DNA of 64,000 nucleotides from a virus. The notes beneath the pieces were generated by a model that was not told where the DNA came from, searched no databases, and worked only from the letters and a program-made list of their open reading frames with translations. Position numbers and translations under genes: made by a program. Shown here piece by piece: positions 1 to 64,000 of the stretch (position 1 is the stretch's first letter; each line of letters opens with the position of its first letter). The stretch covers positions 41,299 through 105,298 of IMG/VR virus record IMGVR_UViG_3300037258_000375; one strand, written 5' to 3'.

Positions 1-12
1 GATATCCATCGA

Positions 13-372
13 GTGGAAAACGTGAATGTCATCTACGCTTCACGGCCTGTCACGATGGAGAATCTCAACCGTCCAGCGGAGGACTGCACGCACCACATCA
101 CAGACTTCCCGGTTGGTGGCTTCTGGAAGCCGCAGAAGGGTATCTTCGTGATCCCTGAAGCGCAGTGCAAGGCATTGTCTGGCAATGGCGCGCCCAAGCA
201 GGGGAAGGAGTTTGTTGCATCGATCCTCCCCGAAGTGGTATGCAGCGACGAAGTCAATGGTTGGATGATCCTCGCCGCTCCGGGTGCTAAATGCGCCTTG
301 CTATCTGGAGCAAAAACTGAAGTGGCCGCATGGAACAGAGCCGCTCGAATGCTCGGCTGTACCGCTTATTAA
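13..372 (+). CDS. Hypothetical protein, possibly cut by the window start
   Basis: 119 residues from a GTG at 13. The frame stays open to base 1, so the true start may lie outside the window; an in-frame ATG also lies at 55. No family recognised. The protein is mixed in composition, has several Cys (residues ~25, 52, 77, 93, 115) and shows no membrane segment. It ends 9 bases before the next gene and heads a run of small + strand genes leading to the clamp gene. Confidence 0.6.
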   Translation: MENVNVIYASRPVTMENLNRPAEDCTHHITDFPVGGFWKPQKGIFVIPEAQCKALSGNGAPKQGKEFVASILPEVVCSDEVNGWMILAAPGAKCALLSGAKTEVAAWNRAARMLGCTAY

Positions 373-381
373 GGAGGGCCT

Positions 382-786
382 ATGCCAGCGCTAGGATCAG
401 AGTGGATCAAAGTACGACCGGAACTCGCCGCAGGCGGAGAGCATTTCACGTTTAAGACGGAGATCAGCGTGGACCGTGGGGGAATGTTCACGTTCACGAT
501 CCCGGAAGAATTGGAAGATACCGCCAGGGCGAACGCGAAGGGTAAGGTCGATGTATCGGTCGGCAAGATGCGCGTGAATTACTACATTATGACGCGGACG
601 AAAGACCAAGGTATGGAATTCCTTCGCTCGGTCGCGCAAGATTACATCAACTGCGACGTCACTCGTGAGACAGTGATTCTCTACACGACACGTGCGAACG
701 TAAGCTATTGGAAGAAACAAGACGGTGCCATCGTTCCGAACGGAGCCTACGATCCAAACTACAGCAAGATGGACATGGCACGGTAA
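382..786 (+). CDS. Hypothetical protein
   Basis: 134 residues, start set by an AAGGAGGGCCT ribosome-binding site. The N-terminal half is rich in alternating polar/hydrophobic beta-type sequence (FTFKTEISVDRGGMFTF). No recognised family, no signal peptide or membrane segment. Same direction as its neighbours, so probably co-transcribed. Confidence 0.7.
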   Translation: MPALGSEWIKVRPELAAGGEHFTFKTEISVDRGGMFTFTIPEELEDTARANAKGKVDVSVGKMRVNYYIMTRTKDQGMEFLRSVAQDYINCDVTRETVILYTTRANVSYWKKQDGAIVPNGAYDPNYSKMDMAR

Positions 787-838
787 GACTTCGAACGAAT
801 GGAGGTTTGATAGGGATATAACTTATTCGGTGGGCTTG

Positions 839-1168
839 ATGGCTCATGCGTATATCAAGGTCACGGCACACCGCAAGTCCGGGGATCAGATTGGATGGGA
901 ACGCGCCGGGGAGAACTGCCACTCGGAGCCAGACAACTACCTGGACAAGCTCAACTCCTTCATCGGCGGTCTTTCCATAAGTGACATGGGAGAGTACCAG
1001 GAGATTCCGTACACCGAAGAAGCGGCCAAGTTCTTCTATGAGGCTATCCTCTCGATCTGCAAGCTCTCGGATCGAATCGAATCCTTCTTCGGTAATCCGG
1101 GGAACGTACAGAAAGCCATTGAGAGCCGCGCAAGCTTCATGCTCGGGGCTGGGAAGGAAAAATCATGA
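839..1168 (+). CDS. Hypothetical protein
   Basis: 109 residues from ATG 839 (MAHAYIKV). The frame is open further upstream, but that part overlaps the preceding gene and reads as low-quality sequence, so the internal ATG is preferred. The C-terminal half is predicted helical (AAKFFYEAILSICKLSDRIESF). Its stop overlaps the next start in an ATGA arrangement, implying translational coupling. Confidence 0.6.
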   Translation: MAHAYIKVTAHRKSGDQIGWERAGENCHSEPDNYLDKLNSFIGGLSISDMGEYQEIPYTEEAAKFFYEAILSICKLSDRIESFFGNPGNVQKAIESRASFMLGAGKEKS

Positions 1169-1371
1169 CTACTCGCTTGAAGGGGTTCACGGTCGTACTC
1201 GACCATGACATCCGCGATGACGACGCCGAGACAATCAAGCAAGCGATCCTCGCGCTTCGCCACGTACAAGACGTTCAACCGGTGCCGGTGGACGTCGCAG
1301 ACTTTATCATCCGCGCTCGCGTCCGGCGTGAACTATTGGAAAAAGTTCTCAAGGTCATTGAGGAGAACTAA
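1165..1371 (+). CDS. Hypothetical small protein
   Basis: 68 residues, starting inside the stop of the preceding gene (ATGA overlap). Acidic middle (DHDIRDDDAETI) and a helical, charged C-terminus (RRELLEKVLKVIEEN). Alternation of beta-like and helical stretches resembles small ferredoxin-fold phage proteins, but this is not a family assignment. Confidence 0.6.
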   Translation: MTTRLKGFTVVLDHDIRDDDAETIKQAILALRHVQDVQPVPVDVADFIIRARVRRELLEKVLKVIEEN

Positions 1372-1437
1372 GCCGGATTCAACCGTCCGAACTCTGGACG
1401 GGTAACCACAACCATCAACCAAAGGGAGAAGAACATC

Positions 1438-1743
1438 ATGAGTGATATAAGAGCAGCAGTCAAAGAAGTCGAGGGGCAGATTGAGACGCGTATGCGTTTC
1501 CTCCAGGCTCTTGCGTTTCTCGAATCGCTGGGCAAGACCATCGGGATACATCTTGTGGCACAAGACATCTCGGGGCGAAAGGTCAAGTCTGCGAAGGTGA
1601 GCCATCACAAGAAGGCAGCCCAACCAGCCAAGCGCAAGCTGAGCACAGCGGGCCGCAAGGCAATCGCAGCAGCAGCAAAGAAGCGCTGGGCAAAGGTCCA
1701 CGCCGCACAGCGGGCAGCAAAGAAGAAGAAGGCCGCGAAGTAA
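1438..1743 (+). CDS. Lys/Ala-rich basic protein, possible DNA- or RNA-binding
   Basis: 101 residues; start supported by AAAGGGAGAAGAACATC. Residues ~1-45 form a helical segment. The C-terminal half (from ~52) is dominated by Lys, Arg and Ala with LSTAGRKAIAAAAKKRWAKV, the composition of histone-H1-like or nucleoid-binding tails. Nucleic-acid binding is inferred from charge only. Confidence 0.65.
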   Translation: MSDIRAAVKEVEGQIETRMRFLQALAFLESLGKTIGIHLVAQDISGRKVKSAKVSHHKKAAQPAKRKLSTAGRKAIAAAAKKRWAKVHAAQRAAKKKKAAK

Positions 1744-1802
1744 GCGGCCCTTCCTGGACTCCCTCCCCCTCACCCTCTCACACACAGAAAGGTATTCGAG
1801 CG

Positions 1803-2903
1803 ATGGCAAAGACGAAGGTACCCACGATCACGACCACTGTAGAAGCATTCGTAGCAGCGCTAAAGAACACGGTCACGGAAAGAGGCTCTGTCACCATACC
1901 CATCCTTGGCTACGCGCGCGTACAAAACGCGACAGTGATCGGCACGACTCTCGATGTGTTCACTATCGTGAAGTTCGAGGGCAAGGGGCAGGGAGACTTC
2001 CTCATCCACCCACGTCGCGCTATCGATGTATTGAGCGGAGAAAAAGGTCCGCTTGTGATCGAATTTCACGACACAAACGAACCGAGGGGCGAGCGCAAGG
2101 TAAAGCTCAAGGTGGGCACGCTTGAGTTCACGCTTCCGACGCTGGCGGTCGAGAACTTCCCTCACATGCCGGAGCCGATAAAGACGACTCTCGCCATAGA
2201 TGGTGCCGCGCTCAAGACGATGATCGACCGCACCCGCATCGCAGTCTCAGCAGACGAATCGCGCTACACGATCAACGGCACACTCCTATCAACTGAAAAT
2301 GGAACTGTCACGATGGTAGCGACAGATGGGCACCGCATGAGTGTCGTAACCGCACCTGGAGAAGGAGAGCTTGAGAATGTCATTCTCTCGAAGAGCACAA
2401 CGGAGTGGCTTCGCAACAACTGCCGGGGCAAGGTACAGATCGGCAGAGATACCAGTGGTAACATCATCTCCACGGATACGGGAATTGTGATATCGAAGAC
2501 GCTGAGCGGCCAATTCCCGAACTATCAGGCTGTGATCCCAACAAAGTCTTCAGTCTCCGTACGCTTCTCTTCCTCCAAAACAGCCGCCGCCTTCTTGAAG
2601 CGCGCTTGCAAATGCGCGAGCCGAGAGAGCGGCACGATCAAGCTGTTTCTCGAAAAAGGAAAGCAAGAGGTAGTGATTTTGGCTGAATCGTTGGAGCGCG
2701 GATCGGCGCGTGTTCCAGTCCCCGCAGCTATTGAAAACATGCAGACTACGGGAATGACGATTGGATTCTGCGGAGAGTTCATTCTCGATTTTCTTGCCGT
2801 GCTCCCCGACCAGGAATTCACCCTCTCTCTCACCAAGGCAGACATGGCCGGAATGTTCGAGGTGGAGAACTTCAAGTACATTGTCATGCCGATGCGCCTC
2901 TGA
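1803..2903 (+). CDS. dnaN: DNA polymerase III beta sliding clamp (DnaN)
   Basis: 366 residues, the normal DnaN length. The sequence shows the threefold repeated clamp architecture: domain 1 up to ~120, domain 2 ~125-245 (ALKTMIDRTRIAVSADESRYTINGTLL and VATDGHRMSVV are near-consensus DnaN signatures), domain 3 ~250-366 ending in the typical YIVMPMRL tail. The protein would form a dimeric ring tethering the replicative polymerase to DNA. A phage-encoded clamp implies a partly independent replisome; the matching helicase is at 25.8-27.2 kb. No polymerase is in this window. Confidence 0.95.
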   Translation: MAKTKVPTITTTVEAFVAALKNTVTERGSVTIPILGYARVQNATVIGTTLDVFTIVKFEGKGQGDFLIHPRRAIDVLSGEKGPLVIEFHDTNEPRGERKVKLKVGTLEFTLPTLAVENFPHMPEPIKTTLAIDGAALKTMIDRTRIAVSADESRYTINGTLLSTENGTVTMVATDGHRMSVVTAPGEGELENVILSKSTTEWLRNNCRGKVQIGRDTSGNIISTDTGIVISKTLSGQFPNYQAVIPTKSSVSVRFSSSKTAAAFLKRACKCASRESGTIKLFLEKGKQEVVILAESLERGSARVPVPAAIENMQTTGMTIGFCGEFILDFLAVLPDQEFTLSLTKADMAGMFEVENFKYIVMPMRL

Positions 2904-3009
2904 CAATAACCTCACTTGTGTACGATTATTCTTGACACCGAATAAAAAGGAGCGCAGAGTAACAAAGAACCGCTCATGCGGGCAATCAATCTCCGGGAGG
3001 AATAACGCT

Positions 3010-3822
3010 ATGGCAGTTGAATGGGCATCGGAAGATATAAAGCGGGCGGGGGCACTTTACGTTGCATTCCCGGAAGACATCACCATTGTCGAGGAACTCA
3101 ACGGACGGCATGATCCGACCGACATCGAGGCTCTTGCCGCTGACATCGAAGCCAACGATCAGCACACGCCGGTTGGCCTTCGCAAGAATGACGACGGGCA
3201 ACCAGTGCTTGTGTACGGTCACCGCCGCTGGGAAGCGGTCGCGTTGCTCAACAAGAAGTACCCGCATAGCAAGCGCAAGCTTGTCGGCACCTATCTGAGC
3301 GTGGATGAGAACGGCGCGTTCATCGCCGCGATCAGCGAGAACCGTTTCCGCAAGGACGTATCCCCCATAGACGACTGTGCGAATATCAACACGCTGCGCA
3401 AGCGGCTGAAGTTCGCAGATGAGGACATCGCTAAGGTCTATTTCCCCGAAGCCAAGAGCAAGGAAGAACTCGCAGCGGCTCTCCGCTTCGTGAAGCAACG
3501 CGGATCGCTCATTGAACTCGCGCCCGAGGCAGCTACCGCCGTCCGCGAGGGCAAGGTCAAGGTAACCGCTGCCGTCAGGCTCGCGAAGCTCTCCAAGAAC
3601 TTGCAGCGCGAGAAGCTGAAAGAGCAGCCAGCCAAGATGAAGGCAAAGGACGTGCCCGCGCCGAAGCCGAAGCGTGAGAGCATTCCCGCGACCATGCTTC
3701 CCCTGGTGAAGAAGGCAATCAAGGACTTGCTGTTGAAAGACCTCGAAAACACGCAGTATCCCTACGTCGAGGTCAAGCGGGAGCCTATGCTTGCTCTCTA
3801 CCGTCTCATCAACCCTAGCTAG
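3010..3822 (+). CDS. ParB/Srx-domain nuclease-like DNA-binding protein
   Basis: 270 residues; start at ATG 3010 chosen for the GGGAGGAATAACG site in front. Residues ~25-120 match the ParB N-terminal fold: LAADIEANDQHTPVGLR, then VYGHRRWEAVALL (the G-H-R-R box) and AISENRFRKDVSPID (the ENxxR box). A helical central DNA-binding part (~120-200) and a Lys-rich linker follow. Phage ParB-like proteins act in partitioning or, when associated with other genes, as nucleases or regulators. No parA or parS is visible, so true segregation is unproven. Confidence 0.85.
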   Translation: MAVEWASEDIKRAGALYVAFPEDITIVEELNGRHDPTDIEALAADIEANDQHTPVGLRKNDDGQPVLVYGHRRWEAVALLNKKYPHSKRKLVGTYLSVDENGAFIAAISENRFRKDVSPIDDCANINTLRKRLKFADEDIAKVYFPEAKSKEELAAALRFVKQRGSLIELAPEAATAVREGKVKVTAAVRLAKLSKNLQREKLKEQPAKMKAKDVPAPKPKRESIPATMLPLVKKAIKDLLLKDLENTQYPYVEVKREPMLALYRLINPS

Positions 3823-3853
3823 TCCGAGCTTCGGATAGGTCAAGGAGATATCG

Positions 3854-4408
3854 ATGAAGCTGAGCTATGCTGAACGCCATCGCTTCGACAAGGCCGCTCC
3901 ATTCAAGATCGATGGTGTTTACTGTAAGCTGATTCCTTTGACGAAGGGGCAGTACGCAATCGTGTGGGAATCCGATTACGAATGGTTAATGTTTTGGAAC
4001 TGGTGCGCTAGATGGAACGGCCATCCCAAGACGTACTATGCCGTTCGTGGCGTACAAAAAGACGATAGACAGCAACTGATTTATATGCACCGCTTTATCA
4101 AAGGGCTTGCCCCCGGTGATTTACTCCAATGCGATCATAAAAGTCCTGGGAGCGGCTTGGATTGCCGACGCTCTAATTTACGCATTGCCTCTAACGCGCA
4201 GAATCACTGGAATCAAGGTGTACGCAAGAATAACAAAAGTGGCTATAAAGGCGTATATCTTCGGAAAGATACAGGGAAATGGACGGCACAGATTACAGTG
4301 AACGGACGATGCAAGACACTCGGTTCATTTCGCAGTAGACGCGTAGCTTTTCTCGCGTATTGTAAGGCAGCAGAACTTTACCATGGCGAATTCGCACGAG
4401 TCGCTTAA
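3854..4408 (+). CDS. HNH homing endonuclease with AP2 DNA-binding domain
   Basis: 184 residues. The HNH core lies around residues 75-120 (MHRFIKGLAPGDLLQCDHKS, then SGLDCRRSNLRIASNAQNHWN). It is followed by an AP2-type domain (KSGYKGVYLRKDTGKWTAQI, then KTLGSFRSRRVAFLAY). HNH-AP2 proteins are free-standing mobile endonucleases common in phages. It lies alone between unrelated genes, as expected for a mobile insertion; its codon use and AT content differ slightly from the clamp and ParB genes. Confidence 0.9.
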   Translation: MKLSYAERHRFDKAAPFKIDGVYCKLIPLTKGQYAIVWESDYEWLMFWNWCARWNGHPKTYYAVRGVQKDDRQQLIYMHRFIKGLAPGDLLQCDHKSPGSGLDCRRSNLRIASNAQNHWNQGVRKNNKSGYKGVYLRKDTGKWTAQITVNGRCKTLGSFRSRRVAFLAYCKAAELYHGEFARVA

Positions 4409-4423
4409 GATAAGGAAAATTGC

Positions 4424-4651
4424 ATGAGTGTCAAAATCAAAGGGCATCGCCTTCTTCCCGCTGATCCACAACAACCGCGCAGAGCCACATGTGGATGTGG
4501 CGCATGGTGTAACTTAATCACCGGAGTCGGGTCCGCGCTTATTCTCAAGGCAAGGTCCGATTGGCACCTGGAGCATAAGCTCAACGTCCTCCACAGCCAG
4601 GGTAAGCTCGACGAAGAGGAGGATAAACCGATATGGGCGGACATGCGATAG
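4424..4651 (+). CDS. Hypothetical protein with Cys pair
   Basis: 75 residues; weak purine-rich site in front (AAGGAAAATTGC). Contains ATCGCGAWCNL (CxCxxxC), which could be half of a zinc site. It overlaps the next gene by 19 bases. Function unknown. Confidence 0.55.
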   Translation: MSVKIKGHRLLPADPQQPRRATCGCGAWCNLITGVGSALILKARSDWHLEHKLNVLHSQGKLDEEEDKPIWADMR

Positions 4652-4932
4652 GTGCTGTGATCTTTGGGATATTTTTCCTTTCGGCTATCAGCGTTGCATT
4701 GATCGGTCTTATTCGGCTTGACGATAAGAGCGGGCGGAGTGTTGACTGGCACAGACGCAATGGACGCTGGCGTGTACAGTATCCAAACGGCGGTGTCTCG
4801 CAACCATTTACGCGCTCCGTGGCTAAGGATTACGCGAAGTTGTTCGGCGGTGTTGTCGTTCGAAAGGAGAAGGAACCAAATGAATCTGGACAAAGCGAAC
4901 TGGAGGAAGGGTCTTCATCCGGAAGACATTGA
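4633..4932 (+). CDS. Small membrane protein
   Basis: 99 residues. One N-terminal transmembrane helix (residues ~5-27, AVIFGIFFLSAISVALIGLI) followed by a hydrophilic, positively charged domain (GRWRVQYPNGGVSQPF) probably on the cytoplasmic side. It overlaps both neighbours, so the three small genes 4424-5083 look like one translationally coupled group. Confidence 0.6.
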   Translation: MGGHAIGAVIFGIFFLSAISVALIGLIRLDDKSGRSVDWHRRNGRWRVQYPNGGVSQPFTRSVAKDYAKLFGGVVVRKEKEPNESGQSELEEGSSSGRH

Positions 4933-5083
4933 AGCGGACGGTCAGCGCTATGGCCCAGCATTCGTGTTTGGCACACGCATGTACCATTCGCATAAACCTA
5001 TCAACTACACGGCAATTTTTGTCGTCTTCTTTTTCATCTCTTTCGTTCTCTCGTTTCTTGGATTCCGACTCGGCTGGTGGTAA
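4880..5083 (+). CDS. Small membrane protein with C-terminal TM helix
   Basis: 67 residues from ATG 4880, chosen because AAAGGAGAAGGAACCA precedes it; the frame is open further upstream but overlaps the previous gene. A hydrophobic helix of about 22 residues (TAIFVVFFFISFVLSFLGFRL) forms the C-terminus, giving a tail-anchored topology. Unknown function. Confidence 0.6.
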   Translation: MNLDKANWRKGLHPEDIEADGQRYGPAFVFGTRMYHSHKPINYTAIFVVFFFISFVLSFLGFRLGWW

Positions 5084-5095
5084 TGAGGTGCTGCT

Positions 5096-5374
5096 GTGAG
5101 CATTAAAGAAATCGTAATTCACACGTACAGTTGCCGGTGCGATTTACCAGAATGTCCGGGGAAGGGAAAGCCTTGGATCGCAACAAAAGGAGTACCGAAG
5201 CGATGCCGGTACTGCAAGAGACTGGCCTGGAACGGCAAAGGTCGGGAGGTACGAAAGAACGCACTCCCCATCAAGTACGACGACATGACCGACGAAGAGC
5301 GTCGTGAATACAACCGCAAGAAGAAAACTGAGTCGAGAGCCAGGATAAAAAAAGAGGCTGGGGATGACGACTAA
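5096..5374 (+). CDS. Zinc-binding small protein
   Basis: 92 residues from GTG 5096. Four Cys in two pairs (SCRCDLPEC and CRYCKRL) fit a treble-clef-like zinc site in the first half. The C-terminal half is charged (DDMTDEERREYNRKKKTESR) and helical. Overlaps the next gene by 11 bases. Nucleic-acid binding is plausible, not shown. Confidence 0.6.
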   Translation: MSIKEIVIHTYSCRCDLPECPGKGKPWIATKGVPKRCRYCKRLAWNGKGREVRKNALPIKYDDMTDEERREYNRKKKTESRARIKKEAGDDD

Positions 5375-5681
5375 CAAAAAGACGCTGCCTCTCCGAATCC
5401 TTGAGGCTCTAGCCGCGTTCGAAGATGGGCGCGCCGCGTACGTCCATCTCATGTGGAAGGTGTGGCCACCGAAGGATTACCCACGAGCTTATCGGCACTC
5501 AGGCAAGGGTGGTCCTCCGGGAGTGTCACGAGTTTTCAGTGGGGCTCTCAACCGGATGCGGCAACAGGGGTTGATTGCACGTACGCGATATTCCATTGGA
5601 TACGAGCAGCGATATGGACAGCCAGATGTAATCATTCTCTCCACCGGAAGAAAGGCGCTCAAAGATGATCTTCAAGCGTGA
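5364..5681 (+). CDS. Putative winged-helix protein
   Basis: 105 residues. Pattern of helices with a central VFSGALNRMRQQGLIAR segment resembles the recognition helix and wing of small winged-helix regulators, followed by a Gln/Tyr-rich beta stretch. Assignment by pattern only. Overlaps both flanking genes. Confidence 0.55.
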   Translation: MTTNKKTLPLRILEALAAFEDGRAAYVHLMWKVWPPKDYPRAYRHSGKGGPPGVSRVFSGALNRMRQQGLIARTRYSIGYEQRYGQPDVIILSTGRKALKDDLQA

Positions 5682-5856
5682 ACGCAGAACCTATCCAACT
5701 GTACATTGGCAGGGCGGACGCCTGCCAGGAAGTATCCGTACGTTCTGCGGACCTCTCATCACCGACAAGACGGCGCATTCGCCCGACAAAGCAAAGGTGA
5801 ACTGCAAGCGGTGTCTCCAGTGCATGAGGCGGCACGGGCATCTTCCGACAGAATAA
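5665..5856 (+). CDS. Hypothetical small Cys protein
   Basis: 63 residues, starting inside the preceding gene. C-terminal CKRCLQCMRRHGH (CxxCxxC...H) suggests a small metal-binding site. A strong AAGGAGGTC site for the sigma-factor gene follows immediately, so it probably shares the transcript. Confidence 0.5.
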   Translation: MIFKRERRTYPTVHWQGGRLPGSIRTFCGPLITDKTAHSPDKAKVNCKRCLQCMRRHGHLPTE

Positions 5857-5868
5857 GGAGGTCATGGG

Positions 5869-6525
5869 ATGGAATTCCCCGATCTTGAAAAATTGGACGA
5901 CATAGCGCTCATGAAAGAAGTCGTTGCTGAGAACGGCGATGCGCTCGCGGTATTATTTGACCGTTACCACAACAGGGTTCTTAGTGTAGGGCTCAGAATT
6001 CTCAAGAATCGCGAAGAAGCTGAAGAAGTAATGCAGCAGGTATTTTTAGAAGTTTGGCGTGTAGGAGCAAAGTTCGATCCCGCAAAGGGAAAGTTCTACA
6101 CGTGGTTGATGCAATACGCTTATCATCGAAGTCTTAATCGGAGGCAGAGCCTTATCTCTCGACGTTTCTGGAGTCATTGCGGCTTCGACATATTCGCCGG
6201 GATGCGTGCAGGGAGCGACGATAAGGTTAATCGGCGATTCCGCGATGGCACCTTTGAGCCGCCCGAGGAGTTAATGTTGCGGCCTCAAGGTGAGTGCAAC
6301 CGGCTCGTGGAGGAAGTGCTGAAGGCATTGAATGAAGAACAGCGACATGCAATTCGCCTTGTCCACTACGAAGGCATGAGTTTGAAAGAGGCTGCTGAAG
6401 TAGCTAACACGCCTTTTCACAATATGCGTCACCATTATTACCGGGGTTTGCAAAAGATGAAAAAGCATCTTTCTATACTTGCTCAAAAAAACAAAAACTT
6501 GGACACTCTCGGAGGAAAATCGTGA
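5869..6525 (+). CDS. ECF-type RNA polymerase sigma factor
   Basis: 218 residues, start behind AAGGAGGTCATGGG. Region 2 is clear at ~25-85 (LFDRYHNRVLSVGLRILKN, then EEAEEVMQQVFLEVWR and GKFYTWLMQYAYHRSLNRR). Region 4 is at ~150-205 (VLKALNEEQRHAIRLVHYEG, MSLKEAAEVANTPFHNMRHH). The linker between them is longer than in most ECF factors. It would direct host core RNA polymerase to phage promoters; no anti-sigma gene is adjacent. Confidence 0.92.
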   Translation: MEFPDLEKLDDIALMKEVVAENGDALAVLFDRYHNRVLSVGLRILKNREEAEEVMQQVFLEVWRVGAKFDPAKGKFYTWLMQYAYHRSLNRRQSLISRRFWSHCGFDIFAGMRAGSDDKVNRRFRDGTFEPPEELMLRPQGECNRLVEEVLKALNEEQRHAIRLVHYEGMSLKEAAEVANTPFHNMRHHYYRGLQKMKKHLSILAQKNKNLDTLGGKS

Positions 6526-6854
6526 GCGAATTTATGACCGTGGACCATCCGCGAGCTTTCGAGGGTATGACTCTCGATCCTCACAAAGAGTTGCGGATCA
6601 AGCACTATCCGGAAGAGACGCATCTATGCCCGCTCTGCAAGGGCTACGGCGGATGGCATCTCCAGTTCGACGCCTACGGTCCAGGCAAGCACTTTGACTC
6701 TAGTTGCTTCCAGTGCAACGGGTGGGGATACGTCTCGGCAAAGGATGCAGATCACATACATAAGTACGGTCCAGGCACTACGGTAGGGCACTGCCTGAAT
6801 AACTATACCTGTGAGATTTGCAATCAAGTACGCACTGTCGATTCGAGCGACTGA
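6522..6854 (+). CDS. DnaJ-type zinc-finger protein
   Basis: 110 residues, start overlaps the sigma-factor stop. Two CxxCxGxG-like motifs (CPLCKGYGGW and CFQCNGWGYV) match half of the DnaJ cysteine-rich domain, with a further CEIC near the C-terminus. There is no J-domain. Such free zinc domains usually bind proteins or RNA. Confidence 0.65.
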   Translation: MSEFMTVDHPRAFEGMTLDPHKELRIKHYPEETHLCPLCKGYGGWHLQFDAYGPGKHFDSSCFQCNGWGYVSAKDADHIHKYGPGTTVGHCLNNYTCEICNQVRTVDSSD

Positions 6855-6855
6855 A

Positions 6856-7089
6856 ATGAAGCGGCGGGTCGTCATCGAAGTGTGGGAGTGTGAGTGCTCG
6901 CAGTGCGGGCATCCGCGAGACCGATACAAGCCTTGGTACAGTCTCGCGAAGCGTCCTCCGCAAGAATGCCCTGGTTGTGGATCGCGTGAATGGGACGGCA
7001 AGAAGATCAAGCACAAACCGGGGGCGAAGCCGAAGATCGAATTACCAAAACCAGTTCGAGTGAGAGCTACCGAGGGGGACGAATGCTAA
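6856..7089 (+). CDS. Zinc-ribbon protein
   Basis: 77 residues from ATG 6856, just behind the preceding stop. CECSQCGHPRD and CPGCGSREW give two Cys pairs about 30 residues apart, a classic zinc ribbon, followed by a basic tail (KKIKHKPGAKPK). The next start overlaps its stop. Confidence 0.65.
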   Translation: MKRRVVIEVWECECSQCGHPRDRYKPWYSLAKRPPQECPGCGSREWDGKKIKHKPGAKPKIELPKPVRVRATEGDEC

Positions 7090-7364
7090 AGAGTGTTTTC
7101 TTGATGCTTCTATTGGTCGTTGGATGTGAAGTGACGGACGAATCCAAGGCCATTCACGTGATCGGAACAATAACAGCCGTGGAAAATGACGGCTCCTTCG
7201 ATCTGGAGAATAGCCAGTCCAAAATTATCCATTTCGATAGGTGCTGGGAACAGATCGGCCACTTTGATGTATGGAAAAATGAGCGCGTCGATCTCAATCT
7301 GCAAATCAAGGTAATGAATGGAGGACAGTGCGCCTTTATTGTTTCCTCTACTGATCTGCACTGA
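7083..7364 (+). CDS. Predicted lipoprotein
   Basis: 93 residues from ATG 7083. The N-terminus MLKSVFLMLLLVVGC has the charged start, hydrophobic core and terminal VVGC of a lipobox, so Cys15 would be lipidated and the protein anchored to the membrane. The rest is a small beta-rich domain (IGTITAVENDGSFDLEN) like an OB or PepSY-size module. Phage lipoproteins often act in superinfection exclusion; that is speculation here. Confidence 0.6.
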   Translation: MLKSVFLMLLLVVGCEVTDESKAIHVIGTITAVENDGSFDLENSQSKIIHFDRCWEQIGHFDVWKNERVDLNLQIKVMNGGQCAFIVSSTDLH

Positions 7365-7378
7365 AAGTGAGGATAGCT

Positions 7379-7954
7379 ATGATTAAAAGCTGGAAGCAAG
7401 ACCACGGTATAAGCAACGGCCCTGGAATCATCCTTGTCAATTCCAAGTACGTCCACAACGTCGCGGCGGCGATCCGCGCGGCGTCTTGCTTTGACGTGAC
7501 TCGGCTTGTGTGGACGGGCAGCCGCGTCAATCCCGATCTACTCGACCGCCTGCCTCGCGAAGAGAGGATGAAGGGCTACAAAGACATCCTGTGGACACAC
7601 GACGTCAAGGACCGGCCCTTTGATTTATTCTCGCCTCGCGTCGTTCCGGTGTGCGTGGAGTTGCTCGAAAACTCCGAACCGCTCACAACCTTCGAACACC
7701 CTGATAACGCTGTGTACGTGTTCGGACCTGAAGATGGGGGAGTGCCGCAAGTGCTGCGCCGCTTCTGCCATCGCTTCGTTCACATTCAATCGAACCACTG
7801 CCTCAATCTTTCGGCAGCGGTGAATGTGGTTCTTCATGACAGAAAGTCTAAACGGCAGATCGCGGGCCTTGAGCCCATCTTGCCAACCGGCGAAATGCTC
7901 AATGAACACAGAGGCCCGATGGAGATTGCCATAGCGGGATGGGATGGGTACTGA
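7379..7954 (+). CDS. SpoU/TrmH-family RNA 2'-O-methyltransferase-like protein
   Basis: 191 residues from ATG 7379. All three SPOUT motifs are visible: motif 1 NVAAAIRAASCFDV (~residue 23), motif 2 FGPEDGGVP (~118) and motif 3 LNLSAAVNVVLHDR (~142), which make the knotted AdoMet site. The length fits the compact TrmL/TrmH type, which methylates tRNA ribose. In a genome with its own tRNAs this points to modification of phage or host tRNA. Motif 1 has Ala where most members have Gly, so activity needs testing. Confidence 0.85.
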   Translation: MIKSWKQDHGISNGPGIILVNSKYVHNVAAAIRAASCFDVTRLVWTGSRVNPDLLDRLPREERMKGYKDILWTHDVKDRPFDLFSPRVVPVCVELLENSEPLTTFEHPDNAVYVFGPEDGGVPQVLRRFCHRFVHIQSNHCLNLSAAVNVVLHDRKSKRQIAGLEPILPTGEMLNEHRGPMEIAIAGWDGY

Positions 7955-8134
7955 ATGCTGACCAAATTCTGGACGGTATGCAAACCATGCAACGGACGCG
8001 GTGAAGTCAATCCAAACTCTCCACATGCGCGCAAGCCGCCGAAGATGACCGGAGAGATTACGGATCGCACCACGAGCGTTTGTAAGAAGTGCTCCGGGTG
8101 CGGGATGCAGTGGAATATGACGAGGGGGAAATGA
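7955..8134 (+). CDS. Small zinc-finger protein
   Basis: 59 residues starting directly after the preceding stop. CKPCNGRGE and CKKCSGCGM form two CxxC pairs of the DnaJ zinc-finger kind. Its stop overlaps the next start. One of several tiny Cys-pair proteins in this region. Confidence 0.55.
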   Translation: MLTKFWTVCKPCNGRGEVNPNSPHARKPPKMTGEITDRTTSVCKKCSGCGMQWNMTRGK

Positions 8135-8370
8135 TGAGAACTTGGTGGATTGCTCCTGGTGACAATGAAAAAGTGATGCGCGGTGACGAGGTGATCGCTA
8201 CCATCACAACAATGAAAAGCGGGAACTATCGCTGGGACGGAATGAATATGTATCGTGAAAACTTCTTAATGAAGGACCATATCTTGGAGGACGTCAAGTA
8301 TTTTTACCGCTACCCGCACCGTCGCAAAACTGTCATCACATTTAAGAGCGGCAGAAAGGTCGTGCTCTGA
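8131..8370 (+). CDS. Hypothetical protein
   Basis: 79 residues; start at ATGATG behind GAGGGGGAA. Beta-rich, basic C-terminus (YPHRRKTVITFKSGRKVVL). No family recognised. Stop overlaps the next start by one base. Confidence 0.55.
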   Translation: MMRTWWIAPGDNEKVMRGDEVIATITTMKSGNYRWDGMNMYRENFLMKDHILEDVKYFYRYPHRRKTVITFKSGRKVVL

Positions 8371-8588
8371 TGAGCGACCGCTGGTATAAGAATCACCGCC
8401 TGGAGTGGATCGCCGAGATGCTCCGCATTTATGGCTTCATCAACCGCGAGCACGTGATGCGGAAGTTTGGCATCTCGACACCGCAAGCTTCGAAAGACCT
8501 GAACGACTTTCAGAAGAAGAATCCGAACGCGGTGAGTTACGATCTTAGCGTTAAGAAATTTATTGCTCGGGATGGACGGAAGATATGA
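8370..8588 (+). CDS. Helix-turn-helix protein (DeoR-type wing)
   Basis: 72 residues. REHVMRKFGISTPQASKDLNDF reads as a helix-turn-helix of the DeoR/winged type, with a short C-terminal wing (YDLSVKKFI). Immediately upstream of the recombinase and overlapping it by 4 bases, so it could regulate or accompany it. Confidence 0.65.
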   Translation: MSDRWYKNHRLEWIAEMLRIYGFINREHVMRKFGISTPQASKDLNDFQKKNPNAVSYDLSVKKFIARDGRKI

Positions 8589-9283
8589 CTGCATCGAATG
8601 AATCCGAAGTTTACCGCGCGGTCTGTTACATGCGCTGCTCAGGCGATGGCCAGATTCTCGGAGACACCTGGGAACGCCAGCGCGAGGTGATCTTCAAACA
8701 CGCCTTGGCGAACGACTTTGACGTGGTTGAGGAGTTCCGAGACGAGGGTGTCACCGGCAAGATGGAACTGGAGAATCGCGCAGGGCTGTCCGCTTGTATG
8801 CAGTTCATCCAGGCGAACAGCATCAAGTTGGTCTTGGTCGAGTCCAGCGACCGGCTCGCCCGCGACATGATCGTGGCTGAGGTCATCGTGCGCGAGTTCC
8901 AGAAGATCGGCGTCAAGGTGATCGCGGCCTCGGGGGGTGTGGACCTCACCGCAGGCGACGATCTGAATCCAACCGCCAAGCTGATCCGGCAAATCCTCGC
9001 CGCAATCGCCGAGTTCGACCGCTGTGTCACCGTGCTCAAGCTGCGCGGCGCGCGCGAGCGCATCCGAAGCAAGAACGGGAAGTGTGAAGGCCAGCACGCC
9101 TTCGGCGAGAAGCCCGAAGAGCATGAGACCATGGAAGCGATTAGAAATTTCCGCGCCATCGGATGGACCTGTAAGACGATTGCCGACACCCTCAATGAGC
9201 GTTCTTTCCGGACCCGCTCCGGACGGCCTTGGCACCGATCCACGGTCGCGAAGATTCTCGCGCGTAAAGCTACCACCAACTAA
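8585..9283 (+). CDS. Serine recombinase (resolvase/invertase family)
   Basis: 232 residues. N-terminal catalytic domain: YMRCSGDGQ with the nucleophilic Ser at residue ~18, then LVESSDRLARD (the Arg-containing active-site loop, ~88). The C-terminal part (TMEAIRNFRAIGWTCKTIADTLN, RSGRPWHRSTVAKIL) is a recombinase DNA-binding segment. At this size it lies between small resolvases and large integrases. It could resolve, invert or integrate DNA; no inverted repeats or att-like pair was seen beside it. It converges on the next gene with a 14-base overlap. Confidence 0.85.
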   Translation: MTASNESEVYRAVCYMRCSGDGQILGDTWERQREVIFKHALANDFDVVEEFRDEGVTGKMELENRAGLSACMQFIQANSIKLVLVESSDRLARDMIVAEVIVREFQKIGVKVIAASGGVDLTAGDDLNPTAKLIRQILAAIAEFDRCVTVLKLRGARERIRSKNGKCEGQHAFGEKPEEHETMEAIRNFRAIGWTCKTIADTLNERSFRTRSGRPWHRSTVAKILARKATTN

Positions 9284-9947
9284 TCTTCAGATTGCTTACC
9301 AGGATCGACCAAGGCGCGCCAGCCGGTAGACTTCCCAATTGCACCTGGACGTACACGCCCGGAGTCCAGTTGCTGGCCGTGGCGGGCATGTTGCCCAGCG
9401 ACGTCGGAACCTGGGACACCATCTTGTCGCACTCGTAGCTCACCACAGAGCAAGTCTTCGCTGTGAGGTTGAACGAGTACGCCCACTTCACTTTGTGCTG
9501 CACGTTCGGCTTGAGCGCACCCAAGAGCAGCCCGGTCGAGGTCCAGTTCCCGATGTCGATCTGGCCGGTCGCCACGTGGCGCTGGCCGCTCAGGTTGTAC
9601 TTCATCCCACCCGTGACAATCAGGAGATCGGTCTCGATCACGTTCGCGTTGGTCGGGGTACCGGCGTCGATATCCAGGCCGTACGACAGAGACACATTGC
9701 CGGTGTTGACAGGAATCTGCCGAGGCTCGGCCACGCCGTTGAGCACACCGGCCTGCGCCGGGTAAAACTCGACGGCAGGGTACGACCCAGGCTGGCTGTT
9801 TCCCGAGGTCCAGCAGAGCAGGGTGGTTTTCTTGGCGGGCACTAGACGGGACCCGTAGGCGAGAGGGGGAACGCCCCCTATCGGGGTCGCCGCAGTGTTG
9901 ACATGGACACCCCACAAAGTGGTCGGATCGAGCCGGTCGATGAGCAT
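9270..9947 (-). CDS. Putative virion/surface protein
   Basis: 225 residues, start behind AGGAGACTTT. Composition is Thr/Asn/Gly/Val-rich and beta-type throughout (VSLSYGLDIDAGTPTNANVIETDL, VKWAYSFNLTAKT), like phage tail-fibre or adhesin domains. No catalytic motif seen. It is the last gene of the long minus-strand block and overlaps the recombinase tail-to-tail. Confidence 0.5.
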   Translation of the reverse strand: MLIDRLDPTTLWGVHVNTAATPIGGVPPLAYGSRLVPAKKTTLLCWTSGNSQPGSYPAVEFYPAQAGVLNGVAEPRQIPVNTGNVSLSYGLDIDAGTPTNANVIETDLLIVTGGMKYNLSGQRHVATGQIDIGNWTSTGLLLGALKPNVQHKVKWAYSFNLTAKTCSVVSYECDKMVSQVPTSLGNMPATASNWTPGVYVQVQLGSLPAGAPWSILVSNLKISWW

Positions 9948-10111
9948 AAAGTCTCCTGGACTTTATGATGCACCCAAATCGATCCAAAAACACCCTAAAA
10001 GCGACCGTGGAGCGGCACATGAACTGCGCTTACTCTGCGCTTTTCGACCCCGTTTCGCCGAAGAGACGTGTATGTCACCTGTAAAGCTATCTACGTGTAA
10101 TTTCTATCGCT
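9948..10111. other. Intergenic stretch
   Basis: About 165 bases between two minus-strand genes. I see no convincing terminator or promoter. Short imperfect repeats are present but nothing that supports a feature. Confidence 0.4.
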
Positions 10112-10606
10112 TCACTCCGGGAACAGGCCGTACTTTGGCTCTGTGGAAAGCAGCCCGCTCGACGCTTTTCGCAACTCTTCAGTCGGAACGTCGAAAAAGC
10201 TCTGCTTTCCGGCCCACGGGATGGGGTTTCTGAGCTTGATTGGATCGCGCAGAACAAACGCATAGCGGAGCTTTCTGTCGTCTCCATATTGCCGGTAGTC
10301 GCCCCACACGATCTGCCATGGTTCCCTCGCCGGAGCGACGTCGCAAGCGGGCTGGCAACGCACGAGATCGACGGTGCCGATGATGCACCCAAAGGGTAGC
10401 TGAGACCACTTCATACCCAGCATCGTGAGCTTCGGCTCGTAGAACGCGCGAGTGCTTTTGTCCTGGTGCTTGGCCGCGTGGATCGCGATCCGGCCCCGGA
10501 CGGCGGTCGGCCAGCCGCGCGTTTCGTCCGGCTTTACCATCCGGCCCTGGTCGTCTTTCTCGAAGATGACGGACGCCCACGGCTGCCATAAGCTGAGGCA
10601 CTTCAT
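10112..10606 (-). CDS. ASCH-domain protein
   Basis: 164 residues, start behind GAGGAGCCTGAT. The opening MKCLSLWQPWASVI is the hallmark of the ASCH fold, which resembles PUA domains and binds RNA or modified nucleosides. The body (GRIAIHAAKH, GCIIGTVDLVRC) fits. Some ASCH proteins are RNases or N4-acetylcytidine amidohydrolases. A second ASCH-like protein is at 57.0-57.8 kb. Confidence 0.82.
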   Translation of the reverse strand: MKCLSLWQPWASVIFEKDDQGRMVKPDETRGWPTAVRGRIAIHAAKHQDKSTRAFYEPKLTMLGMKWSQLPFGCIIGTVDLVRCQPACDVAPAREPWQIVWGDYRQYGDDRKLRYAFVLRDPIKLRNPIPWAGKQSFFDVPTEELRKASSGLLSTEPKYGLFPE

Positions 10607-10616
10607 ATCAGGCTCC

Positions 10617-11375
10617 TCACGTTTTCCGACTCCACCGCTGGATGGGATTGATTAGCTCGATGTCGTCCGGAATTCTTTTGCCGAGGTAGAGCGCTTCGTC
10701 TGTGCGCGCATAATCCGTAATGGGGATCGGCGTACAGTGTGGAAAGGTGCCAACCGCCGCGATGATCTTAAAGTGGTTTTTGAGCGTCTCTCGCGCCTTC
10801 TCTGAAATCTGGAACCAGTCATCAACCATAACCTCTTGACCGCATCCTCGGAGGCTGTGAAGCTCCTCACTCCCGACGAAGTCAAGGCGGGCGAACTGAT
10901 GGGGGCGTCCTTCGCGGAGACGGCGGCGGGCAGCTTCGGCGATGATGTTCTCTTTGTGCGGAGAGATGATCGTGATGTGGCTCTGCGTTTGACTTGCGAC
11001 CTCTTCCGCGCTATCGAACAAGGCGGTGGTCTTTCCACTGCGGCGCTCGCAGTGCAGAACTGTTCCCTGCCGAAACGCGTCACGCATCATGCCGGTGCGT
11101 ATTGTCACAAGCTCAGGCGAGGGGCTTGTGCAAGATCGCATGTGATCGTCCAGCCTGTCGATGATATTGTGCGCGTACGTATGGAACCGCCGTGCATACT
11201 CCACGAACATCTCGCGCGCAACTTCGACCGGGATCGCGTCACATCTATGCTGCGCTTGCTCCTCGTAACTGTTGAGCATCCGGTTAAAGTGTTCTTCATC
11301 TGGATCGCGGCGTCGCGAAAGAGGAAGCATCGCTGGCTCAAATTTCTCGAACGGGCTTATTGAAAAATACTCCAT
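10617..11375 (-). CDS. P-loop-like ATPase
   Basis: 252 residues from ATG 11375. ERRSGKTTALFDSAEEVASQ (~residue 112) resembles a Walker A of the helicase/terminase type, although the first Gly of GxxxxGKT is replaced by Glu-Arg. MVDDWFQIS may be the Walker B equivalent. A -10-like CATAAT lies 5 bases before the ATG, suggesting a leaderless mRNA. Possible helicase or packaging-related ATPase; not proven. Confidence 0.55.
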   Translation of the reverse strand: MEYFSISPFEKFEPAMLPLSRRRDPDEEHFNRMLNSYEEQAQHRCDAIPVEVAREMFVEYARRFHTYAHNIIDRLDDHMRSCTSPSPELVTIRTGMMRDAFRQGTVLHCERRSGKTTALFDSAEEVASQTQSHITIISPHKENIIAEAARRRLREGRPHQFARLDFVGSEELHSLRGCGQEVMVDDWFQISEKARETLKNHFKIIAAVGTFPHCTPIPITDYARTDEALYLGKRIPDDIELINPIQRWSRKT

Positions 11376-11425
11376 TTGCAATTATGGAACTATCGAGGTC
11401 GCCGATTTTCAAGCAGTCCTCTTGT

Positions 11426-11962
11426 TTATGCCCCGCGCGAAACAGTGAGAGAATCAATTTCGCCGAATAGTTCATATATATCATCCCAGTCTGGTGGATC
11501 GTAATCTTCTTTCTCCTCGTTCCATTTACCGCAAAACGGATTCACGCTCACTGATGTGCAGTGCAAACCAATCCCCGGTACATCCGGATTCGACAAGAAA
11601 AGCTCTCGCAGCGCTGGCCAGTGATTGACATTATCCGATGGAATCGAAAAGTCTTCGAGAAATACCTTGATCGCGTCGGCCATGCGCGGGTAGTCCTTCT
11701 TCGCGACATAAGCACGATCAAAGGTAAGCATGAAAACGGCTTTGTGCTCCGTTTTTACGCGCGGGTCTTTCCAGAGATTCCACAAGGTGTCCCCGAGTTG
11801 CATGTAGCCCTTGTTCGGGTGGTCATAAGACCTCGTTACGCTCAGATAGCGAGCGGCCATCAGTTCCCAAATTATCGGAGCCGACCCCCAGCTATTGCCG
11901 TATTCATCCAGCACGTCCACCCTATCTCCTGGATAAACTGCTATAACATCCGTCTGGCTCAT
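11426..11962 (-). CDS. Hypothetical protein
   Basis: 178 residues from ATG 11962, chosen for GGGGAGATGACGAC; the longer frame overlaps the upstream gene. Contains a helical region and an acidic C-terminus (EEKEDYDPPDWDDIYELFGEID). No family recognised. Confidence 0.6.
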   Translation of the reverse strand: MSQTDVIAVYPGDRVDVLDEYGNSWGSAPIIWELMAARYLSVTRSYDHPNKGYMQLGDTLWNLWKDPRVKTEHKAVFMLTFDRAYVAKKDYPRMADAIKVFLEDFSIPSDNVNHWPALRELFLSNPDVPGIGLHCTSVSVNPFCGKWNEEKEDYDPPDWDDIYELFGEIDSLTVSRGA

Positions 11963-12195
11963 GTCGTCATCTCCCCGAGCTTCTCCTTCGTCTCGTTGAA
12001 CTGCTTTCTGTTGTAGAGCAGCAGACAAGCTATAAGCTCTCCGGTTACGAGGCTGCCAACCACATCCCCGGCAATGCCCATCGTGACCTGGGTGCCCAAG
12101 CGGCACTTCGTCGCTTGCACAACGTCTACGCCAAGGCGGATGTCCAGATTATCGTCGGCCATCTTTTTCAGTACATCGAAACTGTTCACTGGCAT
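11959..12195 (-). CDS. Hypothetical small protein, possibly membrane-associated
   Basis: 78 residues. A moderately hydrophobic stretch (MGIAGDVVGSLVTGELIACLLLY) could be a membrane helix. Overlaps the downstream gene by 4 bases. Function unknown. Confidence 0.55.
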   Translation of the reverse strand: MPVNSFDVLKKMADDNLDIRLGVDVVQATKCRLGTQVTMGIAGDVVGSLVTGELIACLLLYNRKQFNETKEKLGEMTT

Positions 12196-12207
12196 CCTAT
12201 TCCTCCG

Positions 12208-12408
12208 TCAGAGCCCGAGCGTCTTCCCAGCGTACGGCTCTTTCTTGTCTTCTGACTCTTCATCGTTCACGTGAATATCTTCAAAATACGTGGCCACGCA
12301 CTTGATGATTCCAATGACCAAACAGAGCGTGAAAATCGCGGCTGGGAATAACAGTTCCCAAGCGATCCGAACCTCGATATATTCACGCCAAGTGATTGCG
12401 TGATCCAC
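12208..12408 (-). CDS. Small single-span membrane protein
   Basis: 66 residues with one clear transmembrane helix (residues ~16-40, AWELLFPAAIFTLCLVIGII) and an acidic C-terminal tail (HVNDEESEDKKE). Starts inside the 3' end of the HNH gene upstream. Confidence 0.6.
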   Translation of the reverse strand: MDHAITWREYIEVRIAWELLFPAAIFTLCLVIGIIKCVATYFEDIHVNDEESEDKKEPYAGKTLGL

Positions 12409-12880
12409 TCAGACTCCTGGGCGGTGGTCGTAGCCCCGCTTTACGTTCGTCGCGAAATCTTTGTTGCTTTTGCCGCTCACACTCTCTACATCTACGTGAT
12501 CCTTTTCGCGAGTCGATTATTAGATTCTCTCCCTCATAGGGATGACCGCGTGGACAGTGAGTTTTTCTGCTCTCTTTATTGTTTGTCACTAGGTCAGCAT
12601 TAAGAGCCTGCTCCCGAGGAGTTGCCCACCGACAGTTTTCAGCGGTGTAATCTCCATTATTGTTTTCACGATCTAATGTCTTCCCTGGTGGTCGTTCGCC
12701 CATGTCTGCATAAAAATTCGCGAAACTGTTCTGCCAGCGTTCACAAATCTTTATCCCACGTCCGCCATAGCGCGGGTATTTGTGGGATTTTGAATTGAGG
12801 CATCGTTCTTTCATTGCGCGCCACGAACGATACGTCCGCGTTTCTCCCTGCTTTCGCGTGCTGTGCCCATGTTTCTTCAT
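12383..12880 (-). CDS. HNH endonuclease with C-terminal zinc motif
   Basis: 165 residues. SWRAMKERCLNSKSHKYPRYGGRGI and LDRENNNGDYTAENCRWATP are signatures of a common phage HNH family (nuclease core ~55-100). The C-terminal CPRGHPYEGENLI...CREC motif also occurs in the GIY-YIG protein at 60.2-60.9 kb, a shared add-on zinc module. Probably a free-standing homing endonuclease inserted between unrelated genes. Confidence 0.85.
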   Translation of the reverse strand: MKKHGHSTRKQGETRTYRSWRAMKERCLNSKSHKYPRYGGRGIKICERWQNSFANFYADMGERPPGKTLDRENNNGDYTAENCRWATPREQALNADLVTNNKESRKTHCPRGHPYEGENLIIDSRKGSRRCRECERQKQQRFRDERKAGLRPPPRSLSGSRNHLA

Positions 12881-13647
12881 ATTGCCGACATCGGATCATC
12901 AAGTGTATGCTGCTGAGCGCGTTTCCAAAAGTCATGCTCATCTGCCCTGATAGCCAATAAGTCCGCCAACACTTGGTCTGATGGCGGATATACGCCCACG
13001 TGGGTGCCTTGATACCAGCCGAGACAATGGGAACACAAGGCTGCGAGAAAATGGAAATAGACCTTGTCCGCTTTTTTCTCCGGCTTCAGCGCGAGAGTGG
13101 GAAGGCCCTTGCGCAGGCAGTACATCACGCCAGAGCGCTTGCTCTTCTCCAGAAAGGCCCCGGCGAGAATGTAGCTGTCATGCTGCACTTCGTTGAGACG
13201 CCGGAGCAGTGCGCCCATGGCCTTCCACTCCGCAACGGGCTTTACCGCTCCGGCTTGGCAGATCATCGAAGTGATGTACATGTCGAGACGTTCGTTTGTG
13301 GTCACGAACTTCTCCACGATTGCGCCCTTCGAATGCTTCGCCACCGCGATTGTTTTTGGCCGCGTCGTCCAGACATTCACGACCATAGGCGAGTCGTCCT
13401 GCTCATCGACGTCCGAGGTGGAGCACACGCGCACTTCAGGAACGCCATTCATCGAGACAGGCACATCGTGACCGTGCTTGTCGGCAAGCGGGCAGCCCTT
13501 CGCAAGAACGATCTTGCGATCCTGGTCGAAGATGCTCACGATGGGCACGCCGTGGTGCCAGCCGCGCGCTTTGCAGAGTTCATGCACGCCGGATCGGAGA
13601 GATTCCCAGGTGAGTTCTCCCTTGATGGGCAGTAGGTCTGTGGCCAT
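12877..13647 (-). CDS. Hypothetical protein
   Basis: 256 residues; ATG 13647 preceded by GTGGAGGATAGT. N-terminal half is alpha/beta (LTWESLRSGVHELCKARGWHHG), C-terminal half has paired Cys/His (LAALCSHCLGWYQGTH). No recognised family. Overlaps the HNH gene by 4 bases. Confidence 0.6.
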   Translation of the reverse strand: MATDLLPIKGELTWESLRSGVHELCKARGWHHGVPIVSIFDQDRKIVLAKGCPLADKHGHDVPVSMNGVPEVRVCSTSDVDEQDDSPMVVNVWTTRPKTIAVAKHSKGAIVEKFVTTNERLDMYITSMICQAGAVKPVAEWKAMGALLRRLNEVQHDSYILAGAFLEKSKRSGVMYCLRKGLPTLALKPEKKADKVYFHFLAALCSHCLGWYQGTHVGVYPPSDQVLADLLAIRADEHDFWKRAQQHTLDDPMSAI

Positions 13648-13648
13648 A

Positions 13649-14014
13649 CTATCCTCCACTTCGCGGCGCAATCGCCACCGTTCGTCCAGATTCCGGACTC
13701 ACTCTCCCATACGATGCCCTACGTGGCAGCCCCTTCGGCCTGCCACGGCCTTTCTTGCGAGGCACTGTCTCCACGGCTTCATCGGGAGTTTCCTGTGTGT
13801 CCAGGCGAATCATGAGCTTGTTCGTCACCGGATCGTAGCCCAACACCCTGTACGTGTGAGTCACATCGCCGATTTCCCTTTCGAGAAAGACGGCGGACCC
13901 GGACTTGATGAGATCGCCGACGAGCTTGGCAGCTTGCTTGCGGCCATCCTCGTTCGTTGTGTCGATCTCTGAGTTGTCATCGCCGGAAAAGCTATTGAGG
14001 ATTTGGATATTCAT
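13649..14014 (-). CDS. Hypothetical protein with AT-hook-like tail
   Basis: 121 residues. A small beta-rich N-terminal domain is followed by PRKKGRGRPKGLPRR, whose GRP core flanked by basic residues is an AT-hook (minor-groove DNA binding). Overlaps the PurA-like gene by 4 bases. Confidence 0.6.
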   Translation of the reverse strand: MNIQILNSFSGDDNSEIDTTNEDGRKQAAKLVGDLIKSGSAVFLEREIGDVTHTYRVLGYDPVTNKLMIRLDTQETPDEAVETVPRKKGRGRPKGLPRRASYGRVSPESGRTVAIAPRSGG

Positions 14015-15147
14015 ATGACCACCTCTGAGTACAACACCCGTTCTATCGCGCTCGGTCCATGTGCCGTGATGGCCACAGGCACACGTAGGTTCGCCGCCAT
14101 CGAGTAGAGAAAATCAACTTCCGACTCACCGATACGTGGCAGGTAGTCTAGGTGGCTCACTGCGAGGTAATCGACACCGCCGATGATTCGGAGAGCCCGC
14201 CGCGCCATGTTGAAATCGAACTGCCCCACCCGAAACTTTCCCTGAAGCGAGCTATCGGAGTTGTGTAGCTCTGGCAAATCGAGCGCTGGGTCTTCGCTCG
14301 GGAACGGACCGGCACCGTGGCGCGTGTAATAGCTGCGCAGGCAGCCGACGCGGGTACGCTCTTTGACTTTCGCTTCATCGAGAAGTGTATTCGCATTTTC
14401 GAAGGTAGTGTTCGTCCAGGTGTTGTGCGGCGCGGTGCCGTACGTCTCATCGAGCATCACGCCCTGTGCGCCCTCAAAGACCATGCATTCTTCCGGCTTG
14501 AAGTGATCGACGATCTTGGCTGGCCAACTCTCGAAGTCGGCCATGGTCCGGCTGAGAACTGCTATGTCTTTGCTGCGATGAATGACGATGCCCAGTTCTT
14601 CCCGAAGCTTCACGATCTCATCGAGAAGCATATCCGAGATAAATGTGAGCTTACGGCGGAGCGTGACCAGATTCTGCGTGTCACCAGCGTAGGGAACATA
14701 GAGCGGGTGCTTTATCTGCATCTCTCGCGCCACACCGATGCCCATTCCGCAGCTTCCATGTCTTGCATCGCCGCGCGCCATCTCGCGAAGTTGATTGAGA
14801 TGCTTATGAAACGGCGTGACCAGGAGCGCTCTCTGATCGACTGTGGTGCGGTCCCATACGTCTCCCGCCAGATTTGAAAGCTCTTCTGCCTCTCGCATCA
14901 TCGACACCGGATCGATAACCATGTAGCGCGAGAGAAATGTCTTCACGTGCGGGTTCGCCAGTGTTCCCGCTCCAAACTGCGCGAAGGTGTGGTGGTCTCC
15001 CTCTGGAGTAACCACGTTGTGCGCCGCCTGAGAGCCGCCGTTATAGCGCACCACTAGATCGACCGGATATTCACGACATAATTTATCGACACATGCCCCC
15101 TTGCCTTCGTCTCCGAAGGCAAGTCCTGCCACAAGAAATGCTTTCAT
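14011..15147 (-). CDS. Adenylosuccinate synthetase family (PurA/PurZ)
   Basis: 378 residues, shorter than host PurA (about 430), start behind GGGGGAAT. The P-loop-type GDEGKGACVDKL (~residue 12), the NGGSQAAHNV substrate loop, GSCGMGIG (counterpart of TTGRGIGP) and MVFEGAQGVMLDETYGTAP are all present. Enzymes of this family couple GTP hydrolysis to addition of aspartate to IMP, or, in phage PurZ, to dGMP for diaminopurine DNA. PurZ usually has Ser where PurA has the catalytic Asp; here the Asp is kept, so PurA-like chemistry or a PurZ0-like intermediate are both possible. First gene of the operon's 3' half. Confidence 0.88.
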   Translation of the reverse strand: MKAFLVAGLAFGDEGKGACVDKLCREYPVDLVVRYNGGSQAAHNVVTPEGDHHTFAQFGAGTLANPHVKTFLSRYMVIDPVSMMREAEELSNLAGDVWDRTTVDQRALLVTPFHKHLNQLREMARGDARHGSCGMGIGVAREMQIKHPLYVPYAGDTQNLVTLRRKLTFISDMLLDEIVKLREELGIVIHRSKDIAVLSRTMADFESWPAKIVDHFKPEECMVFEGAQGVMLDETYGTAPHNTWTNTTFENANTLLDEAKVKERTRVGCLRSYYTRHGAGPFPSEDPALDLPELHNSDSSLQGKFRVGQFDFNMARRALRIIGGVDYLAVSHLDYLPRIGESEVDFLYSMAANLRVPVAITAHGPSAIERVLYSEVVI

Positions 15148-15426
15148 TTATTCCCCCAGGTTCTTTATACACACCGTAAATGCAGTGAGCGGGCGGTTCG
15201 GCCTCCCGTCCGGGCGAAGCGGATGCGTGTCGCTGATCTGACGGTAGAAGGTCATAGCCTGCGCCCCATCGTCGAATCGCTTCGCCTCGGCGAGGTTGAA
15301 GGTCGTAGTGAGATCGCCATGGCCGTCGTGACCGTTAGGGTCGTACGTTTTCACATACGACCCCTCCAGTTCGGACGGCAATGACTCAAGCCCGCCAAGC
15401 CGTTCGATTTGGATAACGGCGCTCAC
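15148..15426 (-). CDS. Hypothetical protein
   Basis: 92 residues between the PurA-like and vWA genes, overlapping the latter by 4 bases. Compact alpha/beta sequence (YVKTYDPNGHDGHGDLTTTF, AQAMTFYRQ). No family recognised. Confidence 0.55.
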   Translation of the reverse strand: MSAVIQIERLGGLESLPSELEGSYVKTYDPNGHDGHGDLTTTFNLAEAKRFDDGAQAMTFYRQISDTHPLRPDGRPNRPLTAFTVCIKNLGE

Positions 15427-16361
15427 AGACGTGCGGCCTTGCCTGCTCCGGACGTCGTCAGCGCAGCCGCCGCGTGCGCGCTGTGCTTCACCAGGGCATG
15501 TGCTTCGTGATCGCTCACGCCGACCGCAACCAGATCGTCAACGACCGAGTCTGCCGACTTCTCTTCACAGAGAGCGACGGTAGAGGCGATGAGTTCGCAA
15601 ATCAGGTTCGCGTGCTGCAACACAAGAACAGACTCTTCTCCGAAAAGCTTCTTGTATTGCTCAAACGAGTGCTGATAGGAACCGTGCGGCCAGATCACGA
15701 AAATGGTAAAGTTGCGGCGTGCTTCTTCGATGATCTCTGCGATGGGGATGTCGGCCTGGATGGTATCGCCGAACACAGCGTGGACATGCTTTTTCCCCAC
15801 TTGATCGAAGATCGGCTCGTCTGCGAACATGAAGAAGTATCCCTTCTTGTCACGCTTCTCCAGGCAATCGAGGCTGACCTTGCGCGCCGCCGCATAAAGC
15901 AGCAGATCGTAAGACTCGCCGTGATTAGAGCCGCCTTGGCCGACAAGCCAGATGTTCCGGATGTGCTCATCCACGCGGATATCGCTCTCGAAGTCCGAAA
16001 TCTGGATGCAGTTCTTGCCGACAGAAAAGAAGTCGTCGTTCGCGGCAACGGCAACTTGCGGGTCCGGCAAATACTTATTCAAGAGGTCCATGAGGTTCGG
16101 GAGCTTCTTCTGCGCATCGACGGCGCGGTCGTAGTTCGAACCGGTTACGTCGAACGCGACCAGCACTGCATTCGATGTCGGATGCTCAGCGGAATCCCGC
16201 GATTCAAGCTTGCCGACAGGCTTTGTGTTAATACGCATCGGGTCCAGGTTCGCATGAACCGAACTCGCGGTTGTTGTGTAGGCAAAGTCTGGCGTGCCTG
16301 AAGCACGACGACTTGAAGTTGTACTGTGATATGTACCTGAGTCCCAGCGGCCACCGCCCAT
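15423..16361 (-). CDS. von Willebrand factor A-like protein
   Basis: 312 residues. Residues ~65-255 look like a vWA fold: VLVAFDVTGSNYDRA holds a MIDAS-like D-x-T-G-S, GQGGSNHGESYDLLLY could supply the MIDAS Thr/Ser loop, and FFMFADEPIF the distal strand. The N-terminus is Ser/Thr/Gly-rich and disordered. It lies between a PurA-like enzyme and a J-domain/kinase-like protein; vWA-kinase pairs occur in TerY-type stress systems. Confidence 0.72.
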   Translation of the reverse strand: MGGGRWDSGTYHSTTSSRRASGTPDFAYTTTASSVHANLDPMRINTKPVGKLESRDSAEHPTSNAVLVAFDVTGSNYDRAVDAQKKLPNLMDLLNKYLPDPQVAVAANDDFFSVGKNCIQISDFESDIRVDEHIRNIWLVGQGGSNHGESYDLLLYAAARKVSLDCLEKRDKKGYFFMFADEPIFDQVGKKHVHAVFGDTIQADIPIAEIIEEARRNFTIFVIWPHGSYQHSFEQYKKLFGEESVLVLQHANLICELIASTVALCEEKSADSVVDDLVAVGVSDHEAHALVKHSAHAAAALTTSGAGKAARL

Positions 16362-16373
16362 GATTTCCTCCGC

Positions 16374-17417
16374 TTACGTCGGCAAGTTGAATGCGATCCA
16401 CTTCGGAGAGCCGTACTCCTTAGCAGCCGCCTCTTTCCAGTCCTGCAAAACATCTCCAGCTTTCTGGTAGCGTTTCTTATAGTCAGAATCGAGGCACTTC
16501 ACAAGAATTTTTCCCAAGGCGGGCATCCACAACGATCCGCAAAGATACACCATCAACTTCGCGGCCATGTAGATGTCCGAAGCAGGGCCGATGTACTTCT
16601 TAGACAGAAGCTCTGGCGCATAATGGTCCTGCCACGCCGGAATCCAGGATGACAGTCTTGTCCGCTCTTCGTAATTGACTGAATAGCACCAGTCGATCAT
16701 CCGGATGGAGTGCTTGCGTGGATCGACACCGGAGCCTCCGTCGTTATCTGGATAGAACATAACGTGTGGCGGAAGGATCGCCCCATGCACCAGCCGGAAG
16801 TGATGTGTCCATGTCAGTACAGCCAAAATCCTCTTAAACATCCAGACGCCGGTTCGCGTGTCAACATTCTCGATCTTCACGTGAACTTGCTGCGCGGTCA
16901 CGAATCCTGAGAAATTCGTGATGACGTTCGCCTCGCGCTTCATCGTTGCCTCGATCCAGAAGTTGTCGATTAGCACAGGTACGCCTTCGCGGATCGGCCC
17001 GTCAATCTTGCTCAACGCTTTGAGTGCGACGATCTCCGCCCTAAGAAGGTCGTTGTCATCGTGATTTCTCGCAACCTTGATGAGTTCCTTGCCGCCTTCC
17101 GTTGTGTAGAGATCGGCGATGTCGCCGATGCGTGGGTGCGGCTTGGCGTTGTACTTACCGATCTTCAGAGGAACGCAGTGGGGGAGCGGAAGACGCTTGC
17201 CCCAATTGCCTTTCCTTACTCGAATATCGGCCTCATTCTTCAACGCGGAGAGTTGCTGGAACACTTTCGCAGCGAGCGGCTCTGTCGGATGAAAGTCGGG
17301 GTGACAAGACCGCGCGAGCTTCCTGAAGACCACAGACGGATCATCTCCCGATCCGAATACATCCTCCGGACAGCACGCGCTCTCCAGCTTATCGTGCATC
17401 AATTGCAATTCGCTCAT
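16374..17417 (-). CDS. J-domain plus protein-kinase-like protein
   Basis: 347 residues. Residues ~15-65 form a J-domain with LARSCHPDFHP carrying the HPD tripeptide that activates DnaK. Residues ~95-330 resemble a protein-kinase fold: HHFRLVHGAILPPHVMFYPD fits the catalytic-loop position and IRMIDWCYSVNY the DFG position, but the canonical Asp of HRD is missing, so this may be a pseudokinase or atypical kinase. Fusion of chaperone-recruiting and kinase-like domains beside a vWA gene is unusual for a phage. Confidence 0.75.
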   Translation of the reverse strand: MSELQLMHDKLESACCPEDVFGSGDDPSVVFRKLARSCHPDFHPTEPLAAKVFQQLSALKNEADIRVRKGNWGKRLPLPHCVPLKIGKYNAKPHPRIGDIADLYTTEGGKELIKVARNHDDNDLLRAEIVALKALSKIDGPIREGVPVLIDNFWIEATMKREANVITNFSGFVTAQQVHVKIENVDTRTGVWMFKRILAVLTWTHHFRLVHGAILPPHVMFYPDNDGGSGVDPRKHSIRMIDWCYSVNYEERTRLSSWIPAWQDHYAPELLSKKYIGPASDIYMAAKLMVYLCGSLWMPALGKILVKCLDSDYKKRYQKAGDVLQDWKEAAAKEYGSPKWIAFNLPT

Positions 17418-18049
17418 GCAGCTTCGTCCATGAACTTGCGCCGGGGCAAGATCGGTCCACTTGGCTTCACGCCTAAAGGATTTTCCGTGTAGCCCTCATA
17501 CCACGGTGCGGTTGAAGGAAGCGATAGGCGAATGAACTGGCGATCCACGTCGCCAAGCTGGCGGGTCGATTCATGCACACACATCCCGTCCACCCAATAG
17601 ACCATGCCTGGAGCGAAGATGGTGCCCGGAGAGCGTAGCTCGCCCCGCAGATGCTCGCAGCTTCCCTCTTCTCCCACTTCACCGTGGAATTGCTGCGCCC
17701 AGGCGCAACAGCCCGCGTGCGAAGACACAGTGAGCATCCCAGTCGCTCTGCTCGCCCAAGGCGCACCTCCACCCCATCCGCGACCCTCCCCGCCATCTAC
17801 GTGCAGTCCTGCGCGCCGATGCGTTCGTCCGAGGGCAACCGTCTTCTCATCGATGGTGAGGTAGCCGACTTTCCCCAAATGCTTCGCGTCCATCATCCGG
17901 AAAAGGCACCACGCCACATCCCAGTAATGTAAAACAAAATCGGGAAAGGTCGATACGCCCCCGAGAATAATCGGAAGCATCATGACCCGTGTGCCCGAGA
18001 ACGGCGGTAATTTAACTTCGCCGACTTCGCGAAAAGTGCTTGTAAACAT
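17414..18049 (-). CDS. 2-oxoglutarate/Fe(II) oxygenase-like protein
   Basis: 211 residues from ATG 18049, preferred over ATG 18070 because AAGGGGGAAGGGT lies directly in front. LHVDGGEGRG gives an H-x-D pair, MCVHESTRQ the distal His and DRQFIRLSL the 2OG-binding Arg, in the order and spacing expected of the jelly-roll fold. Substrate unknown. Overlaps the J-domain gene by 4 bases. Confidence 0.6.
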   Translation of the reverse strand: MFTSTFREVGEVKLPPFSGTRVMMLPIILGGVSTFPDFVLHYWDVAWCLFRMMDAKHLGKVGYLTIDEKTVALGRTHRRAGLHVDGGEGRGWGGGAPWASRATGMLTVSSHAGCCAWAQQFHGEVGEEGSCEHLRGELRSPGTIFAPGMVYWVDGMCVHESTRQLGDVDRQFIRLSLPSTAPWYEGYTENPLGVKPSGPILPRRKFMDEAA

Positions 18050-18077
18050 ACCCTTCCCCCTTTTACTCATACACGAA

Positions 18078-19409
18078 CTAGAAGCTACCGCTATCGCCTC
18101 CGAAGCTACCGCTATCCCCGCCTCCGAAGTCCGATGAAGATGACGAGTCGCTGAAGCTGCTACTGCTGCTGTCGTCAAAGCCGCTCGATGACGATGAATC
18201 GCTAAAACTACTGCTACTGCTGTCATCGAAGCTGCTCGATGACGACGAGTCATTCCAACTGCTGCTCGATTCCTCTCGAACCGCGACCGGCTCCGGCTCT
18301 GGAACGAAGACGGGCTCGATGATGGGAACAATGACCGGGCTGGGGCCATAATAACCATCGTCGATGTACGCTGGCCGAGCAGGGGCCTTATTGATGATCG
18401 TCGTATTCGTCACAGACGGAGACGCTGCCGGAGCGGCCTGCGGAGGGGTTGGAGGTGTAGGGCCGGGTTTCGGAACGTCGGGATCAGGATTGCCCGCAGG
18501 AGCGGTAGAGTGGCCGTCGCCGGAATGCCTCGAAGCACTACGATCAAACCGGAACTTGCGCGAAGCTTGAGCTACTTCCGCATCGACTTTGTCGGCAATC
18601 CACTTATAGCGCTTCCCGATCTCCTCGTACTCCTCGATGTCGAGACCTTTCGTATCCGGATTGAAGGTCTCGCTCTGGTTCAACCGGGAGAACTCCTCCG
18701 ACAATGCGTAGTTAGTGCTGTTGATGATCTTCCCCGCCGCCTCGTTCCGCCATAGCACCGCTTGTTGCTGCGCCAGGAGACGCTTGCGCCGGAAGTTAAA
18801 CAGGGCGAGAATACCGATCACGCAACAACCGAGAAGGATCGCGCCAAGCAACCAATCCAGCCATCTCCAAAGTCCGGACATGTCTGTTGCTTGCTTGGTA
18901 ATAACGGTGGTGGCCGGATGTAGAGCCGCCGTTTGAAATGCTTCGATCTGCACTGCGGCTTGAGACATACCGGCAATCATGCCCCGTGTCCAGTCGCCGT
19001 CTCGGAAGGCGGGAGCCATGAACTGCGTGCGGATCACAGACGTATTGAGTGCCCGTCCGAACTCGTTCCCCACAAACAACCCCGCCGCGTGCCGCTTCGG
19101 GAACACGAGGAACACGATCAGGTTGTTCTTCACTCCTCCGCTGGCCGATTGCCACGATGGACACTCCTTCTGTAGTGTGGCGACGTACTGCTCGGGCGTG
19201 GTCTTGGAGGTGTCATCCAAGATCACGCGCGGGTCGGCACCCTTCGCCGCGAGCATAGAAGCAGAATGAACAAGCGCATCACCCTGACCGCTCCTGAGAA
19301 GCGATGACGGGTCCGCGAAAACTGGCGAGTCGCACGAATGCGAAAACACTTGACTCCAGCCCATGGAGGCCAGAGCCACAAATATGCAGGCGATCAAAAC
19401 TCGTCTCAT
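18078..19409 (-). CDS. TPM-domain membrane protein with Ser/Asp-rich repeats
   Basis: 443 residues; ATG 19409 has AAAGGAAGTTCC. A signal peptide (MRRVLIACIFVALASMGWSQ) leads into an extracytoplasmic TPM-like domain (~residues 30-150). A transmembrane helix (WLLGAILLGCCVIGILALF) follows, then a cytoplasmic coiled region and a Pro-rich linker. The last ~75 residues are a low-complexity series of DSSSSS blocks alternating with Phe and Gly. TPM proteins occur with PspA in membrane-stress operons; a PspA-like gene is next. Confidence 0.8.
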   Translation of the reverse strand: MRRVLIACIFVALASMGWSQVFSHSCDSPVFADPSSLLRSGQGDALVHSASMLAAKGADPRVILDDTSKTTPEQYVATLQKECPSWQSASGGVKNNLIVFLVFPKRHAAGLFVGNEFGRALNTSVIRTQFMAPAFRDGDWTRGMIAGMSQAAVQIEAFQTAALHPATTVITKQATDMSGLWRWLDWLLGAILLGCCVIGILALFNFRRKRLLAQQQAVLWRNEAAGKIINSTNYALSEEFSRLNQSETFNPDTKGLDIEEYEEIGKRYKWIADKVDAEVAQASRKFRFDRSASRHSGDGHSTAPAGNPDPDVPKPGPTPPTPPQAAPAASPSVTNTTIINKAPARPAYIDDGYYGPSPVIVPIIEPVFVPEPEPVAVREESSSSWNDSSSSSSFDDSSSSSFSDSSSSSGFDDSSSSSFSDSSSSSDFGGGDSGSFGGDSGSF

Positions 19410-19459
19410 GGAACTTCCTTTCACATCGAGCATTCGAGGGAGGGTTTCCGTGTGGTCGT

Positions 19460-20119
19460 TTATTTCAGTGACGCGAGAAGGGCATCCACTTCAGGGCTGT
19501 TCGCGTTCGATGGTTGAGGCGTTGTGGTGAGTGCCCGGTCAAACTCAGCGCTGGCTACATCGTTGTGGCGGCGCATTCTTTGCTCCACATCATCGACGGA
19601 TTGATTGCCATCAAAGCCAAGTGCGGCATTCGCTTGGGTCAACGCGGAAGCGGCCTGATGCTTTGCCTTCGTGTCCATATCCAGGCGTTCGAGTTCACGC
19701 ACGCGAGCAACCATCAACTGATGCTTCGCGTTCAACAAATCGGCGGACTCCTTCAGCTTGGCCACCACGGTCTGTTGGTCGGTGATGTCGGTACCCATCT
19801 TCGTGAAGTGCGTCGTCTCTTCGACGATGTTTGCGGCCTTCATCCGCGCTGCCTGAGAATTGGGATCGGCAATGAGAATGGCCTTGACTTCCTTCTTCTG
19901 TGATTCAATTTGATTGCCGAGGTCCTGGTATTCGCGGGTGAGCGTACGCAGTCCGCCATCCTGCGCAGCGATTTCGGTATTCATCTTGCCCATCGCGTCT
20001 TCGAGATCACGGCAATACTGACGCACGGCAGATGGTGAGTTCGCGTCAATCTCTTTATCCAGCAGATCATGTGCTGCACCCAGCGTGACGACGCGAAGCT
20101 TTTGCAGAAAACCAGTCAT
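19460..20119 (-). CDS. PspA/IM30-family coiled-coil protein
   Basis: 219 residues, nearly all helical with heptad patterns (YRDLEDAM-type, QDLGNQIESQKKEVKAIL, VVAKLKESADLLNAKHQL), matching the length and layout of PspA. PspA/Vipp proteins assemble on damaged membranes and limit proton leakage. A phage copy could protect the cell membrane during infection or blunt host lysis signals. Encoded just upstream of the TPM protein. Confidence 0.72.
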   Translation of the reverse strand: MTGFLQKLRVVTLGAAHDLLDKEIDANSPSAVRQYCRDLEDAMGKMNTEIAAQDGGLRTLTREYQDLGNQIESQKKEVKAILIADPNSQAARMKAANIVEETTHFTKMGTDITDQQTVVAKLKESADLLNAKHQLMVARVRELERLDMDTKAKHQAASALTQANAALGFDGNQSVDDVEQRMRRHNDVASAEFDRALTTTPQPSNANSPEVDALLASLK

Positions 20120-20159
20120 AAACTCTTCTCCTGGAGCGCCACGCAGTGGCCGGTTGCTG

Positions 20160-20438
20160 TTACAGTGCCGCTGCTAATTCGTAATCTTCCGCCAGTAGAT
20201 CACTCTGAGAGCACGCCCACGGTACGACGGTTCCCTGATAAGTCATCATGTCTACGTGCGACTGATACTGAATCTCCGTCCCTTCGGGATAGATACCCAA
20301 AAGCGGAAGTCGGTTCACCTGGAACTTAGAGCCCGGAACCAGGAACAGATACATTCCCTTCCCGTTCCAGCCAGCCCGACATACCCGCTCGCCGCTTTGC
20401 AACTGTTCGAGTGCCCATCCTAATCCTTGCTTCTCCAT
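20160..20438 (-). CDS. DUF2829 protein, Tad2-like (Thoeris anti-defence)
   Basis: 92 residues from ATG 20438 behind GGAAGGAAAAATCA. LGWALEQLQSGERVCRAGWN, GKGMYLFLVPGS, a PHVDM-like SHVDMMT and WACSQSDLLAEDYELA are the successive signature blocks of DUF2829. Tad2 proteins of this family bind cyclic ADP-ribose signals made by ThsB, blocking Thoeris immunity. Key aromatic and acidic positions look intact. Ligand binding is inferred from family only. Confidence 0.85.
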   Translation of the reverse strand: MEKQGLGWALEQLQSGERVCRAGWNGKGMYLFLVPGSKFQVNRLPLLGIYPEGTEIQYQSHVDMMTYQGTVVPWACSQSDLLAEDYELAAAL

Positions 20439-20469
20439 TGATTTTTCCTTCCGCCACAACTGTGGCTGG

Positions 20470-21123
20470 TTATGCTGCTAGTCGAGTGCGATTTGCTATT
20501 TCAAGAAATTTCTTCTCATCGGTGCGCAGCATCAAAAGCTGCGATACCATGTTATCCGCATCCGGCATCCACTCCGACGGATGCGCACACAACCGCAAGA
20601 TCGGTTTGCCCTTCTCGATCTGCTCGATGTTTTGCGACCGCTCCTTCTTGATCCGGTAGATGCGCTCGTTCACATGGGTCTCGAAATAGCCATGGTCTCG
20701 ATACTGCCGAACCTGTTCTGGCTTGAGGATCGTAAACATCAACTGCTCGGCGCGCGCCTCCGCGATCTTTCGCTTTTCGGCTGCCTCGAAACGTGCCGCT
20801 TTCTCTTCGGCTGACTCGGGCGGTTGGCATCCAAGCCCAAGAATGGAAATCATTTGGTTATGATTGTTATTCATCATCTGGCTGTACATCATCTGGCTGT
20901 ACCAGATATTGGCGTTCGAGACGGTTACATAAGACATAGATGTGCCTGTCCCCCCACCTATTGCATAGGCAGAGTCCGCACTCTTCGACGCGCCCCCGAG
21001 CAGCTTTGACCAGTTATTGCTCATTTGATCCACCATCGCTTGCGCGCCATAGGCAGTCCTCGCGCCCTTCACATCCGATCCGTTCAACGCTTTTGAAATC
21101 CACGACTCCGATTTATATGGCAT
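20470..21123 (-). CDS. Hypothetical protein
   Basis: 217 residues. N-terminal third is Ser/Gly/Asn/Met-rich (SQMMYSQMMNNNHNQMISIL, a near-repeat of YSQMM). The middle is a charged helix (EEKAARFEAAEKRKIAEARA). The C-terminal block (LRLCAHPSEWMPDADNMVSQ) looks conserved, as if a short partner-binding module. Overlaps the next upstream gene by 11 bases. Confidence 0.6.
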   Translation of the reverse strand: MPYKSESWISKALNGSDVKGARTAYGAQAMVDQMSNNWSKLLGGASKSADSAYAIGGGTGTSMSYVTVSNANIWYSQMMYSQMMNNNHNQMISILGLGCQPPESAEEKAARFEAAEKRKIAEARAEQLMFTILKPEQVRQYRDHGYFETHVNERIYRIKKERSQNIEQIEKGKPILRLCAHPSEWMPDADNMVSQLLMLRTDEKKFLEIANRTRLAA

Positions 21124-21556
21124 TGTCGCTCGCCTTCATCATTCTTTTTGCTTTGTCGAGGAAGGTTTGCTCATCCTTCTTGGGAGGCCATCCGTTGGGA
21201 TCGGACGGTACGAACATCTCCTGGGCCACGACAACCTGCTTGCTAGTTTGTATGCCAAGACATGTGATCTTCCGCACGAAGACGCGCCTCAGACCGCCCA
21301 TCTCCTTCAACTCCTGCTCGTTGTAGAAGACGTGAAATCCGGGAGCATACGGCTTCGAGTCTAATGCGGTGATTTTTTTCCCTGGAGTGTGTTCGTCTGT
21401 GGCGGTGATCCATTTATCCAGCGGCACGTCTGCCGATTTGGCGATGGTGAACTGCTGGAAGGTCGGCTTCCTCGCGGTGCCGCCGAATTCCTTCCAGGCA
21501 TCCATGATGAGGCCCGAAGGATTATCGTATGTCTCTTTGACTATGGAGAGGCACAT
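21113..21556 (-). CDS. Hypothetical protein
   Basis: 147 residues of alpha/beta character (GFHVFYNEQELKEMGGLRRV; KITCLGIQTSKQVVVAQEMF). No recognised domain. The C-terminus (PPKKDEQTFLDKAKRMMKAS) is basic and helical. Same operon as its neighbours. Confidence 0.6.
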   Translation of the reverse strand: MCLSIVKETYDNPSGLIMDAWKEFGGTARKPTFQQFTIAKSADVPLDKWITATDEHTPGKKITALDSKPYAPGFHVFYNEQELKEMGGLRRVFVRKITCLGIQTSKQVVVAQEMFVPSDPNGWPPKKDEQTFLDKAKRMMKASDNAI

Positions 21557-21563
21557 AGCTCAA

Positions 21564-21818
21564 CTAACCCCCGATCATGCGCGCATGAAGAATTATGCGT
21601 TCGGCGGTCGGATCGAACGCATTGAGAACCTCACCCTGGTCGCCTTTTTTGCTGACCGAGTAAGCGAGGTAGCCTTTGGCTTTTAGCTCATTGAAACGCG
21701 CTTCCGCCTTGGAAACTTCGGCTGGGTTGTTGCGATCCCATTGCATCCGGGTATCGCCTGTGTCATCGAGTATGTTGAGTTCTCCCCCGTGGGCGCGGTC
21801 AATGATTTCTAGTTCCAT
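21564..21818 (-). CDS. Hypothetical protein
   Basis: 84 residues. MELEIIDRAHGGELNILDDTGDTRMQW followed by AEARFNELKAKGYLAYSV: a small alpha/beta protein of a type often seen next to phage structural or packaging genes, but unnamed. A promoter-like site lies about 40 bases upstream. Confidence 0.6.
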   Translation of the reverse strand: MELEIIDRAHGGELNILDDTGDTRMQWDRNNPAEVSKAEARFNELKAKGYLAYSVSKKGDQGEVLNAFDPTAERIILHARMIGG

Positions 21819-21864
21819 TGTCTGTCTTCTCCCGAAGATTGAACGATTTACCTATAGCTTCCCA

Positions 21865-21895
21865 ATAGTCTGCGCTATCCGGGATGGGCTGTCAA
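21865..21895 (-). promoter_or_regulatory. Possible sigma70-type promoter for the 21.8 kb gene
   Basis: On the minus strand TTGACA (21890-21895) is followed after 19 bases by GACTAT (21865-21870). The -35 is perfect, the spacer is long. It faces the gene at 21564-21818. Confidence 0.4.
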
Positions 21896-21921
21896 GAAAA
21901 ATTGCGCCCATGATGCGGATG

Positions 21922-22392
21922 CTAGATCGCCGTCGAAATATCCTCTGGCGGTGCGATTCTACGGCTCCCTTGCAAACTATTACAAAAAGGGCAGATGGCA
22001 TAATTATGTGGCTTTCCGTCCACAACGATGCGGTCGTCTCTGCTGCCCCCGCCCATGCCACGCGATGACTCGTGCCCGAAGACCACTTCATCGAACGGCC
22101 ATTGGCCTTGACGCTTCTTGCATTCGTCTGAAATCTGGAGAGCACAGCGCTTGCCCTGCTGATCCCACCGCGTCCGCTTGCGGCTGATATATTCGTCCAT
22201 GCCCTTCTTGCTGTCGAGCTTGCAGACCTCGCGGCCATCGGGATAGCGAAAGACGCCGTCTTCGCATAGGAACTTTGGCACGTGCTTCACTTGAGATGGT
22301 CTCCCGAATGCCTGTGCTTCTCTTTTCACGCCGCGAGGCTCGGGGCGTTTAGGACGCAGCGGAGTCTTTCGGCGGAGTGGCGTTCGTTTCAT
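21922..22392 (-). CDS. HNH-like nuclease (NinG-type layout)
   Basis: 156 residues. Basic, Pro/Arg-rich N-terminus (KRTPLRRKTPLRPKRPEPRG) as in many NinG-like phage nucleases. It then has a zinc/HNH core: CALQISDECKK, VVFGHESSRGMGGG and AICPFCNSLQGS. A role in recombination or DNA branching is inferred from this layout. Confidence 0.65.
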   Translation of the reverse strand: MKRTPLRRKTPLRPKRPEPRGVKREAQAFGRPSQVKHVPKFLCEDGVFRYPDGREVCKLDSKKGMDEYISRKRTRWDQQGKRCALQISDECKKRQGQWPFDEVVFGHESSRGMGGGSRDDRIVVDGKPHNYAICPFCNSLQGSRRIAPPEDISTAI

Positions 22393-22598
22393 TAGTCTGC
22401 GAGTGTTGCAAGAACTTCATCGGGAATACTTGAATGACTGAAGCCCACACGTTCGAGCACTATGTCTTCCCGCCCGTCGTCCGGCTTGGGAGTCCACATC
22501 GCCCTCATCCCCTGCCACCATAGTCTATCGCCAACCTTCATTTCTTTGGTGTCTCTGATCCGGATTGCACATGTCTGATCTGCATACGTCGTATCCAA
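22392..22598 (-). CDS. Hypothetical small protein
   Basis: 68 residues, overlapping the nuclease gene by one base. MKVGDRLWWQGMRAMWTP suggests a small beta-barrel-like domain. Unknown. Confidence 0.55.
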   Translation of the reverse strand: MDTTYADQTCAIRIRDTKEMKVGDRLWWQGMRAMWTPKPDDGREDIVLERVGFSHSSIPDEVLATLAD

Positions 22599-22678
22599 AC
22601 ATTGGACCCCAGGTACTCTCCGTAAGCTTCACGATGTTAATGACTACGCCGCCGACCATTATGTGACCTTTCCTCTTG

Positions 22679-23410
22679 TTAAGTGCCGACCTTCGGCCCA
22701 TCCGTTCCGTTCATCTCATACCATACAAATTCGCCGTCTTCCCCGATAGGGAAGTGGTCACGGCATGTAGAGCAGAAAGTTCCCTGGTAAAAATATGGAT
22801 CGCGCGCGTACGTTTCCGCAATTGCGCGACTCATGATCGTGATCCTCCCGCAACCCATACCTCGCTTGTTCAATTGCTCCTGTGTCCAGAAACGACCGAC
22901 GGTATTACTGCCCTTGTATGACTCCGGGTAGGACTCAAACTTCACATACCCATAGTCGCTATAGCGTTGCCGCTCCTCTTCCGTCAGATCACGCACGGAG
23001 AACTGAGGCCCAGGTGGTCCGATGTGCTTGTAAGCATCGCGGTACGGTCTCACAAAGCCCTTGGCGCGTTCCTCAACGGTCAGGACTACATATCCCTTCT
23101 GCTGCCCATCGTCGCGCAGTTGAGTGTGGCTCCGGTCTTCAGGAACCGGAGCGCCACTGGCAAGAACCTGAGCGCTGCGATCCACTGGAGGTACATTCTT
23201 CAATCTCTCAGCTTCTCGCTTGGCCGCTAATTCCTCGTAAGCTTCGTGCGCTTTTCCCGATAATAAGCGGGCAAAATTGTGCGCCTGCTCAACGGAGAAG
23301 ACGATGTGCCCGACGCCGTTCTCGTCTGGTTTTAAATCTGAATGGACAACGACAACCTCGCCTTCCCCGTTCGTGCCAATCTCCAACGTTCCCGCTACCT
23401 TATCTGTCAT
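22679..23410 (-). CDS. Hypothetical protein with zinc-like C-terminus
   Basis: 243 residues. The N-terminal 60 residues look like a small regulatory domain (VHSDLKPDENGVGHIVFSVE). The C-terminal 60 residues hold CGRI and TFCSTCRDHFPI, a possible zinc knuckle. No named family. Overlaps the following gene by 4 bases. Confidence 0.6.
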   Translation of the reverse strand: MTDKVAGTLEIGTNGEGEVVVVHSDLKPDENGVGHIVFSVEQAHNFARLLSGKAHEAYEELAAKREAERLKNVPPVDRSAQVLASGAPVPEDRSHTQLRDDGQQKGYVVLTVEERAKGFVRPYRDAYKHIGPPGPQFSVRDLTEEERQRYSDYGYVKFESYPESYKGSNTVGRFWTQEQLNKRGMGCGRITIMSRAIAETYARDPYFYQGTFCSTCRDHFPIGEDGEFVWYEMNGTDGPKVGT

Positions 23411-23649
23411 GCCGATAGCCCTCCCTCTTTGCGTAACAACGCCATGCTTTCAGCCTCACTCAAAAGGCGCAACTCTATGCCTTTCGTATCGTCGAAGCGT
23501 ACCGTGATGTTCTTCCCCTCAAGGCCCATAATCTCTTCCGGCGAAATGATGACATGATTTGTTCCCATCTTCGCCATGAGAAGAGCCGCGATCTTGTGCC
23601 AGTGGTCATGGGCTGCCTTGGTGGCAGGATGATTTGGGTTAGCTTCCAT
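23407..23649 (-). CDS. Hypothetical small protein
   Basis: 80 residues from ATG 23649, chosen for GGAGGAATCG. Helical N-terminus (AAHDHWHKIAALLMAKMG), then beta segments (NITVRFDDTKGIELRLL). Unknown function; part of a set of overlapping small genes. Confidence 0.6.
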   Translation of the reverse strand: MEANPNHPATKAAHDHWHKIAALLMAKMGTNHVIISPEEIMGLEGKNITVRFDDTKGIELRLLSEAESMALLRKEGGLSA

Positions 23650-23842
23650 CGATTCCTCCGCGCATCGCCAAAGTACGGCAGGCTTCATTGATTCCCTGCG
23701 AGATGATGTGATAGTACGTCTTTTCGATATAGCGCAGCATCAAATTCAGTTTCTCAATGCCATGGCAAGGAGCGTATGCCCTGCGCACGTATTCCTCAGC
23801 GGCGTGCGCAAGCTGGTCGTCGCTGAGAAACACATGGCTCAC
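23639..23842 (-). CDS. Hypothetical small helical protein
   Basis: 67 residues, all helical (DDQLAHAAEEYVRRAYAPCH; LMLRYIEKTYYHIISQ). Overlaps both neighbours by 4-11 bases. Confidence 0.55.
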   Translation of the reverse strand: MSHVFLSDDQLAHAAEEYVRRAYAPCHGIEKLNLMLRYIEKTYYHIISQGINEACRTLAMRGGIDGS

Positions 23843-24603
23843 GCGCTTCTCTCTTCTTCCGTCTCACCACAGCAAAGATCGATCTGCTTCTGAATTCCTA
23901 TCACGTAATTCGCAACGTAGAGCTTCAGTTGGGCGAGGTCATCGGATGTCTTGATCTGCTCGACTAGATCAGAACGTGATTGCAGTAGGAAGCCGACCAA
24001 GGTCGGGCGTGAGTGGATTTCGGCGAGCATGGTCTCCAGCGCAAACACGTCGTCCTCGATTCCGTGCTCTTCTTTCCATGAGGCGAGAGCGAGTTCGATC
24101 ACCTTCCTCTGCTCGACGCGCATGAGCCACTTCACCTGGACCCAGTGTTCGCGCTTCGGCCTGCCGTCCCGATGCGCACCACGGGTTGTCATCTCATCGT
24201 CGAATTTTTCCGCTGTCATCTCCGCTGCGAGTTGAAGCACGGTGGGATCGAGACGAATCTCTGGCGGCTCGATGCTGAGGCGCTCCGCGTTCTCCATGCT
24301 CATTGCGACGTACACTTCGCGGTCGATTGTGAGGAACTTCGAAGCCACACCGACAACCCGGTACCAGTTCGATCTACCGATCCCCTCCGCAATCCGGAAG
24401 TCGTGCTGGTTGTGAAAACCAAGGAACGTCCACGATCCACGCTCGGCAAGACTGTCGATCACCGCACCGTCATAGCCGATGGCCATAGCCGCCTTGCGAA
24501 GGGTCACTTTGTTGTTGCGGATGCGGCCCGCGCATCCCAATACAACCGCTTGCAGGCTCTCATCCAGGGCGTGCGCCGGTACCATTTCGATGATGTTGCT
24601 CAT
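23839..24603 (-). CDS. Hypothetical protein, possible DNA-binding regulator
   Basis: 254 residues; ATG 24603 has a strong GAGGAGGAATT. RIRNNKVTLRKAAMAIGYDG (~residue 27) could be a helix-turn-helix. The rest is long and helical (LQSRSDLVEQIKTSDDLAQL). No family named. Confidence 0.6.
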   Translation of the reverse strand: MSNIIEMVPAHALDESLQAVVLGCAGRIRNNKVTLRKAAMAIGYDGAVIDSLAERGSWTFLGFHNQHDFRIAEGIGRSNWYRVVGVASKFLTIDREVYVAMSMENAERLSIEPPEIRLDPTVLQLAAEMTAEKFDDEMTTRGAHRDGRPKREHWVQVKWLMRVEQRKVIELALASWKEEHGIEDDVFALETMLAEIHSRPTLVGFLLQSRSDLVEQIKTSDDLAQLKLYVANYVIGIQKQIDLCCGETEEERSA

Positions 24604-24631
24604 AATTCCTCCTCTGTCTTCTCCCGGAGGG

Positions 24632-24838
24632 TTAAATGTACTTGTCTTTGATGTCGCGCAGATAGAACAATTGTTTGACCGAGACGGAAGTCGCATCATT
24701 CATGCGCGTGATGAAGTTGAATTCGCTGGGTGTGAAAGTACCTAACGTTTCTTCATTCAGAATCTTCAGAATGCGCCCCGCTTCCGCAATCCGCTCGTCA
24801 TCGGTCAATGTGCATTCAGATAGATCGTGATAGCTCAT
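24632..24838 (-). CDS. Hypothetical small protein
   Basis: 68 residues, helical (DDERIAEAGRILKILNEETL; VKQLFYLRDIKDKYI). The C-terminal VSVKQLFYLRDIK pattern recalls short replication-accessory peptides. Overlaps the next upstream gene by 4 bases. Confidence 0.55.
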   Translation of the reverse strand: MSYHDLSECTLTDDERIAEAGRILKILNEETLGTFTPSEFNFITRMNDATSVSVKQLFYLRDIKDKYI

Positions 24839-25335
24839 GGAAGCTCCGTTCCTTTCGGAAAAAATAGCTGTGGTGCATCCGTGTACGCTTCGCGGACCGG
24901 ATGCACCGGATTCCCTGCTTTTGAACGACGGATGCAGTAGAGATCGCGATAGTTCAACATGTTCACCACGTCTCTATCCCGCGAAGTCATCCACTGCGAA
25001 AACGCATCCACATTATCACCCCACGCACACACAACGCTATGGGCCATCTTGGCTTCACGGTCGAGATGGGCTGTATTGTCTTCACCAATCGCAAGGCGGA
25101 ATCCGCCTTCACGCATAAGAAGCGTCTTCAGGTCTTTGGGATTGGTCGCGCGATAGGCGAAAAGATTGGTCACGACCAAACCGCAATAGCCCCACCGTTT
25201 CGCAAACCCCACACAGCGGCGGATTGTAGGATCGTCCGTCACATCGTCGGCAGTTGACGGATTGAGCATGATGAAGTTCACAACCCCGCCGTTGCCCATC
25301 CAGCTACGACGCAGTGTGTACCGGTGCTCGTTCAC
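24835..25335 (-). CDS. DUF1643-family protein
   Basis: 166 residues. FIMLNPSTADDVTDDPTIRRC near the N-terminus followed by WGYCGLVVTNLFAYRATNPKDL is diagnostic of DUF1643, widespread in phages and plasmids with unknown biochemical role. The second half (AWGDNVDAF, YCIRRSKAGNPVHP) also matches. Confidence 0.88.
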   Translation of the reverse strand: MNEHRYTLRRSWMGNGGVVNFIMLNPSTADDVTDDPTIRRCVGFAKRWGYCGLVVTNLFAYRATNPKDLKTLLMREGGFRLAIGEDNTAHLDREAKMAHSVVCAWGDNVDAFSQWMTSRDRDVVNMLNYRDLYCIRRSKAGNPVHPVREAYTDAPQLFFPKGTELP

Positions 25336-25766
25336 TTTTTTGACTCCTGGCCGCGCCGAAATGCTTCGCGAAGCCGTTCATTGAGCACCTCCGGCTTGAA
25401 AAAGCCGCTCTCGATATCAGGAAGGATCAAGTCTTTGATCTCCTCCGACACTTCCGGTTTCGGCGCGTCGTATCGCTCGTAGAGTCGATTTCCGCAGAAG
25501 ATCAGGATATCGACGAAACTTATGTCGCTTAATTCGCTCCATTGCGCCGTAAATTTATTCCACTCTTTGAGTGAGCGGGTATACCACGGTTCAGGCATCC
25601 GCTCCGCGTTTGGCGCGGTGCTCCAATTCTCTTTCTGCCAGCGCAAAGCATCGTAAAGAGCGCTTTCCGCAATCATCTTGTCGTGAAAATTATCCCTCAC
25701 TTCAGACAAGACCGCTCTCAACATTCCTTGGGGAACATAGACGTTTGGTTTTTTTGATTCACTCAT
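25332..25766 (-). CDS. Hypothetical protein next to helicase
   Basis: 144 residues, mainly helical (QGMLRAVLSEVRDNFHDKMI). It overlaps the DUF1643 gene and the helicase gene by 4 bases each. This tight coupling to dnaB might indicate a helicase-loading or accessory role, but there is no sequence motif for that. Confidence 0.6.
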   Translation of the reverse strand: MSESKKPNVYVPQGMLRAVLSEVRDNFHDKMIAESALYDALRWQKENWSTAPNAERMPEPWYTRSLKEWNKFTAQWSELSDISFVDILIFCGNRLYERYDAPKPEVSEEIKDLILPDIESGFFKPEVLNERLREAFRRGQESKK

Positions 25767-27232
25767 GCCACATCCTCCTCGTCGTCATTGCTCTGATAGG
25801 AAAGGTGCCCCTGGTAGTCTGGCGTCGGCTTCGCCCCGGAGCACCATAGCGCAGTTTTTGGGTCCTTCCAAAGAGCCACATTGCAGGGCACACCGAAACG
25901 CTGTTTGGGAATGATCCCCGCGCCTTCATCGGTGAAATGACCTTGCTCCTCGTCGTACTTCAAATGCAGCAGGAGAACAGTCGCGGCGTCGTTCTCGATC
26001 TGGCCACTCTCGCGAAGCCGGTCCATCGTCGGCAAGGTGCTCATACCACCAGACCGGCTCAACTGCGACAGGATGACATTGCGGCACTTCGTGCCCTTGA
26101 CGAGATCGGCGTTGCTTGTGCTCACACGTCCGATCTTCAGACGTGTGTCATCGTTCTTGTCCGCGTTCTTTACCTTCATGCGTTGGAGGTAGTCAATCGC
26201 GCTCAACTCAATTCCATGGCGGTGCATCGCTAGCCGTTGATGCGCCAGTTGCTCGTCGAGCGTCATGTTGCTGTTGTCGTAGATGAAAAGGTCCCACTCG
26301 GCCACTTGGTACTCCGCCCAGGTCAACTGATCTCGCTCGGCCTTTGTGGCCAGCCACGGCTTGATCGCTGCGGTATAGCGCACGTTGCCGACAATCGACC
26401 ACAGACGGCGCAGAAAATCATGCCGTGTTGGCTCAATCAAAAACAAAGCTGTGGGGTGACCCTTCGGACAGTTAGCGGCGACGATCTGTGCCAAGATGGT
26501 GGTCTTACCGACGCCTGAAAAACACCCGATAACAACTTGCTCGCCCTCTTGAATTCCACCTGTGGCATCGTCGATGGCAGGCACGCCGTAGCTGAATCCA
26601 GGAGATTGCGTCAATTGCGCTTGAGCGAGGAAACGGTCCATCACCTCTTGCGAAAGCTCGGCGGCAGAGACAAGGCCGCGTTGAATGCCGCCCGCGATGA
26701 TCCTCTCAAGCTCGGCGGCGTGCCACGTAGCCACGGAGAGCGCCGTCTCGGATTGATCCGCAGCTTTGGCGATAGTTAAACTCGAAAGACCCATGATCTG
26801 GCGCGCGAGGCTCTTGTCTTTCACGATGCGGATGTATTCCTCAATCACCGGGCGGCGCGGCATCCCTTCTGTGAGGGATGCAAGATAAGCGACTCCTCCA
26901 ATCGCCTCAATCTCCTTGTTGACCCGAAGCTCGTTAGCGAGCGTCACAATGTCAACCGCGTGATTGGCATCCATCAGGTCTTTCATGCGAAGAAAAATAC
27001 GCCGATGTGAATCCAATGAAAAGTCATCGGCTTTGAGTTTCTCGGATGCTTCGAGATATGCTTCATTGTCGAGTAAGATCGCACCGAGAATTGTTGTTTC
27101 CGCCTCAATGTTTGCGGGGAGCCCAACTTCAAGTGTGAGATCAGGTATGGAGTTGGAGTAATTCTCCCGCTTCTCTTCACGCGGCGGCTCCGGAGCTTTA
27201 TCTGGAACCCGATAGTTGTTAACGTCTTCCAC
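25763..27232 (-). CDS. dnaB: Replicative DNA helicase, DnaB-like
   Basis: 489 residues from GTG 27232 behind GGGGGAGATGAA. N-terminal DnaB domain (PANIEAETTILGAILLDNEA, ~40-140), linker, then RecA-like motor: Walker A CFSGVGKTTILAQ (~245), H1a/Walker B region ELSAIDYLQRMKV, SQLSRSGGMSTLP and the arginine-finger area near ENDAATVLLLH. Forms a hexamer unwinding DNA 5'-3' at the fork. With the initiator just upstream and the DnaN clamp it makes a phage replisome core. Confidence 0.95.
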   Translation of the reverse strand: MEDVNNYRVPDKAPEPPREEKRENYSNSIPDLTLEVGLPANIEAETTILGAILLDNEAYLEASEKLKADDFSLDSHRRIFLRMKDLMDANHAVDIVTLANELRVNKEIEAIGGVAYLASLTEGMPRRPVIEEYIRIVKDKSLARQIMGLSSLTIAKAADQSETALSVATWHAAELERIIAGGIQRGLVSAAELSQEVMDRFLAQAQLTQSPGFSYGVPAIDDATGGIQEGEQVVIGCFSGVGKTTILAQIVAANCPKGHPTALFLIEPTRHDFLRRLWSIVGNVRYTAAIKPWLATKAERDQLTWAEYQVAEWDLFIYDNSNMTLDEQLAHQRLAMHRHGIELSAIDYLQRMKVKNADKNDDTRLKIGRVSTSNADLVKGTKCRNVILSQLSRSGGMSTLPTMDRLRESGQIENDAATVLLLHLKYDEEQGHFTDEGAGIIPKQRFGVPCNVALWKDPKTALWCSGAKPTPDYQGHLSYQSNDDEEDVA

Positions 27233-27245
27233 TTCATCTCCCCCG

Positions 27246-28076
27246 TTACTTGTTTACAAATTTCATTTTTTCCAAAGGATCGGCTTTCTTTTTCTTTTTT
27301 TCTTTAGGCAAGTAACGCTGATCGGTGATCCAAAAACGGTTGATCGTCTCGCCGTCTTGCTTCGCCTGCTTCGCGGCCTGGAGAATGAAATCTGCGGCCA
27401 TCTTGAGATCGCCGCCTTCTTTCGCCAGCGCGCGGAATGCTTGTGCTGTGACGTCGCGTGTCCCGAAATCGGCGGGCACCCCGAGTTCTTCGTAGAACCA
27501 CGTGGCAAGTGCTATCTCTACGCCAGAGTCGGGATTGACTGGTTGAGTGGGGGGAGCGCTGCCGTTGTTCCCCTCTGCATCTGCTCTCTGCTTTCTGCCT
27601 CTGCTATGCGTAACGTTCGGGGGTACCGTTACGCCGTTACGCCGAACATCATCTTCTTTCCTTCGCTCCCGGAGCTTGCGCATCCGGTCGGCTGCGCCAT
27701 GATCGTAATCGCGGAAGCGCATGTAGTTCAACACAATGTAGCCACCATTCACGCGAGCCATACGTCGCCCGTCGTACTCCTGGCTCCGGCTCTCCGATTC
27801 CGGCTCCCCAAGCTGTCTGAGCGCCTTCAGACCCGCGTCTGGCTCGACCATGGCCCGCCGCACAATCCCCGGCCCCGAGGCCGGGACGAACCCGTACCAG
27901 CCTGGAGGAACCATAAAACCGGTCTCCTTCAAAGCATCCACTTCAAGCTGCGGAATAGGCGCATCAAACTCCTCCGGCTTCGCCATCAAGAGCGCCGTGA
28001 TGAAAATATCCCGTTGGTCTTTTTGCAGCCAAAGGGTCGAGTCGAGAATTCCAGTATCCAACTTAACGAAGGCCAT
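27246..28076 (-). CDS. Replication initiator/organizer-like protein
   Basis: 276 residues from ATG 28076 (GAGGCGGTTA in front). Start AFVKLDTGILDSTLWLQKDQ and RRMARVNGGYIVLNYMRFRD resemble phage replication-initiation proteins that carry an N-terminal winged helix. A disordered Pro/Asn-rich linker and a C-terminal helical domain follow (~195-260, FGTRDVTAQAFRALAKEGGD), then a Lys-rich tail. Immediately upstream of dnaB, the usual place for an initiator/loader. Confidence 0.7.
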   Translation of the reverse strand: MAFVKLDTGILDSTLWLQKDQRDIFITALLMAKPEEFDAPIPQLEVDALKETGFMVPPGWYGFVPASGPGIVRRAMVEPDAGLKALRQLGEPESESRSQEYDGRRMARVNGGYIVLNYMRFRDYDHGAADRMRKLRERRKEDDVRRNGVTVPPNVTHSRGRKQRADAEGNNGSAPPTQPVNPDSGVEIALATWFYEELGVPADFGTRDVTAQAFRALAKEGGDLKMAADFILQAAKQAKQDGETINRFWITDQRYLPKEKKKKKADPLEKMKFVNK

Positions 28077-28239
28077 TAACCGCCTCAAAAAAGACACACT
28101 TCTCCTGTCAGCGCAAGAGCCTTAAATTGCGTAGGAAGAATGCCGTTGATGATCCAAGCCTGAAGCTCGCGGGGCGGCTTTGGGACCGCCCCGGACCTTT
28201 TCAACGGCGAGGAATCGAGGAGCTACCCCGACACTGGCA

Positions 28240-28267
28240 ATGATAGCGGCCTTGAAATCGAAGTCAA
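28240..28267 (-). promoter_or_regulatory. Sigma70-type promoter for replication genes
   Basis: Minus-strand TTGACT (28262-28267), 16-base spacer, TATCAT (28240-28245). Points into the initiator-dnaB operon, leaving a leader of about 160 bases. The same TATCAT hexamer appears in other promoters of this window. Confidence 0.7.
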
Positions 28268-28323
28268 GCGGTTTTCCACAAAAAGTGGGTGTGGAGAATC
28301 AGGAAAACTACTACCGTTGTCTG

Positions 28324-28363
28324 CAAAACAAAAGCCCGATCATCGGGGGAGAGATCGGGCCTT
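28324..28363 (-). terminator. Rho-independent terminator after Bet/RecT
   Basis: Perfect 8-bp stem GCCCGATC/GATCGGGC (28334-28341 with 28353-28360). On the minus strand it is followed by a T-rich run (TTTTGTTTT), placed about 100 bases after the Bet/RecT stop. Confidence 0.8.
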
Positions 28364-28464
28364 CGTTGGGGGCGCACTCCCTCGGAGGAAAGAACGCGCA
28401 ACCCGGCGCTGCACCGCGCCATTCGACTATTGAAGAATAAACCGCGCTCTCTGTCAAGCGGAAA

Positions 28465-29586
28465 CTATGGCCGGTCGAACAACCCCTCCGGGTCCGAAGG
28501 AATAGAACCGTCACTCTCTGCTTCTTTCGGTCCGAAGTTCTTGAGCAGAGTGTCGAGGATGAGTTGAAATTGGTCCTGCCGGATATGAGGCCGATGCTGA
28601 ATCTCGAACTCACGGTCGAGCATATCTTTCACTTTCTGATCTCCCTCAGCGCCCTTCAATCCGAGCTTCTCTTCGATTCCCTTCATCTGAAGAAACTCGT
28701 TGAACGAGATGTGAATCTTGGGATCATGTCCCTCGTAGTTATCCCAAATCTCACGCGTCTTCTTCTTCCCTCCAGGTTTATTTTTTGGATTCAGCTTACA
28801 GTCGTCAGTGTGGCCGTTCGTCTTGCGACACTCCGCGCAGATCGTGGATTCATTCTGCTGCGTGCCTTCCTTGCCGTGGCCGCGATTGGGCTCGCTCGAC
28901 GTCTTCATGGTGCCGAGTTCACGCTTGGTCTTGTCCTGCTTCGGCGGCTCCGCTTGCGGAGGCAGATACTGTGGACTGTCGGCGTGCTGCATCTCCTCAT
29001 CGACATAGATGCCGCCAAGCTCTTCTGGCCAGCCCTTGCGCAAGGCGAGCGCCTCGGCGCACTTTGTCAACTGGTTGACCGGCATCTTCTCCCACATTGA
29101 ATTGGGAACTGGCTTATTGCTCTCGTCTTTACGTGTTTGCACAAACTCGCGGTAGTAAGCTGTTGCCGAAAATTCATGCCACGTGTTCGAAAGCAAGTGA
29201 AACTTCTTCACGTGCATCGTGATGCGCATCGTCTCCGATCCAGCGCCCTCAATGATTGCCGGTTTATCGGATGGCATGTACACGCCGGTACGATTCGCGA
29301 TGGAGCGATAACCGTCGATCCCCGTCTGAATCGTCATCTTCTCTTCGTAGCCGCCCTTGCCGCCATTCAAAGATGAATTCCACGACCGACGCTTCACCGC
29401 GTGAATCTGGCGCTGCAATGGGTCCAGATGTCGGACGCGCGCGACATAGCAGAAGAGTTGAAACTCTTCCGCGTTTAGGCCCGGAGCCACGGTTTTGGCG
29501 ACGAGATCGAGTGAGTCTTCCCAGGCGTTCCTCGGGATGATCGCAGCCGGTTGCTGCGGTATGACTGCAAGGTTTGATTCAGGCAT
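28465..29586 (-). CDS. Bet/RecT-family single-strand annealing protein
   Basis: 373 residues from ATG 29586 (ACGGAGGGGAATA). Residues ~25-190 match the Bet core: LNAEEFQLFCYVARVRHLDP, LQRQIHAVKRR, KMTIQTGIDGYRSIANRTG and NQLTKCAEALALRKGWPEEL. The C-terminal 150 residues are an extra charged region with a Cys pair (CAECRKTNGHTDDC) that may bind zinc. It anneals complementary DNA strands during phage recombination, likely with the nuclease at 30.1 kb. Confidence 0.92.
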   Translation of the reverse strand: MPESNLAVIPQQPAAIIPRNAWEDSLDLVAKTVAPGLNAEEFQLFCYVARVRHLDPLQRQIHAVKRRSWNSSLNGGKGGYEEKMTIQTGIDGYRSIANRTGVYMPSDKPAIIEGAGSETMRITMHVKKFHLLSNTWHEFSATAYYREFVQTRKDESNKPVPNSMWEKMPVNQLTKCAEALALRKGWPEELGGIYVDEEMQHADSPQYLPPQAEPPKQDKTKRELGTMKTSSEPNRGHGKEGTQQNESTICAECRKTNGHTDDCKLNPKNKPGGKKKTREIWDNYEGHDPKIHISFNEFLQMKGIEEKLGLKGAEGDQKVKDMLDREFEIQHRPHIRQDQFQLILDTLLKNFGPKEAESDGSIPSDPEGLFDRP

Positions 29587-29602
29587 TATTCCCCTCCGTG
29601 TG

Positions 29603-29854
29603 TTATGCGTCCAGCGGCATATCTGGAACTTGCTTGCCGAATTGTTCCTGGTAGACACGCATGGCGCGTGCGTGGGCTCGGGCGGTTTCCACAATAGCCT
29701 CGGAAGCCCCCGACGCTTCCGCTAAAGCCGCCCAAGCTTCCACCGCTGCCGGAGCAGCGATGTCCTTACCTCGAATCAAGAACACCGGTTCATCAGCCGG
29801 GATTATGCCTTCCGGGTCTTGGATGCGTTCGTAGTCTTTACGCGCGTGCTTCAT
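29603..29854 (-). CDS. Hypothetical protein
   Basis: 83 residues: EGIIPADEPVFLIRGKDIAAPAAVEAWAAL is a pattern common in small phage proteins next to recombination genes. Ala-rich helical C-terminus. Overlaps the following gene by 4 bases. Confidence 0.6.
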   Translation of the reverse strand: MKHARKDYERIQDPEGIIPADEPVFLIRGKDIAAPAAVEAWAALAEASGASEAIVETARAHARAMRVYQEQFGKQVPDMPLDA

Positions 29855-30099
29855 AACCTCTCCATTTCTCGTTCGATGATTCTCGAACCTTCAATTTCTT
29901 CGTGCGTAATCATACAGCCGAGGTCTCGGAAAATTGAGTTGCAACACCTGAATAAGATCGCCCGCGCTTCCAAATTCGACCCCGCCTCTACACGGTCCAT
30001 GTCTATGTCGAACTGCTTCTTGATGTAGACACACGCATTGTGCAGCATACCCAAAGCTACCAATTGACCGGGCGAAGCCGACGCAGACAAATCATTCAT
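29851..30099 (-). CDS. Hypothetical helical protein
   Basis: 82 residues from ATG 30099 (GTGAGAATCGCT). Two helical halves with a Cys pair (FRCCNSIFRDLGCMI). Acidic C-terminus. Lies between the annealing protein and the nuclease, so probably part of the recombination operon. Confidence 0.55.
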   Translation of the reverse strand: MNDLSASASPGQLVALGMLHNACVYIKKQFDIDMDRVEAGSNLEARAILFRCCNSIFRDLGCMITHEEIEGSRIIEREMERL

Positions 30100-30113
30100 A
30101 GCGATTCTCACTG

Positions 30114-31157
30114 TTACGGGACGGGCACTTGCGCTGTGATCTGCACCAGCTTCGGTTTCTTCGAGTACGGGCAGATGTCGAACCAGCCGCACCACTTCTG
30201 CGAGCATCCCCACCAACTCTGGTTCGCAGGAACAAATACCCCGGTCTTCATTGCGTGAATCAGATTGGTGAAGCGATTGAGAAACACATTCACGTCGTCC
30301 AAATCCCGGTGAGTTGCCGTGGGGACATACTTCACGGTCGGCTTCGCCGCATTCGTGCGTATGAGGTAATCGAGAACCAGCTTGTCGGGGAGCTTACCGT
30401 CAACAACGTAGCTGGCAGTCGCATAGGCCGTGAGTTGTTCCGACTCGTCGGCGGCTCCAGCCCTCGTGCCACCGTCCATAAACGAAGGGGTAGGAGATTT
30501 CGAGGAAGTCTTTGTGTCGCGGATCACCAGAGTCTGGCCGATGATCTCTTGAATATCTTGCTCTCCCACGAAGTCGATGCCGGTGCGCGCCACTGCGTTC
30601 AATGCGGTCGCTTGGCCATGCAGGAGCTTCGTGCTGAATTTATCTCCGGACTCATCTCCGGCCTTGTGAAGCTCCTTGGCCCTGCCGCGCAGGAATGCAT
30701 CCATGTTGATCGAGAACTTGCGGCGTGTACGCACAGCCTGGATGTTCGGGGCAGCCTCGTCATGGTGAAGACCGGAGAGGCAGACAGCCTTGTCTTTGGC
30801 GTCGCCGAGAACGTCCTTCAGAGACTTGCCCTCGGCCTTTTCGTCAGCATCGAGTTCGATAGGCTCGTTCTTCTGCTCTTCCTCGAACTTGGTTGCTGAA
30901 ATATCGAGCACATCTTTGCGAGCCAAAAGCTCGCCAGTCTCGATCTTGTGGTCGAGATCGCGAGTCACAGATTCATCGGTGGACTTGCCGACCAGGAGAA
31001 AAGCGTTCGGTGGGCGTTTGATGCCCAGCAGGTACCGGAAAATATAGCGCTGACCGCAATCGTTGGCCATATTGACACCGGAAACGTGAATCTGTTGACG
31101 CTGTTTGCTCTTGGAGATGAGGTCCCGCATATCAGGGACGATGGGATCGTGCGGCAT
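30114..31157 (-). CDS. PD-(D/E)XK exonuclease, RecB/Cas4-like with probable Fe-S cluster
   Basis: 347 residues from ATG 31157 (TGGAG site); a GTG at 31178 is an alternative. An early Cys (ANDCGQRYIFRYLLG) plus three C-terminal Cys (WWGCSQKWCGWFDICPY) give the C-Xn-C-x4-C-x5-C layout of AddB/Cas4-type 4Fe-4S nucleases. Between them are the nuclease motifs FVGEQDIQEIIG, VIRDTKTSSKSP (D-x-K) and SEQLTAYATAS (motif QxxxY). It would process DNA ends for the Bet/RecT annealing protein. Confidence 0.85.
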   Translation of the reverse strand: MPHDPIVPDMRDLISKSKQRQQIHVSGVNMANDCGQRYIFRYLLGIKRPPNAFLLVGKSTDESVTRDLDHKIETGELLARKDVLDISATKFEEEQKNEPIELDADEKAEGKSLKDVLGDAKDKAVCLSGLHHDEAAPNIQAVRTRRKFSINMDAFLRGRAKELHKAGDESGDKFSTKLLHGQATALNAVARTGIDFVGEQDIQEIIGQTLVIRDTKTSSKSPTPSFMDGGTRAGAADESEQLTAYATASYVVDGKLPDKLVLDYLIRTNAAKPTVKYVPTATHRDLDDVNVFLNRFTNLIHAMKTGVFVPANQSWWGCSQKWCGWFDICPYSKKPKLVQITAQVPVP

Positions 31158-31178
31158 TGGTGGGGCTCCATTTGGCAC

Positions 31179-31207
31179 TGGACTAGCAGCGACTTTCCGC
31201 CTATCAT
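31179..31207 (+). promoter_or_regulatory. Promoter fused to start codon (leaderless type)
   Basis: TGGACT (31179-31184), 17-base spacer, TATCAT (31202-31207), then six bases and the ATG of the gene at 31214. Transcription would start at or next to the start codon. Confidence 0.55.
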
Positions 31208-31213
31208 ACGCTC

Positions 31214-31426
31214 ATGAAGGCCGCAAATAAAGCAGCAAAACCAGCAGAAAAACTGACGAAGGCTGATCCGGATTTTTACCGCAAAATTGCCAAGATCGCT
31301 GGCCGTAAACTTAAACGCAAAAGAGGTAACAAGTATTTCTCGGAACTAGCCAAAAAGAGCCATCCACGAAAGGTCTACAACGGCGGTCGCCCCAAAAAGA
31401 AATCTGCTAGTAAGACGAAGCCTTAA
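31214..31426 (+). CDS. Small basic protein on the opposite strand
   Basis: 70 residues, about one third Lys/Arg (KIAGRKLKRKRGNKYF; NGGRPKKKSASK, AT-hook-like GGRPKKK). The only + strand gene between 9.3 and 41 kb, with its own leaderless promoter. It converges on the next gene (4-base overlap). Small basic phage proteins of this kind often bind DNA or host RNA polymerase. Confidence 0.65.
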   Translation: MKAANKAAKPAEKLTKADPDFYRKIAKIAGRKLKRKRGNKYFSELAKKSHPRKVYNGGRPKKKSASKTKP

Positions 31427-32019
31427 TCAATCGTCATTGCCAACTTTTGTACGGACATATCCATCGATCCAAAACTAGCTCTGCGCGCCAAAAAGTTGAT
31501 AACTGCTTTGGTCTTTTTCTCTAGGTTGCCCTCAGTCGAATCGATGACCTTCTTCAACTCTTCCTTCGCTAACCAGAATCCAGGAAGGAACCAGATTTCC
31601 CAAAATCTCCCATCTGTGCCGCGCTTAGATCGTAGACAGTGAAACCCCCACCTTGTCAATTTTTCCGCTTCACTCTTGTATCTGAGCGGGGTATAGTCAT
31701 AGCCGCACAAGTGCTGGATAGATATGCTCGGCTCATGCCAATTCGGTAAAGGCTCGAAATCATCGAGCTTGAGTGCGGTTTGCGCTTCCTGATGTTTACG
31801 CCAGAACGGCTCCATGCCCTCGTCTGTTACCGGAGGTGGAGGTGTAAGTTTATTCGATTTAACCAGCCGTCCATTTTGGCTTACAGTCACCCATCCTGTT
31901 CCGTTCGAGGCGGACTCCATCATGGTGACCTCGGCTGGCGTCAAGCCAGTGAACTCCGCTTTGCCAGCCCCATAGCTAGATAGTCTGACACGCTCTTCTT
32001 TTTTGTCTTCCAGGCTCAT
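31423..32019 (-). CDS. Hypothetical protein
   Basis: 198 residues from ATG 32019 (GGGGAGACAGA). Contains CGYDYTPLRYKSEAEKLTRWGF and a Trp/Phe-rich strand block (GRFWEIWFLPGFWLAKEELK) like winged-helix phage regulators. No named family. Confidence 0.6.
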   Translation of the reverse strand: MSLEDKKEERVRLSSYGAGKAEFTGLTPAEVTMMESASNGTGWVTVSQNGRLVKSNKLTPPPPVTDEGMEPFWRKHQEAQTALKLDDFEPLPNWHEPSISIQHLCGYDYTPLRYKSEAEKLTRWGFHCLRSKRGTDGRFWEIWFLPGFWLAKEELKKVIDSTEGNLEKKTKAVINFLARRASFGSMDMSVQKLAMTID

Positions 32020-32081
32020 TCTGTCTCCCCGACACGAACACTTAGCAAATAAACACACTGCAAATTTTGAGCACTTCCTTG

Positions 32082-32519
32082 TCACTTCTCTGGCTGGATT
32101 CTGAATTTCACTCCACGGTCATGAAGCTCTTTCTTCGACAGGTAATCGCATACATCGTTCTCGTCACGAGGTACCCAGGTGAGTTGCGCCCTGTGCTTGA
32201 GCTTAGCCCACAGCGTTCGCGCCTTCTCGTAAAACGGTAGATATAGGCCACCGTTCACGTTCCATGTGCCGTTTATCTGGTTGATGACGAGCTTCGAGTC
32301 CCCGCGTATGATCGCTACACCTGGATGCTTGAGTATCTCCGTCGCCACGGCGATGAAAGCTGAGTATTCGCTGACGTTATTTGAGATATGCTTACCGTGA
32401 CCGATGTACCCACCTTTCTCAAAAACCGTTACGCCATCTACGCGAACGACTCCTCCCCATGCGCCATGCCCCCCTGGATTGACCGGCTCCGCGACGCCAT
32501 CGAACCAAGCTTCAATCAT
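32082..32519 (-). CDS. rnhA: Ribonuclease H (type I)
   Basis: 145 residues from ATG 32519, about the size of RNase HI. Catalytic carboxylates are recognisable: Asp7 in AWFDGVAEP, Glu in NNVSEYSAF (~residue 53), Asp in IIRGDSKLVINQ (~76) and Asp near NDVCDYLS. It cleaves RNA in RNA-DNA hybrids, for example removing primers, and belongs with the replication/recombination genes here. Confidence 0.9.
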   Translation of the reverse strand: MIEAWFDGVAEPVNPGGHGAWGGVVRVDGVTVFEKGGYIGHGKHISNNVSEYSAFIAVATEILKHPGVAIIRGDSKLVINQINGTWNVNGGLYLPFYEKARTLWAKLKHRAQLTWVPRDENDVCDYLSKKELHDRGVKFRIQPEK

Positions 32520-32916
32520 GATCCTTTTGACCTCCGATCTCTTCGGCAACTGTGATGCAATGGTCTTCCTTGTTCGTATCGGCTCCCCAGGCCCCATCTC
32601 GAATTCTTTGCTCGATGCCTCGCTCCGCTCCGGTGAACCCGAACAGGCCAGCGATAGCACTCACGGCTATCGGGTTCGGATAGAGCGTTTCAGACGGAAT
32701 CGAAATGGAAAGGTGCCGAACGAGTTTGTCCGGGTACTCCTTCACTTTTGTGAACGTGAACACGCAGCGATAGGTATTTAACTGGGTGACGAAGTTTGGG
32801 TTGCCGCCAGGGATGGGATCGCCAGTATCCGGTTCGTAAATGTGACCTTGTGCATATTCCAACACCTTCTCAACTTTCGCAACCGCCTCATCGTCAATTA
32901 CTAAAACTCTCGCCAT
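32512..32916 (-). CDS. Hypothetical protein
   Basis: 134 residues overlapping the RNase H start by 8 bases. Alpha/beta mixture (YRCVFTFTKVKEYPDKLVRH; SAIAGLFGFTGAERGIEQRI). No family recognised; probably translated with rnhA. Confidence 0.6.
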   Translation of the reverse strand: MARVLVIDDEAVAKVEKVLEYAQGHIYEPDTGDPIPGGNPNFVTQLNTYRCVFTFTKVKEYPDKLVRHLSISIPSETLYPNPIAVSAIAGLFGFTGAERGIEQRIRDGAWGADTNKEDHCITVAEEIGGQKDHD

Positions 32917-32922
32917 ACTGCC

Positions 32923-33375
32923 TCACTTTGTCTCGATGCTCGCCTTGAGTTTGTCGTACCGTTCTCTCCACGATAGATCGGCATCCACTTCCGAATAGAT
33001 CACGGTGGGGAGGAACGGCTCAACACCGGAGGCGCGCTCAACTATCGCTTCCGCCGCCTTGCCGACGCTGATCTCACCATCCGCGAGCAGTGTCATGATG
33101 TCGCGAAACTTCTCGTGTTTCAAGTCCTGGAAGACGTCGGAAGCGCAAACGTGTTTCCAGTTTTCGGACTCGCGCTGATAGAGCTTGCGAGCGTATTCGT
33201 CACGCTCCGTCTTCAGATTCGCAGCCATATCGGCAAATTTGGACGCAAACAACTTCGGCAAATATTGGCCGAGACTCTCCCGGTGACCATCTGGATGTTG
33301 GACCTGGGTTGTATCGAAGAAACAGACTACGTCGTCGTAGCTCATCAGATATGGAGCCTTCGGCTTGTCGCTCAT
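32923..33375 (-). CDS. Hypothetical protein
   Basis: 150 residues. Helical centre (ASKFADMAANLKTERDEYAR) and an acidic C-terminal part. Overlaps the upstream gene by 4 bases. Confidence 0.6.
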   Translation of the reverse strand: MSDKPKAPYLMSYDDVVCFFDTTQVQHPDGHRESLGQYLPKLFASKFADMAANLKTERDEYARKLYQRESENWKHVCASDVFQDLKHEKFRDIMTLLADGEISVGKAAEAIVERASGVEPFLPTVIYSEVDADLSWRERYDKLKASIETK

Positions 33376-33617
33376 GGCTTCTGTTCCTCCGGTTTTCCGA
33401 CGTTCGTCATCACCACGCCAGACGGCGGTTTCACTTCCACAAGACGCCTGCGCCAGACGAGCGTACCGGTGATCTTTTCGGCATCGCGAGACTCTTCTAC
33501 GAACTCCAGTTCCGGAGGATCGTCCGGAAGTCGGACATCGATATATTCCCCCGGTGTAACCAGCACGACCGTCCCCGGAGGCAGAGAAGCATTGGCGCGG
33601 AGTTTCGGGAAAGTCAT
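33372..33617 (-). CDS. Hypothetical beta-rich protein
   Basis: 81 residues, short beta strands (VVLVTPGEYIDVRLPDD; GTLVWRRRLVEVKPPSGVVM) resembling a small barrel. Unknown role. Confidence 0.55.
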   Translation of the reverse strand: MTFPKLRANASLPPGTVVLVTPGEYIDVRLPDDPPELEFVEESRDAEKITGTLVWRRRLVEVKPPSGVVMTNVGKPEEQKP

Positions 33618-33622
33618 GTGCT

Positions 33623-34009
33623 TTATCCCTCCGAATTCTTCTCTATCGAGCGAAGTGTCTCGCTCTCCTCATGCTCCAACTTACGACCGATCTGGAGTCC
33701 CCAATAGAAGAACTCAAATGGAATATTGAAAGCTTGCAGATTTCCAAGAATGATTTTTGCGAATGCCTCTTCCTTTTCCTTCTGACTCGTTCCCCGGTGG
33801 GCAGCCATCTCCGTCGCTATCGTTCGCCCGCTCAAGCCTACAGCAACCAGCATGAGCATCAAGAGTCCCGATACAGTCGAACTCTTCATCAGTTCACGCA
33901 CAATTTCTGGATACCCGTCTCCCGTAAGCAGTCCGAAATTATCTTGCGTAAACTGGTTGCTGGCCTTGATCTGCTCTTCGAGCATCGTGCGTATTTGCTG
34001 CATCTCCAT
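33623..34009 (-). CDS. Hypothetical protein with hydrophobic segment
   Basis: 128 residues. A hydrophobic run (TVSGLLMLMLVAVGLSGRTI, ~48-67) could be a membrane helix. The rest is helical and charged. Confidence 0.6.
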   Translation of the reverse strand: MEMQQIRTMLEEQIKASNQFTQDNFGLLTGDGYPEIVRELMKSSTVSGLLMLMLVAVGLSGRTIATEMAAHRGTSQKEKEEAFAKIILGNLQAFNIPFEFFYWGLQIGRKLEHEESETLRSIEKNSEG

Positions 34010-34026
34010 CTTTCCTCCAAATCTGT

Positions 34027-34623
34027 TTACGGTTTTAGTTGCGGGGCTTCCGGCACTTTCGGCATGAGTTGGTCAGCGATGTATCGGCTCACCGATTCCT
34101 GAATCTGTGTTTTCGCTGTTGCCGCCACCTTGCCGACTTGTTCCTTGATGGCCGCGTTGAGTGGATCGATGGCGAGTAAACGCAGGAAGTAGACGGCGCG
34201 CGGTATGCTGTCGTTATAGTTGGCCTCGTTGCCGGAAGTGTTCACTTTCTGGCTGAGATACTCTCGAAACATCTGGCCAAACATCTCGACGACCGATATC
34301 TTTTCGCCGCTTCTCTGTCCATAGTTATTTGTTTTATAGAAATCTTTTTCAAAGAACTCAGCAGTGAGTTTCTGTGCGTGCTTTTCGAATTCTCCCCTAG
34401 CTGCGGCTAAGACCGTTTCTTCGACGCGCTTCTGAATCACTTTTTCTAGCGAAGAACTGATTTGCCGACTCAGATTATTGGCAATCAAATCTTCAAGCTT
34501 GCCTCCGCTCAAGTATTTGTCGAGTTGAAGTGTGATGGTGATCGTTCCGGTTGGCAACTCGGTCGGCGGCTGTGTGCCCGCATCGAGTTCAGTCCCTTCG
34601 TCTTCATCTTCCTGGTATGACAT
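34027..34623 (-). CDS. Hypothetical helical protein
   Basis: 198 residues from ATG 34623 behind GCATGGAGGAAAGA. Acidic N-terminus (YQEDEDEGTELD), long amphipathic helices after (LSRQISSSLEKVIQKRVEET). Possibly oligomeric. No family recognised. Confidence 0.6.
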   Translation of the reverse strand: MSYQEDEDEGTELDAGTQPPTELPTGTITITLQLDKYLSGGKLEDLIANNLSRQISSSLEKVIQKRVEETVLAAARGEFEKHAQKLTAEFFEKDFYKTNNYGQRSGEKISVVEMFGQMFREYLSQKVNTSGNEANYNDSIPRAVYFLRLLAIDPLNAAIKEQVGKVAATAKTQIQESVSRYIADQLMPKVPEAPQLKP

Positions 34624-34675
34624 TCTTTCCTCCATGCGCGCAAGAATACCATACTCTGCGCTCCATGCGCGCAGT

Positions 34676-35329
34676 TTATTTCGGTCTCATCCACTCTGCC
34701 AAACGAACCCGCAGCAACCGCCAAATGCTCATCGATTTGATACGCTCATCTAACTCTTGAACAACCGCTTCACGGAATTTATGCTCCTCGCGAAGTTGCG
34801 CGAGTTGCTCAGCTACATCCTTCAGTTTGATCCGTTCGGCGTTGAGTGCGGAGAGAGCTTGATCGCGCTGCTCCAGCAGCACATCTTCTCGTGAGCGCTT
34901 CACGGAGGGAATGTAGGTGCCAGCCATGATCTGCTTCTTCTCATCACCTGTGAGCGCGACATGTCCATTTGCCTTAGATTTTTTGGTGTAACCACGTGGG
35001 AAGTAGTCGCCAAGAAGTGAGCCTTCCGGGAGCCCGCGCATGTCCTCGTGCGCGCGCCGGTTATTGCAGAGACGGCAGGCGCAGACGAGATTGCTGTCAT
35101 CGTTGGTCCCGCCTCTGTGCCGAGGCACGACGTGATCGATGGTCGCTAAATCCCACGCTTCGAGGTTGAAGGTTCCATCAGGCTTCGGTATACGCAGATG
35201 CGTCGGGCTCTTGCACCAGAAGCAGACATGTCCGCCCTTCTCCCACAGCACGGCGCGGCGCGGCAATGCCCCTGCTTCTAGCAGCCACGATATGGCCGGA
35301 GGTTTGATCTGGTCGGCAGAATCTACCAC
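34676..35329 (-). CDS. HNH endonuclease with C-terminal coiled coil
   Basis: 217 residues. HNH core at ~35-95: CFWCKSP, TIDHVVPRHRGGTNDDSNL and CRLCNNRRAHED. A long coiled coil follows (LEQRDQALSALNAERIKLKD). The classic DHVVPxxxGG motif implies an active metal-dependent nuclease. It overlaps the HD-protein gene by 7 bases. Confidence 0.9.
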   Translation of the reverse strand: MVDSADQIKPPAISWLLEAGALPRRAVLWEKGGHVCFWCKSPTHLRIPKPDGTFNLEAWDLATIDHVVPRHRGGTNDDSNLVCACRLCNNRRAHEDMRGLPEGSLLGDYFPRGYTKKSKANGHVALTGDEKKQIMAGTYIPSVKRSREDVLLEQRDQALSALNAERIKLKDVAEQLAQLREEHKFREAVVQELDERIKSMSIWRLLRVRLAEWMRPK

Positions 35330-35919
35330 GAGTCTCCCACACGTTCGGGGCCATCGAGGATGATACTTTCGTGGACAGTGGTTTTAGGGAAGCGTATGTT
35401 GACTTGATCGACGAACCAGCGGATCATTTCACGGCCCTTGGAGGGCGTGCAGGAATCGATGATGGAGAACAAGAGAAGTAAGTCTTTGTCCTCGACAGCG
35501 TCAAGGCCCTGCATGAGCTTGGCTTCGTCGAGCTTGCCGGTCTGCTGGAACTTGCGGTACACGGCATATCCTAAATCGTGGTACTGGACGATGTTGAGTA
35601 AGTCCGGATCGTCGAGGAACTCAGCAAGGAACGCGCGAGCGAGCGAAGCATGACTCTTGGGATCAAGGATCGCACTGCCATGCTTCGCGACCGCTTTGAA
35701 GGAGTCATGCACGTGAATCAAGATCATCAACTTCCAGCGCTCGTCGTCGCTGACTCGCCACTTCCCATCGATGGCGCGAAGGTTCGCTTCGAGGTCGGCG
35801 ATGTGCGCCTTGATCGTTCCTTCCGCATGGCCACGGCGCGGCTTTCCGTACTCGATGTTTAACTTGTAGCGCGCATCGGCAGTGATTCGCTGAAAGATTT
35901 CAAGATAATTTGCGCCCAT
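35323..35919 (-). CDS. HD-domain protein (phosphohydrolase-like)
   Basis: 198 residues from ATG 35919; TATACT lies 6 bases before it, so the mRNA is probably leaderless. WKLMILIHVHDSFKAVAKHG (~70) provides an H-x-H-D-type metal site, IVQYHDLGYAVYRK (~120) a second His-Asp and LFSIIDSCTP the distal Asp, the order of HD hydrolases. Substrate unknown. Phage DatZ (dATP triphosphohydrolase) is one HD protein that accompanies PurZ; here the spacing is not clearly DatZ. Confidence 0.65.
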   Translation of the reverse strand: MGANYLEIFQRITADARYKLNIEYGKPRRGHAEGTIKAHIADLEANLRAIDGKWRVSDDERWKLMILIHVHDSFKAVAKHGSAILDPKSHASLARAFLAEFLDDPDLLNIVQYHDLGYAVYRKFQQTGKLDEAKLMQGLDAVEDKDLLLLFSIIDSCTPSKGREMIRWFVDQVNIRFPKTTVHESIILDGPERVGDSW

Positions 35920-35925
35920 GGAGAA

Positions 35926-35931
35926 AGTATA
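35926..35931 (-). promoter_or_regulatory. -10 hexamer 6 bases before the HD gene start
   Basis: TATACT on the minus strand, followed by TTCTCC and ATG. One of a series of promoter/start-codon fusions in this window. Confidence 0.55.
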
Positions 35932-36137
35932 TCCCGAAGCGCGCAATTTTTAAACGGAAGATTCCTCTCCCGCTTGTTGCGGCCAGCCGGACATAGATAG
36001 GACAGGGTGGTTTGCTAGATGGGTTACTTTTGGGTAGGATGGTGTTACGCAGACATTCGCAGGAACTGGCCAATTAGGAATCACTATATACAAAAGGCTG
36101 GCATCGCGCCAGCCCTTTGTGGGGATGCCTTGAAAAG

Positions 36138-36635
36138 TTAGGGCGTCGGTGTGGAGAACTCCACCGCGACCGACTGGGTAAGTTGGGTTGGCGGAGGCGG
36201 AGTAACGGCGCTGGTTGTGATCGTAAACGCCTGGGTCCACGTCGAGACAGCGCCATCGGTATCGGTCACGGTGCAAGACGCCGCTCCGCTTACCGCGCCG
36301 GACGACGCAGCCACGCCGGTACAAGTAGCCGTGACCCCATCGGAGTTCAAGGTGACAGTGGCGGATGGGTCGTTAAACGAATAGCTGACATTCGAGAGGG
36401 TGCCTCCCGAGTTGGTGACGCCATCGGCCTCAAGAGGGACGATGGACGCCTGCGAAGTCTGGCCTACGTTAAAGACCAGGGCATTGTTCGGCATGGGGGA
36501 TTCTCCTGTGAAGCGAATTGTGATGCTTTTAGTGAGGGTTCGGGAGCGAAGCTCGTTCTTGATCTCGCGAAGATCGTGCGCGATCTCTTTGAGGAGACCA
36601 ACTATTTCGTGATCGTGGTCATGGAACAAACTCAT
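36138..36635 (-). CDS. Ig-like (Big2-type) domain surface protein
   Basis: 165 residues. Residues ~60-150 form an Ig-like beta sandwich of the Big type (SATVTLNSDGVTATCTGVAA; CTVTDTDGAVSTWTQAFTIT), as found on capsid or tail surfaces for weak adhesion. The first 47 residues are a helical segment (HEIVGLLKEIAHDLREIKNE). An internal ATG at 36494 has its own AGGAGAATCCCCC site, so two products (with and without the helix) are possible. Confidence 0.7.
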   Translation of the reverse strand: MSLFHDHDHEIVGLLKEIAHDLREIKNELRSRTLTKSITIRFTGESPMPNNALVFNVGQTSQASIVPLEADGVTNSGGTLSNVSYSFNDPSATVTLNSDGVTATCTGVAASSGAVSGAASCTVTDTDGAVSTWTQAFTITTSAVTPPPPTQLTQSVAVEFSTPTP

Positions 36636-36684
36636 GGCACCATCCTACACCGGATTGCAATGGGCCTGGATTGTAAATTTTTGA

Positions 36685-36963
36685 CTAGAACCGGGGGCGT
36701 TGATTGAGGGGCGGGACACATGGCGAGGGAACGATCCGGAGACCCGGATTCAGCGAATGCTTTAGGATGAGCGTCCGGAATCCGGACTTGATCCAGTCGG
36801 CTCGGCGCGCCTCGGCTGTCCGCCGCAGCATGAATCCCTGATCCACCCAGTGAGCGCCGCTCTTCTCTTCGACAAGTAGACGCACCAGGGCGATCCGGCT
36901 GAATGGAGACTTCTTGACGATGTCAGCGATGGATGCGCGGTAGATGAGCATGGGAAGCATCAT
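36685..36963 (-). CDS. Hypothetical basic protein
   Basis: 92 residues from ATG 36963. The N-terminal half is helical, the C-terminus Pro/Arg-rich. It directly abuts the first tRNA gene and has no clear ribosome-binding site, so this call is weak. Confidence 0.4.
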   Translation of the reverse strand: MMLPMLIYRASIADIVKKSPFSRIALVRLLVEEKSGAHWVDQGFMLRRTAEARRADWIKSGFRTLILKHSLNPGLRIVPSPCVPPLNQRPRF

Positions 36964-36968
36964 GTTTA

Positions 36969-37044
36969 TGGAGCGGGCGGCGGGACTCGAACCCGCGATC
37001 AACTGCTTGGAAGGCAGAGGTCTTAGCCGCTAGACGACACCCGC
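36969..37044 (-). tRNA. tRNA-Gly (TCC)
   Basis: Complete cloverleaf: acceptor GCGGGTG/CGCCCGC, anticodon loop CTTCCAA, T loop TTCGAGT, encoded CCA. First (most 3') gene of the minus-strand tRNA array. Confidence 0.92.
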
Positions 37045-37565
37045 TAAAGTTTCAACCTTTCGATCTCCTGCTCTACGAACCCGCGCGTGATGGGATGGAG
37101 GATTATCCGGTCACGTCGTTCTTTGTACCAACCGCTCACATCCCACACGCCGCGAATGGCCCGTCCCGCTCCCGCCCAGTCGGCGATCATCTCGCGAACG
37201 TATTTGACCGGCATCGGCAGCGCTGCCGTATTGTCATCTGTGTTCGACGCTGGATCGTCAAGCAGAACCCAGTATTGCCAGTGATGCTTGTTCCAGTGAA
37301 TGTGATGGAGCCACGCTGTCTGGAACTCCGACGCAACACTTTCTTTCGTCCGACCGCAGTAGCCAGAGCATTGAATCTTCGCCGCGTCCCACTCTGGATA
37401 ATCACCGTAAAAGTAGCGCAGATAGGGGAACCATTCGCACGGCAGCAACTTGCTCCAATCGTGAATCACCAGCCGCCACAGCGAAGCTTTGGTTCTGAGC
37501 CCAGCTTGAAAGACAAACAGCTTGTGGCGGAACAGGTACCGAACGTACTGCAAGTTCTTCGTCAT
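37044..37565 (-). CDS. DUF5662-type protein
   Basis: 173 residues. YLFRHKLFVFQAGLRTKASL and RLVIHDWSKLLPCEWFPYLR, then WLHHIHWNKHHWQYWVLLDD and WYKERRDRIILHP match a phage family with conserved His/Asp/Trp residues (DUF5662), function unknown. It overlaps tRNA-Gly by one base. TAAAAT lies 6 bases before the ATG, suggesting a leaderless transcript. Confidence 0.8.
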   Translation of the reverse strand: MTKNLQYVRYLFRHKLFVFQAGLRTKASLWRLVIHDWSKLLPCEWFPYLRYFYGDYPEWDAAKIQCSGYCGRTKESVASEFQTAWLHHIHWNKHHWQYWVLLDDPASNTDDNTAALPMPVKYVREMIADWAGAGRAIRGVWDVSGWYKERRDRIILHPITRGFVEQEIERLKL

Positions 37566-37607
37566 GCGAAAATTTTAGCGCCAAATTCCTTAGTTACCGG
37601 CGAAATT

Positions 37608-37874
37608 TTAGTAACGTTTCTGGAAAACTCGATGTTGCCCTTGCATCCGCTTGCGTTCTTTATTGCGCCATTTCTCGGTCGGCATCTTGTTAAGCCTCAG
37701 CGAGAGGTGTTCCGGATTGAACTTACTTCTGCGGATTTTGCGCAAGTTGAATTCGTGACGAGTGCAGAACGTGAGGCGATTCCCTTTTCCGTCATGTCCA
37801 AGAAGCGAGCAGTCTGGATAAAAACACCCACAATCGCTTGCTTGTTGATTTTCGAAATACGGTCCTTTTTTCAT
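37608..37874 (-). CDS. Small zinc-binding basic protein
   Basis: 88 residues from ATG 37874. Cys/His cluster (CGCFYPDCSLLGHDGKGNRL; CTRHEFNLRK) then a strongly basic tail. A perfect TATAAT (37882-37887) lies 7 bases before the ATG. The longer frame upstream runs into a tRNA and is rejected. Confidence 0.6.
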   Translation of the reverse strand: MKKGPYFENQQASDCGCFYPDCSLLGHDGKGNRLTFCTRHEFNLRKIRRSKFNPEHLSLRLNKMPTEKWRNKERKRMQGQHRVFQKRY

Positions 37875-37891
37875 GTCCGCAATTATAGACT

Positions 37892-37968
37892 TGGTGGCGA
37901 TGGGAAGCATCGAACTTCCGACCTCACCCTTATCAGGGGTGCGCTCTGTCCAACTGAGCTACATCGCC
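37892..37968 (-). tRNA. tRNA-Ile (GAT)
   Basis: Acceptor GGCGATG/CATCGCC, anticodon loop CTGATAA, T loop TTCGATG, encoded CCA. Confidence 0.92.
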
Positions 37969-37972
37969 AAAA

Positions 37973-38048
37973 TGGGGCCGGGAACCGGGATCGAACCGGT
38001 GACCTCTCCCTTACCAAGGGAGTGCTCTGCCAACTGAGCTATCTCGGC
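37973..38048 (-). tRNA. tRNA-Thr (GGT)
   Basis: Acceptor GCCGAGA/TCCCGGC (one A-C mismatch), anticodon loop TTGGTAA, T loop TTCGATC, encoded CCA. Confidence 0.9.
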
Positions 38049-38108
38049 AAACGTCAGTGAACTTTCGAAACGTCATACAAACGTCAGTGAAAAGTCATTG
38101 ACAGAAGT

Positions 38109-38184
38109 TGGTGCGGAGTGAGGGACTCGAACCCCCGGCGACCTGCTTGTAGGGCAGACGATCTAGCCGCTGATCTAACTCCGC
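38109..38184 (-). tRNA. tRNA-Val (TAC)
   Basis: Acceptor GCGGAGT/ACTCCGC, anticodon loop CCTACAA, T loop TTCGAGT, encoded CCA. Confidence 0.92.
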
Positions 38185-38189
38185 AAAAC

Positions 38190-38266
38190 TGGTGCGCGTG
38201 GACGGAATCGAACCGCCGACCTCAAGTTTCGGAAACTTGCGCTCTCTCCAACTGAGCTACACGCGC
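38190..38266 (-). tRNA. tRNA-Arg (CCG)
   Basis: Acceptor GCGCGTG/CACGCGC, anticodon stem-loop CAAGT-TTCCGAA-ACTTG, encoded CCA. Confidence 0.92.
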
Positions 38267-38455
38267 ATTTGACTTCCAACCCATTAAACATGGAAAACAT
38301 GTTCTCTTCCATGCCACTTCGCTGCGATTAAAACATGGCTCGACGTCTCCACATATCTTGCACCGCACGTTAATCAGGAGATTGGATGCATCAGCATTCG
38401 CAAGGTCCACTTCTTCATCCGTCAGTGGATCGCTCAATGACGACGCTCGAATCAC
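38222..38455 (-). CDS. Small zinc-ribbon protein running into tRNA-Arg
   Basis: 77 residues from GTG 38455, chosen because GGAGGAGATT precedes it. RCKICGDVEPC and CFPCLMG supply two Cys pairs. No stop occurs before the downstream tRNA, so the last ~14 residues are encoded by tRNA-Arg(CCG) sequence. The ORF extends further upstream, but there it crosses a tRNA-like element. Confidence 0.5.
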   Translation of the reverse strand: MIRASSLSDPLTDEEVDLANADASNLLINVRCKICGDVEPCFNRSEVAWKRTCFPCLMGWKSNARVAQLERAQVSET

Positions 38456-38486
38456 AATCTCCTCCGACAAACCCGGTGCCGACCCG

Positions 38487-38562
38487 AAGATCGGGAAGGA
38501 GTCGAACCTTCCACCTCGTCCACGATTCTCCGCGTCGGAGATTCCCGCCGAGGACCCGACCC
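38487..38562 (-). tRNA. tRNA-like element or degenerate tRNA (anticodon unclear)
   Basis: Acceptor-like GGGTCGG/CCGATCT and a perfect T arm (GAAGG-TTCGACT-CCTTC). The anticodon arm has only TCTC/GAGA around CGACGCG without U33, and the 3' end reads TCGG, not CCA. Probably not chargeable; either a decayed Arg(ACG)-type gene or a structural RNA. Confidence 0.45.
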
Positions 38563-38586
38563 TCGGATGTGCGACGTGGTGCAAAC

Positions 38587-38663
38587 TGGTGACCCCGGCG
38601 TGAGTCGAACACGCGACCTGTCGTTTAGGAAACGACCGCTCTATCCGTCTGAGCTACGGGGTC
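38587..38663 (-). tRNA. tRNA-Arg (CCT)
   Basis: Acceptor GACCCCG/CGGGGTC, anticodon stem-loop GTCGT-TTCCTAA-ACGAC, encoded CCA. Confidence 0.92.
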
Positions 38664-38900
38664 GTGACTTACTGGACACTTATCATTCGGCGCAGGCATC
38701 CAACAAGTACACTGTGGGTCGATGAATGTCTCCAGCACCCGATCACACTCTGCGTAGTCGCTGCCCACTGCCTGGAACATGCATTTCTGAAGTGCTTCGA
38801 AAGCTCTCACTCTGGACGCAACGCGTGTCTTAATAAACACCGTTTTTCCGTCGCGTTCGTGCGTGCCGCGTTCCAATGCTTCTTCTGCCCAGGTTCTCAT
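38625..38900 (-). CDS. Hypothetical protein ending inside tRNA-Arg
   Basis: 91 residues from ATG 38900, with TATGAT 7 bases before it. Helical N-terminus (RTWAEEALERGTHERDGK), C-terminal Cys cluster (CTCWMPAPNDKCPVSHD). The stop lies within tRNA-Arg(CCT). Confidence 0.5.
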   Translation of the reverse strand: MRTWAEEALERGTHERDGKTVFIKTRVASRVRAFEALQKCMFQAVGSDYAECDRVLETFIDPQCTCWMPAPNDKCPVSHDPVAQTDRAVVS

Positions 38901-38922
38901 GGCGACCATCATACATCTAAAC

Positions 38923-38999
38923 TGGTGCTGGCGACTGGAGTCGAACCAGTGGCCTCAAGCTTAGAAGGCAAGTGCTCTATCCGTCTGAGCTACGCCAGC
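38923..38999 (-). tRNA. tRNA-Arg (TCT)
   Basis: Acceptor GCTGGCG/CGCCAGC, anticodon loop CTTCTAA, T loop TTCGACT, encoded CCA. The anticodon stem has two T-T mismatches. Confidence 0.85.
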
Positions 39000-39004
39000 A
39001 AAAT

Positions 39005-39079
39005 TGGTGGGACCGGTCAGAGTCGAACTGACATTTCAACGCTTAAAAGGCGTGGCCTCTACCATTGAGTTACGATCCC
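39005..39079 (-). tRNA. tRNA-Lys (TTT)
   Basis: Acceptor GGGATCG/CGGTCCC, anticodon loop CTTTTAA, T loop TTCGACT, encoded CCA. Confidence 0.9.
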
Positions 39080-39480
39080 AATTTCCTTTTCCTTTTCCAC
39101 TCGTTGACGTATCCGTTGTGCGCCTTCTTACATAAATCACATCGGCAATACCGATAGGAAGAAATCGTGCCGTGCGTACCTTTTGCCTTGGTGAAGCCCA
39201 GGTCCACGATACTCTTATCCTGGTGGCACGGCCTGCAAAGCAATTGGCATTTCGCAACTTCCTCCCAAAAACGCCGGTCGCTATACGACCATATCCTGGC
39301 GATATCGGCGATCTTGGATGTTCGGGCTTTATGATCGAACTCAAGTTGTTTTTTACTGCCGCACCTGACGCACTTGCCGCCGAGTTTTCGAATTGCCGCC
39401 TTGCGCCTGCGGTGATATCTTTCCTTGATATACACGCGCATGTACGCATTGTATTCGGCTTTGTTTTTCCCGACTGGCAT
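39070..39480 (-). CDS. HNH endonuclease in the tRNA array
   Basis: 136 residues. CVRCGSKKQLEFDHKARTSK, FWEEVAKCQLLCRPCHQDKS form the HNH/zinc core. The N-terminus is basic (YIKERYHRRRKAAIRKLGGK). Its stop codon lies inside tRNA-Lys(TTT). A TATGCT hexamer lies 6 bases before the ATG, so it brings its own leaderless promoter, fitting a mobile gene. Confidence 0.85.
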   Translation of the reverse strand: MPVGKNKAEYNAYMRVYIKERYHRRRKAAIRKLGGKCVRCGSKKQLEFDHKARTSKIADIARIWSYSDRRFWEEVAKCQLLCRPCHQDKSIVDLGFTKAKGTHGTISSYRYCRCDLCKKAHNGYVNEWKRKRKLGS

Positions 39481-39505
39481 GGATTAAGCATACCATGCTT
39501 CAACT

Positions 39506-39581
39506 TGGTGGGCGCGGAGGGCATCGAACCCCCGACCTTATGGTTAAGAGCCATCTGCTCTCCCAACTGAGCTACGCGCCC
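39506..39581 (-). tRNA. tRNA-Lys (CTT)
   Basis: Acceptor GGGCGCG/CGCGCCC, anticodon loop CTCTTAA, T loop TTCGATG, encoded CCA. A second CTT anticodon occurs in the Y-RNA-like unit at 45.4 kb. Confidence 0.92.
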
Positions 39582-39585
39582 AAAC

Positions 39586-39777
39586 TTACCGGATCGGACG
39601 TACCAACGGACCGCCCGTCAACAAACCGAATGCACTTAGAAGCCACAGCACCACTGCGACGAGAACCACGATGTTCAAGATAGTCTTGATCTTCGGGTCC
39701 ATCGGAATGAACTGGTTTATCAACCACAAAAGCAAACCAACGACCACCAAGGTGACGATCAATCCAATCAATGTCAT
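39586..39777 (-). CDS. Two-helix membrane protein
   Basis: 63 residues from ATG 39777 (AGGAGGAACTTC). Two transmembrane helices (LIGLIVTLVVVGLLLWLI; ILNIVVLVAVVLWLLSAFGL) joined by a short loop (PMDPKIK). This resembles a widespread Thivi_2564-type family of small bacterial membrane proteins. Could act in lysis or membrane maintenance. Confidence 0.7.
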   Translation of the reverse strand: MTLIGLIVTLVVVGLLLWLINQFIPMDPKIKTILNIVVLVAVVLWLLSAFGLLTGGPLVRPIR

Positions 39778-39808
39778 GAAGTTCCTCCTGCTGATTGGAT
39801 GCAACCTT

Positions 39809-39886
39809 TGGTGGGGCTGGTGACGACTCGAACCCACAACCGGAGAATTATGAGTTCTCTGCTCTGCCGACAAATCTTACAGCCCA
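39809..39886 (-). tRNA. tRNA with CAT anticodon (Met, or Ile after lysidine)
   Basis: Anticodon stem-loop GAGAA-CTCATAA-TTCTC, T loop TTCGAGT, encoded CCA. The D stem is degenerate, and the first acceptor pair (T-C) is not Watson-Crick. Confidence 0.7.
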
Positions 39887-39888
39887 TT

Positions 39889-39965
39889 TGGTAGACGTGC
39901 GGAGCATCGAACTCCGAACCTTGCTCTTATAAGGAGCATGCTCTAGCCGATTGAGCTACACGTCT
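39889..39965 (-). tRNA. tRNA-Ile (TAT)
   Basis: Acceptor AGACGTG/CACGTCT, anticodon loop CTTATAA, T loop TTCGATG, encoded CCA. Confidence 0.92.
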
Positions 39966-39976
39966 ATAAAACTTGT

Positions 39977-40027
39977 TTCACAGCGGGATGGCGTTGCGCC
40001 ATCGGAGTAGACAAACTCCGCTGTGAA
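39977..40027. ncRNA. Compact three-way-junction RNA
   Basis: 51 bases folding into a closed three-way junction: outer stem TTCACAGC/GCTGTGAA and two perfect arms GATGGCG-TTG-CGCCATC and GGAGT-AGACAA-ACTCC. No anticodon, no T arm and no ORF. Lies between tRNAs, so it is probably transcribed with them on the minus strand, but the palindromic fold does not fix the strand. Confidence 0.55.
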
Positions 40028-40030
40028 CTT

Positions 40031-40136
40031 TTTCGTAGTGGCCCACTGCAACGGCTAACCTTTCGGTGAGTTCTGCACGTCTCGGTAGTCTTAGCTTTCC
40101 GATACCGCCAGTGAATTATGCGCCGCCGCTACGAAA
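40031..40136 (-). ncRNA. Structured RNA, possibly Y-RNA-like
   Basis: 106 bases bounded by an 8-bp stem TTTCGTAG/CTACGAAA. Inside are CACTG/CAGTG, a GNRA-capped ACC-GAAA-GGT hairpin and a GACTA string similar to the internal-loop strand of the 45 kb units. Sits between two tRNAs and does not encode a protein. Confidence 0.5.
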
Positions 40137-40138
40137 CT

Positions 40139-40207
40139 TGGTGGCACGCCCGGAGTCGAACCGGATTACGTCCTTATGAGAGACGCTTCCCGCCTTGGGT
40201 ACGTGCC
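40139..40207 (-). tRNA. tRNA-Met (CAT), short D arm
   Basis: Acceptor GGCACGT/GCGTGCC, anticodon stem-loop CGTCT-CTCATAA-GGACG, T loop TTCGACT, encoded CCA. D arm is shortened (total 69 nt with CCA). Confidence 0.8.
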
Positions 40208-40212
40208 AAATC

Positions 40213-40286
40213 TGGCAGGGGATGAACGATTTGAACGCTCAAATTCCGGGTTGGAGCCGGACGGTTTGCATTAAGCCTAATCCCCC
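40213..40286 (-). tRNA. tRNA-Trp (CCA)
   Basis: Acceptor GGGGGAT/ATCCCCT, anticodon loop CTCCAAC, T loop TTCAAAT, discriminator G as usual for bacterial Trp, encoded CCA. Confidence 0.88.
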
Positions 40287-40622
40287 AAAAGTTATCTTTC
40301 GATGACAATTAGCGCAGATGAGATCGCATTTTTGAATCTCGGCATAGATACGCGTCTTAGAGATACCCATCACCGCAATTGCATACGACACATCAAAGCA
40401 TTTTTCCTCGTCGGGTCGGTGATGGAATTCGAGGCACGCCCAAAATGACTCCTCACAATACAAGCAGTGCTTATCCTTTTTTAAGGACCGTGACCATTCA
40501 ACCCGCTTTGCCTTTTGAGCTATGGCGCGATCAATATAAGGCTGCTTATTGTTCCGGTAATGTTTCCTCCGGTAGCCTCGCAGTTTTTCTTGATTCGCGT
40601 CACGCCACGCTTTCGTAGACAT
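40239..40622 (-). CDS. HNH endonuclease ending inside tRNA-Trp
   Basis: 127 residues. CLYCEESFWACLEFHHRPDE and CDLICANCHRKIT form the HNH core; the N-terminus is basic. The stop lies within tRNA-Trp. TATACT sits 6 bases before the ATG, implying its own leaderless transcript. Same overall design as the 39.1 kb and 50.9 kb endonucleases. Confidence 0.85.
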   Translation of the reverse strand: MSTKAWRDANQEKLRGYRRKHYRNNKQPYIDRAIAQKAKRVEWSRSLKKDKHCLYCEESFWACLEFHHRPDEEKCFDVSYAIAVMGISKTRIYAEIQKCDLICANCHRKITFGGLGLMQTVRLQPGI

Positions 40623-41013
40623 ACAAAAAGTATAGCGCTTTGGAGACCGGCAGTGTAGCCGCTGCGCTTACTCCCCTATGATGTCAAAGACCAACAAAAA
40701 ACCCTCTCCTGAGAGAGGGTCCGGATTCCAATCTGTCTACAGATTAGGAACCACAACCCTCACGCACGATTCCCCAAATGACCCGCTTGGTCCCGGTCAT
40801 GGTTCTCGCCGATTTGGTTATGGTCAGCACGAAAATAAGCGTACACCTGTTCGCATTTCGATGCAAGCGGAAAATGGAAATATTCTTGTCAAGCGGAAAA
40901 TCGACACAGGCTTATCAGTGACTTGCAGACGAAGAAATGCGAAAACCCCTGTATTTATGCATGTTTGCAAATGCTCGCAATTAAAATTGACGTATCGGAG
41001 GAAACAACTATGG
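40623..41013. other. Non-coding stretch with hairpins
   Basis: About 390 bases. Holds a minus-strand terminator (40694-40720) directly preceded on that strand by a second long hairpin (around 40726-40755), plus a direct repeat of GCGGAAAAT near 40870-40905. A frame open through this region has no proper start and is not a gene. Confidence 0.5.
40694..40720 (-). terminator. Rho-independent terminator
   Basis: Stem ACCCTCTC/GAGAGGGT with CTGA-type loop, followed on the minus strand by TTTTTTG. It would stop transcription entering the tRNA section below. Confidence 0.75.
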
Positions 41014-47117: not shown

Positions 47118-47192
47118 TGGTAGAGCGTGCGGGACTCGAACCCGCGTCTTAGCCTTGAAAGAGCCATGTCCTAGCCGCTAGACGAACACTCC
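47118..47192 (-). tRNA. tRNA-Glu (TTC)
   Basis: Acceptor GGAGTGT/ACGCTCT, anticodon loop CTTTCAA, T loop TTCGAGT, encoded CCA. Confidence 0.9.
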
Positions 47193-47197
47193 ACAAC

Positions 47198-47380
47198 TTA
47201 CTCTTCTTTGTTTAAGGCATCAAGCGCCTTCGACGGAGCCTGCTTGATCCTCAAACGGAATCTGCACCATGCCTCGAATGCGCTACCGGCCATCAGCATA
47301 ATAAACTCGGCACCGATGCAGATGAACATCAAATCAATGAGGCCGTTAAAGAGCCATTTCTGGAAATAAGATACGTCCAT
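47198..47380 (-). CDS. Small membrane protein
   Basis: 60 residues with one transmembrane helix (LIDLMFICIGAEFIMLMAGS) and a basic C-terminal part (RFRLRIKQAPSKALDALNKE). Sits between two tRNA-Glu genes. Confidence 0.55.
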   Translation of the reverse strand: MDVSYFQKWLFNGLIDLMFICIGAEFIMLMAGSAFEAWCRFRLRIKQAPSKALDALNKEE

Positions 47381-47398
47381 GCTTCACCCCCGTGAACT

Positions 47399-47473
47399 TG
47401 GTAGGGAGTACGGGAATCGAACCCGTGTGGCAAGATTGAGAATCTTGCATCCTAGCCGCTAGATGAACTCCCC
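47399..47473 (-). tRNA. tRNA-Glu (CTC)
   Basis: Acceptor GGGGAGT/ACTCCCT, anticodon stem-loop CAAGA-TTCTCAA-TCTTG, T loop TTCGATT, encoded CCA. Confidence 0.92.
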
Positions 47474-47478
47474 AAAAA

Positions 47479-47694
47479 TCAGGCAGAACCAGTATATCCC
47501 GAACCTGCACTTGTAATCACAACGGAAGCAATCCGGCCATTCGCATTGAGGGTTACCTCGGTCCCAACCCGGCGAGCCTCCCAGGCACGAGCCGATCTCA
47601 GAAAGATATTCCGGATCAGAGCCGCTTTCCGCCGCCTCTGAATCCGCGCCAAGACCTTCTTGCGCTTGTGCTTCTTTTTGCGATTCTCGGGCAT
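47479..47694 (-). CDS. Basic protein with GSGYT motif
   Basis: 71 residues from ATG 47694. Very basic first half (ENRKKKHKRKKVLARIQRRR). The C-terminus IASVVITSAGSGYTGSA carries the G-S-G-Y-T turn typical of phage tail proteins. The start lies just after the tmRNA gene's terminator, without a clear ribosome-binding site. Confidence 0.45.
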   Translation of the reverse strand: MPENRKKKHKRKKVLARIQRRRKAALIRNIFLRSARAWEARRVGTEVTLNANGRIASVVITSAGSGYTGSA

Positions 47695-47696
47695 AA

Positions 47697-48050
47697 AAAT
47701 CGAGGCCGGGTATTGCTTTGCATGGAACCCGGCGAACCACGGATAGCTGTTTTTAGGCAGCCATCGGCAACGCATTATCCTCAGCGTTTATTGGTCTGCA
47801 TCCCTTTTGCGGGCGGTAGCAGGGTTCCCGGCACGAAGCTGGAGTTCATTGATCTCGTCGAAACCTTGACGCCCCCACCAAGAAACACTGATTGAGAAAT
47901 GTCTAGCCTGTCCACGAAGCTTTTTGACCAGCTTCGCCCTCGTAGCGCCGGAATCGAACCGACGACGCAATTAGTGCTTCTTGGTGGAGGCGGCGGGAGT
48001 CGAACCCGCGTCCGAAATCAACTTCCTTCAGTGTTGACGTGCGTAACTCA
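47697..48050 (-). ncRNA. ssrA: Circularly permuted (two-piece) tmRNA gene
   Basis: In minus-strand order: an acceptor piece ending in T arm GCGGG-TTCGACT-CCCGC, CGCCTCC, A, CCA (3' end at 47992). Then an intervening segment (47877-47991). Then a coding piece starting GGGGGCG (47876) with GGTTTCGACG of the D-like loop. Acceptor strands pair over 7 bp, and GAGATCAA of the coding piece pairs with TTGATTTC of the acceptor piece as helix P2. The tag frame (47788-47753) reads NAEDNALPMAA then TAA; resume codon probably GCT. A terminator-like GCCGGGT/ACCCGGC hairpin plus TTTTT ends the gene. The 5' end of the acceptor piece is approximate. Confidence 0.85.
47877..47991 (-). other. Intervening segment of the permuted tmRNA
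   Basis: Its ends pair (AGAAGCACTAATTG with CAATCAGTGTTTCT, 13 of 14 positions), extending the acceptor stem. Internally it contains a second T-arm-like sequence (GTCGG-TTCGATT-CCGGC) and a 7-bp hairpin. Expected to be cut out when the two mature pieces form. Confidence 0.7.
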
Positions 48051-48075
48051 AATACTGCTCTCCTTTTCTTGAAAA

Positions 48076-48618
48076 TCATTGGACTTGAATATACACCGTC
48101 TTGTCTTCTGACGGGACGATTAAAAAGCTCCGGTCTGGTAAATCCGGAATCCCATGGATCAATCGCTGTCGTAGGGATTCGTGATGTACCCCATAATTCT
48201 TAGCTACCGACCGCATGGACTCACCAGACCTGATCCGCTCTCTCGCGATAGCAAGCTGGTCTTCTGAAAATCTCCTGGTCACCTCGCGTCTTCTGCGCCC
48301 ACGCGCCGGGTCATACGAGGTAATCGCTTTATCTATCTGCGATTGGCGACGAATCGACATCAATGGCCTGAGCAACTGCATCATCTGCAATATCCTCAAG
48401 CCGCCAATGTTGACAACCCAGGAATCTTTCCACTGAGGCTTACGCTTTTTCTTTCGAACTTTGTGATACTTCGCGTTTAACAACCTTGCGATTCGCGCGA
48501 TCACATCTTCATCTGTCATATTGCATGATATGCGTGGGCAATTTGGCTTAGAAGGAGGGCTACATAGAAATGACCCCTCCCCTTCAAGAATGCCAGCAAG
48601 CCAATGAAGATCATGCAT
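48076..48618 (-). CDS. LAGLIDADG-type homing endonuclease with HTH tail
   Basis: 180 residues from ATG 48618. HDLHWLAGILEGEGSFLCSP carries the LAGLIDADG motif (one copy, so it would act as a dimer). The C-terminus EDQLAIARERIRSGESMRSV, AKNYGVHHESLRQRLIHG is a resolvase-type helix-turn-helix. Inserted between the permuted tmRNA and tRNA-Asp. Confidence 0.82.
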   Translation of the reverse strand: MHDLHWLAGILEGEGSFLCSPPSKPNCPRISCNMTDEDVIARIARLLNAKYHKVRKKKRKPQWKDSWVVNIGGLRILQMMQLLRPLMSIRRQSQIDKAITSYDPARGRRRREVTRRFSEDQLAIARERIRSGESMRSVAKNYGVHHESLRQRLIHGIPDLPDRSFLIVPSEDKTVYIQVQ

Positions 48619-48626
48619 CAAAATTA

Positions 48627-48702
48627 TGGCGCGACCGACCGGGGTTGAACCGGCGACCTCTTGATCGACAATCAAGCGCTTTTCCATCTAAGCTACGGTC
48701 GC
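48627..48702 (-). tRNA. tRNA-Asp (GTC)
   Basis: Acceptor GCGACCG/CGGTCGC, anticodon stem-loop CTTGA-TTGTCGA-TCAAG, discriminator G, encoded CCA. Confidence 0.93.
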
Positions 48703-48799
48703 GTGTGCCCAAATAGGTTCAAGCTTTCGCCGCTCCAATATGCGTTCGCGGAAACGCCTAAGCGCTCCAGACCCTACTAGCATTACCCTTGGGCTTAAT

Positions 48800-48876
48800 T
48801 GGTTGCGGGCGCACGCTCCGACCGTGCCGATGTGGTGGTTATGAGCCACCCGAGACGCCTTTTCTCCATGCCCGCG
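48800..48876 (-). tRNA. Initiator-like tRNA-Met (CAT)
   Basis: Acceptor CGCGGGC/GCCCGCA has the C1-A72 mismatch that marks bacterial initiator tRNA; anticodon stem-loop GGTGG-CTCATAA-CCACC; A73 and CCA encoded. The T arm (GCACG/CGTGC) has loop GTCGGAG instead of TTCAAAT, which is aberrant. Confidence 0.68.
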
Positions 48877-48912
48877 TTTCATAATGTACCACGGAATGGG
48901 AATGCGCGCAAA

Positions 48913-49407
48913 TTACTCCAGCCCTGGACCCTGGGACAGATCGAGCGCTTCGCCTCCCGCGCGACGCTGAATGCCGTACTTGCTGAAATCGATGTGCCAC
49001 GATGGCCATCCCTTCTCAATGCGCTCCAATGCTCCAGCCCATGCAGCTTCCATCGTGTCGTAGAACGTTTGGCTCGCACTCACGACAAGATAGCTACCGC
49101 CTTGGACGTTTGGCGGGATTTCTTCGCCGAGGATGACAAATCCAAGTTGTCCGATTTGCTTTGCATGGGCTTGTGGAAAGTCATTTGCTACTCGGTTTGC
49201 AGCCGCGATGGACAGCTTTTGTTTGACAAAGTCTGGATCACAAACGTGAGGATGCCACTCAGTGTTGGGATAGATGGAACCTTGAGGATTGGTGAACGCG
49301 GTGCCGCCCCACTCAGTACCCATTTTGACGATTAGGATACCGCAGTTCGGGCAATCGTGGGGACCGTAGTAGACGATCCTAGAGTTACGAAAGGTGATGG
49401 GTGACAT
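48913..49407 (-). CDS. Hypothetical protein with zinc-like N-terminus
   Basis: 164 residues behind CAGGAGAAAATCT. CPNCGILIVKMGTEW plus HVCDPDF suggest a metal site in the first 60 residues. The middle is helical and the end has SQTFYDTMEAAWAGALERIE. No named family. Confidence 0.6.
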   Translation of the reverse strand: MSPITFRNSRIVYYGPHDCPNCGILIVKMGTEWGGTAFTNPQGSIYPNTEWHPHVCDPDFVKQKLSIAAANRVANDFPQAHAKQIGQLGFVILGEEIPPNVQGGSYLVVSASQTFYDTMEAAWAGALERIEKGWPSWHIDFSKYGIQRRAGGEALDLSQGPGLE

Positions 49408-49460
49408 AGATTTTCTCCTGCGTAAGTAGTTCCGCTTTCACGGAATGACAGGAGTCTAGC

Positions 49461-49491
49461 ACAAAAGGAAAGACCCCGCCGAAGCGAGGCC
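49461..49491 (-). terminator. Rho-independent terminator after the glycoside hydrolase gene
   Basis: Stem GGCCTCGC-TTCG-GCGGGGTC followed on the minus strand by TTTCCTTTT. Confidence 0.82.
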
Positions 49492-49608
49492 GTTCCTTTG
49501 CCCAATAGGTTGTAGCTACCTAACCGGATCAGTCGTTTGTGTCGTTGTCCATCCCCATTTTCTGCCGGGTTGACCGACCCTTCTGCGAATCATTCTATCA
49601 CGTATTTT

Positions 49609-50805
49609 CTACGTCTCAAGAATTTTCCCGATCTTTACGGCGGTCGGATGGTCGCCGATCTCCAGCGAGATCGAGGATGAATCCGTCATCGTCAGCGGAC
49701 CTTCTTGAGCGAATGGTTCATAGACGGCGACATAGCAATTCGACGGCAGCGTGAGGATCACTGAGACATTCGGATTGGTGATGTCCGTGTTCGTCGTCAA
49801 GTTGTAGCAGCTAATCTCCTGCCACAAGAACAATAGCCATGTGCCGTCCGATTGTTGGAGTAGAAGGCTCGAAACAGATGCACCGCTTAACGTATAATTC
49901 AACGCGGTCAAGGCCGGACTCGTGTTGGTCGGAAGCAGTGTGAGCAAGTTTCTCACTGCTCGATATACTGGCTTCACGGTACCATCCCAGCGGATCATGC
50001 CCCAGGCATAGGTCGCATTCGTGAGAGTGGGATCGCTGCCTTCGTCCTGCAACTCGTAGAGATAAGTACGCACGATACCGCGTGAGAAGTTGTTGAGCAG
50101 CAAACGCAGTATGTACTTCGCGGCGGCGATCTCGGAGACTCCGGGCTGTCCACCTGTCTGGTGAATCGCGTTGTGATATCCACTCTCGGTTGCCATGATC
50201 GGCTTGGTTCCGTTAATGGCTTCGAGTTGTGTCGGCTGGGCTGGAGTGCTCGTAAAGCCGACCGTGGGCATGTTTCCAGCCGGGTAGTAGTGCCAGTTCC
50301 CGAAATCGCACTCCATTAGACCCGCCGCCGCAGCGCTTGAAGGATATGCCATCGAAGGAGCGATTACCGGCATCGCAATGCCCTGAGCCATGGTCTTGGC
50401 GAATCCATATAGCGGGGTCTGGTAGGCAGCGAGTACGGCTGGCCAGTTCGCTTCACCGCTCACGTCCATCTCGTTCGGGCCTTCGAGGCATTCGATGCTC
50501 ATTCCGCTCTTCCAATAGAACTGGTTCAATAGGTCGGCGGTGAGTGTACCGAGGTCTGAGCGCGGATCGACGACCGCATCGAACGAGATGCCCTGCCTTG
50601 CGATGAGTGTCCAGGTTGTGAAGAGTGTGTTGTCGTAGTCGTCGTTCAACGTGTGAAGGCCATCTCGCACGTGGACCAGACCGAGGGCCTTGAGTTGTGT
50701 CGCTACGAGAAGAGCATTCCCATAATTCAGATTGAAGTAGTTTAAGTGTGTGTTGACGCCAACACTCTGGAAGAGCGCGGTAGAAGTGGAAAACGGAACC
50801 GGCAT
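49609..50805 (-). CDS. Glycoside-hydrolase-like protein (clan A, GH39/GH5-like)
   Basis: 398 residues, start behind GGAGGTGACCT. (beta/alpha)8 barrel signatures: IECLEGPNEMDVSGE supplies the acid/base Glu (N-E pair, ~residue 106) and KPIMATESGYHNAIH the nucleophile Glu (~205). VHVRDGLHTLNDDYDN and NWHYYPAGNMP fit the barrel strands. A C-terminal beta domain follows (~305-398). No signal peptide, so it is more likely a virion depolymerase than a secreted enzyme. Confidence 0.8.
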   Translation of the reverse strand: MPVPFSTSTALFQSVGVNTHLNYFNLNYGNALLVATQLKALGLVHVRDGLHTLNDDYDNTLFTTWTLIARQGISFDAVVDPRSDLGTLTADLLNQFYWKSGMSIECLEGPNEMDVSGEANWPAVLAAYQTPLYGFAKTMAQGIAMPVIAPSMAYPSSAAAAGLMECDFGNWHYYPAGNMPTVGFTSTPAQPTQLEAINGTKPIMATESGYHNAIHQTGGQPGVSEIAAAKYILRLLLNNFSRGIVRTYLYELQDEGSDPTLTNATYAWGMIRWDGTVKPVYRAVRNLLTLLPTNTSPALTALNYTLSGASVSSLLLQQSDGTWLLFLWQEISCYNLTTNTDITNPNVSVILTLPSNCYVAVYEPFAQEGPLTMTDSSSISLEIGDHPTAVKIGKILET

Positions 50806-50837
50806 AGGTCACCTCCGATGCCGGTGATTATAGCTTA

Positions 50838-50928
50838 TGGTGCGTCGGACAGGATTCGAACCTGCAATGTCATCAAAGATGATCCAGATTTACAGTCTGG
50901 TAGTGTCCACCGTCTCACCAGCCGACGC
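50838..50928 (-). tRNA. tRNA-Tyr (GTA)
   Basis: Acceptor GCGTCGG/CCGACGC, anticodon stem-loop CCAGA-CTGTAAA-TCTGG, long variable arm (ATCATCTTTGATGA), encoded CCA. Confidence 0.93.
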
Positions 50929-51390
50929 ATCTCTTAATCTTGTTTTGTAATTCGCTTTATTCCTTGCTTTGCTTCTGCAAAACTTACATTCGGTCTGAAG
51001 GCCGCGTCGTTTATGTTTATTCTTCGTAAAATGTCCAACCGGAGCAAAATGTTCACCAAGACAGCACCATGCCATTCCCGGAGGATCAACTACTCGCAGG
51101 TGCGCCTGCGAGTCTAAGACTTTACGTTCTCGCAGTGTCTTTTCCAGATGACAACGATGGCACCGCACCCTACATTTTGCTAATTCAATTGTTCTTTTTC
51201 TTTCTCCCCAACTCCAGATCGCAGAACTGATTTTTGTTTTTGGATTGTTGTGATCTAGCTCAAGATTGTCCCATGATCTACAGTCAGTGCAAGGGCCATT
51301 TTCTACGAACCATTTCCGTCGTCTCTTCTTTACGACTTCTTCGTACCACCGCTTCTGCGCGGCGCGCTGTTTTTCAATATCTCTCGCCAT
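50890..51390 (-). CDS. HNH endonuclease with two zinc modules
   Basis: 166 residues from ATG 51390; TATAAT (51397-51402) lies 6 bases before it. CTDCRSWDNLELDHNNPKTK and CRVRCHRCHLEKTLRERK form the HNH core; CCLGEHFAPVGHFTKNKHKR with CKFCRSKARNK is a second Cys/His module. The stop lies within tRNA-Tyr. Confidence 0.85.
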   Translation of the reverse strand: MARDIEKQRAAQKRWYEEVVKKRRRKWFVENGPCTDCRSWDNLELDHNNPKTKISSAIWSWGERKRTIELAKCRVRCHRCHLEKTLRERKVLDSQAHLRVVDPPGMAWCCLGEHFAPVGHFTKNKHKRRGLQTECKFCRSKARNKANYKTRLRDASAGETVDTTRL

Positions 51391-51396
51391 ATTGTC

Positions 51397-51402
51397 ATTA
51401 TA
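51397..51402 (-). promoter_or_regulatory. Perfect -10 box 6 bases before an ATG
   Basis: TATAAT, GACAAT, ATG on the minus strand: a promoter fused to the HNH start, giving a leaderless mRNA. Confidence 0.6.
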
Positions 51403-51432
51403 ACAAAACTGGCGGATACTTAACGAACTAAC

Positions 51433-51525
51433 TGGAGGAAGCGGCGAGATTCCAACTCGCGGTGCCGATCTCTCGGACACTCCCGTTTTCAAAACGGGTG
51501 GTTTAACGCACTCACCCACGCTTCC
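51433..51525 (-). tRNA. tRNA-Ser (TGA)
   Basis: Acceptor GGAAGCG/CGCTTCC, anticodon stem-loop CCCGT-TTTGAAA-ACGGG, long variable arm, T loop TTGGAAT, encoded CCA. Confidence 0.9.
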
Positions 51526-51530
51526 AAACT

Positions 51531-51617
51531 TGGCGGTAGCGACAGGAGTTCAACCTGCAAAGGCTTTCACCTTGTCCCGTTTCGAGCGGGGTGGGCCTAG
51601 CAATGCCCAACGCTACC
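51531..51617 (-). tRNA. tRNA-Ser (CGA)
   Basis: Acceptor GGTAGCG/CGCTACC, anticodon loop CTCGAAA, long variable arm, discriminator G, encoded CCA. Confidence 0.9.
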
Positions 51618-51618
51618 G

Positions 51619-51705
51619 TGGCGGGAAGCAGACCACTCGAAGGCCACTCCTTGCGGAGCCATTCGGTTTCCAACCGATGCCGCAGACCTCTGCGGTTTAC
51701 TTCCC
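51619..51705 (-). tRNA. tRNA-Ser (GGA)
   Basis: Acceptor GGGAAGT/GCTTCCC, anticodon loop TTGGAAA, variable arm GCTCC-GCAA-GGAGT, T loop TTCGAGT, encoded CCA. Confidence 0.9.
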
Positions 51706-51709
51706 TAAT

Positions 51710-51796
51710 TGGCGGAGAGCCGAGAACACGATTCCCAAACCCGAAGGTTCCATCTGTTTAGCAAACAGCGCCGTCAGCCTCAACGGTTGACTCTCC
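51710..51796 (-). tRNA. tRNA-Ser (GCT)
   Basis: Acceptor GGAGAGT/GCTCTCC, anticodon loop TTGCTAA, long variable arm, discriminator G, encoded CCA. Confidence 0.9.
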
Positions 51797-51803
51797 ATAC
51801 AAC

Positions 51804-51881
51804 TGGTGCTCCCGGTCGGATTCGAACCGACACTGTCTTCGTTTTGAATGAAGCGCCTCCTGCCGATTGGGCTACGAGAGC
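51804..51881 (-). tRNA. tRNA-Leu (CAA), short variable loop
   Basis: Acceptor GCTCTCG/CGGGAGC, anticodon loop TTCAAAA on a CTTC/GAAG stem (fifth pair A-C), T loop TTCGAAT, encoded CCA. Variable loop only about five bases. Confidence 0.8.
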
Positions 51882-51883
51882 AT

Positions 51884-51962
51884 TGGTGCCTGCGAGGGGA
51901 TTCGAACCCATACTGTTCTGATCCTAAGTCAGACGCCTCCTGCCAAATTGGGCTACGCAGGC
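51884..51962 (-). tRNA. tRNA-Leu (TAG), short variable loop
   Basis: Acceptor GCCTGCG/CGCAGGC, anticodon stem-loop TCTGA-CTTAGGA-TCAGA, T loop TTCGAAT, encoded CCA, variable loop about five bases. Confidence 0.88.
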
Positions 51963-51971
51963 ACATAAAAC

Positions 51972-52049
51972 TGGTACACGGGGTGAGATTTGAACTCACA
52001 CTGCCACGCCCCTCAAGCGTGTGCCTCCTGCCGTTTGGGCTACCCGTGC
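51972..52049 (-). tRNA. tRNA-Leu (GAG), short variable loop
   Basis: Acceptor GCACGGG/CCCGTGT, anticodon stem-loop CACGC-TTGAGGG-GCGTG, T loop TTCAAAT, encoded CCA. Confidence 0.88.
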
Positions 52050-52050
52050 A

Positions 52051-52128
52051 TGGTACTCCGGATGGGATTTGAACCCACACTAACACGGACCTGAACCGTG
52101 TGCCTCCTGCCGTTTGGGCTACCCGTGC
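52051..52128 (-). pseudogene. Chimeric tRNA-Leu (CAG) with broken acceptor
   Basis: The 3' part (anticodon loop TTCAGGT, T arm, CCGGAGT, CCA) is identical to the next tRNA. The 5' acceptor strand is GCACGGG from the Leu(GAG) gene, so the acceptor stem cannot form properly (expected partner GCTCCGG). A product of unequal recombination between neighbouring tRNAs. Confidence 0.8.
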
Positions 52129-52129
52129 A

Positions 52130-52206
52130 TGGTACTCCGGATGGGATTTGAACCCACACTAACACGGACCTGAACCGTGTGCCTCCTGCCGTTGGGCTAC
52201 CGGAGC
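52130..52206 (-). tRNA. tRNA-Leu (CAG), short variable loop
   Basis: Acceptor GCTCCGG/CCGGAGT, anticodon stem-loop ACACGG-TTCAGGT-CCGTGT, T loop TTCAAAT, encoded CCA. Confidence 0.9.
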
Positions 52207-52216
52207 AAATTAAATT

Positions 52217-52293
52217 TGGACAGCCGAGGGAGAATCGAACTCCCGCATGATCTGATCTGCAATCAGACGCCTTACCGTCTTGGCTATCGGCTG
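52217..52293 (-). tRNA. tRNA-Cys (GCA)
   Basis: Acceptor CAGCCGA/TCGGCTG, anticodon stem-loop TCTGA-TTGCAGA-TCAGA, discriminator T (normal for Cys), encoded CCA. Confidence 0.92.
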
Positions 52294-52294
52294 T

Positions 52295-52371
52295 TGGTAC
52301 CCGTCGAGGGATTCCAACCCCCATCCAAGCCGTCTTAAGCGACTCCGCTCTTGCAATTGGCGTACACGGGC
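52295..52371 (-). tRNA. tRNA-Leu (TAA), short variable loop
   Basis: Anticodon stem-loop AGTCG-CTTAAGA-CGGCT, T loop TTGGAAT, encoded CCA. Acceptor GCCCGTG/GACGGGT pairs at six of seven positions. The first tRNA transcribed in the array. Confidence 0.82.
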
Positions 52372-52378
52372 ACAAACT

Positions 52379-52403
52379 AAAAACCCCCCGAATCATCGGA
52401 GGG
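52379..52403 (-). terminator. Rho-independent terminator upstream of the tRNA array
   Basis: On the minus strand a GGG/CCC and TCGG/CCGA stem with T-rich tail. It isolates the tRNA array from the small genes at 52.5-53.2 kb. Confidence 0.75.
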
Positions 52404-52514
52404 CTGGAAACTTTCGACCGTGCTCAGTCGCTAGTCAACCCAACCCTCAGAAGAGGAGAGATACAGGCACGAACTGAGTGACAAGGTCTTCACGAAAATG
52501 ATGCTCTCACAAAT

Positions 52515-52775
52515 CTATTTTGCTGTCAACGCCAATTTTCTGCGCTCCAGCCATTGCTCAAGAGTCAAGCCGCCTGGATGGTCCGGATCGTAATGCATCC
52601 ATACAGTCCATCCTCCTTTGGCTTTTTCGGGAAATGGGTGGCACGGGCATTCCGGCGAGAGTATATGCAGACATGACGGAACACGCTGTCCATCTATCTC
52701 GATCAAAGGAACCACGTGATTACATCCGGTGCCGTCGTCATCCTCACTGCGAACAACGCCCCAATGTTGCATCAC
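52515..52775 (-). CDS. Hypothetical Cys/His-rich protein
   Basis: 86 residues. CNHVVPLIEIDGQRVPSCLH and CPCHPFPEK give many metal ligands, like the zinc part of a degenerate HNH protein. Its start overlaps the upstream gene. Confidence 0.5.
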   Translation of the reverse strand: MMQHWGVVRSEDDDGTGCNHVVPLIEIDGQRVPSCLHILSPECPCHPFPEKAKGGWTVWMHYDPDHPGGLTLEQWLERRKLALTAK

Positions 52776-52966
52776 TGCACCTGTGGCACTCTCGTCCTTG
52801 AATTCGGCGGCGGCGGCGGCGGACCCGGAATTTCATGCACATGCACATCGTGGCCCGCGTAGCGAAGATCGCCGAGCTTGCGTTTACATGCCTGCCCCTC
52901 GTCTGCGCCGCAGCAAGGGCACCAGAGGGATAACCGATTGGGTACGTACCGGGAGTGTTCATCCAT
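52772..52966 (-). CDS. Small zinc-finger protein
   Basis: 64 residues. CPCCGADEGQACKRKLGDLR matches a short phage zinc motif (CPxCxAxxGxxC). C-terminal poly-Pro run of six. Overlaps neighbours at both ends. Confidence 0.55.
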   Translation of the reverse strand: MDEHSRYVPNRLSLWCPCCGADEGQACKRKLGDLRYAGHDVHVHEIPGPPPPPPNSRTRVPQVQ

Positions 52967-53210
52967 TTTGTTTTTTCGCCTTCGTCAGTTCATCGAGTGC
53001 CTGCACCAAATCTTCCATCGAGACCGGCTCAGAATCTTCGGCAAGATAGGCGTCGATCTCTGTCTCTGCTTCCTCGCCGGAACAGTTGACGACGTGACCT
53101 TCAAGCGCGCTCTGTCCCACAAAGAAAACACTGCACGTGTTGTCGTCGATATCCTTGATTGCCGTGACATACTGTGCAGCGATTCGGAAGCCTTTGACCA
53201 AGTGCAGCAT
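52959..53210 (-). CDS. Hypothetical small protein
   Basis: 83 residues; beta strands (VFFVGQSALEGHVVNCSG) then an acidic helical tail (EEAETEIDAYLAEDSEPVSM). Last minus-strand gene before the strand switch at 53.2 kb. Confidence 0.55.
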   Translation of the reverse strand: MLHLVKGFRIAAQYVTAIKDIDDNTCSVFFVGQSALEGHVVNCSGEEAETEIDAYLAEDSEPVSMEDLVQALDELTKAKKQNG

Positions 53211-53261
53211 GATGCCAATCTACACCCAGCGGTCACGGTCGGCAATGATTTTGGTGATACC

Positions 53262-53642
53262 ATGGCTCCGATGCCGCAAGAATCAAAAGCTGAAAGAGAA
53301 GCGTGGACCGCACTTGTCGAAGGCCGCGCGCCCAAGAAAGAACCGAAGTACCACAATGAACGTAAGGGCAAATACGCCTCTGGCTACGAGGCCGAGGTCG
53401 CGGCCAAGCTCTGGACACTTCTCGAAGCTGGCAAGATCGAGGGGCTCCGCGAGCAAGTTCCCTTCGAGCTTGTGCCGCGTCGCGGCAAGATGGGGCCGGT
53501 GATCTACGTCGCTGATTTCACGTTTTACGAGGACGGGAAGTGGCGCGTCTGCGACGCAAAAGGTTTCGCGCACAATCGGGTTTACATGCTCAAAAAACGG
53601 ATGATGTACCTCGTCCACGAGATCGAGATTGAGGAACTGTAA
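53262..53642 (+). CDS. DUF1064 resolvase-like nuclease
   Basis: 126 residues from ATG 53262. KYHNERKGKYASGYEAEVAA then IEGLREQVPFELVP, IYVADFTFYEDGKWRVCDAK, and GFAHNRVYMLKKRMM follow the DUF1064 PD-(D/E)XK pattern (E near the start, D in the VADF strand, E/D-x-K after). Members cut branched or recombinant DNA. Confidence 0.82.
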   Translation: MAPMPQESKAEREAWTALVEGRAPKKEPKYHNERKGKYASGYEAEVAAKLWTLLEAGKIEGLREQVPFELVPRRGKMGPVIYVADFTFYEDGKWRVCDAKGFAHNRVYMLKKRMMYLVHEIEIEEL

Positions 53643-53649
53643 TTTCTCC

Positions 53650-53678
53650 TTGCGTTCGCCGATACTCTGCGCTAGTCT
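53650..53678 (+). promoter_or_regulatory. Promoter fused to glycosyltransferase start
   Basis: TTGCGT (53650-53655), 17-base spacer, TAGTCT (53673-53678), then 7 bases and the ATG at 53686. Confidence 0.55.
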
Positions 53679-53685
53679 CTTCTGC

Positions 53686-54924
53686 ATGGCCGCAATTAAA
53701 CCACTTCTCATTATTTCAGATGCAGTCTCGGCCCCTACAGGGCTCGCCCGGATCACCCGCGATCTCTCAACACGTATTCACCAGAATCTCAAGGATGTTT
53801 ACCGTGTCGCCACGTTTGGGTACGGCGCGCCCGGATCATGCAGGTTCGGTTTTACACAATACGCTGCGAATGACGTTGACAACTTCGTTTTGGGTCAGTT
53901 GCCCGAGGTGTGGCATGACTTCGCCGGACAGGAGCAAGGGGTCGTGCTGTGCATTTGGGACCCGAGCCGCCTCGGCTGGCTCTCCACACCACATACGAGT
54001 GACTTCCTCAAAGATTTGAAGTATCAGGCTCTCCGGGTCTGGCTCGAACGCGCTCCTTTTAAGAAATGGATTTACGCCCCCGTAGATGCGGAAGGACCGA
54101 ATAACCGGCTTACTTTTTCGATCATGAAGTCGCTGTTTGGATTCGACCGCATTCTTGCCTATAGCGCGTGGGGAGCGGGAGTGATCGAACGCACGATGAG
54201 TACAGGCGAGGCACGCAGTCGCAACCTCACTTCACTACCTCACGGAATCGATGGAGGCGTGTTCTCTCCATCTCCGGATCGTTCTCTGGCACGCTCTGTG
54301 TTTAACAGCATCACGGGAGCGACATCGATCATTACGAAATACAAAGAGATCGAGGCAGACGAGGTGCTCGTCGGCATCGTCGCAACCAACCAAGCACGCA
54401 AGGATTGGGCACTCGGTATCGAGACCGCCGCGATACTGTCAAAAGAGATGAAGGTGCGGTTGTGGATTCACACGGACGCCCTAGCGCGCAACTGGGATAT
54501 TCTCGGCCTTCTTATCGATCATGGGATGCTCGGAGAGCAGACTGTCTTGTCGAGCGGGTACATCGCGGATGAACAAATGGCCGAGGCTTATTCTGCTTGC
54601 GATGTCACTTTGGGTATCGGACCGGAAGGTTTTGGCTATCCGATTTTCGAATCGATCTTCTGCGGAACTCCATGCGTCCACGGTAACTACGGCGGCGCTC
54701 CAGAACTCCTGACACCTGAGCTTTTAGTGACACCCATCGCCTTCCATAAAGAGGGACCTTATTCATCGAAGCGGCCCGTCTATGCTCCGGAGGATTTCGC
54801 CGCCGCAGTTAGAGGCGTAATCGGGAAGCGCGCCAGTCATAACGCTCAACTCGATTGGAAGCACCTATGGCCGCGTTGGGAAGCGTGGTTCCGGCAGGCT
54901 GCCGGTGATCTGGAGGAAGCGTGA
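53686..54924 (+). CDS. Glycosyltransferase, GT-B fold (GT4-like)
   Basis: 412 residues from ATG 53686. Two Rossmann halves: IISDAVSAPTGLARITRDLS near the N-terminus, and the donor-site signature GPEGFGYPIFESIFCGTPCV (~320) with the E-x7-E pair. NLTSLPHGIDGGVFSPSPD is typical of GT4 enzymes. It transfers an activated sugar; the acceptor could be phage DNA, virion protein or host envelope. First of four glycosyltransferase genes in the last 11 kb. Confidence 0.88.
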   Translation: MAAIKPLLIISDAVSAPTGLARITRDLSTRIHQNLKDVYRVATFGYGAPGSCRFGFTQYAANDVDNFVLGQLPEVWHDFAGQEQGVVLCIWDPSRLGWLSTPHTSDFLKDLKYQALRVWLERAPFKKWIYAPVDAEGPNNRLTFSIMKSLFGFDRILAYSAWGAGVIERTMSTGEARSRNLTSLPHGIDGGVFSPSPDRSLARSVFNSITGATSIITKYKEIEADEVLVGIVATNQARKDWALGIETAAILSKEMKVRLWIHTDALARNWDILGLLIDHGMLGEQTVLSSGYIADEQMAEAYSACDVTLGIGPEGFGYPIFESIFCGTPCVHGNYGGAPELLTPELLVTPIAFHKEGPYSSKRPVYAPEDFAAAVRGVIGKRASHNAQLDWKHLWPRWEAWFRQAAGDLEEA

Positions 54925-55406
54925 ATAGGATTGTAGTACCAGACGAGATGCTGCACGCAGCAACGCAGGCCGACACCACGTTTTGCGGCAAAGTTGCATT
55001 CCCTCCCCGTGTGCTTGCCATCGTCGGAGCTGTCCTACGTTACCAGTCTGAGCACGTTCCGCTTCCGCGAGACGAGCAAGAGTTAAATCAGTTACCCTTG
55101 CAACGCCATGAAGCGATCCGCGAATGGGTGGCGCACATGTACGATGCACCCGAGCCTGAGCCATTTAAGGAGATCGAAGATTTACTTCAATGCGCTGCTG
55201 GAACGCATCGCGTCTCTGACTATCAAGATTATGTCATGGAAGCTTTCCGCCGTGGTCAAAAGTATCTATTCCTGAAGCCAGGGCAAACGAACCCTCTCGA
55301 ATCCGTCATCTTCGAAGAGAGCGAACATCCAACCATCGGCAGAATCAATCAAGCGGTCATGCAAGCTTATCGCATCGGCCTGGAGCTTGGAGAGTCCGGA
55401 GAGTGA
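54921..55406 (+). CDS. Hypothetical protein with internal repeat
   Basis: 161 residues. Two similar helical endings (QDYVMEAFRRGQKYLFLKPG and INQAVMQAYRIGLELGESGE) suggest a duplicated motif. Overlaps both neighbours by 4 bases. Unknown function. Confidence 0.6.
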   Translation: MNRIVVPDEMLHAATQADTTFCGKVAFPPRVLAIVGAVLRYQSEHVPLPRDEQELNQLPLQRHEAIREWVAHMYDAPEPEPFKEIEDLLQCAAGTHRVSDYQDYVMEAFRRGQKYLFLKPGQTNPLESVIFEESEHPTIGRINQAVMQAYRIGLELGESGE

Positions 55407-55708
55407 TTCTGATCGATATTCTCGATGGAAGTCCCGGACCGAAGCGCGGGGACATCGTACAAACCAATGTAGGAAATCGCAAGGAGAGGACATGGTTGGT
55501 CCTGAAGTCGAGAAAGATTTCCCGCAAAGCGTCCACTTCTTATCCGCGCTATCAGGTGTGGATGGCCCGCTGGTGGCACTTGGAGACGGAATTGCGGCTC
55601 GCTCTTTATCGGAGCGCCGAGAGGAACGGGGGACAGCAAGTCATTTCCTTCAAACGCTACCCGGCAAAAAGGCGGAGAGGGTTTGAAGATTATATGAAGG
55701 GCCAGTGA
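55403..55708 (+). CDS. Hypothetical basic protein
   Basis: 101 residues. SH3-like beta content at the start (RGDIVQTNVGNRKERTWLVL), basic C-terminus (FKRYPAKRRRGFEDYMKGQ). Unknown. Confidence 0.6.
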   Translation: MILIDILDGSPGPKRGDIVQTNVGNRKERTWLVLKSRKISRKASTSYPRYQVWMARWWHLETELRLALYRSAERNGGQQVISFKRYPAKRRRGFEDYMKGQ

Positions 55709-55722
55709 CTCCGGGAGGGAAT

Positions 55723-56859
55723 ATGGCAAAGACGAAAATTGAATGGGCATCCGATGTCTGGAATCCGATCAGAGGTTGTTCTCGCGTCAGTGAAGGATGC
55801 CGTCATTGCTACGCTGAGCGCATGGCTGCCCGGTTCTCTCAGCCAGGAATGTGGGGAGAAGGGCTCGCCGTCATCAAGAATGGGGTTGCTCACTGGACCG
55901 GCAAAATCACCTTCGACAAAGACAAACTCCTCGAACCTTTGCACTGGAAGCGTCCGCGACGTGTTTTCGTCAACTCTATCAGCGATCTCTTCCATGAGAA
56001 CGTAGAAGATGGGTGGGTTGATAAGATTTTCTCGATAATGGCACTGTCATGGCGGCATCAGTTTCTGATTCTCACCAAACGTCCCGAGCGGATGCGCGAT
56101 TATATGAAGCGGATGCATAACGATCCCGGGGAATTTATCGCGTCGGCTCTTCTTGATATGCATATAGACGACGACTATAGCTGTCATGTCGCCAATTACA
56201 TCAATGGATGGTCCCGCTGGCGAGAGATGCCCGAAGATGGTAATCCTTTAAACGGCGCTGTGAGACGCTGGCCTCTTCCTAATGTTTGGCTCGGCACCAG
56301 CGTGGAGGATCAAAAGACAGCCGATTTACGAATTCCCTTTCTTCTCCAAACACCAGCAGCGATTCGCTTCATCAGCGCCGAGCCACTTCTAGGATCGGTC
56401 GATCTAACAACAATTCCCAATGCTCCCGGACTGGCGGAAGGGCAGCACTACCTTAATGCGCTCAAAGGATATGCCTGGGAGACTCATGGTGCAGATTACT
56501 ACGACGTCTGCAATATTGACGGACGGCTGCACTGGGTGATCGTCGGGGGCGAGAGCGGACCCGGCGCGCGTCCGATGAATCCAGACTGGGCAAGACTACT
56601 ACGGAATCAGTGTTTGGCGGCAAATGTTCCCTACTTCTTCAAACAGTGGGGAGAGTATGGCCCCTGCGAGAACGGTGAAGTGACTCCAAATCCCGAGGAT
56701 TGGGATAATCAACCGCACGCGCACACGTTCCCTGACGAAACAAGACCGCGATCTGGCTGGGAAACTGTCTACCGTGTCGGCAAGAAGTCTACCGGCCATA
56801 TCCTCGACAGCAAGGTTTGGCAGCAGTATCCAGAGGTCGTCCATGAAAGTCATCTGTAA
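55723..56859 (+). CDS. DUF5131 (Gp37/Gp68-like) protein
   Basis: 378 residues; ATG 55723 follows GGGAGGGAAT. MAKTKIEWASDVWNPIRGCS, then CSRVSEGCRHCYAERMAAR (C-x6-C-x2-C, a radical-SAM-like cluster motif), WKRPRRVFVNSISDLFHENV, ILTKRPERMRDYM and WVIVGGESGPGARPMNPDWA are the family blocks. Enzymatic role unsettled; the Cys triad hints at Fe-S chemistry. Paired with the ASCH-like gene downstream, a combination often seen in phages. Confidence 0.9.
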   Translation: MAKTKIEWASDVWNPIRGCSRVSEGCRHCYAERMAARFSQPGMWGEGLAVIKNGVAHWTGKITFDKDKLLEPLHWKRPRRVFVNSISDLFHENVEDGWVDKIFSIMALSWRHQFLILTKRPERMRDYMKRMHNDPGEFIASALLDMHIDDDYSCHVANYINGWSRWREMPEDGNPLNGAVRRWPLPNVWLGTSVEDQKTADLRIPFLLQTPAAIRFISAEPLLGSVDLTTIPNAPGLAEGQHYLNALKGYAWETHGADYYDVCNIDGRLHWVIVGGESGPGARPMNPDWARLLRNQCLAANVPYFFKQWGEYGPCENGEVTPNPEDWDNQPHAHTFPDETRPRSGWETVYRVGKKSTGHILDSKVWQQYPEVVHESHL

Positions 56860-57040
56860 ATACTGTCTTCGCAAGATCGACAAGCGGGGGATGAATGCCC
56901 ACATGCATTTCAAGCATTTGGGCCAATACCTGACCGAGTTTCGCCTCAATCCGATGATCTGCTTCTTTGCCGACAGATGGCCTCCACGCTTCCAGCACAA
57001 GCAACTTCCCGCCTCGTGCGATCCGGAGGTTGGACGATGA
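56843..57040 (+). CDS. Small C2H2-like zinc protein
   Basis: 65 residues. CKYCLRKIDKRGMNAHMHFK has two Cys and two His in C2H2 spacing near the N-terminus. Overlaps both flanking genes. Confidence 0.6.
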   Translation: MKVICKYCLRKIDKRGMNAHMHFKHLGQYLTEFRLNPMICFFADRWPPRFQHKQLPASCDPEVGR

Positions 57041-57780
57041 AAGGTCGTCCTATCATCTTCACCGACCATTCCGTCGAGGGCATTCTTGCTGGGCGCAAAA
57101 CGCAGACGCGGCGCGTCATAAAACCGCAGCCCAGCGACGAATGGCATCCGGAAGTATGCCAATACGCACCCACGCGTGTGAATCGGCAAGGCGAAGAATA
57201 TCCAGGCGAGGAAGTATTTGGTGCGGCAGACGAAGATGAGGGGCGCGTGAGTTCCTATGGACGGCCCGGTGACCGGCTTTGGGTGCGCGAGGCTTGGCGG
57301 ACATTCGAAGACTCAACCATGCTCGATGGTGTTCTATTCCGCACAGACAAAGAGTTTGTCCCAATCGAGAATTGTCCACGCGCCGCAGATTTATGGGTAG
57401 TCGCTCACAATAACGGGATTCACGGAACGAAGTGGCGCTCTCCAATGTTCATGCCACGCTGGGCCAGCCGGATCAAGCTGGAAGTCACGGAGATTCGCGT
57501 ACAGCGAGTGCAGGATATCAGCGAGGAAGATGCCAGAGCGGAAGGCGTGCAGCCTAGTTCGATGACCGAGGAAGATATCGCCGACATGCAGATCAGCGAT
57601 TACAGCCCACAATTGAAGAAACTTTCGCAATTACTCGGTCCTGGTAGCTTTTCTCACAAATTCACGTATCAGACGCTTTGGGATGAGATCAACAGCAAAC
57701 GCGGGAAAGGTGAGTTCGCGTGGAAGAAGAACCCGTGGGTATGGGCGATCACATTTAGAAGGCTGGAGAGTTATTCATGA
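57037..57780 (+). CDS. ASCH-like phage protein
   Basis: 247 residues. GRPIIFTDHSVEGILAGRKT, QTRRVIKPQP, GDRLWVREAWRTFED, MPRWASRIKLEVTEIRVQRV and DEINSKRGKGEFAWKKNPWV are recognised blocks of the ASCH-related phage family often labelled morphogenetic protein. Likely binds a nucleic acid or modified base. Start overlaps the preceding stop (ATGA). Confidence 0.88.
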   Translation: MKGRPIIFTDHSVEGILAGRKTQTRRVIKPQPSDEWHPEVCQYAPTRVNRQGEEYPGEEVFGAADEDEGRVSSYGRPGDRLWVREAWRTFEDSTMLDGVLFRTDKEFVPIENCPRAADLWVVAHNNGIHGTKWRSPMFMPRWASRIKLEVTEIRVQRVQDISEEDARAEGVQPSSMTEEDIADMQISDYSPQLKKLSQLLGPGSFSHKFTYQTLWDEINSKRGKGEFAWKKNPWVWAITFRRLESYS

Positions 57781-58415
57781 AAATTGAAGTTAAAGAAGAA
57801 GCCAAACTTCGTTGGCCGGATGGATGGCCGCGCACGCTTGTTACTGCGTGGAAGGCCAATTCCTCCTGGAGGAAATCAAAGTCTGAATACCAGACTTCGC
57901 TCATCAAAGAGCTACAACTTTTGGGAGCAGTCTCCGTCCTCATCACGACATCCGAGAACGAGCGCACCGATCCAGGCGTGGCCGTCTGGTTCTCCATGGA
58001 GAAGTCGAAAGAGGACTGGCAAGGGACGCTCGGGCTCGAAAGTCCTGCCCCGACATTCGCCGAGATCGACAGCGCCTTTCGGGAAAAGGCGAAAGAGGTC
58101 CATCCCGACCGCACAGACGGCAAAGGAGACGTTGCCGTCTATCAGAAATTGGTTGCGGCACGCACTGCGGCGAAAGAATGGATTCGCGGGACACACGATA
58201 AGCAACACGACTTCGTCATGGCCCTCGATCTTTTCAAGGAGACGCGGCACAATATCCACGGGATCAAGCTTGCGATTGCGAGTCTCCGATCTCTGAAGCG
58301 GCTGGGAATGCCGTCCATCCTCGAACGTACACTCAATAAAGCATTCAAAGCATCGTTGGAAGCCACGACGGGAGGCGCAAATGGAGAACCCACCCAAAGC
58401 CAGAAATCGGGATGA
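57777..58415 (+). CDS. J-domain protein
   Basis: 212 residues. Residues ~90-140 are a J-domain (TFAEIDSAFREKAKEVHPDR) with the HPD triad, preceded by an alpha/beta N-terminal domain. C-terminal third helical. The second HPD protein in the window, so phage recruitment of host DnaK seems a recurring theme. Confidence 0.8.
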   Translation: MKIEVKEEAKLRWPDGWPRTLVTAWKANSSWRKSKSEYQTSLIKELQLLGAVSVLITTSENERTDPGVAVWFSMEKSKEDWQGTLGLESPAPTFAEIDSAFREKAKEVHPDRTDGKGDVAVYQKLVAARTAAKEWIRGTHDKQHDFVMALDLFKETRHNIHGIKLAIASLRSLKRLGMPSILERTLNKAFKASLEATTGGANGEPTQSQKSG

Positions 58416-58566
58416 TTTGGGACTCGGACTGATCCAAGTACGAACATTCAGCACTGCTTCGGTCTTAGTTGACGTTATGTTTACAAAAGATCAGGTTATC
58501 AATTTAGCCAAGTTGGCAGAGGACCGCTCTCTTGTTCGATACGATGAGCCGTGGAGGCAGCTATGA
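58381..58566 (+). CDS. Hypothetical small protein
   Basis: 61 residues between overlapping neighbours. Helical segment (FTKDQVINLAKLAEDRSLVR). Unknown. Confidence 0.5.
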   Translation: MENPPKARNRDDLGLGLIQVRTFSTASVLVDVMFTKDQVINLAKLAEDRSLVRYDEPWRQL

Positions 58567-59051
58567 GCTTGTTGCACAGTCCAACAATCCTTCCCCCACC
58601 GCATAACCGCATCGCCGAACTCACGCGGGAGAATGACGCGCTCAAGGCGGAAATCAGAGAATTGAAGTTCAAGCTTCAGCGCGCCGACGAGAGCTTGATG
58701 GCTGTCGAGAATGGTGCCTCGCGTGTCCGCACGGTTCTCACTCCTCTCTATCAAGCGCTCCAGCAACTATTCGGTGACTTCGAAGTGATGGGTGTTGGGG
58801 AAGGTGCGCAAGCGGAGGCCGATCCGCGCAAGAGCCAAGCCTGGGAGAACTGGAAGGCTCGTCTCGGTACCATGCCCGGTCGCTTTATCGACGCTCTCCT
58901 CGTCCACGGTGCAATGACTCAGACGCAGCTTCGCATCGCTGTAGGTTGCAATAGAAGTTCGGTCGCACCAACAGTCTGCCGTCTCAATAAGGCTGGGCTA
59001 ATCGACAAAGAAAGCGGCAAGGGCGGTAAGATCAAGCTCAAAACTTTATAG
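58563..59051 (+). CDS. Coiled-coil plus winged-helix protein
   Basis: 162 residues from ATG 58563. An N-terminal coiled coil (IAELTRENDALKAEIRELKF) precedes a MarR-like helix-turn-helix (MTQTQLRIAVGCNRSSVAPT, VCRLNKAGLIDKESGKGG). Possible dimeric transcription regulator. Its TAG stop is followed directly by an in-frame open region belonging to the next gene. Confidence 0.65.
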   Translation: MSLLHSPTILPPPHNRIAELTRENDALKAEIRELKFKLQRADESLMAVENGASRVRTVLTPLYQALQQLFGDFEVMGVGEGAQAEADPRKSQAWENWKARLGTMPGRFIDALLVHGAMTQTQLRIAVGCNRSSVAPTVCRLNKAGLIDKESGKGGKIKLKTL

Positions 59052-59153
59052 TGCAGAGATCATGATCGGAATAAGTCTCAACTCACCCACGACGTTACGG
59101 AAGCTGCCCGTCAATGGCTCGACAATCATGGCTTTAAGCCGGTCGAGACGGAA

Positions 59154-59864
59154 GTGGGGATGCCGTGGACAGCCGTCAATGAAACCGGGTGGATCGCCGA
59201 CATCGCGGGCGTCATCGTCCCAACGCAGACCGAATTGATTGAGATGAAGATGATCCCCCGTCCTCCACGCTGGAACCATGGCGGGAACAACGACGGGTAC
59301 GAGGTAAAACATGCTGCCTGGAAGGCACTTTATGAGCCGATCAATCGACTCATGACATGCTTGGTTGAAGTCAAGGCGACACGGTCGGATTTTCGAGGCG
59401 ACCGAAAGTGGAAGCTGACTCCGCCTGTCGATCTTGCGTATCTCGCAATACCTCCAGGAATCGTCAAAAAGGAGGAATGGCCCGAAGGGTGGGGCATCTT
59501 GGAACTGCGTGGCGATACGGTTGCACAGATACGCATACCGACAGTTCGTGCGGCAACGCTTCAGCAGCATTTCTCGTTCATCTATCAACTTGCGCTTTGC
59601 TGCGACCATCGAGTCCGGCGTGCGGTTATGCGTGAAGAGCAAAAACTGACCAGGATTAACGATGCGGAGCGAATCTTGATCTCTCGCATCGACAAGATAG
59701 TTTCTGCGGTCCACGACATCGCTGCTGGACACGTTTGGTGGTCCGAGAAGCCTCTAACTTCGGTCGAGCAAGTTCTGACATATCACGGCATAAAAAACGT
59801 GCGAGCGGCGCAGCTTGAGCAACTTGCCACATTGTTTAAAATTGCCGCGCGAAAGGATTCCTAA
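59154..59864 (+). CDS. MmcB-like PD-(D/E)XK nuclease, start unclear
   Basis: 236 residues from ATG 59154. WIADIAGVIV supplies the first Asp and LVEVKATRSDFRGDRKW the E-x-K of a MmcB-type nuclease core (with DFR-DRKW). Convincing protein (THDVTEAARQWLDNHGF) continues in frame before this ATG back to the stop at 59051, without any usual start. The ATG at 59061 is in another frame. The real N-terminus therefore involves a frameshift or an unusual start. Confidence 0.75.
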   Translation: MGMPWTAVNETGWIADIAGVIVPTQTELIEMKMIPRPPRWNHGGNNDGYEVKHAAWKALYEPINRLMTCLVEVKATRSDFRGDRKWKLTPPVDLAYLAIPPGIVKKEEWPEGWGILELRGDTVAQIRIPTVRAATLQQHFSFIYQLALCCDHRVRRAVMREEQKLTRINDAERILISRIDKIVSAVHDIAAGHVWWSEKPLTSVEQVLTYHGIKNVRAAQLEQLATLFKIAARKDS

Positions 59865-59865
59865 G

Positions 59866-60144
59866 ATGAACATCACGAAGCGGCAAGCAGATATTCTGCG
59901 GTTCATCGACGACTTCACAAATAAGAATGGATACTCTCCCACCTATGAAGAGATCGGGGCGGGCGCGAAGCTCCGCTCTCTGGCTTCGGTCCATAAACAT
60001 GTGACGAACTTGATGAGACGCGGACGTCTGTCGCGAGAGCCTGGGCGGAGGCGCGGGATCACCGTTGTGCCGGAAGGAAAGCTGGAACGCTTTCGGTTGG
60101 ATAGTCCGGAACGCATCTATGATACATTTCTCGATTGCTATTAG
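59866..60144 (+). CDS. LexA-type DNA-binding domain protein
   Basis: 92 residues from ATG 59866 (GAAAGGATTCCTAAG). TKRQADILRFIDDFTNKNGY, SPTYEEIGAGAKLRSLASVH and MRRGRLSREPGRRRGI match the LexA N-terminal winged helix. The Ser-Lys peptidase half is absent. It could bind SOS boxes without being cleavable. Confidence 0.85.
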   Translation: MNITKRQADILRFIDDFTNKNGYSPTYEEIGAGAKLRSLASVHKHVTNLMRRGRLSREPGRRRGITVVPEGKLERFRLDSPERIYDTFLDCY

Positions 60145-60161
60145 GTGAAGGAGATTAGGCC

Positions 60162-60938
60162 ATGATACCCTGGAGGTGTCAGGTGTTGGAAGCACCCGGC
60201 TCACGCCTCATCGTTCGGAGGAACGACGTGACACCCCCCAATAAAATCCTAACACTTGGAACCTTCTACACGTACCTTTGGCTGCGCGAGGATGGAACGC
60301 CGTTCTACGTTGGGAAGGGAAAATGGAAGGCACAACAGCAACGCGCTTTTAGGAATGGTGCTCCGTCACCGGACAGGATCATTATCGAAGCACATCCATC
60401 GGAAGACGACGCGCTTTTCGCAGAAGTGTTTCTCATCTCTTACTACGGACGCAAAGACAACGGCACTGGCTGTCTCAGAAATCGCACGAACGGCGGAGAG
60501 GGTCTTTCGGGTACAGCATTTACAAAACAGCACCGAGAGCGAATAGCACATTCACTTAGCGTCAGCAAAAAAGGTAAACCAATTCCACATTACGATCCAG
60601 TCGAACACGGCAAGAAGATAAACGGCCCAAAGAATTTCTGGTATGGCAAAAAGAGGACTTTCAATGCAGAATGGTGCAAGCGTTTAAGCTTGGGAAAAAT
60701 TGGACATGTTAAGGCCGAAGAGACCAAACGCAAGATTGGTGCTGGAATAAAAAAGCATTCCCAAGAACATCCGCGTACCCACTGTCGGCGCGGTCATTCA
60801 TACGAAGGATTAAATCTTAAAATCAACAAATCTGGCTACAAAATCTGTTTGACGTGCAGCCGCGAAACAAACAGAATCGCTTCCCAAAAGAGGCGGGATC
60901 GCAAGAAAGCGAGGGCAGAATGCCATTTTTCGGAATAA
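60162..60938 (+). CDS. GIY-YIG homing endonuclease
   Basis: 258 residues behind GAAGGAGATTAGGCC. TFYTYLWLREDGTPFYVGKG is the GIY-YIG core with the catalytic Arg/Glu following (LFAEVFLISYYGRKDN). NUMOD-type DNA-binding repeats follow (KQHRERIAHSLSVSKKGKP; KRLSLGKIGHVKAEETKRKI), then the CRRGHSYEGLNLKINKSGYK zinc module also seen in the 12.4 kb HNH protein. Sits between the LexA-like and glycosyltransferase genes. Confidence 0.9.
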   Translation: MIPWRCQVLEAPGSRLIVRRNDVTPPNKILTLGTFYTYLWLREDGTPFYVGKGKWKAQQQRAFRNGAPSPDRIIIEAHPSEDDALFAEVFLISYYGRKDNGTGCLRNRTNGGEGLSGTAFTKQHRERIAHSLSVSKKGKPIPHYDPVEHGKKINGPKNFWYGKKRTFNAEWCKRLSLGKIGHVKAEETKRKIGAGIKKHSQEHPRTHCRRGHSYEGLNLKINKSGYKICLTCSRETNRIASQKRRDRKKARAECHFSE

Positions 60939-61498
60939 TCACTCCGACTATCCAAAGGGAAAGTCTGCTTAAAACTTGCCGGTCAATTGAGACTCAATCT
61001 TTTTCTGGATGGCAGCATGTCGTTGTAGTGGACTGTGAAGAATACAACGCTGATCTCATAAAAACTATCGAGCATCCGCAGCGCATAATTTACAAATGTG
61101 ACCACCCGCACCGCAACGGCGGAAACACTTGCCGCCACCAAGCTTGGAACTATGTCACGAGCGACTACTTAATTATGTGCGATGACGACAATTTTTTAGC
61201 CGATGATGACGTGCTCGAATCGATCAGAAAGGTTTTGCTTTGGAAGCGTCTGCCATTGGTCGCGTTCTTCCCGATCTTGCGCCTCGGCAGCATCTTTATG
61301 CCGGAAGGCAGACCGAGAATTTGCCACGTCGATACCGCTAACCTTGTGGTCGCGCGAGCGGTTGGCCAGTGGCCTGACATCGAGGAGTATACCAGCGATG
61401 GAATTTTCATTGAAGAACTTGTAAAGAAATACGAGTATGCCACATTCCCGAACGTCAATCCTATCGTCGTTGTCCCGGTTATTAGCGGTGGAAGATGA
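60920..61498 (+). CDS. GT-A glycosyltransferase (GT2-like)
   Basis: 192 residues from ATG 60920, overlapping the endonuclease by 19 bases. FGIITPTIQRESLLKTCRSI, VVVVDCEE and YLIMCDDDNFLADDDVLES carry the nucleotide-binding and DxD motifs. Short for the family; acceptor unknown. Confidence 0.85.
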   Translation: MPFFGIITPTIQRESLLKTCRSIETQSFSGWQHVVVVDCEEYNADLIKTIEHPQRIIYKCDHPHRNGGNTCRHQAWNYVTSDYLIMCDDDNFLADDDVLESIRKVLLWKRLPLVAFFPILRLGSIFMPEGRPRICHVDTANLVVARAVGQWPDIEEYTSDGIFIEELVKKYEYATFPNVNPIVVVPVISGGR

Positions 61499-61845
61499 AC
61501 CTGTTGGAGCGGTTGGAAGGGATACTGAAAAATGTGTCTTATAAGCCGGGTTGGACGATCACGGTCGCCCCCTTCCGGATCGGCATGAATGGCCCCTTCT
61601 TTTATGCTTCCTGCAACTTGATGGTTATGTGGACCGCGAAAGACGTGGAGCGTCCTGGAGAAGATGTGTCTCTTTGTCTGGTTAAGCCTGTACATGGATT
61701 CCAGATCGAGAGGCTGTCTGATGAAGAGATTGTTGACCAATACGTCCGGAGCTTAATAAGGGAAGCTGAGCTTCACGAGCTTGATGAGTGGCTTAAGTAC
61801 AACAACGTATGCGTCCACGAGCCGCACCCAAAGGAGAGGGAATGA
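61495..61845 (+). CDS. Hypothetical protein
   Basis: 116 residues. Core like a small alpha/beta domain (PGWTITVAPFRIGMNGPFFY; LMVMWTAKDV), acidic helical end. Coupled to both glycosyltransferases by 4-base overlaps. Confidence 0.6.
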   Translation: MNLLERLEGILKNVSYKPGWTITVAPFRIGMNGPFFYASCNLMVMWTAKDVERPGEDVSLCLVKPVHGFQIERLSDEEIVDQYVRSLIREAELHELDEWLKYNNVCVHEPHPKERE

Positions 61846-62564
61846 ATCCAGTCGTTATCGTGACCCACAATTGTCTTGACTTGACGAAGCTTTGCATCGG
61901 ATCACTACGCTCGCAAGATATCCCTACCAGGATCACAGTGTTTGACAACGATTCGACAGACGGTACGGCAGAATGGCTAAAGGATGTGTATCCAGAAGTA
62001 TTTTCGATACAGAGTTATCGGAACTCCGGAGTTAGCCATGCGTGGAATCAGTGCCTCAATTTGGCTTTCGGACTCGACAAGGCCGACCACGTGCTCGTAG
62101 TCAATAACGACACCGTATTCCCACCATGGTTCTACGAGAGACTTCTCAGCTACGACATTCCTTTCGCCACTGGAGTGAGCGTCGGATCGATGGCGGAGAT
62201 TCAGACCAAGCCGCCCGTATCGGAGCCCATCGAAGCTCCGGACTTCAGCGCGTTCTTGATTACTAAGAACGTGTGGGAGACTGTTGGCTCTTTCGACGAA
62301 AAGATGGTAATGTACGTCCAAGACCTGGACTACCACATTCGCGCATATCGCGCCGGAATTCATCTCTGGAATACGCAGACGCCTTTCTACCACGCCCGAA
62401 GCTCGACCTTGGCGCAGTGTGATCCTCGCGAGCGGCGGCTGATTGAGATGCGCGCAGACGCGGATCGGGCAGTGTTTGCCACAAAGTGGGGATGCGCGGC
62501 TTGCAGTAAGGACTACGAAGCTATGTTCACGCAAGAGATGTTTGGAGTCGATAAAAAGTCATGA
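61842..62564 (+). CDS. GT2-family glycosyltransferase
   Basis: 240 residues from ATG 61842. VVIVTHNCLDLTKLCIGSLR, ITVFDNDSTDGTAEWL, RNSGVSHAWNQCL and VLVVNNDTVFPPWF (DxD-like NND) are classic. DEKMVMYVQDLDYHIRAYRA contains the ED-type catalytic region. Reads as a rhamnosyl/galactosyl-type transferase; acceptor unknown. Confidence 0.9.
   Translation: MNPVVIVTHNCLDLTKLCIGSLRSQDIPTRITVFDNDSTDGTAEWLKDVYPEVFSIQSYRNSGVSHAWNQCLNLAFGLDKADHVLVVNNDTVFPPWFYERLLSYDIPFATGVSVGSMAEIQTKPPVSEPIEAPDFSAFLITKNVWETVGSFDEKMVMYVQDLDYHIRAYRAGIHLWNTQTPFYHARSSTLAQCDPRERRLIEMRADADRAVFATKWGCAACSKDYEAMFTQEMFGVDKKS

Positions 62565-64000: not shown

What the first reader, a model, noticed from the sequence alone, without database searches (positions are those of the whole stretch)
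47697..48050. Circularly permuted, two-piece tmRNA in a phage
The acceptor piece with CCA precedes the coding piece. Both acceptor strands and helix P2 pair across the 115-nt intervening segment, whose own ends pair to extend the stem. A tag frame ending ALPMAA-stop is present. Permuted ssrA genes are known in alphaproteobacteria and some other lineages; phage tmRNAs I know of are one-piece.
Basis: partly seen in the sequence, partly recalled or inferred. Interest (0 to 1): 0.85.

Follow-up and report, generated by a model that had tools for sequence, protein, structure and literature searches.

The report
Phage-borne permuted two-piece tmRNA gene
This phage carries an intact, rearranged (acceptor half first) gene for tmRNA, the RNA that frees stalled ribosomes; the gene is real, but hundreds of phages carry this kind and it was described in phages by 2022, so it is a new example rather than a new thing.

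Summary
On the minus strand (about 48074-47703) lies a canonical circularly permuted ssrA gene. The acceptor piece, ending in CCA at 47982, comes first; then a 105-nt intervening segment (47981-47877, not 115); then the coding piece from G1 at 47876, with tag AEDNALPMAA-stop. Rfam's permuted model scores 101 bits and the one-piece model 32, below its cut-off. The acceptor, T-arm, P2 and extension stems are supported by compensatory changes in six phage homologues (17 pairs changed on both sides; 94.9% of cells paired against 83.5% shuffled). Two related phages carry the gene at a matching place in their tRNA arrays.

Permuted two-piece tmRNA in phages was published by 2022: 53 cases among 18,146 phage genomes. 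I parsed 219 distinct ones from IMG/VR. It is most likely a functional ribosome-rescue RNA using host SmpB and tRNA-processing enzymes.

Two details are unusual. The extension stem is fully paired opposite the CCA (2 of 219 genes). The intervening segment holds a tRNA T-arm-like hairpin (7 of 168 segments, 0.28 expected). Novelty: new member of a known kind.

The parts
47982..48074 (-). acceptor piece (tRNA-like 3' part): P2 5' strand, T-arm, acceptor 3' strand, discriminator A and CCA (47984-47982); the 5' end is ARAGORN's estimate
   Evidence: RF04321 101.2 bits; ARAGORN; coordinates read from the sequence
47877..47981 (-). intervening segment of 105 nt, predicted to be removed; its first and last bases extend the acceptor stem
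   Evidence: fold -60.8 kcal/mol, z -7.1; extension stem covaries in phage homologues and in 101 and then 219 viral genes
47946..47964 (-). tRNA T-arm-like hairpin CGTCGGTTCGATTCCGGCG inside the intervening segment
   Evidence: sequence; 7 of 168 viral intervening-segment clusters have such an arm against 0.28 expected; absent from the segments of the window's relatives
47703..47876 (-). coding piece: acceptor 5' strand GGGGGCG (47876-47870), D-loop-like GGTTTCGAC, P2 3' strand, resume site, tag; the 3' end is uncertain (ARAGORN runs to 47662)
   Evidence: RF04321 and alpha_tmRNA matches; ARAGORN
47753..47785 (-). tag reading frame GCT GAG GAT AAT GCG TTG CCG ATG GCT GCC TAA = AEDNALPMAA-stop
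   Evidence: ARAGORN; only synonymous differences in the last six codons among five phage genes
47705..47733 (-). 7-bp hairpin near the 3' end of the coding piece (GCCGGGU ... ACCCGGC)
   Evidence: fold; the same hairpin with changed pairs in L193, L065, L192 and L194
48627..48702 (-). tRNA-Asp(GTC), neighbour in the tRNA array (29 tRNAs plus the tmRNA in this record)
   Evidence: ARAGORN; tRNA-Asp also flanks the tmRNA in G048 and G029

Best explanation
An intact phage-encoded permuted ssrA gene. The array transcript folds so that the acceptor strands and P2 pair across the intervening segment, whose ends prolong the acceptor stem. Host tRNA-processing enzymes (RNase P at G1; nucleases on the CCA side) remove the segment and leave two RNAs held together by the acceptor stem and P2. 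Host AlaRS charges it through G3:U70. With host SmpB, since none was found in the record, it enters ribosomes stalled on broken or phage-degraded mRNA, resumes at GCU, adds (A)AEDNALPMAA and releases the ribosome and a tagged peptide. Shown here: gene architecture, conserved pairing, tag conservation, occurrence in related phages. Inferred: processing, charging, SmpB use, tagging, and benefit to the phage during infection.
For: RF04321 101.2 bits over the full model, one-piece model 31.9 bits, below cut-off. Six-phage alignment: 94.9% of cells paired, 17 of 39 pairs changed on both sides, 0 of 500 shuffles as high, partners slid by 1-3 columns fall to 43-51%. G3:U70 in 218 of 219 viral permuted genes including this one. 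Tag: D/P and N/F/Y vary, but ALPMAA changes only synonymously at four of six codons. Present in a close relative (G048) and a distant one (G029) at a matching array position. No SmpB found in four phage records. Precedent in PMC9004378.
Against: No expression, processing or tagging data. Two long relatives with closer terminases (L054, L015; 134 and 133 kb) show no permuted tmRNA, so the gene is dispensable. The extension stem is fully paired through ACCA, which might hinder RNase P; 217 of 219 relatives lack this. Three of the five tag-family genes also matched the tag pattern by construction, although L065, L193 and L194 were found by other patterns as well.
Confidence: 0.85

Rival explanations
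1. A decoy or modulator: the phage RNA competes with host tmRNA for SmpB and ribosomes, or adds a poorly degraded tag (ending PMAA), so that stalled phage products are released but not destroyed.
For: Tag ends MAA after proline, whereas most viral permuted tags end LAA (124 of 168 clusters). A tag-less tmRNA of phage DS6A inhibits the host's tmRNA (PMC11915505).
Against: A complete, selected tag frame with resume site and stop. Other phages also end in MAA (14 of 168), a hydrophobic-Ala-Ala end of the normal kind.
Confidence: 0.12
2. A decaying or captured host gene with no present function in the phage.
For: Patchy presence among relatives; one element, the fully paired CCA region, departs from the norm.
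Against: Compensatory changes across phages, synonymous-only change in ALPMAA, matching position in three phages. No bacterial gene with this tag form was found in 84,980 species genomes (the one hit is the end of an mnmA frame).
Confidence: 0.05
3. A one-piece tmRNA or a chance assembly of a tRNA 3' half and other sequence.
For: ARAGORN also reports a one-piece form when told to treat a 471-nt excerpt as circular, which is only the permutation read round.
Against: RF00023 31.9 bits against 101.2 for the permuted model; covariation.
Confidence: 0.01

Closest known systems
Permuted two-piece tmRNA of phage Melnitz and other (mostly aquatic) phages (PMC9004378)
   Same: Phage-encoded, circularly permuted ssrA found by ARAGORN; in phages with tRNA genes.
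   Different: Different phage lineage (nearest isolates infect Acidobacteriota from tundra soil); no glutamine riboswitch found here; different tag.
tmRNA_permuted, Rfam RF04321 (PMC11915505), with alpha_tmRNA RF01849 and beta_tmRNA RF01850
   Same: Full-length match, 101.2 bits; alpha model 57.3 bits passes its cut-off of 50.
   Different: Fits no bacterial subtype well: beta 79.9 bits is below its cut-off of 84, cyano 35.8 is below 70; the intervening segment is 105 nt.
Unannotated permuted tmRNA of Tunturiibacter phage Tunturi_4 (PP885687)
   Same: Same extension stem, CCACCAAGAAGCACT paired with AGTGTTTCTTTGTGGGG.
   Different: Intervening segment of 154 nt; tag frame uncertain; its paper lists it only as one unknown tRNA.
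IMG/VR phages G048 (3300032893_000006) and G029 (3300043788_000114)
   Same: Relatives of this phage with a permuted tmRNA in the tRNA array; tags AEDNALPMAA and AEPFALPMAA.
   Different: C75 mismatch retained opposite CCA; intervening segments without a T-arm-like hairpin.

Membership tests
permuted tmRNA (RF04321) | acceptor piece with T-arm and CCA 5' of the coding piece | tested here: met
   RF04321 101.2 bits, cut-off 47; ARAGORN permuted
permuted tmRNA (RF04321) | 7-bp acceptor stem with G3:U70 | tested here: met
   GGGGGCG pairs with CGCCUCC; covariation at pairs 4 and 5
permuted tmRNA (RF04321) | P2 pairing between the two pieces | tested here: met
   GCACG/CGTGC changes to GCATG/CATGC in four relatives; inner P2 100% paired over six pairs
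permuted tmRNA (RF04321) | tag reading frame with resume codon and stop | tested here: met
   AEDNALPMAA*; synonymous-only change in ALPMAA
permuted tmRNA (RF04321) | pseudoknots (PK1 and others) | not tested
   a plausible PK1 can be drawn by eye; no test was run
permuted tmRNA (RF04321) | transcript cleaved into two pieces; alanine charging; tagging | not testable with these tools
   needs RNA mapping, charging assays and mass spectrometry
standard one-piece tmRNA (RF00023) | 5' domain upstream of tag and 3' domain in one piece, above cut-off | tested here: not met
   31.9 bits, cut-off 47
beta- and cyano-type two-piece tmRNA (RF01850, RF01851) | score above the curated cut-off | tested here: not met
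   beta 79.9 of 84; cyano 35.8 of 70
alpha-type two-piece tmRNA (RF01849) | score above the curated cut-off | tested here: met
   57.3 of 50, but the beta model scores higher in the sensitive search, so alpha ancestry is not settled

The most novel reading that the evidence does not exclude
The intervening segment of some phage permuted tmRNAs is not a passive spacer but carries a second tRNA-like T-arm, derived from phage tRNA genes, that helps tRNA-processing enzymes remove it. In several genes the arm sits right beside the extension stem, as a T-arm sits on an acceptor stem. In this phage it may compensate for the fully paired CCA region.
Probability: 0.12. Interest if true: 0.55.

Novelty: new member of a known kind. 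Interest (0 to 1): 0.27.

Why it matters
It adds a well-supported case of phage two-piece tmRNA from a lineage whose nearest isolates infect soil Acidobacteriota; published cases were mostly aquatic. It also gives a set of 219 distinct phage genes showing that extension of the acceptor stem by the intervening segment is a rule, with a conserved mismatch opposite the CCA. That makes the processing of two-piece tmRNA testable, and a minority carrying T-arm-like elements in the removed segment is a lead on how it is excised or where it came from.

Tried and rejected
One-piece tmRNA: rejected by score. DNA similarity to isolated phages: only short tRNA-domain matches, the best being Tunturi_4. A search of 84,980 bacterial and archaeal species genomes for the tag codons gave one hit, the C-terminus of an mnmA reading frame, hence chance. 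A paralogous tmRNA elsewhere in the record: none. A complete tRNA hidden in the intervening segment: ARAGORN finds none. The host's own tmRNA form (Acidobacteriota) could not be checked: no genome of that phylum was reachable, and no paper on it was found. My first parser for the viral set was off by one base and returned one gene; the corrected run is. It also failed to parse the bacterial permuted genes, so bacterial intervening segments were not compared.

Full report
WHAT IS THERE. The window is bases 41299-105298 of a 105,298-base IMG/VR virus record. On the minus strand, inside a tRNA array (29 tRNAs), lies one permuted tmRNA gene. Reading 5' to 3' on that strand: the acceptor piece with P2 strand, T-arm, acceptor 3' strand, discriminator A (47985) and CCA (47984-47982); a 105-nt intervening segment (47981-47877); and the coding piece starting GGGGGCG at 47876, with GGTTTCGAC, the P2 partner, a tag frame AEDNALPMAA-stop (47785-47753) and a terminal hairpin. 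RF04321 matches its full length at 101.2 bits; ARAGORN agrees. The one-piece model reaches 31.9 bits, below its cut-off of 47.

IS IT SELECTED. I found five homologues with the same kind of gene. L193 (record G048, tag AEDNALPMAA), L065/L181 (G029, AEPFALPMAA), L192 (G047, AEPYALPMAA) and L194 (G049, ATAEPFALPMAA) come. The fifth is Tunturiibacter phage Tunturi_4. On their alignment with the window, the acceptor, T-arm, P2 and extension helices give 94.9% paired cells against 83.5% in shuffles, 17 pairs with a change on both sides against 6.3, and no shuffle of 500 as high; sliding the partners by 1-3 columns gives 43-51%. The structure was read from the window, so the slid control is favourable by design, but the both-sided changes are not. 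In the tag, ALPMAA shows only synonymous changes at four of six codons while the third and fourth residues vary. L192 was found only through the tag pattern; L065, L193 and L194 also came up in scans that ignored the tag.

RELATED PHAGES. G048 shares one 420-aa protein of the structural-gene region at 95% identity and much of its gene content; G029 is more distant (the same protein 69%, terminase 50%). In both, the tmRNA sits in the tRNA array next to tRNA-Asp, as here. Among 46 records with a related terminase only G029 has a permuted tmRNA. Most are fragments, but two of about 133 kb (L015, L054) with closer terminases (65-66%) lack it, so the gene is accessory. No SmpB was found in four of these records, while the control genomes with SmpB were detected; the RNA must use the host's.

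HOST. Unproven. The portal and terminase have their best isolate matches in Tunturi_1 and Tunturi_2 (28% identity), and the tmRNA in Tunturi_4, all phages of Acidobacteriota from Arctic tundra (PMC11924767). Whether Acidobacteriota themselves have permuted tmRNA could not be checked here.

HOW COMMON. Permuted two-piece tmRNA in phages is not new. PMC9004378 (2022) counted 53 in 18,146 phage genomes, 50 of them from marine or aquatic samples, and the tmRNA database paper holds 79 phage tmRNAs of all forms and 11,946 permuted genes. Isolates include Tunturi_4 and Stenotrophomonas phage Bhz51, annotated simply as ssrA. IMG/VR contigs can include bacterial sequence, so the total is approximate.

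THE EXTENDED STEM IS THE RULE. In the first set of 101 distinct viral genes, intervening-segment positions 3-10 pair with their partners in 95-98% of genes, against 41-87% when partners are swapped between genes, with abundant both-sided changes. The larger set gives 89-97% against 42-81%. G3:U70 is present in 218 of 219. Opposite the CCA there is nearly always a mismatch at C74 or C75; only the window and L365 are fully paired there. I infer that this mismatch eases processing.

T-ARM-LIKE HAIRPINS IN THE INTERVENING SEGMENT. The window's segment holds GTCGG-TTCGATT-CCGGC, a perfect tRNA T-arm by sequence. Such arms occur in 7 of 168 cluster representatives against a mean of 0.28 (maximum 2) in 100 dinucleotide shuffles, and none on the reverse strand. 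In L136, L162, L172 and L226 the arm ends 15-17 nt before the coding piece, beside the extension stem; in the window it lies on the other side, so one function for all is doubtful. Relics of tRNA genes, which crowd these arrays, are the simpler reading. The search was made after seeing the window's arm; without the window it is still 6 of 167.

MECHANISM. Best reading: functional trans-translation supplied by the phage. Shown: architecture, conserved pairing, tag selection, conservation in relatives. Inferred: cleavage by host tRNA-processing enzymes, alanine charging, SmpB use and tagging. A decoy role or a tag chosen to avoid degradation is not excluded.

VERDICT. Observation confirmed, interpretation right in kind, surprise overstated. 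New member of a known kind.

Noticed in passing
window 47946-47964 (-), and intervening segments of L066, L136, L162, L172, L226, L414: tRNA T-arm-like hairpins inside the intervening segments of phage permuted tmRNAs, 7 of 168 clusters against 0.28 expected.
   Followed up: partly
window 47877-47880 against 47982-47985 (-): Extension stem fully paired opposite A73-C74-C75-A76; only 2 of 219 viral permuted tmRNAs show this, the rest keep a mismatch.
   Followed up: partly
window 14011-15147 (-): Adenylosuccinate-synthetase-like protein matching PHROG 1211 (E 5.8e-66) and PF00709: possible PurZ, hinting at 2-aminoadenine in the phage DNA.
   Followed up: no
L002 10553-13507 (-), i.e. record G000 outside the window: Terminase large subunit of 984 aa that appears to contain an intein (weak PF14890 match); many relatives align in a shorter form.
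   Followed up: no
window 48076-48687 (-): HNH-endonuclease-like reading frame (PHROG 5046) ending directly upstream of the tmRNA acceptor piece; another HNH at 44140-44691.
   Followed up: no
window 42602-44254 (-): 550-aa protein weakly matching PHROG 850, RNA-binding protein, inside the tRNA array; 76% identical in G048.
   Followed up: no
L195 1119-1466 and 1437-1971 (phage Tunturi_4, PP885687): Unannotated permuted tmRNA directly downstream of an RF-1-domain release factor gene: two possible ribosome-rescue functions side by side; the paper reports only one unknown tRNA.
   Followed up: partly
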